Origin: a virus | Strand: one strand, 5' to 3' | Length of the DNA stretch: 64,000 bases | IMG/VR virus record: IMGVR_UViG_3300044701_002172 | Coordinates: 62,001 to 126,000 of that record | In this document: positions 1 to 64,000 of the stretch, in pieces | Position numbering within the stretch: position 1 is the stretch's first letter | Layout: each line of letters starts with the position of its first letter | Made by a program: the position numbers and the translations under genes | The notes under the pieces: model-generated | Told to the model about the DNA's origin: nothing | The model's database searches: none | The model's input: the letters and a program-made list of their open reading frames with translations, nothing else

Positions 1-3000
1 TAATCTTCTGTCAGATGAAGCAAACGCTGTAATATCACCTGTACAAGACAAATCACCTGTATTGCTAATCCAAGCTACGTCAGAACTACCTCTACGGAAT
101 CTTACAACTTCAGTTGAACTTGCTCCAGCATTAATATACCATCTGTTTGAATGGTACTCAAGCTTACCTTCGCTAGCACCAGCATCGCCAGTCCAAGTAG
201 CAACGTTATCTTGACGGAAAGAGCTAGCTCCTCCTAGACGAAGAACACTGTTAGTTCCGCTAGTAAATGTGAATTGAGCACTACCAGCAAGAGCACCATT
301 GTTATTATATTGAACCTGAGTATTAGATCCACCAATATCAAATGTTGCCCATTCAATACCAGAAGCAGTTGATTTAATAAATTTACCAGCTCCACTATTA
401 GCTAAGAAAATAGTTGCTCCGTCTCCAGATTGATAAGGAACACTGCCAGCAGCACCGCCAGCAAGATTAGTGGCGGTTGTTGCTGTTGTAGCGTTACCAC
501 TCAAGGCAGCAGTAATAGTACCAGCAGAGAAGTTACCCGAAGCATCTCTGGCAACAAGATTTGTATTACCAGAGGTTGAAGCAGTAACATTAATTGTTCT
601 TGCTGTGCCACCATTAAATGTAGTGCCAGCGTCATAAGTTAGATATGTTCCAAGTGATAAAGCAGCAGCAGTTGAAGCAGTGATTGTAATGTTAGCACTG
701 CCATTAAAGGATACTCCGTTTATTGTTCTGGCAGTTTGTAGTGTCGTGGCAGTAGAAGCGTTACCACTTAAGGTGGCAGTGATAGTACCAGCAGCAAAGT
801 TGCCAGAACCATCTCTCTTAACCAGCGTGTTATTCGTATTTAATGAAGAAACTGGGTTATTGCCTGTGTGTAAAATAGTGTACTTAGTTGAAGTACCAAC
901 GGACCATCCACCCCAGAATAAATCGTTAGTAGCACCATCAAGACCAAAGTAACCAGCGTAATCTCCAGATACGTGGAACGTTAAGAAAGCATCTCTTCCA
1001 GCAGTATCATTGAAAATAGTTAATGTTTTATTACCAGAACCAGAACCTTGATCACCAGAAGTAGTGTTAATAAGTACTTGATTGCCAGCCAAGAAAGTTA
1101 AACTTCCTGACATAGTATCACCAGACTTCAATACGTTTAGAGAAGCAGCTCCAGTCAAGGAAGCGGTAATTGTCCCAGCAGCAAAGTTACCAGAACCATC
1201 TCTTTGAACAGCAGTGCTAGCATTGTTTAATGAGGAGAACGTAATATTACCAGCATTCCAAATTACGTTGCTGTTTAATGTAAGAGCATTAGCGTTTCCT
1301 GCTAAAATATTTAATGATCCACTACCATTGGCTGAGTTTCCGCCAGAAACAGCAAGACGTACATTATAAAGACCAGCAGGAGAACTACTAGATCTAAAAT
1401 CAATTACTGGAACAGAAGCAGTTCCATCAGTTCTTCCAAGTGATAATCTAGCAGTGCCAGAAACAGATTCTAGTTTAGCAACATCAAATGTTCCAGCAAA
1501 ATCACTGATATTGTAATCATTAATAATTTCATTTGTTTGTGTATTACCAATTCGGAAAGCAGCAGCAATATTACCAGATAATAATCTACCAGTTAAGATA
1601 GTATAATCTAGAGTGTCATCAATATTATTTGAAGTTGATACATTAAGAAGTTCAAAATCACCAACTTTAATACCAATCGAATCAAATAAATCAATCGTTA
1701 ATCCAGATACAAATGGTGCTTCCGAAAGAATCTTACCAGAAATATAAACATCAAAGAATGTTTGAGCAACATAAGATTTTACAGTTAATGAATTATCAAC
1801 TGATGTAGATCCCAAGAAAGAAGAAATGTGGGAAGGACCAATGATACCAGAATTAATATTATAAGCATTTTGATAGAAAGTACCTTGTCTGCCATCAAGT
1901 AGGTCGGCATCCATTCCAGTGCCAACACCATCATTAATAGAAGTCCAAACTTTAGCCCAGGTGCTGAATGAAGCAACACCAGAACCAGAACCACGAATCC
2001 ATAGGTTATTGTTATCAGTGAAAGCTAATTGCCTTACGCCACCACCAGAGGCATCAGAACCAGTACCAAATTGACGGAATGTAATTACACCGTGTCTTGT
2101 ACCACCATCGGCAAGACCGTCAGCAGTATTGTTTCTCGTATCAGCAATAACACCTTCATTGAAAGTTGATGGAGATGGCGATGAAGATGGGTTATTAACG
2201 CTTGTTGTTAATCTGAGAGTATTAGCTGATTGACCAGAGATATCAATGCCATACAAACCACTACCTAGTTTATCTGGGCTAATAGAAAGATTAACTAAAT
2301 TCTGACCATCTCTATAATATAAACCTTGTTGACCATCGAGTAAGTCGGCATCAAGACCAGAACCAGTACCAGTTTTAAGTTCTACTGAACCATCACCTGA
2401 ATCTCCAATGTTAAATTGTGACTTTTTAAACCTAGCAACGCCAGTGTTGCCATATTCATTAGCTTCAAGAGTTTTAGCATCAACACGCTTAATGTCGATA
2501 CCAACATTAGCAAAGTTTTTAACACTTGTATTTGTTTTTGCTTCAAGAACAGCATTAGCACCCAAACCAATTTGAACTGGCATTTGAGTGATAGAGAAAT
2601 CTGATGAATAAGCACTACCTCCACTAGTTACTAGTACAGTTGTGATGCTACCACCTTCAATGGTAAAGTTAGCTTTTAAACCACTTCCTGTACCACCAGA
2701 AACTGCTAGATCAAAATATTGTCCATCAGTAAATCCAGTACCACCAGAAGCGACTAAAATTTTATCTACAAAATTACTTAAAGTAAGTGTAGCATCTAGT
2801 AGAACAGGAGATTCTGGTCTACTAAATTCAATAATGGTATTTTGTGTAATAAGTTGGGTTACTGATGTTGAAAGAGTAACAGTAGTAAATGAAACGTTAT
2901 TAACTACTGTTACAAATGTATTTGCTACAGTAGTTCCTGTTGGAACACCTGGAGCTATTACCAAATGACCAATTAAAATTTGGTTATTTAATTTAAATTG

Positions 3001-6000
3001 TAATGTATTTTGATTTGCTGCTGTTTGATCAGTAGTAAAATCAAAATATCTTTCTTCTGCTGGTTTGATTGATTGTACTGCTAAAGCATAAGAAGAGTCA
3101 CCTCTCAAGAATGAGAAGGAGTTAGCTTCTCCAGCATTACCAGCAAGTCTGGAAGATGAAATAATACCAGAAGTAATATCTTGTGCTGAAATTGAAGAAG
3201 TGGAAAGTGATACCCAGTTACTTGGATTAGATCCAGAAGTATTAACTGTTCTTATTACAGGTACAGTAACTGGAGAAACGTTAGTAGATTGAATTGTGTC
3301 AGTATCAGCAATCTTGATGTTGTTTACAATATCAATATAAACTCTAGATTCAATTAAACCATTTGCTTCTGCTTGTACACCGCCCACTCCAGGGGCAGAG
3401 AACGAAATTGATGGAGGTGAAGTATAACCAAATCCGCCTTTGTAACCATTATAATCTACGATAGTTACTGTAACTACTCTTCCATTAACGACAGTACACG
3501 AAGCTTGGGCTGATACTCCTCCTGGTTGATCTGGAGCACTAATAGAAACTGAAGGAGGATTTAAATCGTCATAACCATTACCTTGGTTAGAAATACTAAT
3601 TCTATAAAGAACACCTTGACGATATTCTGTAACTTCTCCTTGGCCAGTAGAAAGGCTGCCAGTAATAAACGCCCCAGTAGCAAACTCTAAGTCAGTATTT
3701 ACTGAAATACCAATAAACTGACTTTCTAAATCATTATTTAAAATATATGATGTGGTTGTTCCAAGTTCAATAGCAATGTCACCAGCAAGTGGACCTTCTA
3801 AAGCAAGTCTTTCTGCTGTAGTTTGAATCGTAAATACGTTGAATGGTCTTAGAGCTGGAATTTGATCTAGAGAAATCTTACCAGAATCAGTAAGTTCTAC
3901 AAGGTTTCTTGGAACGGCGTTGGTTGAATATGGTTTGTTGAGGTATTGACCTAGGTTATTTGAAATGTAATCTTTAACAGCTTTCTGTGTTGGAATTTTA
4001 CTATCAGAAGAGAAATTACCACCAAGAGTGTTAGAAGCATCGAAACCAGTAACAACAACGTCACCTCCTTTTAGCTTAAGAAACTCAACTTCCGAGATCG
4101 AAACCGTACCAGTGAAGGTAATGTTACCAGTTCTGTTCTCAATCTTAGCAAAGTAACCTACTTTAAAGTCACCAAGTTCATCCGTACCAGAAGTATAAAC
4201 ACGACCGTAAGCTTGAGATACTTGCTCAAATGCTTCATTTTTAACGCCACCATTTTCTGGGAGTGCTCTATAGTCGTTACCAGCACCAGCATATTCCCAA
4301 GTGTGGGAAGATGAGTTAACAATTGATGGTCTGTGTAAACGAATTTGCTTGCCAACTAGTTCAGCATTACCAACTGTAATTGCTTGACCATTACTCTTTC
4401 TTTGGAGAAGCATTGCTTCATTAATATCAATAGTCGAAGTAAATGGAGGACCAACAGTAGTTAATCTTACGTTATCAACAAAATATTCAATATCAGAATC
4501 TTGGTTTTCGTAATCAGCAAATTTAACAATATAGTGCTCAAGAGGTTCTCTTCCGAGACCACCAACAGTAAATACAGTTCTACCTGTAGCAGTTGTAGTT
4601 ACATTAGTAATTGTACCAATATCAAATGCGTATGGATCTTTTCTGAATCCTCTAGCTCTTAGAGCATATGTACCAAAGTTGGTAGCTGAGTTTGTAACAG
4701 AAGCATAACCACCAGTATCAGCATAGATTCCATCCTGAGCAAATAGAACGAATACAGAAACTAACTGAACATATCCATCATTTACAATTCTATAACCAGT
4801 ACCACCGAAGGAAATAATGGTAAACTGAGCAGCAACCATCGACTTACCCTGATTTGGGAAAGTAGCTTTTGGATCAGCATTTCCAATTGGTGGATTTAGA
4901 CCTGGACGTGGGCAGTTTGGTTGACGTATTTTATCTCCGTCAATTTCACAACCACCACCACCAAGGAATGAAATTACAGAGGCGTTTTGAATATATGGAG
5001 ATGCCTCAATGAATGGAAGATCCAAGTAAATAGAATCTACGTTAACTCTCTTATTGTCAGCATCATAGATTGTATTTTCTGGGAATACAACTGTTGGTTC
5101 AAATAAAGTACCGAAACTCTTTTCTACTACGCTACCATTAGCAAGAATATCATCTAAAATGCTAAACGCTGTTGTAATAGTAGTAGCAACGTTAGCACAT
5201 GTTGGAGTATTTGTATCAACAATTGTAGTTGAATCAATGAATTGAGGAGCCGTAGCAAATTCTGGAATATAAACAACGCCAGTGCCATCGCCAGTCTTCC
5301 AATTTCTCATAGCAAGGATTGCTAAATCTCTTGCTTTAGTAAATGCTTGTCTAGTTGGTAGTAGTTCACTTTGTGGAATACCAGTTAAGGCATTTCCAGT
5401 GTAATAAGATTCTCCTGAAGTAACAATACCAGCATTACCACCAAGAATTAAATCTCTTCTGAGAGCACCCAGAATAAATCCAATATCTCTACGGCACTTA
5501 ATAGTGGTAGTAGTTAAGAAATCTCCTTCATTAATAGCAGGAAGTGAAGTTAAATTACCAGCAGCAATAGCAGTTGTAGCAATAGCAATAAGAGTACCAA
5601 TGCTATTACGTACATCAATACATGAATCTGGATTATTGTTATTGTTTAGTTCTCCTTCTACCCCATAACCAAATACAGTTGGAAGATATCCAGGATTTGG
5701 ATCACCTGTAATTGTTAAATCTCTTTCATTTAGCTGATTGGTTACAGCTAATCTCATTACATCTCTTGCTTTGTTGAAGGCAGTGATTGACTGTGAAGTT
5801 TCTCCTACCAATCCATTTGAAAGAGGAATTGTATTAGTTAAGAAATATCTCTTGGTTGCTCTAATAGTATTCTTGTTGCCACCATCATATAAGTCAGAAG
5901 CAACAGCGTCAACGATATAACCAATGTCTCTACGGCACTTGCTTTCGCTAGCAAAATAAGTAGTAGCAGTCTCAGCAGGTAGACCAGTTAGATTACCAGC

Positions 6001-9000
6001 ACTAATTCTATCTGTGATGAGTGTAGTAAAGTTAGTAATTGCTGTCTGAACATCTGAGCAAGCAGCAGGATCTGTATTAGCTACATTTCCACCGCCACCA
6101 CCGTAGGTAGCAGGACCAGTGCTGACTGTAAGATCCTTATAGTATAAACCGTTATAAACGGCAAGCTTCATCATGTCTCTTGCTTTATTGAAAGCAACTA
6201 CAGACTGTGCTTCTTCTCCTAATAAACCGTCAGAAATTGGTGATCCGCTATTAAAATATTGAAGAACAAAATTTCTCGAATACTTGTTGCTTCCAGAGAA
6301 AAGATCTAGAGCAATAGCATCAACAAAGTATCCAATATCTCTACGGCACTTGAGATTACCACTTGCTTTTCTCACAGCAGGAAGACCTGATGTATTGCCA
6401 GTTTGAAGTGTAGTTGTGAGAATAGAGACAAGGTTGCTAACAGCAGTTCTAACGTTAGCACATGAAGATTCGCTAATGTTAGATAGTGTATCTGGATCTG
6501 CTGTAATAGTTGTATCCTTAACATATAGCTGATTTGTTAAGGCTTTGTTCATCCAATCTCTTGCTTTGTTGAAGGCAACAATAGACTGTGATACTTCACC
6601 ATCCAATCCATTTGTTAATAGAGTGGTAGCATTTTCAAAATATCTGAGGGTATAATCAATAATTCTTGAGTTACCGCCTGTTTGAATATCATAGGCAACA
6701 GCATCTACGATGTAACCGATATCTCTACGACACTTAGCTTCTCCAGCAGGAGTTACGCTAGCACCTGTAGTAGTTGGTGGAAGAACATTAGCACCATTAA
6801 TATTGCCAGCAAGTAATCTTGTTTGAGCAATAGTTGCTAGTGTTTCTACGGCAGTTTGTACATCAATACAAGCAGCGGCATTTCCTGATTCTAGAACAGC
6901 AATATCTGGACCTGGAACACCATAAGAAGCAGGACCAGCAGTTATAGTAAGATCCTTTATATAAAGCTGATTACTTACAGCTTTCTTCATCATTTCTACT
7001 GCCATAGTAAAAGCAGTATCAGCTTCTGATTCTTCTCCAGATAATCCGTTGGCAATTTTAATACCAGTTTCTGGATCAAAGTATAATTTAGTAAATCCTA
7101 AAGTAAATTGGTTGCCACCATCATAAATGTCTAGAGCAATAGCATCAACAAAGTAACCAATATCACGCTTACACTTAGCTTCGCCAGCAGTTACGAAAGA
7201 ATCTCCAGTAGTTGGTGTTGGTAGAGCATTAGCGCCATTAATATTACCAGCAGTAATTCTGTCGGTGATTAATGTGGTGAGTGTTTGTAGTGCTGATTGA
7301 ACGTCAGAACAAGCTGTTGGGTCGGTATTAGAAACTGATCCGCCACCACCACCATAATTAGTAGGACCAGCAGTTACACTAAGATCTATGTAAGCTAACT
7401 GATTAGTTACAGCTAAAGCACACTGCTCTCTCGCTTCATTAAAAGCAAATACTGATTGAGCAGTTTCTCCTACTAAACCATTAGAAATAGCTAAACCACT
7501 TCCATCAAAATAAAGTTTTGTGAAAGCAATTGAATACTGGTTTCCTCCAGTTGCCATGTCAAGAGAAATGGCGTCAACAAAGTAACCAATATCACGCTTA
7601 CATCTAGCGTCGTCATTACCAGGCACAGTAAATCCTGGGTATTGTGTTTGCATTGAAGCAAAAGCATTATCAATAATTAATGTTCTGTTCTTCTGAATTA
7701 AACGATAACCATCTTTAAATCTAGATCTAGCGTTAGTTTGAGCATCACCAGGATAGTAAAAATCTGGATAATCTACAGCAATTTGTGCTGCTGCTCTATC
7801 AATAATTTCTTGACGATTCTGTTGAATTAATCTGTAACCATCCTTAAATCTTGATCTAGCAGTAGTTTGAGGATCATTTGGATAGTAGAAATCAGGGAAT
7901 TGAATAGCAATCTCAGCAGCAGCTCTTACCTTAATTTCTTCTTTGTTTGCTTTGATTAAATTGGCAGCATCATAGTATCTGCTCTGGTAATCTCTGTTTA
8001 TATTTGGAAGACCAATTAGGTTTCCAGCAGTTAATCTTGTAGTAATAATTGCTGTTAGGTTAGCAATGTATGTTTGTACATCAGAACAAGCAGTTGGATC
8101 TGTGTTAGGTACTGTAGTGCCACCAGAAGCATAGATAGCAGAACCAGCAGTTACACTCGTATCAGTTACACCAAGCTGGTTAGCAACTGCTTTCTTCATC
8201 TCATCTCTTGCTGAATTAAAAGCAAGAACAGATTGTGGAATTTCACCAGCTAATCCATTAGTAGTCAAACTACCAGCATTATCAAAATATTGCTTTAAGA
8301 AAGCAATAGAATTTGAATTGCCTCCTAAGAATACATCAAGAGATACAGCATCAATAAAGTAGCCAATATCACGCTTACACTTAGTACCATCTGGATCGGC
8401 AGGAATAGAGCCACCAGAAGAAGTATAAGCAGTGTCAATGATAGCAGTTTTATTTTGCTGAATTAAACGATAAGCATCAGCATAACGGGAACGCTCGTTA
8501 GTTTGTAGATCACCTGGATAATAGAAATCTGGATATTGTACAGCAATTTCAGCAGCAGCTGTATCAACAATAGTTTCCTTATTCTTTTGAATTAAACGAT
8601 AAGCATCATTGTATCTGCTTTGAGCATTAGTCTGAGTATCACCAGGATAGTAAAAATCTGGATGCTCAACGGCAACTTCTGCTAAAGCACGGTCAAGAAT
8701 TTCTTCTCTGTTAGCTTTAATTAGATTTGTAGAATCCTTGTATCTGGCAGCAGAAGCATTAGGACTGATAAAAAGTTCTGGATAAGCGTCTTCAATGTAT
8801 CGTGAAGTTTCTTGCTTAATAAACTCTTGGTTTCTAGCAATTAAATAGCTAGCTTCTACAAATCTATCTGTTTGGTTATTGGAAATAATAGCAATGAAGA
8901 GATTTGCTAAGTTATTAATAGCAGCTTCTACGTTAGCACAATAAGGCCAAACAGAATCAATTGTTACATCTGGATCGAAGTATCTAGAAATATTAGAAAA

Positions 9001-11448
9001 CTGAGGAGAATACAAATCGTCATTTTCATTAATTCTCCATCCTCTCATAGCAAGGACAGCTAAATTTCTAGCAATATCAAATGCTCTAATTGTTTCTGAA
9101 AGTTCGGTAGCAATATAGCCAATGCCAGTACCTAAAACATAATACTTAGCAGCTTCAATAGTGTTATGGTTTCCACCATATTCCATATCACGAAGAATAG
9201 CACTTACAAAGTGTCCGATATCTCTAATACACTTTGCTTCGTTTGGATTGGTAAATTCAGGAAACTCAGCAATTACTTGCTTATAAGTTTCATCTTTGAT
9301 AAACTCAAGATTATTCTTAATTAGATTTCTAGCATCTTGATATCTTCTAGAAATATAAGGAGTAGCTTCAAACTTGTTTGGTGAGTTTAAAAGAGATAGA
9401 GTTACATAATGTGATACAGGAGAAACTGTAGCATTTGCTGGAGTGTAATTGCTATCAGTAAACTCAGGCATGTTATCTTTAGGGATAACAAATCTTCTAG
9501 ATCTACTATCATCATCAATTAGCACACCAACTTTATCAAGGTCGTAAATCCTTTGAATGCCATTTAAGTTTGCTAATTCAGGAGGAAGACCAGAAATTCT
9601 AACTTCTTGACCTTCGTGAAAATCATGAATATTATCTATACCTTGTAATTGATTTGTATAGAAAATAATACCACCAACTTGAGCTTGTTGAGAAGCATCA
9701 ATTCTTACAATTGGGAAAGTTGTTGTTGTATCAGTTCCATGTTCTACAACTTCGCCTTCTGGTCTGATAGATGAAAGATCTACAATAGTAAAAGTAAATT
9801 CTTGTGCCCAATCAGATCCATTCCAAGTATATGTAATACCATCATTTGGATGGGTGTATACATCACCAATTGATGGTGACGATGGCCACCCAGTATATTC
9901 TACGGGAGCTTCAATATAATAACGAACACTTTCACCCTCAGCAAATACACCAACAGAAGTCTCAAAATCAACAGAACCTTTTTGATATGCTGTTGGTCCT
10001 GTAGTCGAATCAAAAGTTACAACTTTAACAGAACCAATAGCACTAGTGTTTACACCGTTAATTGTTTCTCCAACAACTAACTTATTACCGCCAGCATTAA
10101 AATCAAATACTGCTCTAAAAAGTGTTTTGCCGAAAATTTGATGACCAATAGGGAATCTTCTCTTGAAGTCTCCTCCGTATGTTGGATCATAATATAATCT
10201 TTGCTTATCATCAAATACACAAGCAAAGTTCCATGTGGATACGGGATTACCCAGAGTGTCTAGTTTATCCCTAAAGACCATACCAGTGATATAGTTTTTA
10301 TCGGCAAACTTAAATACGTTTTTACCAGGATTGTTTGGTCTTACAATTACAATTCTAAGCGAGTCACCAACAACCGAACAATCGGGTGGAATAGAAATTG
10401 GGTTATCTTCTACATAATCACCACCAGCGATAATAACAGTTTCTTTTATATTTCTAGATTCTGTAGCAATTTGACAACCACGTTTGATTGTTCTTACGGG
10501 AGAAGCTACAGATCTACCATCATTTTCATCATCACCAATTTGCTGAGAAACATAAACACGACCACCAACGTCATTGGTAGCAAGATTTAATACGTATTCA
10601 GTGGTAGCAATTTTATTTGAATTATCTCCTAGAGGAGGAGTGATAGATCTTGGCCAAGAAAGTTCACCAAAATATGGTTGGTTTGAATCATTTACACGGA
10701 AACCAACATGCTCTAACTGAACTGTTCCATTGGTTACTATTCCCTCAGTATGTAATGGAGGTGTTGTTCCAGTAATGCCAGTATTTTTTGCTCTATATAA
10801 ATTTCCTTCGAAATAACGGATAGCATTTTTCGTTAACGAAACATTCGAAACCCAAACTTGTTCTGAATTATTATCAAATAATTTAAGATATGGTGCTCTA
10901 ATATTAAGATCCGCAGTTACAAAATTTTCTAGGTCTAGATTAAGAATACGAGCAGTATCTGAAATGATAGATGAAGACGTTCTAATAGCACCGTTTACAT
11001 CAATTTCATAATCGATAGTATCCAGTGTACATGTCGCTACAGCACCGCCACCTGTAGTATCACCCTCGGCATTTTGAATTGTGATTGAAGGTGGTGTGGA
11101 ATAACCAGATCCTGGATTAGATACAATAACAGCTATAACTCTACCGTTAGATAAAATTGTGCTGGCGGTAGCTTGAATAGAACCGATACCAGCGGGCGGA
11201 GGATCTATAATTACTAAAGGGGGGGAAGTATACCCCGTTCCTTGGGCAGTGACATTAATATTATCTACACGACTTCCTGTTCTATTAACACCAATTCTTG
11301 GTAATTTGGTAGTTGAATCAATTAAAGCTCTAAAAACTTCCTTTTCATCAGATCCTTGACCCGATCTAATTATAAAATTATCGCTACCAATAATATTAGG
11401 CGAATCAGATTTGATGTATTGCTTATCAGAATTAAATTCTAATCCCAT
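1..11448 (-). CDS. Giant tail-fibre/structural protein, 3' end outside window
   Basis: Open from ATG 11448 to the left edge without a stop: 3,816 codons. The N-terminus has glycine-rich beads (GTGYTSPPLVII, GSGYSTPPSITI) and then a GGDYVEDNPISIPPDC stretch of the kind in cyanomyovirus virion proteins. From about 9,300 to 5,450 the protein is built of tandem ~140-aa modules marked by KCRRDIGYIVDA-like motifs, with 46-aa sub-repeats (RSRFKDGYRLIQ) at 7,640-7,990 and 8,430-8,790. Two DADLLDG-type fibre motifs lie near 2,340 and 1,910. The last residues in the window, GDITAFASSDRRL, look like the beginning of a peptidase S74 intramolecular chaperone domain, so about 100-150 aa probably remain outside. 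Role inferred: very long tail fibre, host contact. A GGAAGAG Shine-Dalgarno precedes the ATG, and a late promoter lies 50 nt upstream. Confidence 0.85.
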   Translation of the reverse strand, partial: MGLEFNSDKQYIKSDSPNIIGSDNFIIRSGQGSDEKEVFRALIDSTTKLPRIGVNRTGSRVDNINVTAQGTGYTSPPLVIIDPPPAGIGSIQATASTILSNGRVIAVIVSNPGSGYSTPPSITIQNAEGDTTGGGAVATCTLDTIDYEIDVNGAIRTSSSIISDTARILNLDLENFVTADLNIRAPYLKLFDNNSEQVWVSNVSLTKNAIRYFEGNLYRAKNTGITGTTPPLHTEGIVTNGTVQLEHVGFRVNDSNQPYFGELSWPRSITPPLGDNSNKIATTEYVLNLATNDVGGRVYVSQQIGDDENDGRSVASPVRTIKRGCQIATESRNIKETVIIAGGDYVEDNPISIPPDCSVVGDSLRIVIVRPNNPGKNVFKFADKNYITGMVFRDKLDTLGNPVSTWNFACVFDDKQRLYYDPTYGGDFKRRFPIGHQIFGKTLFRAVFDFNAGGNKLVVGETINGVNTSAIGSVKVVTFDSTTGPTAYQKGSVDFETSVGVFAEGESVRYYIEAPVEYTGWPSSPSIGDVYTHPNDGITYTWNGSDWAQEFTFTIVDLSSIRPEGEVVEHGTDTTTTFPIVRIDASQQAQVGGIIFYTNQLQGIDNIHDFHEGQEVRISGLPPELANLNGIQRIYDLDKVGVLIDDDSRSRRFVIPKDNMPEFTDSNYTPANATVSPVSHYVTLSLLNSPNKFEATPYISRRYQDARNLIKNNLEFIKDETYKQVIAEFPEFTNPNEAKCIRDIGHFVSAILRDMEYGGNHNTIEAAKYYVLGTGIGYIATELSETIRAFDIARNLAVLAMRGWRINENDDLYSPQFSNISRYFDPDVTIDSVWPYCANVEAAINNLANLFIAIISNNQTDRFVEASYLIARNQEFIKQETSRYIEDAYPELFISPNASAARYKDSTNLIKANREEILDRALAEVAVEHPDFYYPGDTQTNAQSRYNDAYRLIQKNKETIVDTAAAEIAVQYPDFYYPGDLQTNERSRYADAYRLIQQNKTAIIDTAYTSSGGSIPADPDGTKCKRDIGYFIDAVSLDVFLGGNSNSIAFLKQYFDNAGSLTTNGLAGEIPQSVLAFNSARDEMKKAVANQLGVTDTSVTAGSAIYASGGTTVPNTDPTACSDVQTYIANLTAIITTRLTAGNLIGLPNINRDYQSRYYDAANLIKANKEEIKVRAAAEIAIQFPDFYYPNDPQTTARSRFKDGYRLIQQNRQEIIDRAAAQIAVDYPDFYYPGDAQTNARSRFKDGYRLIQKNRTLIIDNAFASMQTQYPGFTVPGNDDARCKRDIGYFVDAISLDMATGGNQYSIAFTKLYFDGSGLAISNGLVGETAQSVFAFNEAREQCALAVTNQLAYIDLSVTAGPTNYGGGGGSVSNTDPTACSDVQSALQTLTTLITDRITAGNINGANALPTPTTGDSFVTAGEAKCKRDIGYFVDAIALDIYDGGNQFTLGFTKLYFDPETGIKIANGLSGEESEADTAFTMAVEMMKKAVSNQLYIKDLTITAGPASYGVPGPDIAVLESGNAAACIDVQTAVETLATIAQTRLLAGNINGANVLPPTTTGASVTPAGEAKCRRDIGYIVDAVAYDIQTGGNSRIIDYTLRYFENATTLLTNGLDGEVSQSIVAFNKARDWMNKALTNQLYVKDTTITADPDTLSNISESSCANVRTAVSNLVSILTTTLQTGNTSGLPAVRKASGNLKCRRDIGYFVDAIALDLFSGSNKYSRNFVLQYFNSGSPISDGLLGEEAQSVVAFNKARDMMKLAVYNGLYYKDLTVSTGPATYGGGGGNVANTDPAACSDVQTAITNFTTLITDRISAGNLTGLPAETATTYFASESKCRRDIGYIVDAVASDLYDGGNKNTIRATKRYFLTNTIPLSNGLVGETSQSITAFNKARDVMRLAVTNQLNERDLTITGDPNPGYLPTVFGYGVEGELNNNNNPDSCIDVRNSIGTLIAIATTAIAAGNLTSLPAINEGDFLTTTTIKCRRDIGFILGALRRDLILGGNAGIVTSGESYYTGNALTGIPQSELLPTRQAFTKARDLAILAMRNWKTGDGTGVVYIPEFATAPQFIDSTTIVDTNTPTCANVATTITTAFSILDDILANGSVVEKSFGTLFEPTVVFPENTIYDADNKRVNVDSIYLDLPFIEASPYIQNASVISFLGGGGCEIDGDKIRQPNCPRPGLNPPIGNADPKATFPNQGKSMVAAQFTIISFGGTGYRIVNDGYVQLVSVFVLFAQDGIYADTGGYASVTNSATNFGTYALRARGFRKDPYAFDIGTITNVTTTATGRTVFTVGGLGREPLEHYIVKFADYENQDSDIEYFVDNVRLTTVGPPFTSTIDINEAMLLQRKSNGQAITVGNAELVGKQIRLHRPSIVNSSSHTWEYAGAGNDYRALPENGGVKNEAFEQVSQAYGRVYTSGTDELGDFKVGYFAKIENRTGNITFTGTVSISEVEFLKLKGGDVVVTGFDASNTLGGNFSSDSKIPTQKAVKDYISNNLGQYLNKPYSTNAVPRNLVELTDSGKISLDQIPALRPFNVFTIQTTAERLALEGPLAGDIAIELGTTTSYILNNDLESQFIGISVNTDLEFATGAFITGSLSTGQGEVTEYRQGVLYRISISNQGNGYDDLNPPSVSISAPDQPGGVSAQASCTVVNGRVVTVTIVDYNGYKGGFGYTSPPSISFSAPGVGGVQAEANGLIESRVYIDIVNNIKIADTDTIQSTNVSPVTVPVIRTVNTSGSNPSNWVSLSTSSISAQDITSGIISSSRLAGNAGEANSFSFLRGDSSYALAVQSIKPAEERYFDFTTDQTAANQNTLQFKLNNQILIGHLVIAPGVPTGTTVANTFVTVVNNVSFTTVTLSTSVTQLITQNTIIEFSRPESPVLLDATLTLSNFVDKILVASGGTGFTDGQYFDLAVSGGTGSGLKANFTIEGGSITTVLVTSGGSAYSSDFSITQMPVQIGLGANAVLEAKTNTSVKNFANVGIDIKRVDAKTLEANEYGNTGVARFKKSQFNIGDSGDGSVELKTGTGSGLDADLLDGQQGLYYRDGQNLVNLSISPDKLGSGLYGIDISGQSANTLRLTTSVNNPSSSPSPSTFNEGVIADTRNNTADGLADGGTRHGVITFRQFGTGSDASGGGVRQLAFTDNNNLWIRGSGSGVASFSTWAKVWTSINDGVGTGMDADLLDGRQGTFYQNAYNINSGIIGPSHISSFLGSTSVDNSLTVKSYVAQTFFDVYISGKILSEAPFVSGLTIDLFDSIGIKVGDFELLNVSTSNNIDDTLDYTILTGRLLSGNIAAAFRIGNTQTNEIINDYNISDFAGTFDVAKLESVSGTARLSLGRTDGTASVPVIDFRSSSSPAGLYNVRLAVSGGNSANGSGSLNILAGNANALTLNSNVIWNAGNITFSSLNNASTAVQRDGSGNFAAGTITASLTGAASLNVLKSGDTMSGSLTFLAGNQVLINTTSGDQGSGSGNKTLTIFNDTAGRDAFLTFHVSGDYAGYFGLDGATNDLFWGGWSVGTSTKYTILHTGNNPVSSLNTNNTLVKRDGSGNFAAGTITATLSGNASTATTLQTARTINGVSFNGSANITITASTAAALSLGTYLTYDAGTTFNGGTARTINVTASTSGNTNLVARDASGNFSAGTITAALSGNATTATTATNLAGGAAGSVPYQSGDGATIFLANSGAGKFIKSTASGIEWATFDIGGSNTQVQYNNNGALAGSAQFTFTSGTNSVLRLGGASSFRQDNVATWTGDAGASEGKLEYHSNRWYINAGASSTEVVRFRRGSSDVAWISNTGDLSCTGDITAFASSDRRL

Positions 11449-11497
11449 GATTGTATCTCTTCCAAGAATTGTTGTTATTACAGGAATTTATTATTAC

Positions 11498-11505
11498 TAT
11501 TTATC
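11498..11505 (-). promoter_or_regulatory. T4-type late promoter (GATAAATA)
   Basis: Minus strand reads GATAAATA, one base from the T4 late box TATAAATA, 50 nt before the giant fibre start. It sits just past the stop side of the 169-aa gene. Confidence 0.6.
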
Positions 11506-11510
11506 AGGTC

Positions 11511-12020
11511 TTACCAAGAAACTGATACAACTTGTATGTTAGAAATCCACTTAACAACGCCAGTTGCTCCATTAGCTTCTACGCTAAAACTAAACTCACC
11601 AGCGTTACCAGTATCGTAATTTTCTACTGACCAAGTTTGTCCTAATGGAACATCATCTCTAATAATTGTATTTAAAGATGCTAAAGTAGAAACATCACCA
11701 TTAGAGGCACATTTAACTGTTGTTTCTATTTTAGTAGAGTAAATTCCTATACCATTTTGCCCAACAGCAATTATATTAGCGGTAATAAAATTTACTGTAT
11801 TATTTTCTAATTGAATATAAGAATTTTGTGTACTACTTTTAGATAAAATAGCAGTATTTAATGCTTTTAAAATAAAATCAGATTTTTTCGTGTCTGTATA
11901 ATTAACATTTTTTAATTCAAACGAGTTAACATTTTGAAGATCATAATTATCAGAAATAATAGTGGTTTGTTTTACTCCAAACCCACCTTCTGAATTAAAA
12001 GTTTTTGTATCTACTGGCAT
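11511..12020 (-). CDS. Hypothetical structural protein, 169 aa
   Basis: Five nt downstream of the 1,376-aa fibre-like gene and directly before the giant fibre gene, so probably a virion component of the same late unit. It starts MPVDTKTFNSEGG and is rich in Asn, Ser, Thr and Val with no transmembrane segment, which suits a beta-rich fibre or baseplate accessory. The C-terminal part (GQTWSVENYDTGNAGEFSFS) looks like a beta-sandwich. I do not recognise a family; function rests on position only. Confidence 0.75.
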   Translation of the reverse strand: MPVDTKTFNSEGGFGVKQTTIISDNYDLQNVNSFELKNVNYTDTKKSDFILKALNTAILSKSSTQNSYIQLENNTVNFITANIIAVGQNGIGIYSTKIETTVKCASNGDVSTLASLNTIIRDDVPLGQTWSVENYDTGNAGEFSFSVEANGATGVVKWISNIQVVSVSW

Positions 12021-12025
12021 TTGTA

Positions 12026-15000
12026 TTATCTAATAAAGGTTTTTAAAATAGTAAATTCTATACTGGAACCATCGGAAATAGCATTATCTAATGTAGTTGT
12101 TAGTCTAACATCTCCATTAGAATCGAAATCAAAAGTAGCGTCGTATAAAAGATTTCCCGAAAGTAAGCTTTCGTACTCTATGTTATATATGTTTGCTCCG
12201 TTAGCAATAATATTATAATCAACCATATGTTTTTCGTAAGTTGATAAATCAACAGCTATAATAGTTAACTTACAAGCAGAAGCTAAATCAGGATCATATA
12301 AAACATAAGAATTAAAATTATTAGTTCCTTTTAATAAAGTAAATTTATTAGTTTCTAATACAACATTTGCCAAACCAAAATAAGTTAAAGTTCTATCTAA
12401 AATTTTCTCTCCTGTATAAGAACCTTCAGTAAAAGTTTTATTTACGTAGATATCACCAGTAGCACTTAATCTTAGTAAAGCATCATTAGTAACACCAGAT
12501 TTTAATCCGATATCTAAATTATTTTTGCCAGAATAAAGCTTTGTTATTGTAGAACTTGTCGAATCAATACCAAAGGTATCACTGGAGTATCTGACACCAT
12601 CGACATTAATGTTTAGGATATTATTATTTGATGTTATAGTATTTGCTGTTTGGAATGTTAGTGCTGTTTTTGTAACACGTAAAGTATTGTCTCCGTCATT
12701 ATAAAAATATAAGATGTTTTCATTAGCTCCAGATGATGATTCTGGGATAATATAGGTATTACCATCAACGTCTCTTACACCACCTAAACTTGTCCAAGCA
12801 GTGCCGTTATATCCTTCGTATTGTGTTGTTGCTGTATTAAATCTAACAGCACCAGCTTGAGGAATTCCTCTATTTGAACTATTTCCTACAGGAAGAACAA
12901 ACGAAGTAGTTGAGTTAACTTTAACTAATTTTCCAGTAAATGGAGTAATAGTAATATCTTCTGTTACGCTAGAAATATCACTATCCGTAAGTTTTAATTT
13001 GTTGTTTACATTTACTACACTATTAATATTAACGTTATTAATATTATTAAATGTCAAATTACCGTAAATAGTTCTAATAAATTCATAATCATTTGTAGTT
13101 CCTGTTGTATGTGTAGGACCAGCACCACCAGAAGTTAAGTTTGTCGTTATTCTATAAACATTAGTTTCATTATATACTAAATTATTTTCCTCATAAACTG
13201 TAGCAGGCTCCCATTTTTGAACACCAACTATATCAATTGATGATATAGTATTAGCAGATCTAAATTCAAGTTTATCCTGATCTAACTGTAATGAATTAAA
13301 GTTATTATTGTAAAAATATAAAATATTTTCGTTAGATCCAGCTGAAGTTTCTGGAATAATATACGTGTTGCCATCAACGTCTCTTACGCCACCTAAACTA
13401 CTCCAAGCAGTTAATCCATAACCTTCAAATTGTTGATTGCTTGTATTAAATCTAATAGCTCCAGTTGTTGCTGAACCTCGTTGTCCAGTTGTTCCAAAAG
13501 GAATAACTAAACATGACTGAGAATCAACAACTACATTAGTGCCCACAGAGGGTCTGATTGTTAACCCAGATGATTGGGTTGCTATTAAATTTGAAGTAAA
13601 AGTTAAATTTTGATTTACACTTAATGAAGTATTATTTAAATTAAGAGAACCATTAGAAGAAACTATGGAATTTATACCTTCAAAAACTAGTTCATTTTCT
13701 GTGATGTTTAATGTATTTGTATTATTATTATAGAAATAAAATACATTATCATTTGCTCCTACAGAAGATTCGGCAAGCAAATATGTATTGCCATCAGTAT
13801 CTCTAACACTTCCTAAGCTAGACCAAACATTTGTGTCGCCATCGTAACCTTCAAATTGTCTGGTATCAGTATTAAATCTAATAGCTCCAGTTTCAGCATC
13901 TAGCTGTGGTCTTTGTACCTGAGAACCTACAGGAACAATTAGTGCTCTGTTAGAATCGAGCTTTATATTTTTTCCTGGGGAGGGCTTTAAAATTAATGGA
14001 GTTTCTAAAAGAGTAGAAATTGTATTATCTACAATAGTTGTAATATCATTTACATTTAATCCATCAAGACATTTAACTTCACCGTTGGTAGTTAGATTAC
14101 CGTTAGAAGATTCAATTGATAAGGTTGTGGCATTATTATCAATAATATTAATTCTACTTGTATTGATATTAATATCGTTAACTACATCAAATTCTAAAAT
14201 ATTTGATGATGATAATTTTGGTGTTGAAATATCTGTTATTGCTGATAATGTGTCTGTTACGATTACATCTGAAGCAATATTATCAATAAACCCAGATGTT
14301 CCTGTAAATGATACTGCCTCGACATCTCCAGTTAAAACTTCTACTTTTACTGGATTTGTTACAGATATACCAGTTGCTGTGAATATAAATCCACTACCAT
14401 CACTCGTATCTATAATTTCATATGTTGCTTGGTCAGCAATATTATTAACACCAGATATTACAATTACATCTTCTACATCATATCCTGTTCCAGGATCATT
14501 TATTTCAATATTAGTAATATTGCCACCACCGATTTCGGTAATTACAATAGTGGCGGTTCCACTTCCAATAGTAATTAAATCATTGATTGAATATCCCGAT
14601 CCAGGAGTATTAATTACTGCCGAAGTTACTTCTCCGCCAGTTACTCCAGATACAGAAAATTGACCTCCCGTACCATCAGGAATTGTTAATACGTCACCAA
14701 TTTCATAATTTTGCCCGCCGTTTACAATATTAATACCTGAAATAGTGCCACCCAAAACAGATGTTACTGTTGCTGTGCCTCCAGTACCCCCATCAATAGT
14801 TAAAATATCATTTACTTGATACTCAACTCCCCCTGAATTAATAATAACTGAAGAAATCTCACCTCCAGGAGTAACCGAAGATATAGATAATATAACATCA
14901 TCTGGCGCTGGCTCTCCAGTCTCTGGATCTAATGCCTGAGAACCAGGAATAGACACAAGTTCTCCTTGAACATATCCACTACCACCAGAATTTATAGTTA

Positions 15001-16156
15001 TATTTGATGGAATTCCTCCAGCATCAACCACGTAATCAAAAGTTAAACCAACCCCAGTTGATAAGAAATCTAAGGGATTTGTTGGTTGATTTGTATATGT
15101 TCCTGGAGTGTAAACGCTACCAACATTATCTACATTAAAAGAAGAAACAACATTTTGTGGTTCTGCTATAATATCTATCGTAGCATTATTGCCAAATCCA
15201 CCGCTTACAGTTGTTGTTGATGTGGTGTATCCAGAACCAACCGAAGTTAAACTAAGTTGATCGATTTCTCCAGCATTTAGTACAGAAATTGAAACTGATG
15301 CCCCAGTTCCATTTCCTCCTGTGGGACTATAAACTCCATCAAAATAATTAGAACCAGGAATTATATTTTCTATAGTTCCAATAATACCTCCCGTTGAGGC
15401 AACAATATCTAGAGTAAGACCAGAACCTAATCCACCAGTGGTAGATACGTTCTGTGTAGTAACATATCCTTCTGTTCCATTTAAAAATCCAATCTGTTCA
15501 GGAACTCCATTTACTGAAGCAGTAATATCTACTGTTAGACCAGTTCCAGATCCGCCAGTCGTAGGTACATTTAAACCAGAAACATAAGTTTGCCCACTGG
15601 TTATTAAACTTAATTCGACTACTCTTCCCGTGGGATCATTCGATATTCCTTGAGGAGCAACAGTTAGATCATCACCAATTACATAACTATAACCGCCATC
15701 AGTAATAATTACATCAGAAACAGATCCATTGACATCTACGGTAATGGTAGCTTTTGCTCCCGTTCCTGTACCACCCAAAACATTTATATCTGAATAAGTT
15801 CCTTCAGCATATCCAGATCCATTATTAGTAATTTGTATATTTGCTGTTGATAAAGATCTTTTTTCAGTGTATAAATTTTGAGCAAAATATGATCCAGTGG
15901 GGGATAATGATAAAACAGGTTTTCCACCACCAGCAAAACCTAGACGTTGAGCGCCATCTTTGTAAATTCCTAAAGTAATATCAGATTCAAATGTCAATGA
16001 TGGCGAAGTTAAAGATCCATCAGCATATTCTGTTTTAAAAACAGTAATGCTAGATTGTCCCGATGTATAATCATACACATCTTGAGCAATTAAATTAATC
16101 TTTTGCCTTTGAGTTTCAAATGTGTCTGTTTTAGCAACGGATCTAAGAACTGCCAT
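12026..16156 (-). CDS. Large fibre-like virion protein with bead and triplicated modules
   Basis: 1,376 aa. Residues ~1-90 form a conserved-looking head (MAVLRSVAKTDTFETQRQK). Residues ~110-560 are about ten glycine-rich beads of the form GGSGY..GD.LTI..G, as in other cyanomyovirus structural proteins. From ~755 on, a module with GAIRFNT, then QFEGY, then SLGGVRD.DGNTY, then ENILYFYNN occurs three times (near residues 755, 900 and 1,100). The module is known to me from cyanophage tail-fibre-type proteins. It lies between the DUF4815 protein and the giant fibre. The start follows AGAGAGATAATAAGAA and overlaps the end of the 65-aa gene by 14 nt. Inferred role: tail fibre or baseplate-attached fibre. 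Confidence 0.8.
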   Translation of the reverse strand: MAVLRSVAKTDTFETQRQKINLIAQDVYDYTSGQSSITVFKTEYADGSLTSPSLTFESDITLGIYKDGAQRLGFAGGGKPVLSLSPTGSYFAQNLYTEKRSLSTANIQITNNGSGYAEGTYSDINVLGGTGTGAKATITVDVNGSVSDVIITDGGYSYVIGDDLTVAPQGISNDPTGRVVELSLITSGQTYVSGLNVPTTGGSGTGLTVDITASVNGVPEQIGFLNGTEGYVTTQNVSTTGGLGSGLTLDIVASTGGIIGTIENIIPGSNYFDGVYSPTGGNGTGASVSISVLNAGEIDQLSLTSVGSGYTTSTTTVSGGFGNNATIDIIAEPQNVVSSFNVDNVGSVYTPGTYTNQPTNPLDFLSTGVGLTFDYVVDAGGIPSNITINSGGSGYVQGELVSIPGSQALDPETGEPAPDDVILSISSVTPGGEISSVIINSGGVEYQVNDILTIDGGTGGTATVTSVLGGTISGINIVNGGQNYEIGDVLTIPDGTGGQFSVSGVTGGEVTSAVINTPGSGYSINDLITIGSGTATIVITEIGGGNITNIEINDPGTGYDVEDVIVISGVNNIADQATYEIIDTSDGSGFIFTATGISVTNPVKVEVLTGDVEAVSFTGTSGFIDNIASDVIVTDTLSAITDISTPKLSSSNILEFDVVNDININTSRINIIDNNATTLSIESSNGNLTTNGEVKCLDGLNVNDITTIVDNTISTLLETPLILKPSPGKNIKLDSNRALIVPVGSQVQRPQLDAETGAIRFNTDTRQFEGYDGDTNVWSSLGSVRDTDGNTYLLAESSVGANDNVFYFYNNNTNTLNITENELVFEGINSIVSSNGSLNLNNTSLSVNQNLTFTSNLIATQSSGLTIRPSVGTNVVVDSQSCLVIPFGTTGQRGSATTGAIRFNTSNQQFEGYGLTAWSSLGGVRDVDGNTYIIPETSAGSNENILYFYNNNFNSLQLDQDKLEFRSANTISSIDIVGVQKWEPATVYEENNLVYNETNVYRITTNLTSGGAGPTHTTGTTNDYEFIRTIYGNLTFNNINNVNINSVVNVNNKLKLTDSDISSVTEDITITPFTGKLVKVNSTTSFVLPVGNSSNRGIPQAGAVRFNTATTQYEGYNGTAWTSLGGVRDVDGNTYIIPESSSGANENILYFYNDGDNTLRVTKTALTFQTANTITSNNNILNINVDGVRYSSDTFGIDSTSSTITKLYSGKNNLDIGLKSGVTNDALLRLSATGDIYVNKTFTEGSYTGEKILDRTLTYFGLANVVLETNKFTLLKGTNNFNSYVLYDPDLASACKLTIIAVDLSTYEKHMVDYNIIANGANIYNIEYESLLSGNLLYDATFDFDSNGDVRLTTTLDNAISDGSSIEFTILKTFIR

Positions 16157-16340
16157 TTCTTATTATCTCTCTGAGAAGCTGTTTGATTTCAGATATTTCT
16201 TCCTTCAAAGTATTTATGTCATCTCTCATGACATTAAATTCTGTTGACAATTTTTTTGTGGGGCGTTCTTTACTTATGATCGCCCCAGTAGTCATGTCTC
16301 TAACTAAACTTGGATGCCCCTCTACAGAAATGTATTTCAT
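16143..16340 (-). CDS. Small conserved phage protein with C-terminal coiled coil, 65 aa
   Basis: The start overlaps the stop of the 2,691-aa gene (ATGA), so translation is coupled. N-terminus MKYISVEGHPSLVRDMTTGAII resembles a short T4-like family with an EGHxxLVRDxxTGAI signature that I recall from myoviruses. Residues ~35-60 (DDINTLKEEISEIKQLLREI) are a heptad-patterned coiled coil. Its place between two giant structural genes suggests a small assembly or chaperone protein for fibres (inference). Confidence 0.75.
   Translation of the reverse strand: MKYISVEGHPSLVRDMTTGAIISKERPTKKLSTEFNVMRDDINTLKEEISEIKQLLREIIRNGSS
16211..16218 (-). promoter_or_regulatory. Possible late promoter (CATAAATA)
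   Basis: Minus strand CATAAATA, 55 nt before the 1,376-aa gene and inside the 65-aa gene. Matches the NATAAATA form of the cyanophage late box. Confidence 0.45.
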
Positions 16341-19300
16341 CAGTATGAAGCAACGGCACGAAGATCTTGAATCTTCGGAATATAAGCTGGGTCTTCAGTT
16401 TTCATAACAATTTTAATAGCAAATGATGTAAATTCTGGTAAATTATTAGCACTATATTTAAATTCTTGATAGAATGATTGCTTTTCAAATTGCCCAGAAA
16501 TTGAATTAGATACTGTAGCTAAATCATCATTATCAGGATTGCCATCTACATTGAAATAATTCCAATTAATGTCATCAAAATTAGATTGAGCCGATGTTTC
16601 TTTAATTTTATACAAAACTTTAACATTTTCCGTATCTTTTAAATTAATCGTTAATCTAACATCAATAGAAGTTCCTGGAGAATTGATCGAAACTTCTTTA
16701 GTGACATATTTAGAAACAGCGGAGCTATTCTTAGCATCAGTTTCTTTAACATAATCAACTCCAGTAGTAAATTCCATGGAAGCAACTTCCACATATTTTT
16801 CGTCAGAAGATCTTAAAATATCGCCAACTCTAAAAATATCTGGAGTTTGATTTGCTGAATTTTCTTGTCTAACAAAAGGACTATCTTTAGTAATTTTACT
16901 AGTATAATCATTATTAATTGGAGCATATGAATTTTCAACAATCATTTCTTTATCTTTGGAATCCCAAATAATTACTCTACCGTTAATTTTGTTTGAATAA
17001 TCTACGTTTACATTTTGTGGATAATAAGCAATTACGTTAGAATTTTCACTAAAGTTAAACTCTAGCTCAGAAATTGCCGAAATTGTAATATTTATTGTAT
17101 CAATTATAATCCCATCAGAACCAATTAATGTGGCAGTTTCATTTTGAATAAACGGAGTTTTGGTTTTTAATCTAATTAAAACAACGCTGTTAGTAATTTG
17201 AACAATTGTACCTTCTGCTTTAGATGTTGTTCCCACCAAAGTTTGGTTTTGTCCAAGCTGACCAGCTGTTCCTACAATGTTTAAAGATAAATTGTATAAA
17301 GGTAAGAAACGCAATATTTGATTTCTTTTTCCATATCTATTTTCAAACCCAGTAGAATTTTCTACACGAGAAGATTGAGTTTTTACCGAAGATAATCTTA
17401 AATCAATAACAGGAGAAATATTAGAATTGGAAGAAGATAAAATAAATTTATATGTGAGAGATCTATCAATTTGATTTAATGTTTCGTTAATTCTGGATGA
17501 TAATATTTTTTGATTAGTGAAAAACTGCTCTTCGTTAATAAAAGTCTTTTCAAAATCTGTTTGAGAATATGAAACATAATTAGTGGTGTTTGAATCTACA
17601 GGAACAATGTTAGTTGTCTTGACAAAAGATTCTACATTAGTGCCATCTAGTTTTAAAAATGCTACCTGAGCATAAAGTTTTTCGAATTTTCTATTATAAG
17701 AAGCGAGAACTTTATTTCCTCCCCCCAAAACGCTAGCCCCAGCTCTATTAGGACCCACAATATTGTATGTATCGATACCCGAATTAGTAATTTTGAATAA
17801 TTCACTATTTAAACTTACCGATGAAATACCGCCAACGTCTTCACAATTTTTAAAGAATACGTAAGATTTTCCTTTATCTTCAAATCCATTATCTCTGTGA
17901 GATACTTTAATAATAGAATTATTATTTTTAAATAATGATGAAGTAGCATTAGTAGCAGACCTTACACTAGTTTCAAATGGAGAAGTATCTAGAAGCTCGT
18001 AACCTAGGTTTTCATTTGTCACCAAAAGCTCGGCATTTCTTGAGGTATCAAATTCTGCTTTATAAAGGTTAAATTTAATATCTTCAAATAAATCTTCCGT
18101 CCAGTTGTCTGTGTTTTGTGATTTGTACACTGATCCTAATGAAGGTTGAGCGGAAACTACGTTGCTAGTAGAAATTTCAGTTTCTCCCAACTTAGAAGCC
18201 CACAACTCATATTCAATAGAATCTGTTTCAACGTTTAAAGCATACTCTGTGTTATTTTGTAAGTAAACTGGATATTTAAAATTAAATCTAGTAGGAACAG
18301 TAGATGGTGTCACACCGTCTCTATCGACAGCTACACCCATTGAAACCGCTGGGGCATCAATCTCAATTACTGACTCGATTACAGCTCCTCCTGAGCCCGT
18401 ACCGACGCCTCTAATAACAACTGACGGGGCTTCGGTATATCCCCTACCAGTTAATGATAAGTTTGTGTTATAAATTTTTCCTTCAGAAACATCAACTGTA
18501 CCCGTGGCTGTACTGCCACCTGGCAATTGAGGACTTTCAATAATAATAGTAGCACTTGTATAATTTTCGCCCACCTGAGTCACTTTTAAGTCAACAACTT
18601 TTCCAGAATCCTTAGCTATAAACACAGACACATTAGTATTGTTTCTGGCATTATACTCTCGAATAGAAGGTATAATTAATTGTTCATTTTGTACAAATGA
18701 TACTCCATTATGATTTTCTAAAATTAAAGTATATACTTGTTCTTTATTTAATTCAAAAGTTGTTGATGTTTCGTCTCCAATTTGAATATTATTTTTATCA
18801 AATACTTTTAAAACAGGTCCACTAGCGTTGGAATTTTTTCCATTGACGAATTCAGATTTTTTAATGGAGATAGTTTCTACATCTCCTGTTACGTAAATTT
18901 TTAATAAAGTTTCTGGTCTTAGAGTACATTCAGATCCAGGAACAATATATTTTCCAGGCTTACCAGTATCAACGTTAGTCAAATAAGTTCTAATTGGAAT
19001 CGAAGAACTCTTCTTGGCAAAATATAAATCAACGCCAGTAACAAATATACCCCCCTCGTAATTTTCAATTTTAATAGTTTGAGCTAGAGGATTTGGTTTA
19101 ATTTCTAAATCAGTATTGCTATTAACAAGCTGAACTCCTTCGTTTGCTTTAAAGAATGCTGTTTCTGTAGATACAATAGAAGGAGGATTTTGTGGAATTA
19201 CACCAGTAGCATAGAATTTAACATCAGCATAAGTATCTACATTTTCTTTAATTTCGTTTGAAGAACTCGAAGTAAATCTAATTGTTTTAGCTCCAGCAAC

Positions 19301-22300
19301 AAATCTAATTTCTTCTGAATTTTCGTCATAAGAAATTGTGTCTGGATTACCAGTCCATCTGCTATTTTCAGTTGGTGCTTTGCCAGCAGGAATCAATATA
19401 ATACCACTCAAATTTCCATTAATGTCAGTTACTAAAGGAGAATTAAATGTAGATAAAGAATTTCCAGGTACACCAGTAAACCTAGTATCAGGAACAATCC
19501 ACTTACCAATATCTCTATTGTCCATAAAGACGTAAACTTTGGTATTTGGTTTTAATCTATTGACAACAAATTTTACAGGAATAGATCTAGCAAAGAATTG
19601 TAATTCAGTAGAAACACTAGTTTCGTTTACTGTTTTTGAGTTTACTCCTTTAGCTAATTCGTTGTTTTGTGTGCTTACATTTGAAGAGCTAGCAACTAAA
19701 GCATTTGTTACAGATGATTGAATTTCTTCACTATTAATATTGGCAAGTGATTCAATATTGTAGAAAGATTTATTAGTTCCTGTCCAATTAACAATAAATG
19801 AATTGTGTAAACTAGCAAATGATTCTTTTACATCTTCTTTGGCTAAGAAAATTGTATTTAATTTTGTGTTCGTATCGTTTACTAATGGAGCTACAGTTGT
19901 GTCATACCATTGATCTATAGTGGGAGAAAGCGACCCCTCTCCAACATATTGAATTACAACAAATGGATTTGGATTTAAAGTTTTTGTAGCATTATCATTG
20001 CCTAAAAATTTTAAGCTCTTGAATGGAAGAGTGATCACTCCATTATTATTAACATATCCAGCAACACTTCTTTGATCAGTTCTCGTATTAACTTCAACTA
20101 AACCAAAACAATCTTCTTTTGTTTGTGGTCTTAATACAGATTGCTGTGAGTCAATAGCACATCTATAATCAATGGAAGATAGATTGCCTACTTTATGAGC
20201 TTCAAAGTTATCTACAATAAAACCGCTCTTAAATCTATCTAAACCAATTTCATCCTTAACTTGCATATTTAATGCTTGCTGCTCAAGGATACTTAAAGTA
20301 GTATAATATTCTAGTCTTTCAATTCTTTTCTCAAGCTTTCCAATATCCTTCATTGTATAACGTCTATTGTTAACAGGGATAATTCTTACATCTTTACTGT
20401 TATTTGTGTAAGCAGGAATATGAAGATAGCATAAAGCAATAGCATCATCAACAGGATCTGGTTTCGATGGATTTAATGAAGAATTGCCTTGTTTTACGAT
20501 AAAATCACCTTTCTTAGTTAAGAATACACCATCAATACGATCTAAGTACTGAGTTTCTGTAAATGAAACTGTATATTCTAAATTACTATCGGATGCTGGG
20601 GTTAAGGAAGTTACACCACCAGATCCAACAAAGTTTACATAATCTCTTCCGTTTGGATTGGATAAAATTGAAATGTCTTGGAAACCAGTGACGGTAGTTT
20701 CACTGTCTACTTTTGGTCTAAAATCAATAGCATCCTTGAGTGAAATTACGCCATTAACAGAAGAATTGAATAGTGGAATTTCATCTACAGAAACTCCAGC
20801 TTCGTGTAGATAAGAATCTACAGTACAAAAATCTCCTTGTGAATGTTCAAAATAATCAAACGCAACTACCAATTGTCCAGTTGGGGGATCAAAACCAGGC
20901 TTCAATACAATTCTAGAAACATCGTAGAAAGTATCTCTTTGACCATCATCAAAAGTAAATTTGTATGTAATGTCAGTACCACTTACTAGGTTGCCATTGG
21001 CATCCACATTAGGTGGGTTTGTTGTTGTGCCTTCGTAAATATATCTTAATTTGTAAGCATCTGAATATGAGAAAGTTTCAATGGTTTCTCCGTCATAATC
21101 CTGCCCCCTCAAAGGAATTACTCTATCTCCACTAGAAATCACTACAACTCTTTTATTTCTTATAGCAGTTTTTAATCTAGGTCTTGCTTTATCAATTTCG
21201 ATAGTAGCAGTTAACTTAAGTTTGGGAAATGTGCCACCTAGAGGAATATCCCCAAAGTAATTTGTTGGTAAATTAATTACAAAAGCTCCAGCAGAAACTT
21301 GATTAGCACTAATTTCCGATTGAATAATACTTACATTATCTGGAGAAATGTAAACAATATCACCATTATCAACTACAGTAGAAGAACCTCTATCTAAAAC
21401 AGTTACAATATAATTATTTTCGTTAAAGTTTACAAACCTTTGTGTTCCTATTGGTAATTGAGCAGTAAATGTTATATTTCCACCACTGGAAGAAAGATCA
21501 GTAATAAAATCTTTTCTCACATAATACTTGAATTTTGTATCACTAGTATCTTTAATTAAAGAACCAACTTGCTTAGAGCCTGTTGGAAATACTAATGTGG
21601 AACTATTAGCATTTTGAATGTTTGGTCTTAGTCTAATAATAGAAGCATTACTAATATCATCTGGAAGAGCATAATCTAGATAAATTCTAGATTTGATAAT
21701 TCCTTCTGGATCAGTTACGTACTGAACAATATTTCTAATCACATTGTTATTCACATCGGTGAATTGAATAAGATCACCTTGAACTAAATCCTTGGATAAA
21801 TTAGCACCAAAACCATTACACTCAATATATTTTCTTCCTCTATATCCAAAGAAAGTGAAATCTGTTATTTGAGTATATGTAGAATATTCTGTATTTGAAA
21901 CGTCAATATCAGCAGTGAATTTGTAATTATTGTATGTCGAAGAAAATGATTTAATATTTTGTGGCGTGTAAGTTAAAACAGAATTTTTATTTAAAACTGG
22001 AACTACTGTAGCAGCATTTGTTGATATAGATGGTGCTGGGGTTACTGTAACTATGGGTGGAGATGAATAAGTTGAGGAAAGTCCATTTCTATCGACGATA
22101 GAAACTGAATAAATTGTCCCTCCGTATTCTTTTACTAATACTTTCGATTGATCAATTTCTTGTCCATTTACAACAATTTTTGAAGTTGATGGATATGAAT
22201 TTCCTCCATTAGTAACAATAAAGTGAGAAATTGTATTATCTTTAGCAATTTTAAGTGAGTTACCATCTTCATCAAGAATTGTTTCTCCTGAAACAAATGT

Positions 22301-24415
22301 ACCAGATAATGTGGTTACAAATAATGTATTACCAAAAGTATAATTTGCTGTTGTATCTGATTCAATAACACCATAAGCACCACTAGTTCTGCCAATGATA
22401 TATTTGCCTGTAGTAAACCCAGTATCTACTAATGTATCAGTTTTAATTTTAGTGAAAAATACAGGATTAAAATAAGAAAAATTAAATGTAGCATCGTAAG
22501 GTCTGGTGTTAGAACCAGTCCTTCCCTTGGAAATAATAATATCAGTATCGTCGTTAAACCCAGATGCTCTTTTTACCAATGAAAAATCCTTTGGTTTGGC
22601 AATACCAATAATTGGGGTAATAGTTTCGTTGTAGTCAACAATTAATCCATAAACTGATTGACCTGAATTTGATAATGCTTCTACTTCAGTTAAATATAAA
22701 AATCTTTTTTTCGAAGGACTGCCTTCATCATATTCAAGAAAATAAGAATCTAGTAACGCTTTTTCTCCTACAACAGTAAATTCAATATAAAATTGACCGC
22801 TTGATTCGGAAACTTCTGGTCTTCTAACCACCGAATGACCAATAACATCAGCATAATCAACAGTTGATGCTAGTCCACCACTTCTGGTTTTAATAAACCA
22901 AAGTCTAGTTGGAAAATCAGTTTCCAGAGAGGGAAGTTCTCCTGTTACTTGTACGTAAATAGTTTTAATAGCATCACTTAAGGTGAAAGGAATAGATCTT
23001 CTATTTTTAGTTTGTTTAAAATATAAAGAAGATTCTTCGTTATTTAAACCAATAGTTCCATCATTAAAAACAGAATTTAATAGAATGTTTGGCGTTGAAG
23101 TAATTTCATCGCCAATCGTGTTTAACGGAACAGTGCCATATAAATTAGTAATTTTAAATTGAGATAATCCTTTAGTTTTAATAGTTACATTATCTCTAAC
23201 TATAGTATCTCTAGCTTTGTCAACAGTAATATTTTTAGTTTCTTTGTTTACAATTTCAAATCCTTTTACGTAAGCTTTTCCAGAACCTACACCAAGAATC
23301 ATTTTAGCTAAAGCTTCCGAAGGCTCTAGATCATTTACTTTATTAGTTGTAGAATTTAATTTATAAATTCCATTGTTGTTATCTTTTTGGTAGTATTCTC
23401 TTACATCAAAAGCAAAATTATCTACAACATAATCACCAGATTCATCATAAGTTCTTCTGGCGAGAGTTTCTTCTAATAATGTATAATCAGCAGGTTTAAT
23501 TTGCTTTTCAATTACTCCAGAATTAATTTGAAGTAATTGAATAAAGTTTTTATCCGTTTGAGCTAGATAATCAAATTTTTGTAGCTCTAAATCTATTTTT
23601 AATCTATGTGCTCCAGGAGAAGAAAAATTAGAATATCCTCTGGAATTATCATACAAAGAGGCATCTTCTTCTGGAGTTACAATAGATTCTTTGATTACAA
23701 AACCAACTTTTGCTGATGGTTTATCGTAATATTTGTCAATAATTGATATTTGAGTTTTATTTTGTACAAAATATCCATTTACAAAATACACACCCTGGTT
23801 TACTTCCACAGCAGAAGCAAAGCCCATAGCAGGGCTTTGTAGACTAGTTGTTTCTTCTGTGATGGGATTAGTTACAAAAATACTAGTTGGAAGAACACTA
23901 CCATCTGTTCCTACAACTAGTAAAGGAGTATTTACGCCACCAACAACTTCTAGAGTTTCTCCTTGTCTAAAAGTAGTTTCGTTATTGGCGTCACCACTTG
24001 TTAAATAATTGACAAAAATTGTATCTGCTTCTGTTTCTGAACCATAAGAAGTTTCGATAACAGAAGCAACCACGCCCGAATTAATGCCTCTTAATTCGGA
24101 GCCAATTAATTGTTTAATATCATATTTTTTGTATACAATATTGCCATTCTCGTTAACAGCAACTTCAGATACAGAAGACAATTTAACATAGTTTAGTTTG
24201 TTGTTTAAACCAACTTCACCTGGAATTACTAATTCCCCTTGCTTAAATTGAAACTTTCCGTAATTCTCAATTTGATTTTGAAGAATAGACTGGAGGGAGG
24301 TTAACTCCCTCGTCTGAATTGAATATCCAGGTCTAAAAAGAACTTTATAAAAATTCTTTGAAGGATCAAAATCGTCATAATATGGCGCTACATTAAGATT
24401 TGTCTTCTGTGGCAT
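16340..24415 (-). CDS. DUF4815 virion structural protein, 2,691 aa
   Basis: The N-terminal ~60 residues carry the DUF4815 signature: NLNVAPYYDDFDPSKNF, then YKVLFRPGYSIQTREL, then LQNQIENYGKFQF. DUF4815 proteins are large virion proteins found in T4-like cyanophages next to gp8. The middle (~1,350-1,400) has a charged helical segment (GKLEKRIERLEYYTTLSILEQQAL) typical of the family. Glycine-rich beads occur near residues 1,970-2,050 (GRGYTEAPSVVIRG). No membrane segment. It lies downstream of gp8, where T4 has gp9-gp10-gp11, so a baseplate or tail-fibre-network role is inferred. The start lies 25 nt past a CTAAATA box and has a short GGGG before the ATG. Confidence 0.88.
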   Translation of the reverse strand: MPQKTNLNVAPYYDDFDPSKNFYKVLFRPGYSIQTRELTSLQSILQNQIENYGKFQFKQGELVIPGEVGLNNKLNYVKLSSVSEVAVNENGNIVYKKYDIKQLIGSELRGINSGVVASVIETSYGSETEADTIFVNYLTSGDANNETTFRQGETLEVVGGVNTPLLVVGTDGSVLPTSIFVTNPITEETTSLQSPAMGFASAVEVNQGVYFVNGYFVQNKTQISIIDKYYDKPSAKVGFVIKESIVTPEEDASLYDNSRGYSNFSSPGAHRLKIDLELQKFDYLAQTDKNFIQLLQINSGVIEKQIKPADYTLLEETLARRTYDESGDYVVDNFAFDVREYYQKDNNNGIYKLNSTTNKVNDLEPSEALAKMILGVGSGKAYVKGFEIVNKETKNITVDKARDTIVRDNVTIKTKGLSQFKITNLYGTVPLNTIGDEITSTPNILLNSVFNDGTIGLNNEESSLYFKQTKNRRSIPFTLSDAIKTIYVQVTGELPSLETDFPTRLWFIKTRSGGLASTVDYADVIGHSVVRRPEVSESSGQFYIEFTVVGEKALLDSYFLEYDEGSPSKKRFLYLTEVEALSNSGQSVYGLIVDYNETITPIIGIAKPKDFSLVKRASGFNDDTDIIISKGRTGSNTRPYDATFNFSYFNPVFFTKIKTDTLVDTGFTTGKYIIGRTSGAYGVIESDTTANYTFGNTLFVTTLSGTFVSGETILDEDGNSLKIAKDNTISHFIVTNGGNSYPSTSKIVVNGQEIDQSKVLVKEYGGTIYSVSIVDRNGLSSTYSSPPIVTVTPAPSISTNAATVVPVLNKNSVLTYTPQNIKSFSSTYNNYKFTADIDVSNTEYSTYTQITDFTFFGYRGRKYIECNGFGANLSKDLVQGDLIQFTDVNNNVIRNIVQYVTDPEGIIKSRIYLDYALPDDISNASIIRLRPNIQNANSSTLVFPTGSKQVGSLIKDTSDTKFKYYVRKDFITDLSSSGGNITFTAQLPIGTQRFVNFNENNYIVTVLDRGSSTVVDNGDIVYISPDNVSIIQSEISANQVSAGAFVINLPTNYFGDIPLGGTFPKLKLTATIEIDKARPRLKTAIRNKRVVVISSGDRVIPLRGQDYDGETIETFSYSDAYKLRYIYEGTTTNPPNVDANGNLVSGTDITYKFTFDDGQRDTFYDVSRIVLKPGFDPPTGQLVVAFDYFEHSQGDFCTVDSYLHEAGVSVDEIPLFNSSVNGVISLKDAIDFRPKVDSETTVTGFQDISILSNPNGRDYVNFVGSGGVTSLTPASDSNLEYTVSFTETQYLDRIDGVFLTKKGDFIVKQGNSSLNPSKPDPVDDAIALCYLHIPAYTNNSKDVRIIPVNNRRYTMKDIGKLEKRIERLEYYTTLSILEQQALNMQVKDEIGLDRFKSGFIVDNFEAHKVGNLSSIDYRCAIDSQQSVLRPQTKEDCFGLVEVNTRTDQRSVAGYVNNNGVITLPFKSLKFLGNDNATKTLNPNPFVVIQYVGEGSLSPTIDQWYDTTVAPLVNDTNTKLNTIFLAKEDVKESFASLHNSFIVNWTGTNKSFYNIESLANINSEEIQSSVTNALVASSSNVSTQNNELAKGVNSKTVNETSVSTELQFFARSIPVKFVVNRLKPNTKVYVFMDNRDIGKWIVPDTRFTGVPGNSLSTFNSPLVTDINGNLSGIILIPAGKAPTENSRWTGNPDTISYDENSEEIRFVAGAKTIRFTSSSSNEIKENVDTYADVKFYATGVIPQNPPSIVSTETAFFKANEGVQLVNSNTDLEIKPNPLAQTIKIENYEGGIFVTGVDLYFAKKSSSIPIRTYLTNVDTGKPGKYIVPGSECTLRPETLLKIYVTGDVETISIKKSEFVNGKNSNASGPVLKVFDKNNIQIGDETSTTFELNKEQVYTLILENHNGVSFVQNEQLIIPSIREYNARNNTNVSVFIAKDSGKVVDLKVTQVGENYTSATIIIESPQLPGGSTATGTVDVSEGKIYNTNLSLTGRGYTEAPSVVIRGVGTGSGGAVIESVIEIDAPAVSMGVAVDRDGVTPSTVPTRFNFKYPVYLQNNTEYALNVETDSIEYELWASKLGETEISTSNVVSAQPSLGSVYKSQNTDNWTEDLFEDIKFNLYKAEFDTSRNAELLVTNENLGYELLDTSPFETSVRSATNATSSLFKNNNSIIKVSHRDNGFEDKGKSYVFFKNCEDVGGISSVSLNSELFKITNSGIDTYNIVGPNRAGASVLGGGNKVLASYNRKFEKLYAQVAFLKLDGTNVESFVKTTNIVPVDSNTTNYVSYSQTDFEKTFINEEQFFTNQKILSSRINETLNQIDRSLTYKFILSSSNSNISPVIDLRLSSVKTQSSRVENSTGFENRYGKRNQILRFLPLYNLSLNIVGTAGQLGQNQTLVGTTSKAEGTIVQITNSVVLIRLKTKTPFIQNETATLIGSDGIIIDTINITISAISELEFNFSENSNVIAYYPQNVNVDYSNKINGRVIIWDSKDKEMIVENSYAPINNDYTSKITKDSPFVRQENSANQTPDIFRVGDILRSSDEKYVEVASMEFTTGVDYVKETDAKNSSAVSKYVTKEVSINSPGTSIDVRLTINLKDTENVKVLYKIKETSAQSNFDDINWNYFNVDGNPDNDDLATVSNSISGQFEKQSFYQEFKYSANNLPEFTSFAIKIVMKTEDPAYIPKIQDLRAVASY

Positions 24416-24449
24416 TTTACCCCGACATTATACTAGTATCTCGTAGTAT

Positions 24450-24456
24450 TATTTAG
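24450..24456 (-). promoter_or_regulatory. Late-type promoter (CTAAATA)
   Basis: Minus strand CTAAATA in the 59-nt gap between gp8 and the DUF4815 gene. Variant of the T4 late box. Confidence 0.5.
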
Positions 24457-24474
24457 AAGGGTAAAATGTATAAA

Positions 24475-26304
24475 TCAGAACTCAATAACTAGCTTGATAT
24501 CTTCGATTTGGTCAGGGGCTCTTGTGATGAGTCTTCTGTTTTCTACGTAGATAATTTCGCCAGAATTGTTTTCGATTTCTGGAGTAGCAACACCAGAAGC
24601 AAAAGTTACACCAGCAAGAACAGCATTGTTAGCTGTATCTACATTACCAGAAGATAGAGAAGAAACACCAGTTACAGCATTAGCACCATTTGATTCAAAT
24701 GCTCTTACTACTCCATTATCGGTATGTAAATCAGGGGATTGGATATACTTAAGAACACCTGATGTGGTGCTTCCAGAATCCAATGTCCAAGAAACTACAG
24801 TACCAAAAGCAGTGCCACCAGTAACAGTCTGTGAAATAACTTCGTCAGATTGATAATCAGCCGTAGCCCCAGTAATTTTAAGAGCACGTACACCACTCAG
24901 AGTCGAAGTGGTAGCAAAAGTAGTAGTACCAAAAGCATATGGATCCTTGATAATACCAATTCTACGGAAGTCGTTATCTACAGGGAAATCGCCATTTCCT
25001 TCGGCATAAGTCAAACGAATGTTTGTCATTACACGCTTTCCGTTAAGCTCCATTTCCATGTCAGAACCATGACCACCCTGAGGTGAAATGATAGGCTCTA
25101 GAGCGCCAGTAGCAGTGCCACCAACGCTCACAGAAGCTGTTAAAGCACTATCGCTGAATAATCCATAAGCAGTAGCTCCAGAACCAGTACCAGTTTTTAA
25201 AGGAACTGAAGCATAAGTATATCCAGTGCCAGCATCAACTACTGATACGCTAGTTACAGCACCGCCACTAACTACTAATGTAACTTTACCACCAGAACCA
25301 TCGCCAATAATAGGAGCAAAGTGTGTTCCAGTTGGGAGGTTAGCTCCAGCATTTTCAATTAGAGCAACATGTACAGCACCATTTACGGCACCAGCTTCTA
25401 CAGCAACTCTAGAAGGCTCTGTAGGAGCTACGATAGGCATAAAGTCAGTTGATAGGAAACGTAGTACGTCATCAGTTGGGATGGTGTACATGTACTTCCA
25501 AACATAGCCAGCGGTTCCCGCCTCTTCGGTGAATAAACCACCACTATAAGTGCCTTGGCCAGCTGAAGGAGTTGTTTTTGGTTCGTTTGTAGCGTTTTGG
25601 CCAGTTGTGTTTGCTGGAGTTTCACCATTATATAAACACTTAAATACTTCGTAATTTGAGTTAATTACATAGAACTTAGCATCAGCAATAGAAGTAGCAC
25701 CAGTAGCTGAAGCCTTACCAATTAGACCACCACTACCTGGGGTAGCAGAATAGTCAGGTTTCCACATGTCAAACTTAGGATTGGCAACCAAATCCCAGTT
25801 ATAACGTCTAATTACAGTTCTAGCAAATTCCGAAGTAACTCTTTTAGCAGCAATAATGTCATCATAGACATCATACTTTTCTTTTTGGTTGTCTAGTGGT
25901 ACTGGGGGAACATCTTCCGTAGCGTAACGATATACCCCAGTTAAAGCTTGGGCACCAGTATCAGCAACACCATTCCAACCTTTTAGTGTAGAACCTACAG
26001 CAGGAGCAGAGCTAACGGTAGGTCCAATGCTATAAAGTAAAAGGCTATTTTCGTATACTTTTCTTACAACTGCTTTGAATGTGGCAGCGCCATAAGAAGA
26101 GCCAACATAAACCTCATCGCCATCAACAAAAGCGGTGGCATTTTTGTTATAAACTTCTAGGTAAGCATCCCAACGCTGAGGACGACCTACAAAAAAATAC
26201 ATTCTAGTTCTTTCGGCGCTGGTGTCTGTACTGCCTTCCGAAAGAGATTCTAGAAACTGTTTAGCATTAAAAATTCTAAACTTATCTGAAATAATAGCAG
26301 CCAT
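24475..26304 (-). CDS. 8: Baseplate wedge protein gp8
   Basis: Homologous pattern to T4 gp8 over both ends. Start: SDKFRIFNAKQFLESL and YFFVGRPQRWD. Middle: NWDLVANPKFDMWKPDYS, YEVFKCLYNG, GYVWKYMYTIPTDDVLRF. End: GEIIYVENRRLITRAPDQIE, matching the T4 C-terminus with its GEMIYMENR motif. T4 gp8 has 334 aa. This one has 609, with the extra length mainly a glycine-rich bead region (GTGYTYASVPL, residues ~330-390) and a second insert before the C-terminus. It acts in the baseplate wedge with gp6 and gp7. Preceded by a double late promoter. Confidence 0.93.
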   Translation of the reverse strand: MAAIISDKFRIFNAKQFLESLSEGSTDTSAERTRMYFFVGRPQRWDAYLEVYNKNATAFVDGDEVYVGSSYGAATFKAVVRKVYENSLLLYSIGPTVSSAPAVGSTLKGWNGVADTGAQALTGVYRYATEDVPPVPLDNQKEKYDVYDDIIAAKRVTSEFARTVIRRYNWDLVANPKFDMWKPDYSATPGSGGLIGKASATGATSIADAKFYVINSNYEVFKCLYNGETPANTTGQNATNEPKTTPSAGQGTYSGGLFTEEAGTAGYVWKYMYTIPTDDVLRFLSTDFMPIVAPTEPSRVAVEAGAVNGAVHVALIENAGANLPTGTHFAPIIGDGSGGKVTLVVSGGAVTSVSVVDAGTGYTYASVPLKTGTGSGATAYGLFSDSALTASVSVGGTATGALEPIISPQGGHGSDMEMELNGKRVMTNIRLTYAEGNGDFPVDNDFRRIGIIKDPYAFGTTTFATTSTLSGVRALKITGATADYQSDEVISQTVTGGTAFGTVVSWTLDSGSTTSGVLKYIQSPDLHTDNGVVRAFESNGANAVTGVSSLSSGNVDTANNAVLAGVTFASGVATPEIENNSGEIIYVENRRLITRAPDQIEDIKLVIEF

Positions 26305-26339
26305 TGAAGAATCTCTCTATTGAAATTATTTGTCTGATT

Positions 26340-26353
26340 TATTTATATTTATA
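26340..26353 (-). promoter_or_regulatory. Tandem T4-type late promoters before gp8
   Basis: Minus strand TATAAATATAAATA contains two perfect, overlapping TATAAATA boxes (26353-26346 and 26347-26340) immediately after the gp7 stop, 36 nt before gp8. Confidence 0.75.
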
Positions 26354-29300
26354 TCAAACCGAGTAAGGAATGACATCATTTCCTGAATCTATAACATTAG
26401 ATCCAGATATTACTGTACAACCAGTAAAGGATGTTGAAGTTTTTCCTGTATAGGAAATAACAGTGTATTGAGTAGAAGAACCTTGGAATAATCGGCCATT
26501 TGTCGGGAACTTAGAAGTATTGCCAACTACAGTTAAAATATTTGTTACTGAAAGATCAGTTGAAACAGATAATACAACTGGATTTTGAATTGTTGGTATT
26601 GCTAAATTAAAACGATCTCCAGATAAAGTAATTGCTGAATTTTCTCTTTCTATAAAATCATTTATAGTAACTAATGGATACATCATTGAAAGTTCTTCAA
26701 TTGTATTGGCAGTAGATAGCAAACCAGTGTCAACAAATCTATTTCCTTCGTATGTTCCAAAATTAAATCCAGCATTTATTGAATAATATGAAGTATAAAA
26801 TTCATCAATTATAATAGCTTTATTTTGTACTTCTACTATTCCGCTGTTTCTGGTCAATACTTCATTTATAGGATCTTCTAAAATTACTTCTCCTGTTCTT
26901 GTAAGAATAACATTATCTAATATAATTGATTCCAAATAATAATCTAAAGTTCCTGTTTTATAGAACCTAGTTACATCAGCATTTTTAGCTAACTTAGAAG
27001 ATAATAGATTTGATAATGTGTATACAGTTAATGGAACGTCTAATTCAGTTGTAATTGTATTAGACGATTGAATATATGTATTATCAGCATATAAATTATG
27101 ATTTAATTTTATTTCCCTAGAAATAGGATCAGATAAAATAGTAGTTAATGTAGATACTACAGATAAAGCATTTGCTGCTAATATAGTAATATTAGTTGAT
27201 TCCACTAAATTAGTGTTATCTAAACCAATATTAACAAAGTTTGTAATTAATCTATCGCTAGTTACTAAAGAAGTGCTAAGTACACTAGATACAGAGCTAA
27301 AGGTATAATCAACTTCTGTTGTAATTGTGGAAGAAGTAATTATATCTAATTCTAAGTTAATCGATTGTACTGTTGTAATTTCTTTGTCTGTCTCACCAGA
27401 CATTTGAACATTAACAGCATTCGATACATTTAATACTCCTGCTTCAGCAAGTGTAGAAACATAACTTTGAGTCGAGTAAATATTTGTGACAATATTATAT
27501 GATGTTGGGGGAATTATAATTATTTCCTTAATAACATCAATTTCTTTTACATTAGGTATTTCAAAGTTATGTTGAGTATTAATTTCTCTCGAAACATCCT
27601 CTACTACATTTACTTCAGCAATTAATGAAATTGATTGTATTAATACAGTAGGTTGTGGAATGACCGTAGAAGTAACTTCGGTAGTAAATATAGTTGTAGG
27701 TCCAACAGGAACTATAGAAATTAGTTCTGGTAAATGTCTCAAATAATCACCAGCTTGGTGAGTTATTGCTGTTGTTCCAGCAGCTCCTCTCTCCACTCCA
27801 AGAAAACGATCAGAAAGCTTTTTAGCATATCTAACAATTTCCTTGCCGATAAGAAGCCTACTAGCATCAGGGAATCTTCTGGTATCAGGAATATAAACAA
27901 TAGTATCTGTTAAAGATAATGGGGCGTCTAAGAAAGCACCAATATCATTTGTAGCATCGGAAGGAATTTCAATAATAGCATTATTTAAAATTTTATTAAT
28001 GTTTAAAGTAATTTCTTTATCAATAGAAGATATTGTGGAAGAAGAAACAATATCTGCTGGAATATCAATAATAGAAGTAATTTCTCTTGATACTGTATAT
28101 TGAAGAGCCTCAGCAATCAAAGTTTTCGAATCAATTAAAATTTCTGTATCAAATTTTTTCTGAGCAGTTGCCAAAATTTTTGGCTTTGGTGTTATAATTT
28201 GAGTAACAAATCTTTGTAATTCTTGATTATCTACTAACCCACTGAGAGTAATAAGAGAAAAGACTCCGATTGCTGCTGGACCATCACCAGAAATAGTTAT
28301 AGTAGAAATTGTACTATACTCAGTTGTAATAGTTACACTAGAAGAAATGTTTAGTACAGTTGATGAATCAATTTTTCTACCAAATTGTTTAATTCTATTA
28401 TATCCTCTAGCTACAACAACCTTGGGCGGTTGAGTATACCCAGAACCCCCATCAATTAATACAATATCAAGTATTTGGCCCCCGTAAGCTATTACCTCGG
28501 CCTTAGCTCCTCCGCCATTTCCGTCAACTGGAATAAAGTAAACTTTTGGTGTTGTGTAATATTGATACGCTGTTGGTTGTAATAAAACACCCTTCTCAAA
28601 ATAAAGTTGTAAATCTCTCTTATTATATTCAATATCTGAAACATTCAAGGAACTAATTGAGCCATCTTCAAAATCTACATTAGCAGTAATACTTAATCCT
28701 TCGCCCCTTGTAATGCCTTCATAATTTGTAGACCTTACTTTAGTATAAATCTGATTTGAAATATATTCTGACGGATTGTAATTTCGTGTGTTAACAAAAT
28801 TAGGCAAAGATACTATTTCACGGTAATCAAATTCTCCATCAATTTGAATTTTATCTCCAGGATATAAATTAGCATTTAATACATTTTTTTCCAACCAAGC
28901 ATCATCGCCTAATTTAGTATCAAACAACCAAGCTGGAATATTTCTTTTTAATATTCTAGTTCCTTCAGAATCAACTTCGTAACTATACTCAATAGAATCT
29001 ACATTGTTTAATGGATACTCTTTATATTGTGTAGTTACTTGGGGAACAAAAACTGGATCACTTGACAATACATTAATTTCTCCATAATAAGGACCAAAAA
29101 CATCGACATAATAATATTTTTGTATATTTGTGGATGCCGATAATTCCCAAGTAATAATATTGTTAAAAGATCCATTATTTTGAACAGGATCGACCTCATA
29201 GTTTTGGTTGTAATATGTTCCTGTGTAATCAGTAACAAAAATTCTTCCAAAAACAGAAGGATTTGAATCTAATTGATAATAATATAAAGATGTAGTATCG

Positions 29301-32300
29301 TTTGGAACAATCCAAGAAATTGTTCCTGTAGATTCTCCATTATTGGTAATATTTTCTGTTACAGCGATTTTATTTCCAAATCCATCGTCTTTAACAATAG
29401 ATACAGAACTTGGAGAAGTGATATTTAAATCTAATGTATTATAGGCAGCAATAAAAATAATTGGATTTGGATCTGTAGGTCTTCCTACATCAATAAATGA
29501 AGTTCCATTATATGAAATATTATATGGGGTAGTCTCAATATTTTGTGGTTCTAACCTATCTAAAATATAGAAAGGTCTTCCATCAGAATTTACATTAAAT
29601 GATACTGTGTTTCCTTGTCTAAGTGTTATTGTAGAAGAAGCCAAATTTTGTGTTGGATTTGCTGGATTGGTGACAACCCAATCATTTACATCGACAGGAA
29701 AAGCAACATCATAATTATAACTAGCTGTATCTAATTGTTCAACTAAAATAACAGATTCTGTAAATTCTTCGGTGTTTATAATTTTTAAATCAGGATCCGA
29801 CAAATCTATAGTATCAGATAAATTATGATTTATCAAATATACAATAATTTCGTCATTTGATATTTTATTATATCCTCGTATATAACCTAATGTATTTTCT
29901 CCTTCATTTAAAATAATTTTATCGGTAGATAAAAATGTATATAAATCACTAAACGTCTGATAAACGTTATTGCCAACAATCGTTAGATTAATTGAATTAT
30001 AGTAAGTATCTGGCTCAAAATCATAGAACGTTAATGTTTTTGGAAGATCTCTTCCATAAGCCAATATAATAGAAACTTGTTGATAAATTATTTCGCCAGA
30101 TTCAGAAATATATTTTTGAAGAGGATTTGTGAATGTAATATTAGGTCCTACAATTTGATAGGCATCTCCCTCTCTTTGTAAAACACCATCAATAATAACA
30201 AAAGCATATAGTGGCTCATCAATTTTCTTTACTCGATTTTCTATTTCATCTAAAATTAAGTATGGACCACCACCTCTAAATTCAATCAGTTTATTTTCAA
30301 TCGTAAATCTTTCGTAATTGCCAATTGTGTAAATAAAACACTTTTCATTTCCTTTTAGTTCAGAGGGAACATCGTTAACATATGGATCTTCTTGATCTAT
30401 AGGAGCGGAAGAAAAAACAATCTTATCTGTTACATTAAGATCTTCTGATCTTAAAATATAATATGAATTGCCAAACTGAGTGTCTGCCGAAGACTTAGCA
30501 TTTTGAATAACACCATTAAGAGTTACAATTAAATTTTCATTTTGTTCGGTTTTGACGATATTATTATCTTCATAATATAAATCAAATTCTTTCTTGATAC
30601 CATCAAATTGATTAGCTATTGATTTAATTTTTTTAAAATAGCGAGAATTTAAAGAACTATTTTTGAATTTAATTGCTCTTCCGTAAAATCTTTGAGCAGC
30701 AACTTCCTGCCCCTCAACAACTCTAGTTCCAAATGGAGGTTGAGAAAATTCAATATTAGTACCAGAAATAGTATATGATTTTCCTGGCTCTTGTAAGACC
30801 CCATCCAGAGTTACAATCAATTGCTGAGAATTGTTTAAAAATAATGGTAAACCATTTTTAGCATCAATTAATGTAAATTGTGTAGTTCCCACAACTTTGC
30901 CAGTATTGGGATCAAAATCTCCGTTAAATTCTGGAGATAATGTTACTTCGTAAGCTAATGTTTCAGATGAATCAAAAGTATCTACTGAAACAGCACCCAA
31001 TCCTCTTTCTACAAGTAAAGACTCGTATTTTATGTAAGAAGTAGTAATATATTTTTTAGTTTCGATTACTGTAATATTAATTGGACCAAGACTGATAGAA
31101 CTATACGTTTCTATAGTTTTTTGTTCGGATGGCATCGTTATTGAGCTATCCGTTTCAATTAATACTTCACCAAATAATTGGAAACCAGCTGGGTGAGTAG
31201 TTTCTTTAATTAAATCTTTCCATATTTGAATTGGAGTTTTAGATTTAATTACATAAGAATAATCTTGATAAAAATAAGAATCTAATAATTTTTGTGAGTT
31301 AGCTCCAATTTTTCCTTTATCAGAAGAATAAAATCCTAGATTATCGTAATACGATCTGATATCAGAATTAAATTCTGTAGAAATTTGAGCAACTAATGTA
31401 GCAGTTCTATTATTATCTTTTCCTACAATAGTATAATTATCTTCAAATATACCCTCAATGTTCTCTACTTTTAGGAGATTGCTACCTGCTCTCCAACCAT
31501 TTTTTGATACTTTTGCTTTTGCTCCTGTAAATGGTTGAACAATAAATTCTCCAGGGTAAAAATCATAATCATTAAAATCTTTTAATAGAAATGTTGTAGT
31601 TGATTTATATAATGGCGTGGTTGTTTTATCAGCATTAAAATAATATCCATTATTTACAATTGTGATATTTTGAGGTACGCCAATGTTGTCAGATTCTAAA
31701 AAGACATTCAAATCAGATTCAACTATTTTTACTGAAGGTTTTTGATCAAATTTGCCTCCATTTAAAACAATAATTGAAGTTATTTTGCCACCTTCTTGAA
31801 TACATTTAAAGTTGTATTCAGAAGATGAATTAGTAATAATTGCTTTTGGTTTTGAATAATTTATTCCAGGTTCAATAATATTAAAACCAACAACAGTATT
31901 GTTTAAGGTATCGTAAATGGGATCTACGATACACTCGTATACAGAGGAAGGAAGAATACCATCAATAGTTGGTATTCTTTTATAATTTTGTCCAGTGTTG
32001 GTAATTTTTATGCTATTGATTTTTCCAATAGCAAAAGGAGATGTGGTTGTATATGTAATTTGTCCTGAACCATCATATTCTGGTGTAGATGATAGAGTAT
32101 AAACAATTTTATTATTAGTTACATAACTTACTGATTTTTCTCCAATTAAAGGATCATCTACAATTTTTAAAAATGAATTATTGGTATTAACGTCGGGAGA
32201 TACTTTGATGAAATAAAAATAATTACTAAAATTAATTCTTTTTCTTTCTGTAAAACTATTATTAGATATATTTGGACCAAATCCTAATTTTATAGTTACA

Positions 32301-35300
32301 AAAGACCCAGGATTTCCTGGGGAAATAGTACTTACAAATTTTTCTTCCGTGAAAATATTGTAATTTGAGCTAGCAGAAAAATCTAAATAAGTGCTAGCCA
32401 TTGAAAAATGACTAACATCAAATTTATATTTGTAGTATTTTTGAATCTGTATAATAGGATTAGTTATTAAATTATCTTCAGATCCCTTAGAAAATTCCAA
32501 ATTAAATTCTGGCTCTTCTACAGTTTTGATTGTTACCAGTTTAGCTGGTGTACTAGAATCAAAGAAAATAGAACTTTGTAATATTTTTACTGGAGATGTT
32601 GTTCCGTAATCATAAGATACAAAAATTTGCTTCTTAAATTCATCATATGAAATAATATATGGAGTATTAACTTGATCACCAAATGGTCTGTAATTTTGAT
32701 CAAATCTATAATTTCCTTCAAATAAAGAAACTGATAACCCGTCAAAATGATTTGATGGTCTTGTTCCTTTTTGTCCTCTTTCTACTCGAACAAGTTTTTC
32801 TTCTATACTAACGCTACTAATTTTTACAATTTCTTCGTTTAATTTTAAATAATCTCCAATTGATAAATTATTAATATTAGATAATTTTAACAAAGAATTA
32901 CTAGCAGAAAAACCTACGTGATCGACAGCAATGTAAAGTCTTTGCTCATTACCTGTATTAGATAATCTATTAAGATCTTCATCCGATACAGTTAAAACAT
33001 CTCCAGGTAAGTAACCAATACCTTTATTTGTTATAGTTACTTTTCTAACTGGACCATAGCCTAAACCATCAATATTTGAAATTTCTATTGTTGCTCTGGC
33101 ATTATTTGGATTACCTGAAAGTCCCAATCCATCTCTTGCTTTCGTAGAATCTTGAAAAATTAATTCTACATCCTCGTAAGTAGCAAACGAATAATCTGCT
33201 CCGCTGTTTAAAATGTCAGCACTTCCTATTCCTTTATCAATAATACGAGAAGAATGTGTTACCGAATTTAAAATAGCTGTTTGATATAATCTTTTTCTTA
33301 CAAAATAAGTCGTTTCAGTTAAATTATCATTTGGTAAAACATCAACATTAATTTTATCGCCAATAGCAACATTGTGATTTTCGTTAGTTTCTAAAATAGC
33401 AACTTTATCGTCTATTTCAAAAATGTTCAGATTTTTGCTTAAAGAAAATTTACTTATAATTTTTGATCTGGAAGTATCTCCTAAGTTACTACTTTTTAAG
33501 AAATATGTGTTGTCAACAATAAACTCTCCACTAATTACTTTTATTTTTAATGAATTTTGACGTAAAATTCCTTCTAAAACTTCTCCTACAGCAATGTTAG
33601 AATTACTCTTGCCTTTGCCGTCAGTTAATGTTAAAATAGATCCTTTGGTAAAGGTAGAGTTTTTATCTAAAATTAATGTTAATACTTCAGTAGAAGACGA
33701 AATAGGATCAGTTAAATTAAATTCGCCAGAAACATTTCGTAAGACAAATTCATCGTCATTTAACACATCTCCAATTAGTACACCACCAGCTTCATTTCCA
33801 TCACTGTGGAGTTGAGTAATTGTATCCCCTTCAAACAAATATGCTATATTGGTAGTTCTTATTTGAATTGCTTTTGTTTGTTCTGATTCTAAAGAAACAA
33901 CATCTTTACCTTCTACCGAAGAAACAATAGCTTCAGCTCCAGAACCTTCCGTTAAAAAGTCATTAATTGAAACAAATGAATTAACAGAGAAATTTTCTGG
34001 TGAGTTGTAAATAGTGGCTTTAGAAACATTACCCGATTTTACGTCTTTAATAAAGCCAAAAAATTCAGCGCCATTTTCTTCAAAATCAGAAGTCTTTAAT
34101 CTTTTTACATTTACTGGAATATCATCTTGAGAAATTTTAGAATTGTAATTAGAATCTACTGGCAACGAGTAATAATTGCTTCCCAAAACATAAGGGAAAA
34201 TGGGAGTATTATTTGAATCTATTGAAAGGAAATAAGCATATACTCCATTTGGATAATCTGGGGTTACACAAAATCTTCCATTATTTTGATCTAACTCAAG
34301 TTTTCCTGATTGTACACTAGGAATCCATACATAATCATCAATAAAAGATCCTAATGGATATTGAGAAATGGCGGGGCCGTTTAATCTAGAATTTCTTAAT
34401 TGATAGCCACTAGATAACCTAGCAATAGAAGAACTACTGTTTACTGGATTAGAATAACCATACGGACCATAAATTGGATTGCCATCATAAGCATACCCAA
34501 TAATAGGAGAATGCTTCAATGTAGCGGTTTCTTCATAAACAGAAGTTAAGTTATCACTCAACCTTCTTCTTAAAACTACAGGATTTGCTACTACACCATA
34601 ACCATAATTTTTTGAACTGTCAAAATTTGGGAAAGCACCTGAATTATTTGTGTCTAAAGATGTTTTAACATTTTCATATCTATTTTTTACCCATCTTTTA
34701 ATTTTTGCTGATGCTTGGGCACCTTTTCCTATCGGATCAACAAAAATAGTTACGGATCCTCTAGTGTAAAATCTTCCTCCACTAATTCTTCTACAGGAAT
34801 CGATTTTTCCTTCGTTGGTTAAAATAGCTTCATACTCAGCAAAATTGCCTTTTCCTAGTTCATCAATAATTCTAATAATCGGAGGAGAAGAATAATATTG
34901 TCCAGAATTAACAACATTAATACTGGTAATTCTGCCATCAGTAACAACAGCAGAAAGTTTTGCTCCTTCACCAGAAGTAATTCTAATTACAGGATCATCT
35001 TCATAATTATCATTTGAAATTAAATTTATGGAACCAACAGTTTGCCCAGATAACGTTGACAATGCTTTATTTGGTTGCTCATTAACTAAAACATAAGGAG
35101 GTGCTTCGTAACCATTTCCTTTACTGTCAATATTAATGGTTTCAATGCCACCAAATTTTACTGAATCAAAATCTTTATAACCAAAAATTGGAGAACCATC
35201 GACTAAAATACCAACATCTCTAGAAGTAGTCTGATATACTTCAGTTGTAGTAATTGGTTGTTTTCTTATTAGCTTTAAATGTTTTTGATCAGATAATATC

Positions 35301-36781
35301 TCAGTAGTTTCTAAAGTTAATAGAACAGAAGCAGACGGATATGAAGATGAACAAATGTAATAATACTGCTCGTCCTCATAAATGGCAGAAATATCTGCAT
35401 TTAAATCACCTACCTGTGAATTTACTCCAGGAACAATTGAATTTACTTTTGTGAAATCCGTATTTACAAACCAGCGGATTGAATCAGTTTCTGTACTATA
35501 AATTATTGGATTTCTAGTTTCGACGCCAGAAGTTTTAACCTGGATTAAATCTCCTGTTTCTGAATATGGATACCCTTGTTTTGGTAAAAGATTGTATAAA
35601 ATTCCTAAAGTAATTAAAGAAACTCCAGATCCCTCTATTGTCGAATAGCTGTATACCTTTTGTCCTTCTGTATGTAACTGTTGAGCAGAACGATCATCTA
35701 TTACGAATTGATTGAGATTTTTTTCGGTGTATTCAAAAATTTCCGAACCAATTTGAATTTTTCCTTGTTTTGGAAATCCTTGGGTGGAAAATACATCAAT
35801 TCTATTTCCATTACCATAAGAAGGAGAAATTGTACTTCTTAATGTTGTTTTACCAGCAACTTTAAAAGAACCATTCACTGATGAAGGTTCTAAAACAATT
35901 TCGTAAATCTCTTCGTTATCTACTTTTCCTACGTATGAAACACTATCAACAACAGCAGAAGCGAATGTAATTGATTTATCAAAATCGTCAATAGATTGTG
36001 TAATTATATTGCCAATTAAATTATTTACATTGCCAGAAACTACCTTGACTTTTAAGGCATATTTGTTGACCCAATCAGATGTAGAAGATTTTAATGTAAA
36101 ATCCTTGGGATTGTAAACAGATACTGTTTCTTCTGGGTCTTTTGAAATTATCGAGTTAAAAATAAATTTTATAGATCTCTCAGTACCTTTTGCTTTATAA
36201 AAATCACTAATATTTTTAATTAATGTTCTTTTGTCTACATTGCCCTTGAGATATTTTTCTGGGAATGCACCAAGATACTCCTGCTCAAAGTTTTTAACAA
36301 AAGCATACAAAAACAAATTGCTAATGTTGAAAACTTCATCTCCAGTATAATGTGGAGCTGATTGTGTAGTGACAAATTCTGAAGATGTGTATAGATCTCC
36401 TAGCGTAGTGTTGCCACTTACACCTCTCGATACTTCTAAAAATTGTGTGTCTGTTCTTTCTTTGTAAAAACAAATTTCATCACCAATTCGTAAATATCCA
36501 TTTTCTACTGGAAAAGATGTAGCATCTTCTACAACAATAGTTGTTACTGAATTGGAAATTGATGAAACTAATTTTGTTTTTTGGTTTAATAAATTACTTT
36601 CATAATAATTAATATCACGGTATTTTTCGATATTATGAAGTATGTCTAATGGCTTTCCAGTAGATTCTAACTGCTCGTAGTATTTTTCTACGAACGTGCT
36701 AAATTTATCGTATTCAGATGATATAAACCCTGGTAATTGATTTTCAATTAGGGTTGAAATTTTTCTTATCTTTTCGGCCAT
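26354..36781 (-). CDS. 7: gp7-position baseplate wedge giant with YHYH domain, 3,475 aa
   Basis: It lies between gp6 and gp8 where T4 gp7 (1,032 aa) sits, and is more than three times longer. N-terminus MAEKIRKISTLIENQLPGFI followed by FSTFVEKYYEQLES matches cyanomyovirus proteins of this position. Near residues 757-777 GYAYDGNPIYGPYGY is a YHYH-domain core. A repeat of the type FP..G.l.IG.EI..Y..V.RG..GT occurs about four times (first near residue 90, last near residue 2,970). Glycine-rich beads of the GYEAPPYVLV type occur near 530-680. Residues ~2,880-3,300 are a low-complexity Ile/Thr/Ser/Val region with ISREI-like motifs. The gp7 name rests on position and family memory; start and stop are clear. 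Confidence 0.82.
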   Translation of the reverse strand: MAEKIRKISTLIENQLPGFISSEYDKFSTFVEKYYEQLESTGKPLDILHNIEKYRDINYYESNLLNQKTKLVSSISNSVTTIVVEDATSFPVENGYLRIGDEICFYKERTDTQFLEVSRGVSGNTTLGDLYTSSEFVTTQSAPHYTGDEVFNISNLFLYAFVKNFEQEYLGAFPEKYLKGNVDKRTLIKNISDFYKAKGTERSIKFIFNSIISKDPEETVSVYNPKDFTLKSSTSDWVNKYALKVKVVSGNVNNLIGNIITQSIDDFDKSITFASAVVDSVSYVGKVDNEEIYEIVLEPSSVNGSFKVAGKTTLRSTISPSYGNGNRIDVFSTQGFPKQGKIQIGSEIFEYTEKNLNQFVIDDRSAQQLHTEGQKVYSYSTIEGSGVSLITLGILYNLLPKQGYPYSETGDLIQVKTSGVETRNPIIYSTETDSIRWFVNTDFTKVNSIVPGVNSQVGDLNADISAIYEDEQYYYICSSSYPSASVLLTLETTEILSDQKHLKLIRKQPITTTEVYQTTSRDVGILVDGSPIFGYKDFDSVKFGGIETINIDSKGNGYEAPPYVLVNEQPNKALSTLSGQTVGSINLISNDNYEDDPVIRITSGEGAKLSAVVTDGRITSINVVNSGQYYSSPPIIRIIDELGKGNFAEYEAILTNEGKIDSCRRISGGRFYTRGSVTIFVDPIGKGAQASAKIKRWVKNRYENVKTSLDTNNSGAFPNFDSSKNYGYGVVANPVVLRRRLSDNLTSVYEETATLKHSPIIGYAYDGNPIYGPYGYSNPVNSSSSIARLSSGYQLRNSRLNGPAISQYPLGSFIDDYVWIPSVQSGKLELDQNNGRFCVTPDYPNGVYAYFLSIDSNNTPIFPYVLGSNYYSLPVDSNYNSKISQDDIPVNVKRLKTSDFEENGAEFFGFIKDVKSGNVSKATIYNSPENFSVNSFVSINDFLTEGSGAEAIVSSVEGKDVVSLESEQTKAIQIRTTNIAYLFEGDTITQLHSDGNEAGGVLIGDVLNDDEFVLRNVSGEFNLTDPISSSTEVLTLILDKNSTFTKGSILTLTDGKGKSNSNIAVGEVLEGILRQNSLKIKVISGEFIVDNTYFLKSSNLGDTSRSKIISKFSLSKNLNIFEIDDKVAILETNENHNVAIGDKINVDVLPNDNLTETTYFVRKRLYQTAILNSVTHSSRIIDKGIGSADILNSGADYSFATYEDVELIFQDSTKARDGLGLSGNPNNARATIEISNIDGLGYGPVRKVTITNKGIGYLPGDVLTVSDEDLNRLSNTGNEQRLYIAVDHVGFSASNSLLKLSNINNLSIGDYLKLNEEIVKISSVSIEEKLVRVERGQKGTRPSNHFDGLSVSLFEGNYRFDQNYRPFGDQVNTPYIISYDEFKKQIFVSYDYGTTSPVKILQSSIFFDSSTPAKLVTIKTVEEPEFNLEFSKGSEDNLITNPIIQIQKYYKYKFDVSHFSMASTYLDFSASSNYNIFTEEKFVSTISPGNPGSFVTIKLGFGPNISNNSFTERKRINFSNYFYFIKVSPDVNTNNSFLKIVDDPLIGEKSVSYVTNNKIVYTLSSTPEYDGSGQITYTTTSPFAIGKINSIKITNTGQNYKRIPTIDGILPSSVYECIVDPIYDTLNNTVVGFNIIEPGINYSKPKAIITNSSSEYNFKCIQEGGKITSIIVLNGGKFDQKPSVKIVESDLNVFLESDNIGVPQNITIVNNGYYFNADKTTTPLYKSTTTFLLKDFNDYDFYPGEFIVQPFTGAKAKVSKNGWRAGSNLLKVENIEGIFEDNYTIVGKDNNRTATLVAQISTEFNSDIRSYYDNLGFYSSDKGKIGANSQKLLDSYFYQDYSYVIKSKTPIQIWKDLIKETTHPAGFQLFGEVLIETDSSITMPSEQKTIETYSSISLGPINITVIETKKYITTSYIKYESLLVERGLGAVSVDTFDSSETLAYEVTLSPEFNGDFDPNTGKVVGTTQFTLIDAKNGLPLFLNNSQQLIVTLDGVLQEPGKSYTISGTNIEFSQPPFGTRVVEGQEVAAQRFYGRAIKFKNSSLNSRYFKKIKSIANQFDGIKKEFDLYYEDNNIVKTEQNENLIVTLNGVIQNAKSSADTQFGNSYYILRSEDLNVTDKIVFSSAPIDQEDPYVNDVPSELKGNEKCFIYTIGNYERFTIENKLIEFRGGGPYLILDEIENRVKKIDEPLYAFVIIDGVLQREGDAYQIVGPNITFTNPLQKYISESGEIIYQQVSIILAYGRDLPKTLTFYDFEPDTYYNSINLTIVGNNVYQTFSDLYTFLSTDKIILNEGENTLGYIRGYNKISNDEIIVYLINHNLSDTIDLSDPDLKIINTEEFTESVILVEQLDTASYNYDVAFPVDVNDWVVTNPANPTQNLASSTITLRQGNTVSFNVNSDGRPFYILDRLEPQNIETTPYNISYNGTSFIDVGRPTDPNPIIFIAAYNTLDLNITSPSSVSIVKDDGFGNKIAVTENITNNGESTGTISWIVPNDTTSLYYYQLDSNPSVFGRIFVTDYTGTYYNQNYEVDPVQNNGSFNNIITWELSASTNIQKYYYVDVFGPYYGEINVLSSDPVFVPQVTTQYKEYPLNNVDSIEYSYEVDSEGTRILKRNIPAWLFDTKLGDDAWLEKNVLNANLYPGDKIQIDGEFDYREIVSLPNFVNTRNYNPSEYISNQIYTKVRSTNYEGITRGEGLSITANVDFEDGSISSLNVSDIEYNKRDLQLYFEKGVLLQPTAYQYYTTPKVYFIPVDGNGGGAKAEVIAYGGQILDIVLIDGGSGYTQPPKVVVARGYNRIKQFGRKIDSSTVLNISSSVTITTEYSTISTITISGDGPAAIGVFSLITLSGLVDNQELQRFVTQIITPKPKILATAQKKFDTEILIDSKTLIAEALQYTVSREITSIIDIPADIVSSSTISSIDKEITLNINKILNNAIIEIPSDATNDIGAFLDAPLSLTDTIVYIPDTRRFPDASRLLIGKEIVRYAKKLSDRFLGVERGAAGTTAITHQAGDYLRHLPELISIVPVGPTTIFTTEVTSTVIPQPTVLIQSISLIAEVNVVEDVSREINTQHNFEIPNVKEIDVIKEIIIIPPTSYNIVTNIYSTQSYVSTLAEAGVLNVSNAVNVQMSGETDKEITTVQSINLELDIITSSTITTEVDYTFSSVSSVLSTSLVTSDRLITNFVNIGLDNTNLVESTNITILAANALSVVSTLTTILSDPISREIKLNHNLYADNTYIQSSNTITTELDVPLTVYTLSNLLSSKLAKNADVTRFYKTGTLDYYLESIILDNVILTRTGEVILEDPINEVLTRNSGIVEVQNKAIIIDEFYTSYYSINAGFNFGTYEGNRFVDTGLLSTANTIEELSMMYPLVTINDFIERENSAITLSGDRFNLAIPTIQNPVVLSVSTDLSVTNILTVVGNTSKFPTNGRLFQGSSTQYTVISYTGKTSTSFTGCTVISGSNVIDSGNDVIPYSV

Positions 36782-36785
36782 CTAA

Positions 36786-38588
36786 TTACTCGGGATAAGC
36801 AGTAAATTTACTTCTAGCAATATCTACATCCAAATAAACATTACGTAGGGCATTTATGTCGTTAGACAAAGGTTTTGCTCTAACTTCTATACGATTGTCG
36901 TCAAAACTACCTTTTATGATAGTCAAATTATATAAAAGAACTTCGCCTTTTTCATAATTAATAATCCCCAATGAATCATTGAGTGTGATTTTATCACCTG
37001 TTATAGAATCTAACTTATATAGGACAATTTTTCCAGCTGAATCTTCAAAATACACAGTATCATTAGGATATTCGCTTACGACAAATCCAGATGACATCAC
37101 AGAAGGTCCTTCACAATCAAGATCAAATTCATTTTGATAACAAATTTCATAGAAAAATGTTGAGTTTAAAGATGGAAAGAAATCTTTCCTCATTATTACT
37201 GAAGTTTGATTTGAATTAATAGATCTATCAGAATCATCTATTACAGAAATAAACTTACTGTATCTAAATTTACCATTAAATTTTTCGGTATCTGATTGAC
37301 GAAGATATTGATCTAATCCAGAAATAACTTTGCTACGAATCTCTTCAGGAGACTGAGTAGTTTTTGATCTATCATAATAAATTTTACTAATCATTTCGAC
37401 ATAAACAATGGAAGGATCTTCAATATCAGCAGTTACAGATCCAACCATATACGGCTTTAATTTTCTAATTATTTCTTGTTTTGTTGTATTTGAGAGAAGA
37501 GCAGTATTTTTTGGCTTAACAACAATTTTGACTTTGCCATATTCTGGATTTCTTGCTTCTTCTCCGCCATATGTTATAATATCAGCAACTGCTGGATAAA
37601 TGTTTTTAACAATGGCACCATAATCTTGAGCAGTTACCGCTCTGTCCTGAGTTCCAAAATACTTAGGAGCATTGTATTTAATTTCATTAATTGTTTCAAT
37701 TTCTTCTCCGCCAGCAGCAGCTACTGTATTTGTATTAAAAATACTTATACTTACTGGATAATTACTGTTACGATTAACATCTTCTAATACACCAGCAAAA
37801 GTAAATGATTTCGAACCATTTGTTAAAGAACCATTAGTAATTAAATAACTAACTTCAATAAATTCTCCGTTATCTAACTTCCTACCTAAACTACCATCTC
37901 CAAAAAATATTTCGTATCTTTCATCTTCAATTTCTTCTACAAAATATACTTTAGAATCTTTTGTTACATTTAAAATATTATTGGAAAATTCGTAAAATTC
38001 AAATGATGTGCTGTTTTGTGATTCAAAAACTTTAACTCTAATTGTTGATATATCCGCTCCTGGGTTATCAATAATAAATCTTTGAGACTTTACAGCAGTA
38101 TTAACTGTATATGAATTTGTTACTAGACTTCCTTCGTAGATAGGAATATTTCTAAAATTAGCAATGTTATTAACTACAGGAGCTTCTTGATCTTCTACAA
38201 CAACATATTGATATAAATTATTATCAAAAATTGTAGTAAACCCAGTTCCTTTCTTCAGAAAAATAACACTTGGGCTACTTCCAGTAAAAGTAACATCAAA
38301 ATTGACGTAAGCAATTGGAGCAGTAATTGATTTTGGTTTGTACCCTAATTGCTTCGCTAGAGCCACCACGTTGTCCCTCAAGGTGGCTGAAGACAAGAAT
38401 AGCTCATTTACCACCATGTTGGTGTTAAACGCCGTGTAGTAGGTATTATAAGCGAGCAGATCAATAAGAACGCTCAGAGTCGAACCTTCAAAGTCGTAAT
38501 CGGTAAAGTCAGACTGCGCTCTCATGTATTCTATGAGAGAAGTTTTAATCTCGTTAAAATCTAGATTGTTAACTTGAACGTAAGACAT
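36786..38588 (-). CDS. 6: Baseplate wedge protein gp6
   Basis: 600 aa, close to T4 gp6 (660). Residues 1-100 hold the typical N-terminal pattern: FNEIKTSLIEYMRAQSDFTDYDFEGS, LIDLLAYNTYYTAFNTNMVVNE, LFLSSATLRDNVVALAKQLGYKP. The middle has GAIVKNIYPAVADIITYGGEEARNPEYGKV, the gp6/J-like wedge core. gp6 is the wedge scaffold that dimerises around the hub and joins wedges into the baseplate. It starts one base after the gp25 boundary and ends 4 nt before the gp7-position gene, so the wedge genes form one late unit. Confidence 0.95.
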   Translation of the reverse strand: MSYVQVNNLDFNEIKTSLIEYMRAQSDFTDYDFEGSTLSVLIDLLAYNTYYTAFNTNMVVNELFLSSATLRDNVVALAKQLGYKPKSITAPIAYVNFDVTFTGSSPSVIFLKKGTGFTTIFDNNLYQYVVVEDQEAPVVNNIANFRNIPIYEGSLVTNSYTVNTAVKSQRFIIDNPGADISTIRVKVFESQNSTSFEFYEFSNNILNVTKDSKVYFVEEIEDERYEIFFGDGSLGRKLDNGEFIEVSYLITNGSLTNGSKSFTFAGVLEDVNRNSNYPVSISIFNTNTVAAAGGEEIETINEIKYNAPKYFGTQDRAVTAQDYGAIVKNIYPAVADIITYGGEEARNPEYGKVKIVVKPKNTALLSNTTKQEIIRKLKPYMVGSVTADIEDPSIVYVEMISKIYYDRSKTTQSPEEIRSKVISGLDQYLRQSDTEKFNGKFRYSKFISVIDDSDRSINSNQTSVIMRKDFFPSLNSTFFYEICYQNEFDLDCEGPSVMSSGFVVSEYPNDTVYFEDSAGKIVLYKLDSITGDKITLNDSLGIINYEKGEVLLYNLTIIKGSFDDNRIEVRAKPLSNDINALRNVYLDVDIARSKFTAYPE

Positions 38589-38981
38589 TTATCGGGTTCT
38601 CTCTAAAAAGAAGGTAATGGATACAGGAACATCATCTCTTCCAGTAATTTCAAATACTAATTCTACATCAAATCCGTTATTATCAAAATTTGGATTTGTT
38701 GATAATGAAAGTATACTAATTCTAGGTTCGTAAAATCTCAACGTATTTTGTATTTCAGTATTTACCAAAGAAGCAGTACCAAAATCTAATGGTTCAAATA
38801 ATAATTCGGACAGAGAAGACCCAATACGAGAATCAAAAAATCTTTCTCCTCTATTTGTCAACAACAAATTAATAATCGCCTGTTTAATGGCAGCCTCATC
38901 CTTTAATACAGTAAGGTCTCCTGTAATAGGATGAGGCTTAAACGTAATATTCAGATCTTTGAAAGTCTGAAAAGTAGGCAT
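38589..38981 (-). CDS. 25: Baseplate wedge protein gp25
   Basis: 130 aa, as T4 gp25 (132). Contains the gp25/IraD motif set: DLNITFKPHPITGDL near residue 10, AIKQAIINLLLTNRGERFFD at ~30-50, GSSLSELLFEPLD at ~55. gp25 links the sheath-starting ring to the wedge core. The old label 'acidic lysozyme' for this family is not supported by structure. A perfect TATAAATA lies 17 nt upstream; there is no good Shine-Dalgarno, and the predicted leader is very short. Confidence 0.95.
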   Translation of the reverse strand: MPTFQTFKDLNITFKPHPITGDLTVLKDEAAIKQAIINLLLTNRGERFFDSRIGSSLSELLFEPLDFGTASLVNTEIQNTLRFYEPRISILSLSTNPNFDNNGFDVELVFEITGRDDVPVSITFFLERTR

Positions 38982-38997
38982 AATAGGAGTTTTTTAT

Positions 38998-39005
38998 TAT
39001 TTATA
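38998..39005 (-). promoter_or_regulatory. T4-type late promoter (perfect TATAAATA)
   Basis: Minus strand TATAAATA in the 24-nt gap after the 63-aa gene; only 16 nt separate it from the gp25 ATG, implying a leader of about 10 nt. Confidence 0.75.
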
Positions 39006-39197
39006 TTACTCCTCAAACCTCTCCACAAAGTCATCAAAACCACCAGCACCACCACACGGCTTTGAAAGCCTGTCTTCGGGAACCTGATATTTTTTCTTGT
39101 GTACTTTTCTTAGGTACTTATCTGAAGCAGGGTCTGAAATCAGAGTCATACCTGATTGAATAAACGCCTGACTTTTATCTACTGGACTCATAGCCAT
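39006..39197 (-). CDS. Small hypothetical protein before gp25, 63 aa
   Basis: The frame is open from a GTG at 39254, but a late-type box at 39257-39264 would start RNA at about 39250. ATG 39197 has GGAGA 8 nt upstream, so I choose MAMSPVDKSQAFIQSG. The protein has a basic middle (KYLRKVHKKKYQV) and an acidic, Gly-rich end (GGAGGFDDFVERFEE). No family recognised. It lies in the baseplate operon and probably has a structural or assembly role. Confidence 0.7.
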   Translation of the reverse strand: MAMSPVDKSQAFIQSGMTLISDPASDKYLRKVHKKKYQVPEDRLSKPCGGAGGFDDFVERFEE

Positions 39198-39256
39198 CTG
39201 TTTTCTCCATGAAGGTTTAAACAGAACTTTTAAAGGGGTTGCTATCCCTTTCACAC

Positions 39257-39264
39257 TATTTACA
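39257..39264 (-). promoter_or_regulatory. Possible late promoter (TGTAAATA)
   Basis: Minus strand TGTAAATA, just downstream of a strong terminator and upstream of the 63-aa gene, so a restart of transcription here makes sense. Confidence 0.4.
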
Positions 39265-39281
39265 CAACCTCAAATAAACAA

Positions 39282-39303
39282 CAAAAAAGCGGCTTTCGCC
39301 GCT
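39282..39303 (-). terminator. Rho-independent terminator
   Basis: Minus strand AGCGGC-GAAA-GCCGCT followed by TTTTTTG: 6-bp stem, GNRA tetraloop and T-tract, 5 nt after the stop of the 47-aa basic gene. Confidence 0.9.
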
Positions 39304-39308
39304 AAAAA

Positions 39309-39452
39309 TCAATTACCTTGTCCACGATAACGCTTACGAGCATTGTTTCGACTTGTGGAGGCATACTTGGTATGCTTTCCAGCTCCCTGACGGGATTTCT
39401 TAGGTTTGGACTGAATACCAGGATTGCCAGTAAACGAAGGACGCTTAGCCAT
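39309..39452 (-). CDS. Small very basic protein, 47 aa
   Basis: Reads MAKRPSFTGNPGIQSKPKKS and ends NNARKRYRGQGN. About a quarter of the residues are Lys/Arg. I recall similar short basic proteins in other cyanomyoviruses, without a known function; nucleic-acid binding is a guess. It is followed at once by a strong terminator. GGAGGG lies 18 nt upstream, rather far for a Shine-Dalgarno. Confidence 0.75.
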   Translation of the reverse strand: MAKRPSFTGNPGIQSKPKKSRQGAGKHTKYASTSRNNARKRYRGQGN

Positions 39453-39489
39453 AGAATTTAACCTTAACTACCCTCCTAGTATACCCCAT

Positions 39490-39819
39490 TTACTTCTTCG
39501 TGTCAACAAAGACGGAGGTGGCACCAAATGCCGCTACCTGCCCAGCAGGACCGTATTGGCAGGTAAGTAAACTACCAATTACTGCCATGGGTTGCTTATT
39601 CACGAAAACAGTCGGAGATCCAGTGGAAATCCTATCTGTGTGAACATCAGGTGGCAAGTGGAAGTGGGGTAGAGTCTCATTCCCTACATGGTGTACTTGC
39701 TTGCTATTGATGTAGACGCTTCCAGAAGCCCCTGTAGGGGGCACCGAGTACCCTACAGGTGGCCAAGGTCCATGTCCGCTTGTCATGTCATCTGGGGTGT
39801 ACAGAGCAGGTATATCCAT
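39490..39819 (-). CDS. PAAR-type spike tip protein
   Basis: 109 aa with the PAAR pattern: SGHGPWPP near residue 14, SVYINSKQVHHVGN at ~34, HFHLPPDVHTDRISTGSPTVFVN at ~50-75, MAVIGSLLTCQYGPAGQ, and a closing FGATSVFVDTK. PAAR proteins form a sharp metal-binding cone on the trimeric gp5 spike (gp5.4 in T4); the His cluster and Cys87 could hold the metal. The start has AGAGGAATA before the ATG and overlaps the stop of the 287-aa gene by 1 nt. Confidence 0.87.
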   Translation of the reverse strand: MDIPALYTPDDMTSGHGPWPPVGYSVPPTGASGSVYINSKQVHHVGNETLPHFHLPPDVHTDRISTGSPTVFVNKQPMAVIGSLLTCQYGPAGQVAAFGATSVFVDTKK

Positions 39820-40682
39820 TATTCCTCTTCGAAATTATCCCCTTCAATATTTAGAATAGCATTTCTTCTTCTACGTTTTAAAAGAAACTTTAATCTTTCG
39901 TTTGCTGCCTTCTGATTATACTGTACAATCATATAAGCAGTGAAAGGATACACTCCCAATGTTGAAGTGACTGTAACATCAAAGTAAAATCTAAGTTTTT
40001 TGATGTCTGTACCTTTATATGATATAACTTGACCAATACTATTGAAATATCCTTCAAGAATCTCAGATTCTGTCTTATAAGCAGCAGCAACTGTTAAAGG
40101 ATAAAACGTGTTAATGTTTACACCAGATGGTAAAGGAATATTAATCTTTTTTAAATCAAATGGTAAATTTGCTGGAAAATTCTCTAAAGGAGCATAAAAG
40201 AACCCGTTACTTGTAAATTTAGTAATAGCATTCAAATATGACACCACAATCTCTCGGTCATACCAGTTTCTCTCCGTGAAATACCCAGAGATCGTTGCTG
40301 CTGGTCCAGGAGTACACACAACCAGAGGTTCTAAGAACAATCCAGGTGCCCAAAATGGTGACACAGGTATCTTGAGTTCTTTGTTTAATGATTTCGTTGT
40401 GTCACTTCCAGGTAACGGATCTTCTAATATACACTTATTTGGACCAAGTATCACAACACTCGTAATCACTTCAAGTGGTGCCGTGGGTATGGCACTCACA
40501 GTTAATGTGAATGGCTGGTAAGTGCTGATATAATTGGCATTAGGTCCGCCTTCACCATCAGGTAACTTATTTGCTACTGGACGAAACTCAAACGCTGCTG
40601 GAGGCAACGTAGGGTTCGCTGTCGGTGGTCCTGGAAGTGGTGCTGGTCCTACTGTGAGACCATCAACTAGTAACGTTGCCAT
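39819..40682 (-). CDS. Hypothetical virion-associated protein, 287 aa
   Basis: Immediately upstream of the PAAR gene (1-nt overlap), so probably a baseplate or spike component. The N-terminus is very proline-rich (GPAPLPGPPTANPTLPPAAF); the middle has FTERNWYDREIVVSYLNAIT and an amphipathic beta region; the end is basic (LKFLLKRRRRNAIL) then acidic. No transmembrane segment or family recognised. Confidence 0.75.
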   Translation of the reverse strand: MATLLVDGLTVGPAPLPGPPTANPTLPPAAFEFRPVANKLPDGEGGPNANYISTYQPFTLTVSAIPTAPLEVITSVVILGPNKCILEDPLPGSDTTKSLNKELKIPVSPFWAPGLFLEPLVVCTPGPAATISGYFTERNWYDREIVVSYLNAITKFTSNGFFYAPLENFPANLPFDLKKINIPLPSGVNINTFYPLTVAAAYKTESEILEGYFNSIGQVISYKGTDIKKLRFYFDVTVTSTLGVYPFTAYMIVQYNQKAANERLKFLLKRRRRNAILNIEGDNFEEE

Positions 40683-40866
40683 TTTCTAATTTTCTAAGTC
40701 TTTCATCGAGTTCATCCAGAAACTCAACAATATTTACATATTCTTCCCGTTGGGGAGGCTTGTACATCATTTTGAATGGCACTGGAAGTTGATCGAGTTT
40801 AGCCTTGAGGCTCTGGACCAGTTTCACCAAGGAATTCCATTCCTCTAGACTCACTTTGTTGTTCAT
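40663..40866 (-). CDS. Small hypothetical protein with helical heptads, 67 aa
   Basis: The start has a strong AGGAGAG Shine-Dalgarno. Residues ~5-27 (VSLEEWNSLVKLVQSLKAK) and 45-63 (NIVEFLDELDERLRKLEN) look like two amphipathic helices. It overlaps the 287-aa gene by 20 nt and the 82-aa gene by 68 nt in another frame, which is long, so coding on both sides should be treated with some care. Confidence 0.65.
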   Translation of the reverse strand: MNNKVSLEEWNSLVKLVQSLKAKLDQLPVPFKMMYKPPQREEYVNIVEFLDELDERLRKLENGNVTS

Positions 40867-41047
40867 TAGTAACTCTCTCCTTTCTTACCATATTATCATA
40901 GATCGTCTCCACCGAAATCTCGGGCTTCATGCCAGCATAGAAATTCGTGGCGACCTCTTCAATGCTATCGGCAAATTCATTGAAGCTGTCAAACATTTTC
41001 TCTTGTAATACCCCATCGGGGGTTTTGAAAGTAACTCTGTGTTCCAT
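40799..41047 (-). CDS. Hypothetical protein, 82 aa
   Basis: First gene of the baseplate-side late unit. Starts MEHRVTFKTPDGVLQEKMFDSF, then an acidic helix (NEFADSIEEVATNFYAGMKP). No clear Shine-Dalgarno. A CTAAATA late-type box lies 76 nt upstream. Its last third overlaps the next gene. No family recognised. Confidence 0.65.
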   Translation of the reverse strand: MEHRVTFKTPDGVLQEKMFDSFNEFADSIEEVATNFYAGMKPEISVETIYDNMVRKERVTNEQQSESRGMEFLGETGPEPQG

Positions 41048-41122
41048 AGCGACTTTTTGAGTGATTTTTTCTGGGGGAAATTTTTTGAAATCGAAGGATT
41101 TGAAGTTTCGAATTTCTTTTAA

Positions 41123-41129
41123 TATTTAG
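41123..41129 (-). promoter_or_regulatory. Possible late promoter (CTAAATA)
   Basis: Minus strand CTAAATA in the gene-free junction, upstream of the first late structural unit. Confidence 0.4.
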
Positions 41130-41175
41130 AGGGCTCTGGGAAACGTTTATAGCTTATAACAATGGGTCCCCTTTT

Positions 41176-41300
41176 ACGATTAACTGTTATTATTAATAAC
41201 GAACGATTACGATTAACTGTTTATTCTTTATACTCAAACATACGATTACCTGTTTATTCTTTATATCGTGTAATCCTAATTAATTGTTTATTCTTTATAT
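41176..41300. repeat. Four iteron-like ~33-nt repeats in a gene-free junction
   Basis: The 41,048-41,398 stretch has no gene. It holds four direct, degenerate copies of ACGATTAACTGTTTATTC followed by TTTATA, beginning at 41176, 41209, 41242 and 41276; the spacing of 33-34 nt is about three helical turns. The first copy is the most diverged. Could be binding sites, a promoter array or an origin. Confidence 0.8.
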
Positions 41301-41307
41301 TTACAAA

Positions 41308-41338
41308 TAAAAAAAGAGAGTGATAATAATCACTCTCT
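41308..41338 (-). terminator. Rho-independent terminator
   Basis: Minus strand AGAGAGTGA-TTATTA-TCACTCTCT, then TTTTTTT. 9-bp stem; closes the early-region transcript before the late genes. Confidence 0.9.
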
Positions 41339-41398
41339 AATAAATCTGTGATTCTATTAATAATAGAAACAGATGTTTTTTATGAAATACTTTCTCCC

Positions 41399-41677
41399 TC
41401 AATCTTCAGGAAATTCGATAATCTGAAGATCGCCAATCTTCCGTGCTTTCGCTATCACCGAACCGAGGGAGAATCCCAGGAGATCGGGTGATTTAATGAT
41501 CTCGGCAAGGTGTACAGCAAAGCGGGATGTAGCGTCGAAAGCGTATGCTTTCTCTGTGTTGCTGTGGAAGATGATTTCGACGCAATTCTCGTCGATCTCG
41601 ATGTTGTAAATTGCCGAGGATTCGTCAATAGTGAAAGTCCGAAAAATCGGGGCTTTTGAGATAACGAAGGAAGGCAT
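41399..41677 (-). CDS. Hypothetical protein, 92 aa (weakly KTSC-like)
   Basis: Residues 17-48 (TIDESSAIYNIEIDENCV, then EIIFHSNTEKAYAFDA) resemble the first half of KTSC proteins (SS.I..I.YD...V.F..G..Y.Y), but the usual VGRFFN end is not evident, so the match is weak. Last gene of the early-side transcript, followed by a strong terminator. No clear Shine-Dalgarno. Function unknown. Confidence 0.7.
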   Translation of the reverse strand: MPSFVISKAPIFRTFTIDESSAIYNIEIDENCVEIIFHSNTEKAYAFDATSRFAVHLAEIIKSPDLLGFSLGSVIAKARKIGDLQIIEFPED

Positions 41678-41705
41678 GGTTTCTGTAAAGAATTGGGGTT
41701 GGGGT

Positions 41706-41725
41706 GGGGGGCTGGAGTGCCCCCC
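41706..41725 (-). terminator. GC-rich hairpin after the 98-aa gene
   Basis: GGGGGG/CCCCCC stem with an 8-nt loop, 21 nt after the stop of the 98-aa gene. No T-tract follows, so termination strength is uncertain. Confidence 0.5.
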
Positions 41726-41746
41726 GTTGCTCGCTATCCTAGCACA

Positions 41747-42043
41747 TCACAGGCGGCTGTTCCGATCCTGTGCCCACATGGCGAGGCGCTTGGTGCTCGC
41801 CTTGCTGAACACCCGATCGGTCTGGGTGATGCTGCCGTCGTCGTGGCTGACACGGTGGCGGTTGGCAGCCTTGGCACACTGCTGGAGGGCACGGCGTCCC
41901 TGGGCGTTGGTCTGGGCGAGGTTCAGCAGCAGGGTGGCACGGTGAGCGCCGATCACCTGGGGGCGGTTGATCAGGATCTGAGCGACTCGCTCGGCGTCAC
42001 CCATGAAGGCGGCGAAGCGGGAGGAGGGGATGATCTTGAGCAT
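41747..42043 (-). CDS. Small basic protein, 98 aa, paralogue of the 59-aa gene at 45.4 kb
   Basis: I start at ATG 42043 (MLKIIPSSRFAAFMGDAER) because the promoter and hairpin at 42060-42116 lie inside the longer frame. The middle (RPQVIGAHRATLLLNLAQTN) is helical. The C-terminus GRRALQQCAKAANR plus SKASTKRLAMWAQDR pairs with GRPALRTAAMAAGR plus GKASTMRLALWVSKG in the gene at 45396-45575, showing a shared family. GC-rich. Function unknown. Confidence 0.7.
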   Translation of the reverse strand: MLKIIPSSRFAAFMGDAERVAQILINRPQVIGAHRATLLLNLAQTNAQGRRALQQCAKAANRHRVSHDDGSITQTDRVFSKASTKRLAMWAQDRNSRL

Positions 42044-42059
42044 GGATCTCGGTGGTAGT

Positions 42060-42116
42060 GGGGGGCGGTGGTGCCCCCCGATGTCGTAATTATAGCGGAT
42101 CGGGGGTGGCTGTCGA
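42060..42116 (-). promoter_or_regulatory. Sigma70-type promoter with hairpin in the leader
   Basis: -35 TCGACA (42116-42111), 16-nt spacer, -10 TATAAT (42094-42089). A 7-bp GC hairpin (42060-42079, loop of 6) follows in the transcribed leader of the 98-aa gene. Confidence 0.65.
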
Positions 42117-42145
42117 GGGTCGGCAGCCAGTTCCCGAAGTGGCAC

Positions 42146-42331
42146 TCAGTGGCGGTCGGAGATGTTCCAGGTGCCCCAGCCTCCATGCTGGCGCTCGTGC
42201 TCCAGCTGGCGGGTGTCGATCGCTTCGAGGCGCTGGGCGCTGCTGTACTTTGCCCAGCCTTCGGCGGTCTCGCTAGCGAGGCAGCTGCCGTAGCAGGCGT
42301 TCCAGATCAGGTTCGCTTCGTCGATGGTCAT
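42146..42331 (-). CDS. Small hypothetical protein, 61 aa
   Basis: ATG 42331 chosen because it follows a TATACT promoter with the repeated leader CAAGTCAACCACCGACACCG. Reads MTIDEANLIWNACYGSCLAS and ends GGWGTWNISDRH; Trp- and His-rich, two Cys. GC-rich like its neighbours. No family recognised. Confidence 0.7.
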   Translation of the reverse strand: MTIDEANLIWNACYGSCLASETAEGWAKYSSAQRLEAIDTRQLEHERQHGGWGTWNISDRH

Positions 42332-42358
42332 CGGTCGGTGTCGGTGGTTGACTTGATC

Positions 42359-42379
42359 AGTATAGTGCCCCTCAGGGCA
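42359..42379 (-). promoter_or_regulatory. TATACT -10 element with hairpin
   Basis: -10 TATACT (42364-42359) next to a TGCCC-loop-GGGCA hairpin (42366-42379) that overlaps the stop of the 58-aa gene. Leader CAAGTCAACCACCGAC is shared with three other promoters nearby. No TTGACA at -35. Confidence 0.55.
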
Positions 42380-42548
42380 TCTGGCAGCTGCCAGGTGTGA
42401 CAGAATTGTAGGTGGCACAGCGGGCAGCGGTTGCTTGGTTGACCGCTGCCACGGTGTCAGCAGCGAACCCGATGGCAGCACCGCCCACGGTGGCGATGGG
42501 AGCGTAGAAAGCAGCACCGAGGGCGAGGAGGGCGATGGTCTTGATCAT
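42372..42548 (-). CDS. Small secreted or membrane protein with signal-peptide-like N-terminus, 58 aa
   Basis: Begins MIKTIALLALGAAFYAPIAT: one Lys and then a hydrophobic stretch, like a signal peptide or membrane anchor, followed by an Ala-rich region and two Cys near the end (AARCATYNS, GSCQMP). Start supported by the shared promoter leader directly upstream. Its 3' end contains the hairpin of the next promoter. No family recognised. Confidence 0.7.
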   Translation of the reverse strand: MIKTIALLALGAAFYAPIATVGGAAIGFAADTVAAVNQATAARCATYNSVTPGSCQMP

Positions 42549-42572
42549 GGGGTGTCGGTGGTTGACTTGATC

Positions 42573-42603
42573 AGTATAGCATGGAAAGGGGGCAGATGCC
42601 CCC
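42573..42603 (-). promoter_or_regulatory. Hairpin plus TATACT promoter
   Basis: Hairpin GGGGGC-ATCT-GCCCCC followed by TTTCC, then -10 TATACT (42578-42573) and the leader CAAGTCAACCACCGACACC. Acts as end of the 91-aa gene and start of the 58-aa gene. Confidence 0.6.
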
Positions 42604-42611
42604 CTGGTGGT

Positions 42612-42887
42612 TCAGAACATCTCCCCGATCGGCATGATGTCGGGGGTGGGATCGTAACCGTCGAAAATCGCCTTTACGATGTCATCGTAGGATCGCTGGC
42701 TGAGAATACCCTCCACAGCGATCTCCTCTGCCCATTCATAGAATCCACCCGAGAGAAAATCACAGGGGAACAGATACGGATGGGTTTGATCCATCAAGTC
42801 TTCGATCTTACCCAGCTCGGTGTTCAGATCGGTGGGGATCTCCCAAGCTTCGTCGATCTGAACGGTGTCGGTGAAGGCGTAGGTCAT
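42612..42887 (-). CDS. Acidic hypothetical protein, 91 aa
   Basis: Starts MTYAFTDTVQIDEAWEIPTD; strongly acidic, with KIEDLMDQTHPYLFP and GGFYEWAEEIAVEGILSQRS. No membrane segment. Flanked on both sides by hairpin-TATACT modules, so it has its own transcript. No Shine-Dalgarno in the leader. Family not recognised. Confidence 0.72.
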   Translation of the reverse strand: MTYAFTDTVQIDEAWEIPTDLNTELGKIEDLMDQTHPYLFPCDFLSGGFYEWAEEIAVEGILSQRSYDDIVKAIFDGYDPTPDIMPIGEMF

Positions 42888-42914
42888 CGGTCGGTGTCGG
42901 TGGTTGACTTGTTC

Positions 42915-42950
42915 AGTATAGGGGCAGGAGAGGGGGGCTGTGTGCCCCCC
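42915..42950 (-). promoter_or_regulatory. Hairpin plus TATACT promoter
   Basis: GGGGGG-CACACAG-CCCCCC stem-loop (42932-42950), then TATACT (42920-42915) and the CAAGTCAACCACCGACACCG leader. No TTGACA at the -35 position. Confidence 0.6.
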
Positions 42951-42962
42951 GTGTGTAGGTTG

Positions 42963-43691
42963 TCAGGCTGGCACAGCTGCCCGAACCTTGACCTTCTGGA
43001 CCTTACGATTCGCCCTCGATGCCTTGCCCCACTCGCTGCCAGCGGGTTGGGTGCCGTGAACCAGCAGAGCGAAGGGACCATCCTCAAAGCAGGAGCGATC
43101 CTTTACATCAACCTTGAAACCTGCTGCCATAGCGTCATCCTCAGTCATGAACACTTTAGCATAACGAGGGAACACACCTTCGTCGATGAGATAATCAAAC
43201 TTGCCACCATAGCTGGCGGTGAAGTAGAAATTATCTGGCAGGTTGAGTCCTACAAACAGGGGCAGATTCTTGCTGTAGCAGTAGAACTTGATCGAAGGAT
43301 TAGCGTGAGCAACCAACAACCAAGCGAGCAAATACTCAGCAGAGAAGAAGTCACCACTCTCGTGAATCCTCACTTTAGTGATAGATTTAGTGAGATTCTG
43401 GCGGAGTTCGGTGTTGATGAGACCAGCACAGTTACCCTCCTTGAGAGCTTCACGGATCGCCTGAAGGTTACGCTGGCGGGATTCATAAACTTTCGTGTAC
43501 TGTACTTCACTGCTAGCAGCAAAACAGCGAAACTCAGTTTGAGGACCATCCCAGATCTTGCGTTTGCCGTTAGAATCAATCCGAACCATAGAGAGGCACT
43601 GATTAGCACCTGGGCAGGTTGTGCCTGCTGGCAGGTTGAAAATCAGGGTGTGCTTGTCGAGCTTGTCGTTGCCTTTAGAGAAGCTGAGCAT
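42963..43691 (-). CDS. GP88-like phage protein
   Basis: 242 aa. Carries the pattern I associate with the phage 'gene product 88' family: LPAGTTCPGANQCLS with two Cys (~21-34), FRCFAASSEVQYT (~54-66), RIHESGDFFSAEYLLAWLLVA (~108-128), and IKFYCYSKNLP (~133). The H-x-SGDFFS motif and conserved Cys suggest a metal- or nucleic-acid-related role, but no activity is established for the family. GC-rich, own promoter module. Confidence moderate for the family, none for function. Confidence 0.75.
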   Translation of the reverse strand: MLSFSKGNDKLDKHTLIFNLPAGTTCPGANQCLSMVRIDSNGKRKIWDGPQTEFRCFAASSEVQYTKVYESRQRNLQAIREALKEGNCAGLINTELRQNLTKSITKVRIHESGDFFSAEYLLAWLLVAHANPSIKFYCYSKNLPLFVGLNLPDNFYFTASYGGKFDYLIDEGVFPRYAKVFMTEDDAMAAGFKVDVKDRSCFEDGPFALLVHGTQPAGSEWGKASRANRKVQKVKVRAAVPA

Positions 43692-43715
43692 CGGTCGTCT
43701 GTGGTTGACTTGTTC

Positions 43716-43740
43716 AGTATAGGGGGCAGGTGGTGCCCCC
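43716..43740 (-). promoter_or_regulatory. Hairpin plus TATACT promoter
   Basis: GGGGGCA-CCACC-TGCCCCC directly abuts TATACT (43721-43716); leader CAAGTCAACCAC follows, 25 nt before the 242-aa ATG. Confidence 0.6.
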
Positions 43741-43778
43741 TGGTGGTGCTGGTGGACAGTGCCCCAACTGGCACAGGG

Positions 43779-43970
43779 TCAGAAGTCTACTGCCCAGTGT
43801 GGGTCATTCTTTATATCAACCCAGAAGAAGTTTTTCCCATTGTGAGAACGAAGGAACACACGGTTCTCTTTAATTTGCTCCACAATACACTCTGGGTTGT
43901 TGTTCATCAGGTTAGCGAATCTGTTCTTCGCTTTGTTAGATTTAGGAGTGACAAAAGCGAGGTCAAACAT
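43779..43970 (-). CDS. Small basic hypothetical protein, 63 aa
   Basis: Starts MFDLAFVTPKSNKAKNRFAN; the second half (VFLRSHNGKNFFWVDIKN) is probably beta. Lies 9 nt after the 59-aa gene, likely the same transcript. No family recognised. Confidence 0.7.
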   Translation of the reverse strand: MFDLAFVTPKSNKAKNRFANLMNNNPECIVEQIKENRVFLRSHNGKNFFWVDIKNDPHWAVDF

Positions 43971-43979
43971 GTTAGAAAC

Positions 43980-44159
43980 TCACAGAACGTAGTAACCTTG
44001 AGCAGCAAACAGTTGGGGTTGATTCTGTTGCCAACCCACCAGCATCTGCTGGAGTTGTTGATCAGAATAGTTGTTCACCCAGAGATACTCAGCGGTGGGT
44101 TGAGTGTTCACAATCCGAAGGAAATTAACGATGGTTTGAATAGCTTTGAGGCGATTCAC
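43980..44159 (-). CDS. Small hypothetical protein with GTG start, 59 aa
   Basis: GTG at 44159 follows the leader CTCAGTTGAAACAAACAAC, which also occurs before two other genes. Reads NRLKAIQTIVNFLRIVN, then a Gln-rich helix (SDQQLQQMLVGWQQNQ), ending AAQGYYVL. No ATG is available at the right place. No family recognised. Confidence 0.65.
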   Translation of the reverse strand: MNRLKAIQTIVNFLRIVNTQPTAEYLWVNNYSDQQLQQMLVGWQQNQPQLFAAQGYYVL

Positions 44160-44181
44160 GTTGTTTGTTTCAACTGAGGTC

Positions 44182-44213
44182 AGTATGGCACCCCCTAGGC
44201 ACGTTTGGGGGTG
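44182..44213 (-). promoter_or_regulatory. Hairpin plus CATACT promoter
   Basis: CACCCCC/GGGGGTG stem (44213-44189), then -10 CATACT (44187-44182). The hairpin overlaps the last codons of the 85-aa gene. Confidence 0.5.
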
Positions 44214-44452
44214 TTAGTGGACAGTTCAGAAAGTGTCACATCACATACCCAATAGTACGCTTTCTCTGTGCTAGAACTCACAAACAGCAGAAACTGTTGG
44301 GTATATTTTAGGAGGGTTTCTCGCCCACCTGAATTATACCAATCGCTGACACGGTTAGCAACAAACAATGTCACACCTACGATGATAGCAACCACTGTTG
44401 CTAGATTATACATCAGGGTGGACACGAAAGACTTCACAAACTCGTTGTTCAT
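44195..44452 (-). CDS. Membrane protein with one transmembrane helix, 85 aa
   Basis: Residues ~14-34 (MYNLATVVAIIVGVTLFVA) form a transmembrane helix, followed by a polar and aromatic tail (KYTQQFLLFVSSSTEKAYYW). The short charged N-terminus with one Lys gives no strong topology rule. Start ATG 44452 lies 32 nt after a second TATACT. Followed by a hairpin. No family recognised. Confidence 0.72.
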   Translation of the reverse strand: MNNEFVKSFVSTLMYNLATVVAIIVGVTLFVANRVSDWYNSGGRETLLKYTQQFLLFVSSSTEKAYYWVCDVTLSELSTNTPKRA

Positions 44453-44483
44453 GGTTGTTGTTAAGAATTGTTTGGTGGGTTGA

Positions 44484-44537
44484 GTATATTTCCCTCAACC
44501 ACACACCAAGCATAGCAACAACAACCCCACCAGTCAA
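44484..44537 (-). promoter_or_regulatory. Sigma70-type promoter TTGACT-17-TATGCT
   Basis: -35 TTGACT (44537-44532), exactly 17 nt, -10 TATGCT (44514-44509). A further TATACT at 44489-44484 could be an alternative -10. The -35 box is preceded by CCCC and a copy of the repeated CAGTGGAC...TGGCACA element. Confidence 0.75.
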
Positions 44538-44590
44538 GGGGCAGTGGACACTAGACAAACTGGCACACAACCCCTTGACAAACACTAAAA

Positions 44591-44618
44591 TACCCTCTAG
44601 ATTGTAGTCTAGAGGGTA
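44591..44618 (-). terminator. Palindromic hairpin, probable terminator
   Basis: TACCCTCTAGA-CTACAA-TCTAGAGGGTA on the minus strand, 11-bp stem, followed by TTTTAG, 8 nt after the stop of the 42-aa gene. Confidence 0.75.
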
Positions 44619-44625
44619 TAATATA

Positions 44626-44754
44626 CTACTCTTGAGTAGTATAATCTATATCTACTACTATACTATAATCATCATACTCTAATTCTTTATTCTTTATATC
44701 ATATTCTTCTAATTCATTCTTTATATAATCTTGAAAGGTTAATGTATTAGACAT
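44626..44754 (-). CDS. Very small acidic protein with internal duplication, 42 aa
   Basis: Reads MSNTLTFQDY, then IKNELEEYD followed by IKNKELEYD, then DYSIVVDIDYTTQE. The two nonapeptides are a tandem duplication at DNA level too (ATATAAAGAAT twice). Preceded by a leader shared with the KTSC gene and followed by a terminator. Short, so called a gene mainly because of this framing. Confidence 0.6.
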   Translation of the reverse strand: MSNTLTFQDYIKNELEEYDIKNKELEYDDYSIVVDIDYTTQE

Positions 44755-44799
44755 ATGATTAAAGATTAAAGTTTAATTTTGAAATTATCTTAAAATTGA

Positions 44800-44848
44800 A
44801 AAAAGTGAAAAATCTTAATTATTGAGTTTTTAAGATTTTTCACTTTTT
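44800..44848 (-). terminator. 18-bp perfect AT-rich hairpin
   Basis: Perfect inverted repeat (left arm 44800-44817, right arm 44831-44848, loop 13 nt), 8 nt after the stop of the 58-aa gene; on the minus strand the second arm ends in T5-6. Likely terminator, or processing/stability structure at the head of the 42-aa gene transcript. Confidence 0.7.
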
Positions 44849-44855
44849 GGGATTC

Positions 44856-45032
44856 TCAACTTTCCAGCAATTCTGGATAATAGTCCTCCACCTCAGTCAT
44901 CAGCTCTTCATCACTATACTTATCATAACCTTCATCAAGATAATCATAACACAGTTGTGTCATAGTCTTGAGATCCATGTCATCAATCAGTTGTTGAATG
45001 AATTGATCTTGAAGTTCAGAACGATTAGTCAT
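44856..45032 (-). CDS. Acidic small protein, 58 aa
   Basis: Reads MTNRSELQDQFIQQLIDDMD and ends EVEDYYPELLES. Very acidic, helical. ATG overlaps the stop of the preceding gene (AAATGA), so translation is coupled. Third gene of a three-gene unit driven by the promoter at 45349-45382. No family recognised. Confidence 0.7.
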   Translation of the reverse strand: MTNRSELQDQFIQQLIDDMDLKTMTQLCYDYLDEGYDKYSDEELMTEVEDYYPELLES

Positions 45033-45157
45033 TTCCGAAGGGGGGAGTTGTTGTAACGTCGAAAGGCAGTGGTGATGATTAGAAGGGTGCTCAGCACCCC
45101 CACAAATCCTAGAACAGTGATAGCATCACCTTGAAAACCGAGTGTGTCAACAGTCAT
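45029..45157 (-). CDS. Single-span membrane microprotein, 42 aa
   Basis: Reads MTVDTLGFQGDAITVLGFVG, continues as a hydrophobic helix (VLSTLLIITTAF) and ends in a basic tail RRYNNSPLRK, so the tail is probably cytoplasmic. Start and stop both overlap neighbours (ATGATG and AAATGA). Its size recalls small photosystem or cytochrome subunits, but I see no specific match. Confidence 0.7.
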   Translation of the reverse strand: MTVDTLGFQGDAITVLGFVGVLSTLLIITTAFRRYNNSPLRK

Positions 45158-45324
45158 CATACATCATAGCAAAGGTACTGAGCCATTTCATCCTTGTAAG
45201 AGTCAATCTCATCATCATTCAACCAAGGCATAGTCAACACAAAATTGAAGTGTTCAACCATCCAAGCATTGAGTGTCATGTGTTCATCATGACGGCTGAT
45301 GATGTTGCTGTTGAAGTAATCCAT
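45157..45324 (-). CDS. Small hypothetical protein, 55 aa
   Basis: Reads MDYFNSNIISRHDEHMTLNA and ends EMAQYLCYDV; acidic, with NAWMVEHFNFVLTMPWLND in the middle. GAGAG lies before the ATG. First gene of the three-gene unit; its stop overlaps the next start. Confidence 0.7.
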   Translation of the reverse strand: MDYFNSNIISRHDEHMTLNAWMVEHFNFVLTMPWLNDDEIDSYKDEMAQYLCYDV

Positions 45325-45348
45325 GGTGGATCTCTCAGGAACAAATTA

Positions 45349-45382
45349 AGAATAACATGGGTGGGGGCTGGTGTCAACCCCC
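45349..45382 (-). promoter_or_regulatory. Promoter TTGACA-17-TATTCT with -35 in a GC hairpin loop
   Basis: -35 TTGACA (45377-45372), 17-nt spacer, -10 TATTCT (45354-45349). The -35 lies in the loop of a GGGGG/CCCCC stem (45382-45378 with 45367-45363). Little T follows, so termination may be weak here. Confidence 0.8.
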
Positions 45383-45395
45383 TTGTGCCACTTAA

Positions 45396-45575
45396 TCAGA
45401 TGGCACTCGTGCCCTTGCTCACCCACAGGGCAAGCCTCATGGTGCTAGCCTTGCCCACCTGCTCCTTGCTACGACCCGCTGCCATAGCAGCAGTCCGAAG
45501 GGCGGGACGACCCGAATCGGTCTTGGTGGCGGTCAGCACGTTACGAGCGGCTTGGAGCAGTTGCTGTTGGGTCAT
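45396..45575 (-). CDS. Small basic protein, 59 aa, paralogue of the 98-aa gene
   Basis: ATG 45575 chosen (MTQQQLLQAARNVLTATKTD); the longer frame would begin upstream of the promoter leader hairpin. C-terminus GRPALRTAAMAAGR and GKASTMRLALWVSKG aligns with the gene at 41747-42043. GC-rich. Function unknown. Confidence 0.72.
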   Translation of the reverse strand: MTQQQLLQAARNVLTATKTDSGRPALRTAAMAAGRSKEQVGKASTMRLALWVSKGTSAI

Positions 45576-45586
45576 GATCCTCTGGG

Positions 45587-45649
45587 ATAGTGTTGGTCGG
45601 GGTGTTCCCCCGATGAACATAGTATGGCACCCACCAGAGCCACCTGGAA
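45587..45649 (-). promoter_or_regulatory. Promoter TTCCAG-17-CATACT with leader hairpin
   Basis: -35-like TTCCAG (45649-45644), 17 nt, -10 CATACT (45626-45621). A CGGGG/CCCCG hairpin lies in the leader. The repeated GTGACAGTTC...GTGGCACA element is just upstream. Confidence 0.55.
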
Positions 45650-45735
45650 GCCCCTCTGTGCCACCTCTAGAACTGTCACAGTGTCACAGGCTCAAATATT
45701 CTGAAGTGTGCTAGGAAGGGCTTCTGGACTAGGTA

Positions 45736-45760
45736 TAAAAAAAGGGGCTCATTGAGCCCC
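45736..45760 (-). terminator. Rho-independent terminator
   Basis: GGGGCTC-AAT-GAGCCCC, then TTTTTTT on the minus strand, after the 54-aa gene. Confidence 0.92.
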
Positions 45761-45770
45761 CGAGTATACC

Positions 45771-45935
45771 TTAGTCCCAATCCCCATAGTCATCGTAATC
45801 CTTGAATTTAGACTGACGTTTATTCCTTGTTGAATAACGTTTCTGATTTTGGACATCATAACCAAAATCTTCAAAGTCTTCTTCAAGGGTCAGATCCTTA
45901 ACAGAATCTGTGTACTTACGAGTGCTTTTTGCCAT
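45771..45935 (-). CDS. Small charged conserved protein, 54 aa, late-expressed
   Basis: Reads MAKSTRKYTDSVKDLTLEED and ends FKDYDDYGDWD; acidic middle and end, basic linker (QKRYSTRNKRQSK). I recall a similar short protein in cyanomyoviruses, no known function. It has its own late box (AATAAATA), an AGGAG Shine-Dalgarno and a strong terminator, so it is a single-gene late unit inside the early region. Confidence 0.75.
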   Translation of the reverse strand: MAKSTRKYTDSVKDLTLEEDFEDFGYDVQNQKRYSTRNKRQSKFKDYDDYGDWD

Positions 45936-45964
45936 TTTTAACTGAAATTACTCCTGTTTTCGGT

Positions 45965-45972
45965 TATTTATT
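45965..45972 (-). promoter_or_regulatory. Late-type promoter (AATAAATA)
   Basis: Minus strand AATAAATA, 29 nt before the 54-aa ATG, with AGGAG between; it overlaps the stop of the KTSC gene. Confidence 0.6.
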
Positions 45973-45974
45973 GC

Positions 45975-46202
45975 TCAAACGGTCACAATTTGAAGAGTTT
46001 GGTCTTCTTTGAGTGCTCGATTGAACAAACGACCCACACTTTGGTGGTTTTCGATAGCATTTTCCACAGTTTCTACAAAATTACCGTTCATATCACGGTA
46101 GTTATAGCTATTACCACTCTTAAATGTAATAGTGACAATGTTATCACTATCTACACTAACAGTCTGAATAGCAGTAGAATCAATGTTGTTAATGGTTTTC
46201 AT
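45975..46202 (-). CDS. KTSC domain protein, 75 aa
   Basis: The whole protein fits the KTSC domain (PF13619-type): DSTAIQTVSVDSDN, then VTITFKSGNSYNYRD, then SVGRLFNRALKED near the C-terminus. Function of the domain is unknown; it is common in phages and near RNA-processing genes. ATG 46202 taken rather than an upstream TTG. Long leader (~130 nt) with a hairpin and a promoter at 46335-46363. Confidence 0.85.
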   Translation of the reverse strand: MKTINNIDSTAIQTVSVDSDNIVTITFKSGNSYNYRDMNGNFVETVENAIENHQSVGRLFNRALKEDQTLQIVTV

Positions 46203-46207
46203 GTTTA

Positions 46208-46279
46208 TCAATTAAAGGTTAAAGTTTAACTTTGAAGTTTTTGGAAAATCTCAAAAACCTTAAATTTCAAGTTTTTGAG
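46208..46279 (-). promoter_or_regulatory. Structured 5' leader of the KTSC gene
   Basis: Contains a CTCAAAAAC/GTTTTTGAG hairpin (46271-46279 with 46250-46258) and, next to the start, AAAGTTAAACTTTAAC followed by CTTTAAT. The latter is nearly repeated before the 42-aa gene (44756-44782). Confidence 0.5.
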
Positions 46280-46334
46280 TTTTTTAAGTTTTTGGGATTT
46301 CTCGATTTCTGAGATTTCCGAACTTCATGAATAC

Positions 46335-46363
46335 AGTATAGGGCATTTGCCCAGGGTTGTCAA
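46335..46363 (-). promoter_or_regulatory. Consensus promoter TTGACA-17-TATACT
   Basis: -35 TTGACA (46363-46358), 17 nt, -10 TATACT (46340-46335). The spacer holds a GGGC/GCCC palindrome. The GGACAGTTC...TGGCACA element lies just upstream. Drives the KTSC gene with a long leader. Confidence 0.85.
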
Positions 46364-46399
46364 GGGGGCTGTGCCAGTCCCTGAACTGTCCTCCGAGAC

Positions 46400-46667
46400 T
46401 TTTCCACAGGGCTGTGGAAAACTTTGAGTGTCTTAGAGTGGTATCGGTGATACTGTCAAGCCCCTGTGTGCCACTTTGAGAACTGGCATATTTCGGCTTG
46501 ACTTTCGAGTGGTGGCGGGCTTAGACAACAACACCTCCGTAGATTTCCATGCTTTCAGCAACATTTAACGAAAGCATTTGTCAGCGATTCAAAACACTCA
46601 ACTATGTTTATTTTAACATTTATTAATAACATAGTTTTCCACAGGTTTTTCCACAGGGTTGTGAAAA
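46400..46667. other. Cluster of cyanobacterial DnaA boxes, candidate replication origin
   Basis: Within the 510-bp gene-free stretch 46,203-46,711. TTTTCCACA occurs on the plus strand at 46400, 46635 and 46647 and on the minus strand at 46413-46421; a degenerate copy TTTTCACAA (minus) lies at 46659-46667. Between them are two inverted repeats (ATGCTTTC/GAAAGCAT at 46549-46577; CTATGTT/AACATAG at 46602-46634). The second spans a ~85% A+T stretch directly beside the right-hand boxes. TTTTCCACA is the DnaA box described for Synechococcus and Prochlorococcus. Origin function is inferred. Confidence 0.65.
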
Positions 46668-46711
46668 ACTCAAAGGTATCGTTGACAACAACCTAGTAAT
46701 ATCAATAGTTC

Positions 46712-47194
46712 TCATAATGCGGAAACTAAGAGTGTTTTCTCATTAACTTGCTTATACAATTCAATTAAATCATTTTGATACCAGTATCGTTTATCATGAT
46801 TGCCCATCTGTTCTTTCATTTGAATACGAATCTCTTCCCATTGTTCAATAGTAGTATTCATATCAACTTCATCAACGTAATTAATTACAAATCCAATAAA
46901 CTGATGAATATAGTCCATTACATGATGAAAGTCTGTATCTCTCCAATACTCACAAAGAATAGTATTAATTGTTTGTGGAGTTTTAAGAAGATCAATAAGA
47001 TGATAGATCTCAATACGTTCAAACTTATATTGATAGGTAGAAGAATACCCATTATCTTCATACCGTTTAACTGTATCTTTCCAATCTTTTAGTTCACGAT
47101 CATAAAGACGAAAAGGATTGTAGTCTTGATAAGAAAGTTCATTCGTGATCATTTCCCATTGAGGGAGGCTGAGCCAGATGTTACGACGAGACAT
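46712..47194 (-). CDS. Hypothetical protein, 160 aa
   Basis: Starts MSRRNIWLSLPQWEMITNEL. Tyr-, Asp- and His-rich, no membrane segment; YKFERIEIYHLIDLLKTPQT and DFHHVMDYIHQFIGFVINYV look helical. First gene beyond the DnaA-box region. Leader after TATACT reads CTTCAGTTCAAACAAC. Family not recognised. Confidence 0.75.
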   Translation of the reverse strand: MSRRNIWLSLPQWEMITNELSYQDYNPFRLYDRELKDWKDTVKRYEDNGYSSTYQYKFERIEIYHLIDLLKTPQTINTILCEYWRDTDFHHVMDYIHQFIGFVINYVDEVDMNTTIEQWEEIRIQMKEQMGNHDKRYWYQNDLIELYKQVNEKTLLVSAL

Positions 47195-47217
47195 GTGAAG
47201 TTGTTTGAACTGAAGTT

Positions 47218-47223
47218 AGTATA
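47218..47223 (-). promoter_or_regulatory. TATACT -10 element
   Basis: TATACT 24 nt before the 160-aa start, with the leader type AACTTCAGTTCAAACAAC shared with 44159 and 62900. No clear -35. Confidence 0.45.
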
Positions 47224-47284
47224 TGGTGTTTTGTGTGGTGATGGTGGTCATGTGTGCCAGTTTAGGAAGTGGCTGGTGGTAGTA

Positions 47285-47854
47285 TTATTCCGCTGTTCCT
47301 ATATTAACATCAAACACTACTACCCAACGAGGTGTAGTAATAGGTGTAGTCCAATGGAGAATCTTACCTGGGAAGATCATCACATCACCTTCTTTACATT
47401 GTGTCGAAGATACAATACCATCAAAGAGAGGATAAGTATTTGATGAATTGTTTGTTGGTAGGAATTTGGTTGGATTAGGTTCTTCTAGATGTAGGAGATA
47501 GATCCCTGTGAAATCTGATTGATAATGCCTATGAGGATTACAGACTTCATGGGGATCATAATAATTCCACCAGATAGTTTTTACATTAGATTTGACCAGT
47601 TTAACCTTGTTTAGATTAGAATCAAATTCTTGTAGCATCTGGTTAAATGGATTCCAGATAGCATCAGTTACAAACTCTTTGTGGAATAGATCAAAATTAA
47701 CTAGACCACTGGTTGTAATACCTGTACCATTAACTTCACCACGATGAGCACGTTCTTTATCCTTTTCGAGTTTAGGAAGAAGAATATCTTTGTGTTGTTG
47801 GTGATTAGGTACAGATTGATAGAAGAAAAACTCTGGTGTGAATGTGTGAATCAT
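47285..47854 (-). CDS. 2OG-Fe(II) oxygenase family protein
   Basis: 189 aa. Residues 106-121 NPHRHYQSDFTGIYLL give the iron ligands of the phage 2OG oxygenase family (His108/His110 with Asp114 nearby). GDVMIFPGKILHWTTP supplies the distal His167, and Arg176 can bind 2-oxoglutarate. Such enzymes are frequent in cyanophages and are thought to hydroxylate proteins or nucleotides; the substrate is not known. Overlaps the preceding gene by 4 nt, so it ends the 48.5-47.3 kb unit. Confidence 0.85.
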   Translation of the reverse strand: MIHTFTPEFFFYQSVPNHQQHKDILLPKLEKDKERAHRGEVNGTGITTSGLVNFDLFHKEFVTDAIWNPFNQMLQEFDSNLNKVKLVKSNVKTIWWNYYDPHEVCNPHRHYQSDFTGIYLLHLEEPNPTKFLPTNNSSNTYPLFDGIVSSTQCKEGDVMIFPGKILHWTTPITTPRWVVVFDVNIGTAE

Positions 47855-48096
47855 TTTGCTTTTCTTTCTTTGTAATCTTTTTTAAGTTCATGCTCATTGT
47901 AATACAAGAACACTTCATCAGGATACTGACCAATCCATTCAATGTATTCATCACCAATGGCAATGGCATCATCCATACGATTATCTTCCATGAGTTCTTG
48001 GAAGCGATCTTGCATGTATAATAAGATCTGGTCTGATTGCTCAGACACAGATTCATATTCTCTTTCTTGAAGTTGTTGTAGTTCGTGTTCGTTCAT
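47851..48096 (-). CDS. Acidic helical protein, 81 aa
   Basis: Starts MNEHELQQLQEREYESVSEQ; almost all helix, with Glu and Gln in a coiled-coil-like pattern, ending KKDYKERKAK. ATGA overlaps at both ends. No family recognised. Confidence 0.7.
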   Translation of the reverse strand: MNEHELQQLQEREYESVSEQSDQILLYMQDRFQELMEDNRMDDAIAIGDEYIEWIGQYPDEVFLYYNEHELKKDYKERKAK

Positions 48097-48329
48097 ACAA
48101 TCTCCACGGTAATACGATTTGATAAGTGATCATACGAGACAAACTTGTATGGTTGAGGGAGAGATTCTTGAATTGCTTTGGCGAAGTCATTTGGAAAATG
48201 CCCATGATAACGCCAAAAGAGATTAGCTTCTCTTAACGAGAGGGATTCTTTAGGTGATGGTCTGTAGGTGGACTCATCTAATTGTGTCAGACAAAGAAGT
48301 TGCTTGACATGATCTGCTACGATGTTCAT
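48093..48329 (-). CDS. Hypothetical protein, 78 aa
   Basis: Starts MNIVADHVKQLLCLTQLDES; contains LSLREANLFWRYHGHFPNDF and ends SNRITVEIV. ATGA overlaps with both neighbours. No family recognised. Confidence 0.7.
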   Translation of the reverse strand: MNIVADHVKQLLCLTQLDESTYRPSPKESLSLREANLFWRYHGHFPNDFAKAIQESLPQPYKFVSYDHLSNRITVEIV

Positions 48330-48544
48330 TTGACGTACATGGCTTTAGTGTTTGCTTGAAGAAAATCAACTGCTGCTTTGAACAGGTCATAATCATTAGG
48401 CAGGAGTTCCATCCAGTCAATTAAATCAAATGAATCCCAGTCTACTGTACCATCTGGATTCATGTCACAAATAACTGGTGTACCCATTTGATCAATCATA
48501 ATAGCTTGACCATTAATTACGAAATACATTTCGTCGTGTTCCAT
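48326..48544 (-). CDS. Acidic hypothetical protein, 72 aa
   Basis: Starts MEHDEMYFVINGQAIMIDQM, very acidic (DGTVDWDSFDLIDWMELLPN). Strong GGAGGAAC Shine-Dalgarno before the ATG and a consensus promoter just upstream. First gene of a four-gene ATGA chain that ends with the 2OG oxygenase. Confidence 0.75.
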   Translation of the reverse strand: MEHDEMYFVINGQAIMIDQMGTPVICDMNPDGTVDWDSFDLIDWMELLPNDYDLFKAAVDFLQANTKAMYVK

Positions 48545-48568
48545 GTTCCTCCGTTGTTGTGTGATGAT

Positions 48569-48597
48569 AGTGTAGCAGGGTTTCAGGCAGGTGTCAA
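48569..48597 (-). promoter_or_regulatory. Promoter TTGACA-17-TACACT
   Basis: -35 TTGACA (48597-48592), 17 nt, -10 TACACT (48574-48569), 24 nt before the 72-aa gene. Confidence 0.8.
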
Positions 48598-48600
48598 GCG

Positions 48601-48861
48601 TTATGCTTCATACTCTTTGATGACCACATTCTTTTGTGCTGGATACATTTCTTGTTTGTGTAGCACAAAATCAATAAACTTCTCCACACGATCCAAACAG
48701 GTATCATGTGATTGCATCATCATTTCTTGTGAATACATCAATGGAAGAATTAGATCTTTGTTACAATCAATCCAAATACCGAGTCGTTTGATCTGAGCAT
48801 GATACCAAAACACATTCGATTGACCCAAAAGTGATGGACGTTGCTGAATTCTCAGTTTCAT
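48601..48861 (-). CDS. Hypothetical protein, 86 aa
   Basis: Starts MKLRIQQRPSLLGQSNVFWY; Met-rich middle (LPLMYSQEMMMQSHDT), then DRVEKFIDFVLHKQEMY. ATGA overlap with the proline-rich gene upstream. The -35 box of the next promoter begins 4 nt after its stop. No family recognised. Confidence 0.7.
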   Translation of the reverse strand: MKLRIQQRPSLLGQSNVFWYHAQIKRLGIWIDCNKDLILPLMYSQEMMMQSHDTCLDRVEKFIDFVLHKQEMYPAQKNVVIKEYEA

Positions 48862-49151
48862 GGCTGTGTTTCAGTTGGTGCTTGTGGGGCTACTGGAGGG
48901 GCTGGAGGGATTTGTGGCGTGGGTGGCAGCTGAGTTGCTGCTGGAGCCTGTTGTAGGGGCTCCTGGATGGGTGTGGAGAGCTTTTCTTCTAGTTTCTGCT
49001 CCAACTGTGTTAGTTTCTGCTCAATAGCAGGCTGTGGCTCCTCTGGTTTGTAGTCTGGTTGAGTTTGTGCTAGTTTCCAACCAGCAGCACCAGCACCAAA
49101 GATACTAGCCAGTGCTGCTACTGTTGAAATAGTAGATTGAAACTTACTCAT
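48858..49151 (-). CDS. Membrane-anchored coiled-coil/proline-rich protein, 97 aa
   Basis: Residues 9-26 (TVAALASIFGAGAAGWKL) form a membrane anchor. Residues ~44-60 (EQKLTQLEQKLEEKLS) are a coiled coil, and the tail from ~65 is Pro/Ala/Gln-rich. The layout resembles an inner-membrane spanin or a periplasmic spacer protein, but no lysis partner is seen nearby, so this is only a guess. Confidence 0.7.
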   Translation of the reverse strand: MSKFQSTISTVAALASIFGAGAAGWKLAQTQPDYKPEEPQPAIEQKLTQLEQKLEEKLSTPIQEPLQQAPAATQLPPTPQIPPAPPVAPQAPTETQP

Positions 49152-49335
49152 TTTTGTTGTTAATGATTGCTTTCAGTTCATAGATGGCGTTGCTTACAGT
49201 CGCCTCAAGATAACCATAACAATAGGGATAACCATGCTCATTTTGAATGGCAGGGTTCTTTGTCACCTTAAGAGCATCCTCAAGACCTTCCAGAATGGTT
49301 TCCAGATGCCAGGTGGTGACTTTGGTGGTGCTCAT
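49144..49335 (-). CDS. Small hypothetical protein, 63 aa
   Basis: Starts MSTTKVTTWHLETILEGLED; HGYPYCYGYLEATVSNAIYE in the middle. Overlaps the next gene by 8 nt. Leader CTCAGTTCACACAAC belongs to the shared leader family, with a weak TAGACT as -10. Confidence 0.7.
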   Translation of the reverse strand: MSTTKVTTWHLETILEGLEDALKVTKNPAIQNEHGYPYCYGYLEATVSNAIYELKAIINNKNE

Positions 49336-49355
49336 GTCTGTTGTGTGAACTGAGA

Positions 49356-49511
49356 TCAGTCTACAACGCTCAGGTCATCCAGCAGATCCTCTGGGACAGT
49401 TTCAAAACTGGTCTCCATCCATTGATCCTCAGCATTCCGTAAGATATTCTTACGAACGCTGTAATCATCATAATAGTATTCAGTTGTTTCAAAATCAGAA
49501 AAATAAGTCAT
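49356..49511 (-). CDS. Acidic small protein, 51 aa
   Basis: Reads MTYFSDFETTEYYYDDYSVR and ends PEDLLDDLSVVD; highly acidic, Tyr-rich. ATGA overlap with the 72-aa gene. No family recognised. Confidence 0.68.
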   Translation of the reverse strand: MTYFSDFETTEYYYDDYSVRKNILRNAEDQWMETSFETVPEDLLDDLSVVD

Positions 49512-49726
49512 GATTCGTGGGAATGATTACCGTTTACAAGTTCAAGTTCGTGTTGTTGATTTTTATAGACGAGCATACAAACATCTCGTCTTGGATCATC
49601 AGGAAAATGGCGAACACATACAGTCATGTATTCGTCACAGGTAAATTTTACTTTACCATACAATCCTCTATAATATACCTCTGTTCCTTCTGGCAGCATA
49701 TTCGTACTCAGTAACTGGTGTTTCAT
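49508..49726 (-). CDS. Hypothetical protein, 72 aa
   Basis: Starts MKHQLLSTNMLPEGTEVYYR; a start at the second Met (49699) is also possible and would reduce the 59-nt overlap with the gene upstream. GKVKFTCDEYMTVCVRHFPD suggests a small beta-barrel. Three Cys. No family recognised. Confidence 0.65.
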   Translation of the reverse strand: MKHQLLSTNMLPEGTEVYYRGLYGKVKFTCDEYMTVCVRHFPDDPRRDVCMLVYKNQQHELELVNGNHSHES

Positions 49727-49931
49727 TTACACTGCTGCCAACATTATCAGGATACATGGTTTGTACAATGTACAATGCTTGGTAATAGCTTGCTGCTACC
49801 ACATACACATCAGCATCAATGGTGCTTGGTGCTTCATCTGGAGCATCTTGTAAAGGTAATGATACCTCCGCAAGATACACATGCCCATTTCTTAGGCTAT
49901 TATCAAAATCAACAACCATATCAGACATCAT
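49668..49931 (-). CDS. Hypothetical protein, 87 aa
   Basis: Starts MMSDMVVDFDNSLRNGHVYL; DADVYVVAASYYQALYIVQT resembles a mixed alpha/beta small fold. Overlaps the genes before (11 nt) and after (59 nt). No family recognised. Confidence 0.65.
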   Translation of the reverse strand: MMSDMVVDFDNSLRNGHVYLAEVSLPLQDAPDEAPSTIDADVYVVAASYYQALYIVQTMYPDNVGSSVNETPVTEYEYAARRNRGIL

Positions 49932-50091
49932 ATTCTTTGTTTAATTGAGATGATAGTTCAAAACGTATTTCTTCAAGCTCTTCACGAAGATGCTTGATTT
50001 CTTTTTGAAGACCAATGATCTCACCTTGCTGTGTCTTGATTAACTCAGCGTACTCTACGATAAGAGCTTCTGCTTGTTCTAGACTAGTCAT
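49921..50091 (-). CDS. Coiled-coil protein, 56 aa
   Basis: ATG 50091 chosen, right after the stop of the 38-aa gene (MTSLEQAEALIVEYAELIKT). Nearly all is a heptad coiled coil (KEIKHLREELEEIRFELSSQ). The longer frame would overlap the 38-aa gene entirely. Confidence 0.68.
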   Translation of the reverse strand: MTSLEQAEALIVEYAELIKTQQGEIIGLQKEIKHLREELEEIRFELSSQLNKEYDV

Positions 50092-50092
50092 G

Positions 50093-50209
50093 TTAGTTCC
50101 TAGAGGACAAATGATATTTAGTGTGTTCAATGTTACTGATTTGTGACTCTCGTTGTAGTGTATATTGTGCTACACCAAGAGCAATCAAAGCAATCATGAT
50201 TGATTTCAT
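50093..50209 (-). CDS. Microprotein with hydrophobic N-terminus, 38 aa
   Basis: Reads MKSIMIALIALGVAQYTLQR, then polar residues. The N-terminal hydrophobic stretch is like a signal or short membrane anchor. ATGA overlap with the zinc-ribbon gene and a 1-nt gap to the next gene support it. Confidence 0.6.
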   Translation of the reverse strand: MKSIMIALIALGVAQYTLQRESQISNIEHTKYHLSSRN

Positions 50210-50415
50210 CCCATACCTCGTGGAAATTGATGCTTACAATCAGGACACAGCCAATAGGCAATACGATCTTCGTGAATAGGTTCTACACCAATCACTCGTG
50301 AAAAGAAATACGGAGCTGAATAGTATTGTCGATACTCTTTGGGGATAGGTTTATCCACCCAGTTTGCCCCACATTCAGGACAGTTCCGCATTTTGGTAAT
50401 ACATGTGTATTTCAT
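50206..50415 (-). CDS. Small zinc-ribbon protein, 69 aa
   Basis: Cys12-PE-Cys15 (NCPECGANW) and Cys57-PD-Cys60 (LCPDCKHQF) form a CxxC/CxxC zinc ribbon about 42 residues apart. Possible nucleic-acid or protein-binding adaptor. Its stop overlaps the next ATG. Starts where the 39-aa gene ends. Confidence 0.75.
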   Translation of the reverse strand: MKYTCITKMRNCPECGANWVDKPIPKEYRQYYSAPYFFSRVIGVEPIHEDRIAYWLCPDCKHQFPRGMG

Positions 50416-50535
50416 TTACATAAACTCCGCCATGTAATAATCAACAGTCACCTCAAGTTCCGCGGCTTTCTCCTCAATGGCAGCCATGAATGCGGAATCA
50501 ATGTCCAGTTGATCGTGCTTTTGTTGTTCAGTCAT
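50416..50535 (-). CDS. Small helical protein, 39 aa
   Basis: ATG 50535 (MTEQQKHDQLDIDSAFMAAI) fits the 8-nt overlap with the gene before; the longer frame has no support. Acidic helix to the end (VDYYMAEFM). Confidence 0.6.
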   Translation of the reverse strand: MTEQQKHDQLDIDSAFMAAIEEKAAELEVTVDYYMAEFM

Positions 50536-50701
50536 TGGTTTCAAGAGCTTCCCAAGCAGTAAATAGTTTAGCATGGAGTTCGTTTCCGTCAACTTGTGTG
50601 TGATTTTCGAGATGAACTTGGACAAGTTTGTTGAGGTATTGGAGAGAACCGATAAGATAGTTAAGTTCTCCAGCACTGAGACGTACATCAACCTCAGGCA
50701 T
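50528..50701 (-). CDS. Small hypothetical protein, 57 aa
   Basis: ATG 50701 (MPEVDVRLSAGELNYLIGSL) overlaps the previous stop by 8 nt. Amphipathic helices (LQYLNKLVQVHLENH). No family recognised. Confidence 0.68.
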   Translation of the reverse strand: MPEVDVRLSAGELNYLIGSLQYLNKLVQVHLENHTQVDGNELHAKLFTAWEALETND

Positions 50702-50885
50702 CGTATCCAGCATAGCGTAGCATGGCTCGGCGGGCATCATAAGCAGTCAACTCATTGGGGTAGACTCCAAGGCAGTGGCGAGTCTCACGATCAATGATCT
50801 CCCACTTGCTGGTGCCAATCCTACCACGAACGATCATGGGGTTGTCAATGCCCAGGGGGTAGGGCTTCTTGGTGGTGGTGCTCAT
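50694..50885 (-). CDS. Small basic protein, 63 aa
   Basis: Starts MSTTTKKPYPLGIDNPMIVR; contains TSKWEIIDRETRHCLGVYPN and ends RAMLRYAGYDA. Pattern suggests a small beta-strand fold with a C-terminal helix. GGGAGATCCCT lies before the ATG. First gene of a long ATGA-type chain driven by the module at 50911-50944. Confidence 0.72.
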   Translation of the reverse strand: MSTTTKKPYPLGIDNPMIVRGRIGTSKWEIIDRETRHCLGVYPNELTAYDARRAMLRYAGYDA

Positions 50886-50910
50886 AGGGATCTCCCTTGA
50901 CTACCCTCGT

Positions 50911-50944
50911 ATCATAGCACAAAAAAGGGGCTGGTCAAGCCCCC
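50911..50944 (-). promoter_or_regulatory. Fused terminator-promoter (TTGACC-16-TATGAT)
   Basis: Hairpin GGGGCT-TGACC-AGCCCC followed by TTTTTTG ends the 73-aa gene. The same bases hold the -35 TTGACC (50938-50933), with -10 TATGAT (50916-50911) 16 nt away. Confidence 0.85.
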
Positions 50945-50951
50945 GAATCAT

Positions 50952-51173
50952 TTAAAATTTTAATGTATACAAATGTGTATGATCATGATAATGTTGGGAT
51001 GCTGTAGTTGTATCAAAATGTGTCAATTCATAATTGTTTTCGACACACCATTTCTTCACTCGATTGTAGACAGTATTTGCTTTTTCGCATGTGCTCTCAC
51101 CATATTGTATCAGTTCGTTGTTGTCTTGATCAAGATAGTGAAGCTCGAAATACCAATGAAAGGGAATTGCCAT
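50952..51173 (-). CDS. Hypothetical protein, 73 aa
   Basis: Starts MAIPFHWYFELHYLDQDNNE; aromatic-rich, His-rich C-terminus (TTTASQHYHDHTHLYTLKF). Likely beta-alpha-beta. Single-gene unit with its own consensus promoter and the fused terminator behind it. Confidence 0.72.
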   Translation of the reverse strand: MAIPFHWYFELHYLDQDNNELIQYGESTCEKANTVYNRVKKWCVENNYELTHFDTTTASQHYHDHTHLYTLKF

Positions 51174-51194
51174 TGTGGTAATTTGATCTGATTT

Positions 51195-51223
51195 AGTTTA
51201 CCAATGTTGTTGGTGGTTGTCAA
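51195..51223 (-). promoter_or_regulatory. Promoter TTGACA-17-TAAACT
   Basis: -35 TTGACA (51223-51218), 17 nt, -10 TAAACT (51200-51195), 22 nt before the 73-aa start. Confidence 0.75.
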
Positions 51224-51244
51224 CCGACATAAGTTAATTTAATA

Positions 51245-53269
51245 CTATTCAGCGTTTCCTATTAGATAATATGGGGTTGACCTAAAACCAAGAGCATCTG
51301 ATATACTGCCATACTTCTTCTGACCAGCTTTCTTTCCAGATTTATAGAGACCAGCTGGCTCTAGTGTAAAAATCTTAGATCCTTTCTTTGTAATTAGACC
51401 ATATATGGTCATTGCTATTTGTTTCTTAAAATAATGATTTAATTGTGATGTGCCACCACTCATGAAAAACCACAACGCTTCTAGTTTTGCTACTCTATTC
51501 TCTTGATGAGTGACCTTAGAGTATTGTTTTATTGCTCTTCTTTGTTTACCTGATTGTGTCTTTGATCCATAATTATAAGCATCTCTAGTTGATTTTGGTA
51601 GTAAGCTTTCAATCTTTTCATTTGATATATCTCTACCAAATTGACCTAAAGCAGCCCAGATTTCTTTGATTTCTTTTTCATCACTATTAGAAGATCCTGT
51701 TATGCTCTTGTCTATTAATAACGAATTTAATGTCACTAAGTACAATCCATAGATGTTATTCTTTAATGTATTGTCAGCAATGTTTTTGGGTAATAAACTG
51801 TTGATAGACAATTTTATTTGCTCTTGATCTCTAGACTCATTGATAATTGTTTGTTTGTTTAATACTTGAGGAAATTTGTTACTTGGAACCGTGACACCAA
51901 TGGCAGCCATAGCAGCAGCAAATGCCATCTTTCTCTTTTGTATTATTTGATTGAATATAGTTCTTGTGCCTGGATACTTTTTCAATATATCTGCTACCAG
52001 AGTAAAACCAGCCCCACCTGTGTATGCTCCAATAACTCTACCTTCTCTATTAGTTGGTAAAGCATTCCATGTCATAGAAGCAGTGACAAGACTATAATGT
52101 TCATCTGTTAATACTATGTTTCTATCCTTTAATCTTGGTATGTTTTGTGATAGATTTGAATAGTTAAAACTAAAATTTACAGCGAAAGTTTCTATAGTAT
52201 GCTTGTAATCTATTTTATTAATTGTAACAAGTGTTTCAATCTCTTTCTTCAATGTGTTTGGATCATTGATACCAGAAAAGTAATCAATTATCTCAGTATA
52301 TTCATCAACTAATTCATCCAACTCAGGTGGAAGATTTTGTGACATTCCAGTAAGATATACTGTTGGATTTTCTGATATACTTTTCTTCAATGAAATTGGT
52401 ATGACAGCTTTTGTTGTTATCAGTCTACGGGTTAATAAATTAAAACTGGCGGCATTTGAAACTTCTCCACTAACAATCTTATCAGTTTCTTTCTTATATG
52501 AATCGATTGTTGATTTAAATGAGGATGTTTTGATAGCATAAATGTCTGCTGGGTTGAGCATGTCAGCTCTAGTATTAATTCCTTGCTCAGCAATGATTCT
52601 CAAACATGCTTCAGTCAGTGGAATGTCTTTAACAAGTCTAACATGATAACTTGTTGAATGACAATAAATGTATGAGGCATATCCTCCTTGTATTATATTT
52701 TTGCTTTTTAGTGCTTTGGCTGTCCAGAAAGCACTCTTGACCCAGCTCAAAGCATCTTCGTTCTCGCCAGAGAAAATGTATAACTTATTTTGGAGAGAAG
52801 ATTTTGATGTTGACCTACCACCAACCAAAGATGATTTTTTATTTTTAAATGTATCTACTTTCTTAACTAATCCTTCTTGTTTCTTTTTAAATGATGCTAA
52901 ATCTCGTAAGTCTTTTTTTGTTCTTGTATCAACTTTCTTTCTTGTGATTGTCTTTATGCTTTGCTTCAATTGATGTAATTCTTCTAATGTAGATAATATA
53001 GAAGAATTGAGCAATGGTAATGCTTCGTGTATAGATCTCAGATGTTTCTTTTGTGTGTCGCTTAAACTAGATGAGATTAGAGGATATGAAATATATCTAT
53101 TGTATTTTGTGTATTTGTCTTCACACAAAGCATCTATTAATCCGTCTATTGATGGCTCTTGTCCTCTGGTTTCACATACAGCAAAATAAGCCAAGGCAAA
53201 ACAATGAACCATTTCCTTGGCTGTAGTGTCTCTGCTTAAACTAAAATCACCCTGATATCTTTCTCTCAT
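51245..53269 (-). CDS. Unidentified large late protein, 674 aa
   Basis: Starts MRERYQGDFSLSRDTTAKEM. Residues ~75-150 are a Lys-rich helical region (KKDLRDLASFKKKQEGLVKK). Residues 238-247 LNPADIYAIK and 290-296 IPISLKK look like a conserved motif pair; 420-440 is Gly/Ala-rich (GAYTGGAGFTLVADILK). The C-terminus is basic (SGKKAGQKKYGSISDALGFR). No membrane segment. It has its own late-type promoter although it sits among early genes, and the genes around it are small. I do not recognise the family; a virion or packaging-associated enzyme is possible but unsupported. Confidence 0.8.
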   Translation of the reverse strand: MRERYQGDFSLSRDTTAKEMVHCFALAYFAVCETRGQEPSIDGLIDALCEDKYTKYNRYISYPLISSSLSDTQKKHLRSIHEALPLLNSSILSTLEELHQLKQSIKTITRKKVDTRTKKDLRDLASFKKKQEGLVKKVDTFKNKKSSLVGGRSTSKSSLQNKLYIFSGENEDALSWVKSAFWTAKALKSKNIIQGGYASYIYCHSTSYHVRLVKDIPLTEACLRIIAEQGINTRADMLNPADIYAIKTSSFKSTIDSYKKETDKIVSGEVSNAASFNLLTRRLITTKAVIPISLKKSISENPTVYLTGMSQNLPPELDELVDEYTEIIDYFSGINDPNTLKKEIETLVTINKIDYKHTIETFAVNFSFNYSNLSQNIPRLKDRNIVLTDEHYSLVTASMTWNALPTNREGRVIGAYTGGAGFTLVADILKKYPGTRTIFNQIIQKRKMAFAAAMAAIGVTVPSNKFPQVLNKQTIINESRDQEQIKLSINSLLPKNIADNTLKNNIYGLYLVTLNSLLIDKSITGSSNSDEKEIKEIWAALGQFGRDISNEKIESLLPKSTRDAYNYGSKTQSGKQRRAIKQYSKVTHQENRVAKLEALWFFMSGGTSQLNHYFKKQIAMTIYGLITKKGSKIFTLEPAGLYKSGKKAGQKKYGSISDALGFRSTPYYLIGNAE

Positions 53270-53287
53270 TGTAGAAGCGATTTTTAG

Positions 53288-53458
53288 TTATTTATTTTTC
53301 TTTCTGGTTCTTGTGGGTTTATTCAGTTTTTCTCTATGTTTCTTTAGTGCTTCGATAGCTTGCTCATCAGTCTTGTGATCACTGATTTGAAAGCCATTGT
53401 GTATTAAAACAAAACGGTTCCCCCAGGGAACCGTAGCATATCCATCTTTAGTTATCAT
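53288..53458 (-). CDS. Small basic protein, 56 aa
   Basis: Reads MITKDGYATVPWGNRFVLIH, then a helix (DEQAIEALKKHREK) and a Lys/Arg tail (RTRKKNK). Overlaps the 55-aa gene by 11 nt. Resembles small phage proteins with a strand-strand-helix layout; function unknown. Confidence 0.68.
   Translation of the reverse strand: MITKDGYATVPWGNRFVLIHNGFQISDHKTDEQAIEALKKHREKLNKPTRTRKKNK
53289..53296 (-). promoter_or_regulatory. Late-type promoter (AATAAATA)
   Basis: Minus strand AATAAATA at the very end of the 56-aa gene, 19 nt before the 674-aa ATG. Confidence 0.6.
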
Positions 53459-53615
53459 ATCCTAATCGTTCTCTACAGTATTTAAACCTCCCCCATTCCT
53501 CGTCAGTGAAGTTATCGCTAGCATATGGGATACCCACTACATAAGCACAGAATCGGTTGATTTGCTCGGATTGATTGCTAGAAGCAATAACAGCACTGGC
53601 GAGGAGTTCAATCAT
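53448..53615 (-). CDS. Small hypothetical protein, 55 aa
   Basis: Reads MIELLASAVIASSNQSEQIN, RFCAYVVGIPYASDNFTDEE and ends KYCRERLGYDN. ATGA overlap with the SPFH-like gene. No family recognised. Confidence 0.68.
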   Translation of the reverse strand: MIELLASAVIASSNQSEQINRFCAYVVGIPYASDNFTDEEWGRFKYCRERLGYDN

Positions 53616-54019
53616 TTGTTCATTTGGAGAGTAGGGACGGGCATTCCACCTTCGGTGGGCACATAGATGGTCACGTTACCTTTCTGTGAACCTTCTTCAA
53701 TACCAGTGATATACAGATACTGAAGATACTCACGATTGTCCTTCAGACTATCACCAATGATTTGGTTTGCCTTAGCAACACCACCAGCACGAATAATCTC
53801 TGCTTCAGCAAGTTGTTGAGCAGAATCTTTCTTTGCTTGTGCTTCAAGCACTGCTACCTGACGGGTATATTCTGCTTTCTGTAGTTCTGCTTTACCAGCA
53901 AGAGATTGTGACCACACATTATAGATAGGACCACCCAAAAAAAGAACGGCGGCACCAACAATTACAATTGCACCTACAACAACAGCAGCAGGGTCAATAA
54001 ATCCGTTTTGTTTGTTCAT
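53612..54019 (-). CDS. Membrane protein with SPFH/prohibitin-like C-terminal half, 135 aa
   Basis: Residues 10-33 (PAAVVVGAIVIVGAAVLFLG) are a transmembrane anchor. Residues 40-110 (KAELQKAEYTRQVAVLEAQA, then AEAEIIRAGGVAKANQIIGD) are the Ala/Glu-rich helical region of SPFH/prohibitin proteins, followed by ITGIEEGSQKGNVTIYVPTE, typical of the end of prohibitins. The usual band-7 N-terminal domain is missing, so it is a shortened form. It probably oligomerises on the host membrane. Coupled to neighbours by ATGA overlaps. Confidence 0.75.
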   Translation of the reverse strand: MNKQNGFIDPAAVVVGAIVIVGAAVLFLGGPIYNVWSQSLAGKAELQKAEYTRQVAVLEAQAKKDSAQQLAEAEIIRAGGVAKANQIIGDSLKDNREYLQYLYITGIEEGSQKGNVTIYVPTEGGMPVPTLQMNK

Positions 54020-54138
54020 TTGTCATCCTCCAGAGTAGATTTCAGTAGTTCGTCCACAACACGACGAGCACGATAGTTTTGAATAATATCCATCACACAA
54101 TAGCCAAAGGCAAATCCTGCCATAATACTAGTAATCAT
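54016..54138 (-). CDS. Membrane microprotein, 40 aa
   Basis: Reads MITSIMAGFAFGYCVMDIIQ, then a basic and acidic tail (NYRARRVVDELLKSTLEDDK). Short membrane helix with cytoplasmic tail expected. ATGA overlaps at both ends; upstream of the SPFH-like gene and possibly its partner. Confidence 0.65.
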   Translation of the reverse strand: MITSIMAGFAFGYCVMDIIQNYRARRVVDELLKSTLEDDK

Positions 54139-54401
54139 AGTGCTTGTACCTCTTCCATAATGTTTTCCACATCTATCTCATCACGATGACCCATAACGTC
54201 ATCAGTGACAGTAGTATCATAGCACAGATCGTAGCCATCCTCGTTACCTTGAATGACTGCTACCTCGTACAAATCTTGCTCGTAACCATATGAACCAGGA
54301 AAACGAACAACGCTCACGCCATAACCATTAGGAAAGAAATGACGAGCTTGAACACCACCATCAATAGAATGTGGTTTGAAATTAAGATCAGTGAATTTCA
54401 T
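54135..54401 (-). CDS. Hypothetical protein, 88 aa
   Basis: Starts MKFTDLNFKPHSIDGGVQAR; HFFPNGYGVSVVRFPGSYGY and YEVAVIQGNEDGYDLCYDTT give a beta-rich pattern seen in a small phage family with a 'GYGVSVVR' signature. Acidic helical end (ENIMEEVQAL). Function unknown. Confidence 0.72.
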   Translation of the reverse strand: MKFTDLNFKPHSIDGGVQARHFFPNGYGVSVVRFPGSYGYEQDLYEVAVIQGNEDGYDLCYDTTVTDDVMGHRDEIDVENIMEEVQAL

Positions 54402-54681
54402 TGTCAGAATTAATGTTGAAACGATCAGACCAAGCAGTGTTGAACCTCTCTCGGAGGTTCTCGATCATAGTATAGCGTTGAACCAGCTCGCTGTCAATAG
54501 GCATGTCACCGATGCCATACGGACAGGCAAAATCTATCATGGTTTCTGCTTGACACAAAATGTCACACATCATCTCATGCTCAGCGTAAGTGAGAGTCAC
54601 AATAACATCATTTTGATCAATGTGACTATCATCTGTGGTATCCTCAACAACAGGATAGTTGGCAACAGAAAGGGCAATCAT
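54388..54681 (-). CDS. Hypothetical protein, 97 aa
   Basis: Starts MIALSVANYPVVEDTTDDSH; VIVTLTYAEHEMMCDILCQA and a helical end (RYTMIENLRERFNTAWSDRF). Overlaps the next gene by 14 nt. Three Cys. No family recognised. Confidence 0.7.
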   Translation of the reverse strand: MIALSVANYPVVEDTTDDSHIDQNDVIVTLTYAEHEMMCDILCQAETMIDFACPYGIGDMPIDSELVQRYTMIENLRERFNTAWSDRFNINSDNEIH

Positions 54682-54683
54682 GA

Positions 54684-54839
54684 TCAGAAAGAAATTTCGT
54701 CGAGAGTGGGCACGTTCATGTCGCTGGTAGCGTCAAGAATTTCAGTGACACTGTTGCTGGTGATAGCATCGAGAATGTTAAGGATTTGCTCGCCGTTAGC
54801 ACCTTTACGAAGCATGGAAATCAGAACTTGCTTGCTCAT
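54684..54839 (-). CDS. Small conserved cyanophage-type protein, 51 aa
   Basis: ATG 54839 chosen: MSKQVLISMLRKGANGEQIL, then NILDAITSNSVTE. I recall a 'SKQ.L..ML+KG..G..IL.ILD' type of short protein in cyanomyoviruses. Function unknown. Confidence 0.72.
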   Translation of the reverse strand: MSKQVLISMLRKGANGEQILNILDAITSNSVTEILDATSDMNVPTLDEISF

Positions 54840-54864
54840 GGTAATAAAATAATAAGGTTTACAA

Positions 54865-55026
54865 TCAGTTTTCGATGGGGAACAGCTGCCAGGTGTCTGG
54901 GTGAATTCCCATTTCCTCACAGCGAACCTCGTAGGCAATACGTTGGAGCAGACGTAGATCCATGTTCATGACCGCTTTACGGATCGTGTGGCGGATCTGG
55001 GCGTCTTGGGCGGTGTCAGTAACCAT
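54865..55026 (-). CDS. Small hypothetical protein, 53 aa
   Basis: Reads MVTDTAQDAQIRHTIRKAVM, NMDLRLLQRIAYEVRCEEMG and ends WQLFPIEN; helical. GC-rich. Follows a TATACT promoter with leader AAGTCAACAACGGAACCG. Confidence 0.7.
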   Translation of the reverse strand: MVTDTAQDAQIRHTIRKAVMNMDLRLLQRIAYEVRCEEMGIHPDTWQLFPIEN

Positions 55027-55051
55027 TGTCGGTTCCGTTGTTGACTTACTC

Positions 55052-55085
55052 AGTATAGGGGTGGAACCACCCCGATGTGGGGTGG
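55052..55085 (-). promoter_or_regulatory. TATACT promoter with two mutually exclusive hairpins
   Basis: -10 TATACT (55057-55052). CCACCCC (55085-55079), GGGGTGG (55073-55067) and CCACCCC (55064-55058) allow either the first and second or the second and third segments to pair. Confidence 0.55.
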
Positions 55086-55098
55086 TTTGGGTCAGTTG

Positions 55099-55563
55099 TC
55101 AGGCTGGCACAACCTCAGGCATTTCCAGCTCGTGAGTGTTGCCACTGCCCCAGCCGATCCTGTAGGCTCGCCACTTGCCCTCTGTGGTGTAGAGGTAGGC
55201 ATACTCTTCCCCAGAGTCACCGCTGGTGAACTCCTCAAAGGTGCCATGCTGAACCCACAGCTCTTCGCCACGCTCAGTGTGGTAGAGAGGCTGAGGGGCA
55301 CGAGTGGGGGAGTAGACCCAGTTGCCGTCCATGTCACGAGCGATGTCACCGTTCACATCACGAACCACCGAGGTGATCCACAGATGAGTGGTACGAAGCG
55401 AAGACATGCTGCCACCGTCGATCAGCTCACGAACAGCCTCACGATCCTGGTAGTGCTCAGCCAAAACACGCCCGTTGCCCTCCAGGTAGCCATCGTAGTG
55501 GCAGTAGGTGCTGACGATGCTGTTGTCAGGAAGTTGGTAGCCGATCCGAGAGCGAGTGCCCAT
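55099..55563 (-). CDS. Conserved phage protein, 154 aa
   Basis: ATG 55563 chosen because the promoter at 55610 and a leader hairpin lie upstream. MGTRSRIGYQLPDNSIVSTY, then CHYDGYLEGNGRVLAEHYQD and VRELIDGGSMSSLR match a family common in cyanophages and other phages (G.RS.IG....DN.I..IY.H.DGY....G..L..HY). Function unknown. The longer C-terminal part (YAYLYTTEGKWRAYRI) is also conserved-looking. GC-rich. Confidence 0.82.
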   Translation of the reverse strand: MGTRSRIGYQLPDNSIVSTYCHYDGYLEGNGRVLAEHYQDREAVRELIDGGSMSSLRTTHLWITSVVRDVNGDIARDMDGNWVYSPTRAPQPLYHTERGEELWVQHGTFEEFTSGDSGEEYAYLYTTEGKWRAYRIGWGSGNTHELEMPEVVPA

Positions 55564-55609
55564 GGTTGTTTCTGGTGGTGGTGGAGGTCCGTTTGCCTCC
55601 GATGAACCT

Positions 55610-55644
55610 AATATAGGGCAAAGCAAAGGGGGCGTCAAGCCCCC
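55610..55644 (-). promoter_or_regulatory. Fused terminator-promoter (TTGACG-17-TATATT)
   Basis: GGGGGC-TTGAC-GCCCCC hairpin followed by TTTGCTTTG; the loop and stem hold -35 TTGACG (55638-55633), and -10 TATATT (55615-55610) follows after 17 nt. A copy of the GTGACAGTTGACAGAGTGGCACA element lies before it. Confidence 0.85.
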
Positions 55645-55663
55645 TGTGCCACTCTGTCAACTG

Positions 55664-55825
55664 TCACACACCATGTTCTCTCATGCTTCTCACAAGATAC
55701 GATGTAAATTGTTCCATTTTTTCTGGTGATACTGATTGAGGACAATAATGAATGGCATTCCGTAGAGCGACCATTTCATTGTATTCTTCCTGAGTCAGTA
55801 GATCTTTTTTGTTTGAATAGGTCAT
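55664..55825 (-). CDS. Small hypothetical protein, 53 aa
   Basis: Reads MTYSNKKDLLTQEEYNEMVA, LRNAIHYCPQSVSPEKMEQF and ends VRSMREHGV; helical. A TATAAT (55852-55847) lies 21 nt before the ATG without a convincing -35. No family recognised. Confidence 0.68.
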   Translation of the reverse strand: MTYSNKKDLLTQEEYNEMVALRNAIHYCPQSVSPEKMEQFTSYLVRSMREHGV

Positions 55826-55913
55826 CTTGTGTCAGCGTTTCAACACATTATACTAGTATTTAACTAAAAACTACTAGTTCTTAATGTTGTGTTTATATTT
55901 GTGTGTAGTAATG

Positions 55914-56135
55914 TTACGCTCCAAATGGACCCCAACTACCTTTATCACCACCCATACGCTGTTCAAGTTTATCAATCAACTCATCGATTTTCATGAGTTG
56001 ATCAATATCACCAATCATAGCAGAGATAGTTTTACATACCAGTGGTCGTTCTTGGCGAGCAGCATAAGCAAGAGCATTACGAAGTGATGCTTCAGCTTCT
56101 TTCAGACTGGATTCAACAGATTCAGACAATGCCAT
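55914..56135 (-). CDS. Conserved helical cyanophage-type protein, 73 aa
   Basis: ATG 56135 chosen (MALSESVESSLKEAEASLRN, then ALAYAARQERPL). I recall this N-terminus from many cyanomyoviruses. Helical, with DELIDKLEQRMGGDKGSWGP at the end. Two nt after the preceding membrane gene. Function unknown. Confidence 0.78.
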   Translation of the reverse strand: MALSESVESSLKEAEASLRNALAYAARQERPLVCKTISAMIGDIDQLMKIDELIDKLEQRMGGDKGSWGPFGA

Positions 56136-56137
56136 AA

Positions 56138-56383
56138 TTAACTCCAAATTTGAATAAGTTTAATAGTTTCTACAGTAGCAAAAAACCCACGAATAGCTAA
56201 TATATCATACATTTTAATTTTTTGAAAGTACGGCCACGAAAGAGCATTGCCTACCAATCTAAACATGATGCCAACTTCTACGCTGGTAAACAGCAGTACA
56301 CCATATCCAACAATAAACATGGAATTACCAATAATTCTGCCGTAACTTAATAACTTATATTTCGGATCTATAAACTGATTCAT
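56138..56383 (-). CDS. Membrane protein, 81 aa
   Basis: Hydrophobic around residues 15-40 (IIGNSMFIVGYGVLLFTSVE) and less so at 41-55; probably one or two transmembrane helices. Ends LAIRGFFATVETIKLIQIWS. ATGA overlap with the gene upstream. Conserved-looking cyanophage type; function unknown. Confidence 0.74.
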   Translation of the reverse strand: MNQFIDPKYKLLSYGRIIGNSMFIVGYGVLLFTSVEVGIMFRLVGNALSWPYFQKIKMYDILAIRGFFATVETIKLIQIWS

Positions 56384-56655
56384 GTCATTGTCTCATAATG
56401 TTTAGCGAGAGTGTCAATCAATTTTTTAGTTTCTTTTTTTGTAAACAACACCTCAGCAAATGCCCCACAACCATACCTGGATTTCTTTCCCAAGACATAC
56501 AAAAAGGCATACTTAATACGATTCCACAGCCCCATGTCAGACAGATGAACATGAAACCAAATAGTATCATTAAAGTCTGGGTCTGGATCAAATGACAAAA
56601 CAATTTGGTGATCAATCTCACCACATTGACAAACAAATAGAGTATTATTTTCCAT
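56380..56655 (-). CDS. Hypothetical protein, 91 aa
   Basis: Starts MENNTLFVCQCGEIDHQIVL with a CxC pair; FNDTIWFHVHLSDMGLWNRI and KYAFLYVLGKKSRYGCGAFA. Looks like a small beta-rich fold resembling ones in other cyanomyoviruses. No membrane helix is certain. Overlaps the thioredoxin-like gene by 11 nt. Confidence 0.74.
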   Translation of the reverse strand: MENNTLFVCQCGEIDHQIVLSFDPDPDFNDTIWFHVHLSDMGLWNRIKYAFLYVLGKKSRYGCGAFAEVLFTKKETKKLIDTLAKHYETMT

Positions 56656-56917
56656 GATTGCTAATAGTAGTTTGCCAAAATGTACTAGTCATGTGTTGTG
56701 ATCCTGCCATTTTTGCTACAATGTTGCCATCAATCAACGCCACAAGCGTTGGTGTTGCTTCAACGCCACATTGCTTAGCAAAATCAGACCACACACCGTC
56801 AACTTTAGCAGGAGTGATGTTTACTACATCTTCCCACCCAGAAACTTTTTTCAGTTGAGTTTCGGCGTACAAGCAGGGACGACATCCCTCTTGTACAAAT
56901 AAATGAATTTCTTTCAT
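56645..56917 (-). CDS. Thioredoxin/glutaredoxin-like protein, 90 aa
   Basis: Small thioredoxin fold: IHLFVQEGCRPCLYAETQLK with active-site Cys12-Arg-Pro-Cys15, and EATPTLVALIDG with the cis-Pro at 56. Likely dithiol reductase, possibly for phage ribonucleotide reductase, but that partner is not in this window. ATGA overlap with the 118-aa gene. Typical thioredoxins are longer (~105), so this is a compact form. Confidence 0.85.
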   Translation of the reverse strand: MKEIHLFVQEGCRPCLYAETQLKKVSGWEDVVNITPAKVDGVWSDFAKQCGVEATPTLVALIDGNIVAKMAGSQHMTSTFWQTTISNHGK

Positions 56918-57270
56918 GATAGCAGTTCTTTAATAGTCATGTCATTGGTCATTGCTTCCATTTCCTCCTCAGTATATTGAGGATTTTCAGGATTCTTGAG
57001 GCGAGAGAGTTCAGCTTTCACACTATCAAGTTCTTTTCCTGCTTGAATAGTAGTTTGAAAAGCATCAAGAAATTTATTATGATACTCATCAGCAACAAAG
57101 TTTAGATACTTGTAGGTGATGTTGAGAAGATCTCCTGTCTCATTTCGCCCAGGATAGTCATTCTCGAACGAATCCAAGCAAGTAGAAACAAGAACCTTGA
57201 GTTCATCGAAAGAGCACTCACAAAGAGAAAGTTCGTTCATCTTATCCCAAACTTCACGGTAGCTGGTCAT
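56914..57270 (-). CDS. Hypothetical protein, 118 aa
   Basis: ATG 57270 chosen (MTSYREVWDKMNELSLCECS), 17 nt inside the previous gene. Helical throughout (FDELKVLVSTCLDSFENDYP); the end NPQYTEEEMEAMTNDMTIKE is acidic. No family recognised. Confidence 0.72.
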   Translation of the reverse strand: MTSYREVWDKMNELSLCECSFDELKVLVSTCLDSFENDYPGRNETGDLLNITYKYLNFVADEYHNKFLDAFQTTIQAGKELDSVKAELSRLKNPENPQYTEEEMEAMTNDMTIKELLS

Positions 57271-57454
57271 GGGAGGTCTCCTGGTTGACGATGGGTGTAT
57301 TGTAGGACGCTTGCTCCAACCTGTCAAGCCTGTTCAGGATCTCATACACAGTATTATCTGTCTCAACCAATTCAGTTTTGAGACGTTCTACTTCATTTTC
57401 AAGATAGTTAATTCTATCTTGTAAGGATTCATATTCAAAGTTGTATTCACTCAT
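57254..57454 (-). CDS. Coiled-coil protein, 66 aa
   Basis: Starts MSEYNFEYESLQDRINYLEN; residues 10-50 form a heptad coiled coil (EVERLKTELVETDNTVYEIL). Likely oligomerises. One nt after the 170-aa gene. Confidence 0.72.
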   Translation of the reverse strand: MSEYNFEYESLQDRINYLENEVERLKTELVETDNTVYEILNRLDRLEQASYNTPIVNQETSHDQLP

Positions 57455-57455
57455 G

Positions 57456-57968
57456 TTATGCTACCCATTCTGGTTTACGTTCTGGCATACGAAGATAATT
57501 AGATGCAACCCAAGGTTTGGACGAAATATACATTTTGTAAGCAGTAAAAGTGTCAATGCTTGTGTCAAGTTTAAATTCATCTGGCATCGCTCGTGTAAAT
57601 TCTGTTACTTCTGTGATCTTACCCTTGGGAAACAAATAATATGCTTCAACTAAAGTATTATAACATGAATGAATTTTATTGTAACGAATAGCATATTCAT
57701 CACAAAGGTTCATGCCATGTTTAATCAGCCAATAGGCATTGTGAATAGATGCCGCTGCCCACTGTGTACAGGGATGATTACGAAATGCTCCTTTTGCTGT
57801 AGCATATGGAGTTTGATCTATTTTGTGAATATCGCCATAACTATGATACCATTTAGATGCTACAATAGAGAGCATTTGACAGCATTCAAGAGGCATCTTA
57901 ACAATATGCTTGTCGGGAAGACAAATAGCAGATTCAGCTGGCCATTGAGAAGTAACAAAAATGTTCAT
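57456..57968 (-). CDS. Conserved phage protein, 170 aa
   Basis: The N-terminus (MNIFVTSQWPAESAICLPDK, then HIVKMPLECCQMLS) and the middle (FRNHPCTQWAAASIHNAYWL, then HGMNLCDEYAIRYNKIHSC) are a pattern I recall from a widespread phage family of the form 'DKH.VKM.LE..Q.L ... NHPC..W...S..N..WL'. I cannot name its activity with confidence; DNA-repair labels seen for such proteins should be checked. His, Cys and Trp clusters suggest an enzyme. Confidence 0.78.
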   Translation of the reverse strand: MNIFVTSQWPAESAICLPDKHIVKMPLECCQMLSIVASKWYHSYGDIHKIDQTPYATAKGAFRNHPCTQWAAASIHNAYWLIKHGMNLCDEYAIRYNKIHSCYNTLVEAYYLFPKGKITEVTEFTRAMPDEFKLDTSIDTFTAYKMYISSKPWVASNYLRMPERKPEWVA

Positions 57969-58132
57969 AGGATTCCAACTTCCTTTAAGTAATTACGATA
58001 GCGCATAAATCGACCAAGACTGGGTTGGTTCACAACTTGTAACTGATGGCAAATTTCACAATAGCACAACCAATCATACCATGGTGTGCTAGGATCTAAT
58101 ACGTGATACTTTATTTCTGATTGCTTCGACAT
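57965..58132 (-). CDS. Small Cys-rich protein overlapping the halogenase end, 55 aa
   Basis: Reads MSKQSEIKYHVLDPSTPWYD, WLCYCEICHQLQVVNQPSLG and ends RYRNYLKEVGIL. The C-x-C-x-x-C-H cluster (residues 23-29) could bind a metal. It starts 44 nt inside the halogenase gene in another frame and ends with an ATGA overlap, so it sits in the operon. Confidence 0.65.
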   Translation of the reverse strand: MSKQSEIKYHVLDPSTPWYDWLCYCEICHQLQVVNQPSLGRFMRYRNYLKEVGIL

Positions 58133-59507
58133 AATCAAGATGATGTGTTGTGTCAGTTTTGTATTCTGGTTGCTTGAAGGGTAATACCTCAGAAGATATG
58201 TCCCAATTATGATCTTTAGCCGCTATAGTGTGCATAAACATAATATAATCATCATGATCAATATATTGATCACCTAAAAGATTTATAATATGTTCTTGAT
58301 AATCATATTTTACATTTTTATGGTCTATCCAAAATCGAGTATCATCACGTTGACATGTTTTATATTGAGTTAAAATAAAAGCTGCCCAAAACTTGTATCG
58401 ACTTTCAATCCTATCATTAATAACTTCCCTCAAACTATTCACAATATTTTTATCTGGAATATCTTTCCATTGTTGTAAAATAGGTTTTAAATGATTAATG
58501 ACATCAATTGTCAATGTTAGCCCAGGAGCATCTAATGGTTCTAGAAATCCATTAGCTAAACCAAGAGTACAGTAATTTTCGTGATATGTTTTTTTATTAT
58601 ATCGAGGATAAAAATTAACGAGCCTCGGTTCTATATCTACACCAACATCATTAATAAACTCTTCTCTGGCTCTATCTTCACTGACATAGTTAGAACTAAA
58701 TGTATACCCTGTACCAATTCTCGAATAAGTTGGTGTTATCCATCTCCACCCATACTTCATAGTTTTTGCTACTGTGTATGGATGAAATTGATTTCTTTTA
58801 TCAGTATATTCTAGTGGATATACAAAAGCTTTGTTTGTTAACAATACATCAGACAAATCAACATATTCTTCATTCAAAATATCATTGTAACCAGTGGCAA
58901 TAATATAATAATCTGCTGTGATTACGGTGTCTTTATCAGTAATAAGTCTCTCAATTTTATCATTTGTTTTTTCTACTTTAACAATAGTTTCTGCTAATGT
59001 AGAAACATGTTTGTGCTTCTTACAATGCTTAGAAATAAAATTAATATACTTACCAGCATCAAAATGCCATGATTTTGGATAAAAGAAATCAGATTTAAAT
59101 ACGTGATTATCTTTTACTGTATCATTTAAATTACAGGCAATAAGATCATTGATTGAAACATCTTTCGGTTTATTTGCCAAAAGTCTATAAAACATAGTTG
59201 TATGAATGCTCATGGCATTCGATGACCTATTGTTTTTGAAATTGTGAATAAAGTTGTTTTTAGACCAGTTCTTATAATAGACACCATACTTCACAGCAGC
59301 ATCGGATTCGGCAATAAAAATATCATGGTTTACACCAATTTCTTGATGAAAACCATTTAACTTAATTGTATTGGATTCCCCAACCCCAATGCTAGGAATA
59401 TGGGGAGAACCTACAATTATAATTTCACTAAAAAACTCTTTTTTAACTGCCATAGCAGCACAAGCCATCCAGCCTGCTGCCCCAGTTCCAACAATACAGA
59501 GTTTCAT
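58089..59507 (-). CDS. Flavin-dependent halogenase (tryptophan-halogenase family, VirX1-like)
   Basis: ATG 59507 chosen; the ATGA overlap with the 73-aa gene supports it. 472 aa. FAD-binding GxGxxG at residues 7-12 (GTGAAGW), GVGES at 41-45, catalytic Lys73 in AAVKYGVYYKNW, the WxWxxP halogenase motif as WRWITP (254-259), and the LEPLDAPG motif (322-329) near the substrate pocket. The enzyme uses reduced flavin and O2 to make HOX, which Lys73 passes to the substrate. A cyanophage enzyme of this type, VirX1, is known to iodinate and halogenate many substrates. The natural substrate is unknown. No flavin reductase is seen nearby. Confidence 0.92.
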   Translation of the reverse strand: MKLCIVGTGAAGWMACAAMAVKKEFFSEIIIVGSPHIPSIGVGESNTIKLNGFHQEIGVNHDIFIAESDAAVKYGVYYKNWSKNNFIHNFKNNRSSNAMSIHTTMFYRLLANKPKDVSINDLIACNLNDTVKDNHVFKSDFFYPKSWHFDAGKYINFISKHCKKHKHVSTLAETIVKVEKTNDKIERLITDKDTVITADYYIIATGYNDILNEEYVDLSDVLLTNKAFVYPLEYTDKRNQFHPYTVAKTMKYGWRWITPTYSRIGTGYTFSSNYVSEDRAREEFINDVGVDIEPRLVNFYPRYNKKTYHENYCTLGLANGFLEPLDAPGLTLTIDVINHLKPILQQWKDIPDKNIVNSLREVINDRIESRYKFWAAFILTQYKTCQRDDTRFWIDHKNVKYDYQEHIINLLGDQYIDHDDYIMFMHTIAAKDHNWDISSEVLPFKQPEYKTDTTHHLDYVEAIRNKVSRIRS

Positions 59508-59725
59508 AGTTTTCCGCCTACTGTTCCTTCGTGTTGTTTGGTTTCTGGAAATCCTTCTTGAAGCCATTTAAGATAGCATCGAGTAGCATTAACACATTGT
59601 TCTTCTGTGAGAGAAGTGATGATGGGTTTCTCGTCTTTGTCAAAAGAATGCCAAAGTCCATAGTTAGTTTGTTTTAAATAAAACGCCCCCTCGTCATAAA
59701 AAATTGGCTCTTGCTGGTTGCTCAT
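59504..59725 (-). CDS. Hypothetical protein, 73 aa
   Basis: ATG 59725 chosen (MSNQQEPIFYDEGAFYLKQT). NYGLWHSFDKDEKPIITSLT and EEQCVNATRCYLKWLQEGFP; probably a small alpha/beta fold. Directly upstream of the halogenase with an ATGA overlap, so co-translated. A partner role is possible but not shown. Confidence 0.74.
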   Translation of the reverse strand: MSNQQEPIFYDEGAFYLKQTNYGLWHSFDKDEKPIITSLTEEQCVNATRCYLKWLQEGFPETKQHEGTVGGKL

Positions 59726-59921
59726 CTGGTACTCCTTCAATAATAATTTGTGCTGGTTTATCATTCCAATGACGAACTACTCCAGCAATGATAAAACAGT
59801 TAGTAATAAGATACGTAACAAAAATAATAGTTCTAACGATTGCCACTCGGTCTGCCACGTCGTCTTTTTTGTGTGCTTTCTCCCCCAGTGCTAGTGCCCA
59901 CAGATGCCACAGGTGTTTCAT
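59694..59921 (-). CDS. Conserved single-span membrane protein, 75 aa
   Basis: ATG 59921 chosen (MKHLWHLWALALGEKAHKKD, then DVADRVAIVRTII). A transmembrane helix around 36-55 (RTIIFVTYLITNCFIIAGVV) follows, then a polar tail (IIIEGVPDEQPARANFL). I recall near-identical proteins in many cyanomyoviruses; function unknown. The start lies 89 nt inside the 125-aa gene, which is a long overlap. Confidence 0.78.
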   Translation of the reverse strand: MKHLWHLWALALGEKAHKKDDVADRVAIVRTIIFVTYLITNCFIIAGVVRHWNDKPAQIIIEGVPDEQPARANFL

Positions 59922-60210
59922 TTGGTTCAAAAAATTGATCGAGAGATGAGAATAGTTGTTGTTTGGGTTTCCTGCCACGTTTCTTTGGTGTTTCTACTGG
60001 TTCTTCCTTGTCCACTACAGGAAGTGGCACAGCAAGAGTAGGATCTTGATAATGGATGGTAGCATCCTTGGTCTTGATGCTGTAACGAGTCAGATGTTTA
60101 TCAAGGTGATTCTGGCATTGAAACCAGCAGATTTTATGTTCCTTCCCGTCCTGATACTCTAGACGAATCGGAAACCCAGTGTGAGGGAACAGGTCTTGGT
60201 CTTGCTTCAT
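59833..60210 (-). CDS. Protein with two AT-hook-like motifs, 125 aa
   Basis: ATG 60210 chosen (MKQDQDLFPHTGFPIRLEYQ); the N-terminal half (KICWFQCQNHLDKHLTRYSI) is a compact domain with HYQDPTLAVPLPVVDKEE after it. The C-terminal half is disordered with KKRGRKPKQ and KRRRGRPSGN, AT-hook type basic motifs. DNA binding is inferred. Its 3' part overlaps the membrane protein gene. Confidence 0.75.
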   Translation of the reverse strand: MKQDQDLFPHTGFPIRLEYQDGKEHKICWFQCQNHLDKHLTRYSIKTKDATIHYQDPTLAVPLPVVDKEEPVETPKKRGRKPKQQLFSSLDQFFEPNETPVASVGTSTGGESTQKRRRGRPSGNR

Positions 60211-60556
60211 AATGTTGTAGTTTGCCGTTAAGGAAAGTAAGAGAGCATTCTGGCCAGTCATCCCACTGACCTTTGTGAGTCTGTGGATATACTACCACAG
60301 TTTTGGACAGTTGGCAAGCCTTGACCCTGCCATGGTTGCCGTTGAGGATGTATTCTAATCCTAGTAGGTTTTCATCTGAATCTACAATGTCATAAATGTC
60401 TTCATCTTCGATCACCCACAACCTACCAGATGGATCCAACCAATAAAGATCTAAGAATCCCCTGTATTTCTCATTGAATGTCTTAGATTGACACACAGTT
60501 TCAGTAAATGGTTCGCCCAGATCGTATGATGAGCGAAAGTAATCAAACATTCCCAT
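60134..60556 (-). CDS. Conserved phage protein (MGMFDY family), 140 aa
   Basis: MGMFDYFRSSYDLGEPFTET, then VCQSKTFNEKYRGFLDLYWL, then SGRLWVIEDEDIYDIV follows a family I know from many phages ('MGMFD.i......LP.....Q.KD...yld.y.I..dG.L'). Function unknown. The C-terminus (PSHWVSDSSRVSGREGT) may lie past the true domain. Overlaps the next gene by 77 nt. Confidence 0.82.
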   Translation of the reverse strand: MGMFDYFRSSYDLGEPFTETVCQSKTFNEKYRGFLDLYWLDPSGRLWVIEDEDIYDIVDSDENLLGLEYILNGNHGRVKACQLSKTVVVYPQTHKGQWDDWPECSLTFLNGKLQHYEARPRPVPSHWVSDSSRVSGREGT

Positions 60557-60560
60557 GGTA

Positions 60561-60728
60561 TTATGTGGTAGTGATTCTAAAGTTAAAACTATCTATGAAG
60601 GTTTGCCATGCCCCATCATTAAATTCTTTTGTCTCATAAGAAAAACGATACCCGTTTTCTTCTTGTATAGCATAGTCAATCTCACACTGAATGAGTGCTC
60701 GGAGTTGTTCGATTTGTTCTTTAGTCAT
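60561..60728 (-). CDS. Small hypothetical protein, 55 aa
   Basis: Reads MTKEQIEQLRALIQCEIDYA, IQEENGYRFSYETKEFNDGA and ends FRITTT; helix then strands. ATGA overlap with the gene upstream. No family recognised. Confidence 0.7.
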   Translation of the reverse strand: MTKEQIEQLRALIQCEIDYAIQEENGYRFSYETKEFNDGAWQTFIDSFNFRITTT

Positions 60729-61261
60729 CCCAGTTTCCTCTTAATAGTTTCAAGACAGTCATTCCAACCTTCTACCAGTTCTTCAACACCAATAGATTGA
60801 GAACCTTCAGCAGATTGTGGTTTAGGCAACCACTTCTTGATACGCTCAATCAAATCATCAATTGATTCATTGGATGACAAACTGGATTTAACTGTGAAGA
60901 TATCACTCCACCAATCATCAATCACATCACCAAGAGTGGGACCAAAGGTGAATTTGAGTGATCCTTGTGGATTAGCAGAAATGTCAGCAGCAAACATCTT
61001 CTCAAGCAGTCGGAATGTTTCAGCATCATCTACACGAGTTAGAATGCCACCTTCATCGTTCTCACGCCACCACTTGACCCAACCATCACTATGACGATAG
61101 TGATTACGATAGTATGTGGTATTGTTGTAATCAACACAATACACCGTGCCTTCTTTCAGCGATTCCATTTTAGGAATGGGTGTCTTCTCAATCTCTTCAA
61201 GCAGTGCTACTTTCTTTTCAAGTAGTTTGATTTGTGCTTTTACTTCTTCAATTTCAGTCAT
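60725..61261 (-). CDS. Hypothetical protein with N-terminal coiled coil, 178 aa
   Basis: Residues 1-30 form a coiled coil (EIEEVKAQIKLLEKKVALLE). Residues 35-80 (KEGTVYCVDYNNTTYYRNHY, then GWVKWWRENDEGGI) are beta-rich and aromatic. The C-terminal half is acidic and helical (IDDLIERIKKWLPKP). No family recognised. Confidence 0.74.
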   Translation of the reverse strand: MTEIEEVKAQIKLLEKKVALLEEIEKTPIPKMESLKEGTVYCVDYNNTTYYRNHYRHSDGWVKWWRENDEGGILTRVDDAETFRLLEKMFAADISANPQGSLKFTFGPTLGDVIDDWWSDIFTVKSSLSSNESIDDLIERIKKWLPKPQSAEGSQSIGVEELVEGWNDCLETIKRKLG

Positions 61262-61463
61262 TTTTTTCTACCCAAGTACAAGCAAAACAAATCTTCATCA
61301 TAAACCTCACAAATCTATTAGGAACAGTTCCTTCGTTTGGTGTCCATTGAATACCATTACCAGGAGAACCACCAAACATATAACAAGTCCAGTCAGATAG
61401 CTTTGGATTGTGAATTTGTAATTGATAGTCAGGGAATTTAGTTTCGTAGAATTTATCAGTCAT
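61254..61463 (-). CDS. Small conserved-looking protein, 69 aa
   Basis: Starts MTDKFYETKFPDYQLQIHNP; SDWTCYMFGGSPGNGIQWTP and NRFVRFMMKICFACTWVEKN. Resembles short cyanophage proteins with the 'W.CY.FG' pattern that I recall. Overlaps the next gene by 8 nt. Confidence 0.73.
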   Translation of the reverse strand: MTDKFYETKFPDYQLQIHNPKLSDWTCYMFGGSPGNGIQWTPNEGTVPNRFVRFMMKICFACTWVEKND

Positions 61464-61645
61464 AGGTCAAAAGGTTGTTGAGGGTCTCGGGTCCACACTT
61501 TCGTATACACTAACCACTTCTCTTGTTTGTTATCCATCTCAGCAGTCCAGTGATACCCATTCTCATCAATAGCATCAAGGTAATGAATACCTTTACGGTC
61601 ATCAATCACACGAGTGACTGATACAAACTTTACTTTTTCAACCAT
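61460..61645 (-). CDS. Small hypothetical protein, 61 aa
   Basis: Starts MVEKVKFVSVTRVIDDRKGI; HYLDAIDENGYHWTAEMDNK and EKWLVYTKVWTRDPQQPFDL. Beta-barrel-like pattern. ATGA overlap with the next gene. Confidence 0.7.
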   Translation of the reverse strand: MVEKVKFVSVTRVIDDRKGIHYLDAIDENGYHWTAEMDNKQEKWLVYTKVWTRDPQQPFDL

Positions 61646-61647
61646 AG

Positions 61648-61770
61648 TCAGTTACCGTTAATGATGTTCCAGAATTGTTTAGAATTAGCACCAGGAAGAT
61701 GTGGTAGTTTCTTCTCCCAGTATCCTGTGATGTGATAATACCACGATTTTAGCACATATGGGAGTTTCAT
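61648..61770 (-). CDS. Small aromatic protein, 40 aa
   Basis: Reads MKLPYVLKSWYYHITGYWEK and ends KQFWNIINGN. Basic and Trp/Tyr-rich. ATGA overlap with the 108-aa gene and a 2-nt gap to the next. Confidence 0.62.
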   Translation of the reverse strand: MKLPYVLKSWYYHITGYWEKKLPHLPGANSKQFWNIINGN

Positions 61771-62093
61771 ACTCCATCTCCAGTTTCTTGCCACAAAGCA
61801 ACAGGACTATATTTTTGCTCTACTTCTTTCACACGTTCCATGAAACTATCATCACCATGATCACCACTATACAGATAATCAATATGCCTCATAATTTCTG
61901 ACATCTTACGAAGTTTAGGCAGTTGCTCTTTCAAATACTCAATCACTTCATCAGGATAGTTTGAATAGTAATAAGAATGGTCTCCATCTGTGCCTGCTTT
62001 ACCATTGTGTCGGATTTCTTCCTCCAACTCATCAGCAAATTGTGATACCTTGTAATAATCGTAACCGCAGTTACCGAAATGTCCGCCGCTCAT
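61767..62093 (-). CDS. Conserved phage protein, 108 aa
   Basis: MSGGHFGNCGYDYYKVSQFA, then DELEEEIRHNG, then PDEVIEYLKEQLPKLRKMSE, then HIDYLYSGDHGDDSFMERVK fits a common phage family ('MSGGHF.y..y.....IA..IE ... IDYLlSGDdge.sF'). Function unknown. ATGA overlaps on both sides. Confidence 0.82.
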   Translation of the reverse strand: MSGGHFGNCGYDYYKVSQFADELEEEIRHNGKAGTDGDHSYYYSNYPDEVIEYLKEQLPKLRKMSEIMRHIDYLYSGDHGDDSFMERVKEVEQKYSPVALWQETGDGV

Positions 62094-62284
62094 TGTTGTG
62101 CCTCAATAATAGATTTGATTTGTTGAAGATCTTCTATGCGTTCTTTGGTAAGATCATACTCTTCACAATACCAATCAAGATCAGGATTTTCCTGATTGGT
62201 TTCCTCCCGAATGTCCCATTCAATACACTGAAGATGTCCTTCTTGGTCTCGAATGAAATAGTTTAGAGTGTCAAATAAAGTCAT
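62090..62284 (-). CDS. Acidic hypothetical protein, 64 aa
   Basis: ATG 62284 chosen (MTLFDTLNYFIRDQEGHLQC), within the end of the next-upstream gene. Acidic (DIREETNQENPDLDWYCEEY), helical end. No family recognised. Confidence 0.68.
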   Translation of the reverse strand: MTLFDTLNYFIRDQEGHLQCIEWDIREETNQENPDLDWYCEEYDLTKERIEDLQQIKSIIEAQQ

Positions 62285-62453
62285 GATCTTCAAAAGTAAA
62301 GTAATCAGTAATGGCAGACATCACAGCATCATTAATACGATCAAAAATAACATGTTCTTCTGGGTTTTCTACATGTTTGTGGGCAAGACGCCAACCACGT
62401 TGAACACCTTGTTCAATTGCCATTTCAAGAATAACGTGTGTTTTAGGTTTCAT
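62271..62453 (-). CDS. Small conserved cyanophage-type protein, 60 aa
   Basis: MKPKTHVILEMAIEQGVQRG, then WRLAHKHVENPEEHVI, then ITDYFTFEDHDFI. I recall proteins with the same 'KPKT.V.L..AIE.GV.RGW..AHKH..NP' start in many cyanomyoviruses. Function unknown. Confidence 0.8.
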   Translation of the reverse strand: MKPKTHVILEMAIEQGVQRGWRLAHKHVENPEEHVIFDRINDAVMSAITDYFTFEDHDFI

Positions 62454-62542
62454 TAGTCTTCAGGGTCGTTGTGGTGAATAGCATAGTTAAACACTAATGC
62501 AATAAAAGCAAGGGCAAACCAAGATCCAAAAAAAGTAATCAT
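62453..62542 (-). CDS. Membrane microprotein, 29 aa
   Basis: Reads MITFFGSWFALAFIALVFNY, then AIHHNDPED. Single transmembrane helix with an acidic end. Stop and start both overlap neighbours (TAATG and CGATGA), which argues that it is real. Confidence 0.62.
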   Translation of the reverse strand: MITFFGSWFALAFIALVFNYAIHHNDPED

Positions 62543-62700
62543 CGGATGTAAAGATGTTTTTTGTTTTCAATCATATGATCCAAAACTTGTGCTAGTTTTT
62601 GTTCATATGTGGCATTGTTATGTTTCATACACTCCACATAAGCATCATGAAGGCGAGCGTACAAGTCATCCCAATGAGTTTTGTCGATAGGTTTAATCAT
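62539..62700 (-). CDS. Small hypothetical protein, 53 aa
   Basis: Reads MIKPIDKTHWDDLYARLHDA, YVECMKHNNATYEQKLAQVL and ends IENKKHLYIR; helical, His- and Lys-rich. Overlaps both neighbours by 4 nt. Confidence 0.7.
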   Translation of the reverse strand: MIKPIDKTHWDDLYARLHDAYVECMKHNNATYEQKLAQVLDHMIENKKHLYIR

Positions 62701-62900
62701 TTCCAAATGCCAGAAACAACAGCAATACCAAGAATAATAGCAAGAAAACCAAGAGCGATCAGGAAACTAATCCAAATAGGAGAAATAACCCAAATCCAAG
62801 GCCAAGAAATAAATCCAGTGAGTTTTAGACCAACAAACAGAATAGTCAACCATCCAGCAAATCCCATGCCAGAGTTGACGGTAGTAGTGTTGCTAGACAT
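62697..62900 (-). CDS. Conserved membrane protein, 67 aa
   Basis: ATG 62900 chosen because the promoter at 62923-62956 lies upstream of it. MSSNTTTVNSGMGFAGWLTI; hydrophobic helices at about 13-33 and 43-64 (ISPIWISFLIALGFLAIILG). I recall a similar two-helix protein ('TVNSG.GF...L...F..LKLTG.I.W.W.WV..P.WI') in cyanomyoviruses. First gene of its unit. Confidence 0.82.
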   Translation of the reverse strand: MSSNTTTVNSGMGFAGWLTILFVGLKLTGFISWPWIWVISPIWISFLIALGFLAIILGIAVVSGIWK

Positions 62901-62922
62901 GTGTTTTGTTTGAACTGAAGAC

Positions 62923-62956
62923 AGTATAGACCATAAAAAAGGGGGCGTCAACCCCC
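62923..62956 (-). promoter_or_regulatory. Fused terminator-promoter with the -35 box as hairpin loop (TTGACG-17-TATACT)
   Basis: Minus strand GGGGG-TTGACG-CCCCC-TTTTTT: a terminator after the phosphatase gene whose six-base loop is exactly the -35 hexamer (62951-62946). -10 TATACT (62928-62923) follows at 17 nt. Leader GTCTTCAGTTCAAACAAAAC leads to the membrane protein start. Confidence 0.9.
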
Positions 62957-62967
62957 TTGTGTCGGTT

Positions 62968-63438
62968 TCAGAACTGTCCATTTCCTTGACCAACATCAAA
63001 CACCCAGATGCCACGCTCAATCCACATGTTCACCACACGCTGGCGGTCATCAAAGACACCCAGAATCCTATGAGTTTTAATGATTTCATCAGCAATCTCA
63101 CCTTTAACAATAGCATCATCACGGTGATCTTTATACTTTCTCATATACAACCCATCCCATTTGAAACCAAATTTGGTGAGCCACTCTTCTGTTTGATCAC
63201 GATAATCATCTGACCGACCAGATACAAAGAACAGATCAGCATTCATAATTCCCTTACTGGCATGTAGAGATTTGTATACAAGTTCTACTGCTAGGTTGGG
63301 AACATCTTCACTCAGTCCTTTGTTCCAAGCATCCCAGTTACGGGGTTTGGTTGCCACATACTGACGACGATGGCGAACATCACAGATAGTTCCATCGAGA
63401 TCGAAAACGAAGCACTTCTTTTGTTCCACATTCAACAT
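62968..63438 (-). CDS. Polynucleotide 3'-phosphatase (HAD domain of split PNK)
   Basis: ATG 63438 chosen (MLNVEQKKCFVFDLDGTICD). 156 aa. HAD motif I is D13-L-D15-G-T, motif II is FFVSGRSDDYRD, motif III is VFDDRQRVVNMW. This corresponds to the C-terminal phosphatase domain of T4 PseT. In T4 it is fused to the kinase; here it is a separate frame that starts 59 nt inside the kinase gene, +1 relative to it. It removes 3'-phosphates from RNA or DNA ends. Confidence 0.85.
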   Translation of the reverse strand: MLNVEQKKCFVFDLDGTICDVRHRRQYVATKPRNWDAWNKGLSEDVPNLAVELVYKSLHASKGIMNADLFFVSGRSDDYRDQTEEWLTKFGFKWDGLYMRKYKDHRDDAIVKGEIADEIIKTHRILGVFDDRQRVVNMWIERGIWVFDVGQGNGQF

Positions 63439-63889
63439 AATCAAATCCTTCAGATACAGTTGGTTTTTCAAATTGATGATACATTCTTTTCAGAATGTCT
63501 TTGGGAATGAACTTACCTTCACGATGATTATTTCGTTCCAGTGCTTCTTCTAAAGGAATCTCAAAGTAAACTGCTCCTCTGTGACAATGTGACGGCAGTT
63601 TATTGAGTTTTTTCTTTCGTGCTTTGACACTGAGATTCGTCTGATCCCATATAATATTTTTGCCATTGTCAATGGCATATGGGATCAGTTTCTCCATCAT
63701 CCGTGTTGCTTCTGTGATATACTGATCGAACACTTCATTATATGTTTTGCCTTCTTTTTTGGCATAATAATCAATATAGTAATCTGTCGAGAGAACCACA
63801 GAATTTTTCCAATAGTCCAGAGCAAGAAGTTTATCCACATAGGTAGATTTCCCACTGGTGGGTATACCACAGAGCATTACACATTCCAT
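63380..63889 (-). CDS. Polynucleotide 5'-kinase (P-loop domain of split PNK)
   Basis: 169 aa. Walker A GIPTSGKS at residues 8-15; Asp36 in LSTDYYID corresponds to the catalytic Asp35 of T4 PseT; IIWDQTNLSVKARKKKL (~79-95) and FIPKDILKRMYHQFEKP are the lid and C-terminal helix region of phage kinases. It phosphorylates 5'-OH ends, normally for repair with an RNA ligase, which is not in the window. The last ~20 residues are non-homologous because the reading frame runs into the phosphatase gene. Confidence 0.88.
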   Translation of the reverse strand: MECVMLCGIPTSGKSTYVDKLLALDYWKNSVVLSTDYYIDYYAKKEGKTYNEVFDQYITEATRMMEKLIPYAIDNGKNIIWDQTNLSVKARKKKLNKLPSHCHRGAVYFEIPLEEALERNNHREGKFIPKDILKRMYHQFEKPTVSEGFDYVECGTKEVLRFRSRWNYL

Positions 63890-63996
63890 GACAAACCTCC
63901 AAACAACCAGCGATTCTGGTCAATTTTAGTTTGAGTGGTGAGTAATTTGCTGATCATGTCAACAATGGTCTGGCGAGACCCTTTACCACCTTTCAT
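63877..63996 (-). CDS. Small protein at the right edge, 39 aa, start uncertain
   Basis: Reads MKGGKGSRQTIVDMISKLLT and ends LFGGLSWNV, stop overlapping the kinase start. ATG at 63996 could be internal to a gene that begins beyond the window. Basic N-terminus. No family recognised. Confidence 0.5.
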   Translation of the reverse strand: MKGGKGSRQTIVDMISKLLTTQTKIDQNRWLFGGLSWNV

Positions 63997-64000
63997 AGCA

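Follow-up and report, generated by a model that had tools for sequence, protein, structure and literature searches.

A terminator hairpin with the next promoter's -35 box in its loop: a probable compact punctuation unit of cyanobacterial T4-like phages

Can one stretch of about 35 letters both end the transcript of one gene and begin that of the next? The question is raised by a junction (site A) in the window, the 64,000-nucleotide stretch of DNA analysed here, which spans positions 62001-126000 of an IMG/VR virus contig of 128,802 bp. The closest annotated relatives of this contig are Synechococcus and Prochlorococcus phages, e.g. S-SZBM1 and S-PM2. Judging by the sequences compared below, we think that in cyanobacterial T4-like phages one such stretch probably does both, stopping and restarting transcription.

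A preliminary description of the window had reported site A and three related sites, B, C and D. Re-reading the sequence gave correct coordinates for all four, with the elements on the minus strand in every case (Table 1). The proposed fusion of a terminator with a promoter is real by sequence at sites A, B and C, which share one design: the -35 box forms the hairpin loop, and the T-tract lies inside the promoter spacer. A GC-rich hairpin with an adjoining T-tract, the mark of an intrinsic terminator, is complete at sites A and C, has an interrupted tract at site B and is lacking at site D. The RNA hairpins have predicted folding energies of -12 to -20 kcal/mol (-14.5 kcal/mol, z -2.4, at site A; -20.1 kcal/mol, z -2.9, at site B). 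At each of the four sites, sigma-70-type boxes stand 16-17 nt apart with 10/12 consensus matches, as scored against the E. coli consensus. For positions 45349-45382 (site D), the hairpin and the promoter described earlier stand, whereas the "weak T-tract" does not: the hairpin runs into ACCCATG with no T-tract, so that site D reads as a weak terminator or none and is not convincing as one.

Table 1. Positions of the fused units and related features (window coordinates unless another sequence is named)
Feature	Position	Strand	Sequence or remark
Site A, whole unit	62958-62923	-	GGGGG-TTGACG-CCCCC-TTTTTT-ATGGTC-TATACT, spacer 17
Site A, terminator hairpin	62939..62958	-	AAGGGGG-TTGACG-CCCCCTT; T-tract 62940-62935
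Site A, -35 box	62946..62951	-	TTGACG = hairpin loop
Site A, -10 box	62923..62928	-	TATACT, spacer 17; start inferred near 62916
Gene upstream of site A	62968..63471	-	PNKP-type HAD phosphatase; end 16 nt before -35
Gene downstream of site A	62697..62900	-	67-aa hydrophobic ORF, phrog_1374 (unknown function)
Site B, unit	55645-55610	-	GGGGGC-TTGACG-CCCCC-TTTGCTTT, spacer 17, TATATT
Site B, terminator-like hairpin	55627..55645	-	AGGGGGC-TTGAC-GCCCCCT; T-tract TTTGCTTT imperfect, interrupted
Site B, promoter	55610..55638	-	TTGACG-17-TATATT; -35 in loop; GTGGCACA just ahead
Site C, unit	50944-50911	-	GGGGGCT-TGACC-AGCCCC-TTTTTT, spacer 16, TATGAT
Site C, terminator hairpin	50926..50944	-	GGGGGCT-TGACC-AGCCCC, then T6, 50926-50921
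Site C, promoter	50911..50938	-	TTGACC-16-TATGAT; -35 within loop
Site D, hairpin	45363..45382	-	GGGGG-TTGACACCAG-CCCCC around TTGACA; no T-tract
Site D, promoter	45349..45377	-	TTGACA-17-TATTCT; -35 in loop; GTGGCACA just ahead
GGCACA word	55650, 46472, 46375, 45389	-	
GGCACA word	44562	+	
GGCACA word	contig 36441 region	-	
KVP40 units (loci L539-L551)	NC_005083: 21147, 59699, 85859, 97800, 100194, 121377, 150227	+	

Two same-strand ORFs flank each unit, with a stop codon 13-25 nt ahead of it and the next ATG 51-75 nt further on; the ATG of the 67-aa ORF lies 51 nt past the start of the site A -35 box. Two further units lie on the contig outside the window, both on the minus strand. At contig 7011, with a porin-like gene upstream and a high-light-inducible (hli) gene downstream, GGAGGGG-TTGACA-CCCCTCC-TTTTTT is followed by TATAAT at 17 nt, with 12/12 consensus matches. 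At contig 36441 (site F), ahead of a gene judged by eye to be cobT-like, a degenerate version reads GGAGGG-GTAACA-CCCTCC-T7 with TACAAT at 17 nt; the hairpin, T-tract and -10 box are kept, and the loop is GTAACA. Rfam covariance models gave no match above the gathering score in window 38000-64000. Elsewhere in the window, positions 12026-36781 (minus strand) hold ORFs of exceptional length (1376, 2691 and 3475 aa).

Such fusions exceed chance in the contig itself. A scan of the whole contig finds that 4 of 51 good promoters have the -35 box at the centre of a hairpin with a T-tail, and 200 dinucleotide shuffles of the contig give a mean of 0.01 fusions and a maximum of 1, against the 4 observed; the preliminary description had set an excess over shuffled sequence as one of its tests. 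The same overlap appears from the terminator side: the contig has 36 strict terminator-like hairpins, of which 4 have a TTGAC loop, all four followed by a good -10 box at 16-17 nt.

To look beyond the contig, we scanned IMG/VR with the pattern GGGG-TTGAC-CCCCTTTT, using the reversed loop word (CAGTT) as a control. Among the matches listed, a -10 box follows TTGAC-loop terminators at 15-19 nt in 80 of 113 distinct sites, and at exactly 17 nt in 59 of those 80; like the other IMG/VR counts given here, these include orthologous loci and do not equal numbers of independent events. With the reversed loop, a -10 box falls at 15-19 nt in 1 of 81 distinct sites. A stem-neutral test instead took promoters whose spacer contains T6, whether or not a hairpin was present. 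Among the matches listed, 38 of 111 such promoters have a hairpin centred on the -35 box, and none has one centred at any of six other positions. Permuting the arms points the same way: 103 non-redundant sites among the matches listed form 34 hairpins, whereas exchanging 5' arms between sites leaves a mean of 2.9 (maximum 9), and with GGGG-arm sites set aside the figures are 24 and 0.9. The arm permutation and the spread over gene clusters allow for part of the kinship among IMG/VR loci.

Most fused units in IMG/VR differ in both stem and flanks. Paired stems include GCACCT/AGGTGC, GGGATC/GATCCC, GAGGTC/GACCTC, CCACCT/GGGTGG, GGAACCC/GGGTTCC and GGACCTG/CAGGTCC. Because the stems vary yet stay paired, selection would appear to act on RNA pairing, and the variation points to an RNA structure rather than to an operator sequence. 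Loci with the fusion are overwhelmingly cyanomyovirus-like: tblastn of the ORFs at 116 loci (79 + 37, few shared; among the matches listed) places 110 with cyanomyovirus references and 0 with coliphages, and leaves 6 unplaced. The genes downstream belong to no fewer than 36 unrelated clusters, and the median distances are 17 nt from the stop codon to the -35 box and 56 nt from the -35 box to the ATG. Among the neighbouring genes, identified from profiles or by eye, are hli, pstS-like, regA, glutaredoxin, segE-like endonuclease and hsp20-like genes. The preliminary description had proposed looking for the fusion in other cyanomyovirus genomes, and it does recur there. Ten genomes, the window's contig included, contain 17 units with the -35 box at or next to the loop, nine of them exactly centred, a count in which one S-SZBM1 unit is stem-embedded and some units have weak boxes; Syn9 and S-CRM01, two of the ten, contain no such unit. 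An apparent second promoter peak about 37 nt upstream of cyanophage hairpins is spurious, consisting of psbA/psbD C-terminal codons before terminators, as judged by eye from the translations.

Two loci suggest how the fusion may arise. At the hli locus, promoter boxes 17 nt apart are found in the window's contig, S-PM2, S-SM2, S-RSM4, S-H35 and Syn9, and a seventh genome, S-SZBM1, has a similar but weaker -35/-10 pair. Around this promoter the window's contig, S-PM2 and S-SM2 have three different hairpins, and among the seven genomes compared the hairpin is absent in S-RSM4, S-H35, Syn9 and S-SZBM1. At the cobT-like locus, a hairpin with a T-tract recurs and the loop is often not a -35 box. 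The fusion thus seems reachable from either side, by a hairpin growing round a promoter or by a -35 box growing in a terminator loop, the latter route being a suggestion from few genomes. We also considered whether the hairpin occurs solely where transcription of an upstream gene would run into the promoter. S-RSM4 hli, which has a divergent neighbour, has no hairpin, but the rule is not strict: the hairpin is missing as well from Syn9 and S-SZBM1, whose neighbouring gene is co-directional.

We consider it likely that the fused unit serves as compact transcriptional punctuation between co-directional phage genes, stopping the upstream polymerase and starting the next gene. RNA polymerase arriving from the upstream gene would transcribe the hairpin, pause on the U-tract and be released, with this U-tract falling in the spacer of the next promoter. 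As duplex DNA, the same stretch would be a sigma-70-type promoter, with the -35 box in the loop region, the T-tract filling the spacer and the -10 box standing 4-6 nt after the T-tract. The sigma-70-type holoenzyme would then start the next gene about 20 nt beyond the end of the previous transcript. As the hairpin would be missing from the new transcript, the two functions should not interfere at the RNA level. The fusion is possible because a 3' arm of 5-7 nt, 6-7 T and a further 4-6 nt add up to the required 17-nt spacer, and because TTGACN is needed in the loop alone and not in the pairing arms.

The geometry, the excess over chance, the recurrence at many unrelated junctions and the stems that change yet stay paired are established at the level of sequence. 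From them we infer that transcripts actually end and start at the fused units, and the gain would be a short intergenic region together with insulation of the new transcript. Cyanomyoviruses are without alt, modA and modB, and their early genes are thought to use unmodified host polymerase (PMC2984593), which fits the consensus promoters.

Composite promoter-terminator motifs (PeSL, promoter-early stem-loop) are established in T4-like phages, according to PMC4503421, and the cyanophage unit looks like a loop-embedded, more compact variant of these cassettes. In RB49, phi1 and other T4-like coliphages, the PeSL sets an intrinsic-terminator stem-loop and a strong early promoter of sigma-70 type between genes on the same strand, and the cyanophage units likewise join a stem-loop terminator and a sigma-70-type promoter in one intergenic unit. 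The register differs, however. In RB49, phi1 and T4 the hairpin stands in tandem with the -35 box, its centre about 30 nt upstream, and never around it; with an offset of 0 compared to about +30, the cyanophage units do not belong with the RB49/phi1 tandem PeSLs.

KVP40 offers another likeness, in that the terminator hairpin and the -35 box overlap physically, the -10 box follows at 18 nt, and at least 7 near-identical copies are present. Seven of these read AAAAGGGTTGAC-N4-GTCA(A/G)CCCTTTC..TATTAT. In KVP40, though, the TTGAC of the -35 box makes up the 5' stem arm (GGGTTGAC-N4-GTCAGCCC), leaving the stem no freedom to vary; cyanophages have the -35 box as the loop region, and their stems differ. 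We take the KVP40 composite elements to be, probably, the PeSLs of Comeau 2014. The overlapping early and late promoters of the cyanomyoviruses S-PM2 and Syn9 (PMC2984593) similarly superimpose host-type promoter signals on others within a short gap between genes, but there the overlap is of two promoters, and in the fused unit it is of a terminator and a promoter. One locus family has all three signals: at a segE-like endonuclease locus (L141, L188, L500, L502, L505, L506, L512 and others), a T4-type late box, GATAAATA, lies some 25 nt downstream of the fused unit, so that terminator, early promoter and late promoter are stacked within <100 bp.

Could the units serve some other purpose? They might be mobile regulatory cassettes, short homology blocks of the PeSL type for gene swaps between phages, with the punctuation carried along. 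Copies on the contig do share flanks past the core, with GTGGCACA upstream at sites B, D and F and the leader TCAGTTCAAAC(A/G)AA downstream at sites A and F, and the seven near-identical KVP40 copies would suit such a role, as would the shuffling in T4-like phages that PeSLs are reported to mediate (PMC4503421, citing Arbiol 2010 and Comeau 2014). We nevertheless regard this as unlikely: the differing stems and flanks of most IMG/VR units would make a poor substrate for homologous exchange, the hli promoter stays fixed in place while its hairpin changes, and PeSL shuffling was judged unlikely for the S-PM2 region studied in PMC4503421. Somewhat more doubtful still is a polymerase hand-over, in which core polymerase left on the -35/-10 region after termination rebinds sigma and restarts, coupling the expression of neighbouring genes. 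The predicted 3' end does fall between the -35 and -10 boxes of the following promoter, and E. coli polymerase for the most part remains DNA-bound after intrinsic termination, diffuses and can reinitiate nearby (PMC6978380 and PMC6978322), so that one polymerase could end one unit and start the next. Those observations come from the E. coli enzyme in vitro, with separate sites and, in the passages cited here, no fused element, and they extend to phage and cyanobacteria only by analogy. Post-terminational diffusion moreover spans hundreds of base pairs, so a tight fusion is not required, and sense reinitiation is rare, with <2% of retained polymerases in one of the two papers. It is equally speculative that the fusion physically couples genes, with the released polymerase preferentially restarting at the next promoter or being blocked by a polymerase already there, each unit then acting as a relay or a priority switch during early transcription of cyanophages.

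The two remaining readings fit the stems and the T-tract poorly. A symmetric GGGGG-N6-CCCCC core covers the -35 box in many units, as would be expected of a G-run/C-run palindrome that binds a dimeric regulator and has only incidental hairpin potential. But the stems are highly diverse while remaining paired, and the T-tract is on one strand only; we give this operator very little credence and reject it on the paired stem variation. The preliminary description had also suggested a conformational switch, in which supercoiling extrudes a cruciform and turns the -35 box single-stranded. An inverted repeat is present at the right place, yet with stems of 5-8 bp the single-stranded DNA hairpins are predicted at a weak -6.6 to -11 kcal/mol, probably not enough for a cruciform to extrude readily, and a DNA switch would have no use for the T-tract, which nonetheless recurs with the units. 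Since sigma region 4 recognises the -35 box in duplex form, extruding the cruciform would disable the promoter, and as the transcript from this promoter lacks the hairpin it holds no self-acting RNA switch. The suggestion therefore did not hold up, and we rate it as the least probable of all.

If the fused units are compact punctuation, a very short signal marks both the end and the start of transcripts, and operon maps become readable from the raw sequence of cyanomyoviruses, phages whose genes include some for photosynthesis (hli) and phosphate (pstS). Three layouts of one idea are now seen among T4-like phages: tandem, -35 box in the stem and -35 box in the loop. The loop layout alone frees the stem to vary, which may account for its spread to many unrelated junctions. 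The units also offer natural templates for polymerase recycling in vivo.

Several smaller observations accompany these units. A GGCACA word, mostly as GTGGCACA or CTGGCACA, lies 12-13 nt ahead of TTGAC at 5 places, with 0.46 expected in shuffles, and ahead of the degenerate unit as well; it could be either a shared cassette flank or an upstream promoter element. At contig 40039-40045, outside the window, the two -35 boxes of a divergent promoter pair form one inverted repeat, TTGTCAA-GGGGG-TTGACAA, and Syn9 123718-123733 holds another divergent pair with both -35 boxes in one inverted repeat, TTGACAAGTTTGTCAA. At six loci (L375, L380, L430, L444, L462, L465), another layout recurs, in which a CCTGGCAAAATCCAGG hairpin abuts the -35 box and is followed by TTGACTCCTCC and a T7 tract in the spacer. 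A host origin of the fusion was rejected, as a genome-wide scan with the GGGG-stem pattern returned 20 correctly spaced bacterial loci and 0 in Cyanobacteria. Bacterial genomes (Clostridia, Bacteroidales, Proteobacteria and others) contain 21 fused sites (loci L478-L497), with spacings of 16-18 nt though the pattern allowed 13-19, and in one Bacteroidales MAG (L483) two copies lie 2 kb apart.
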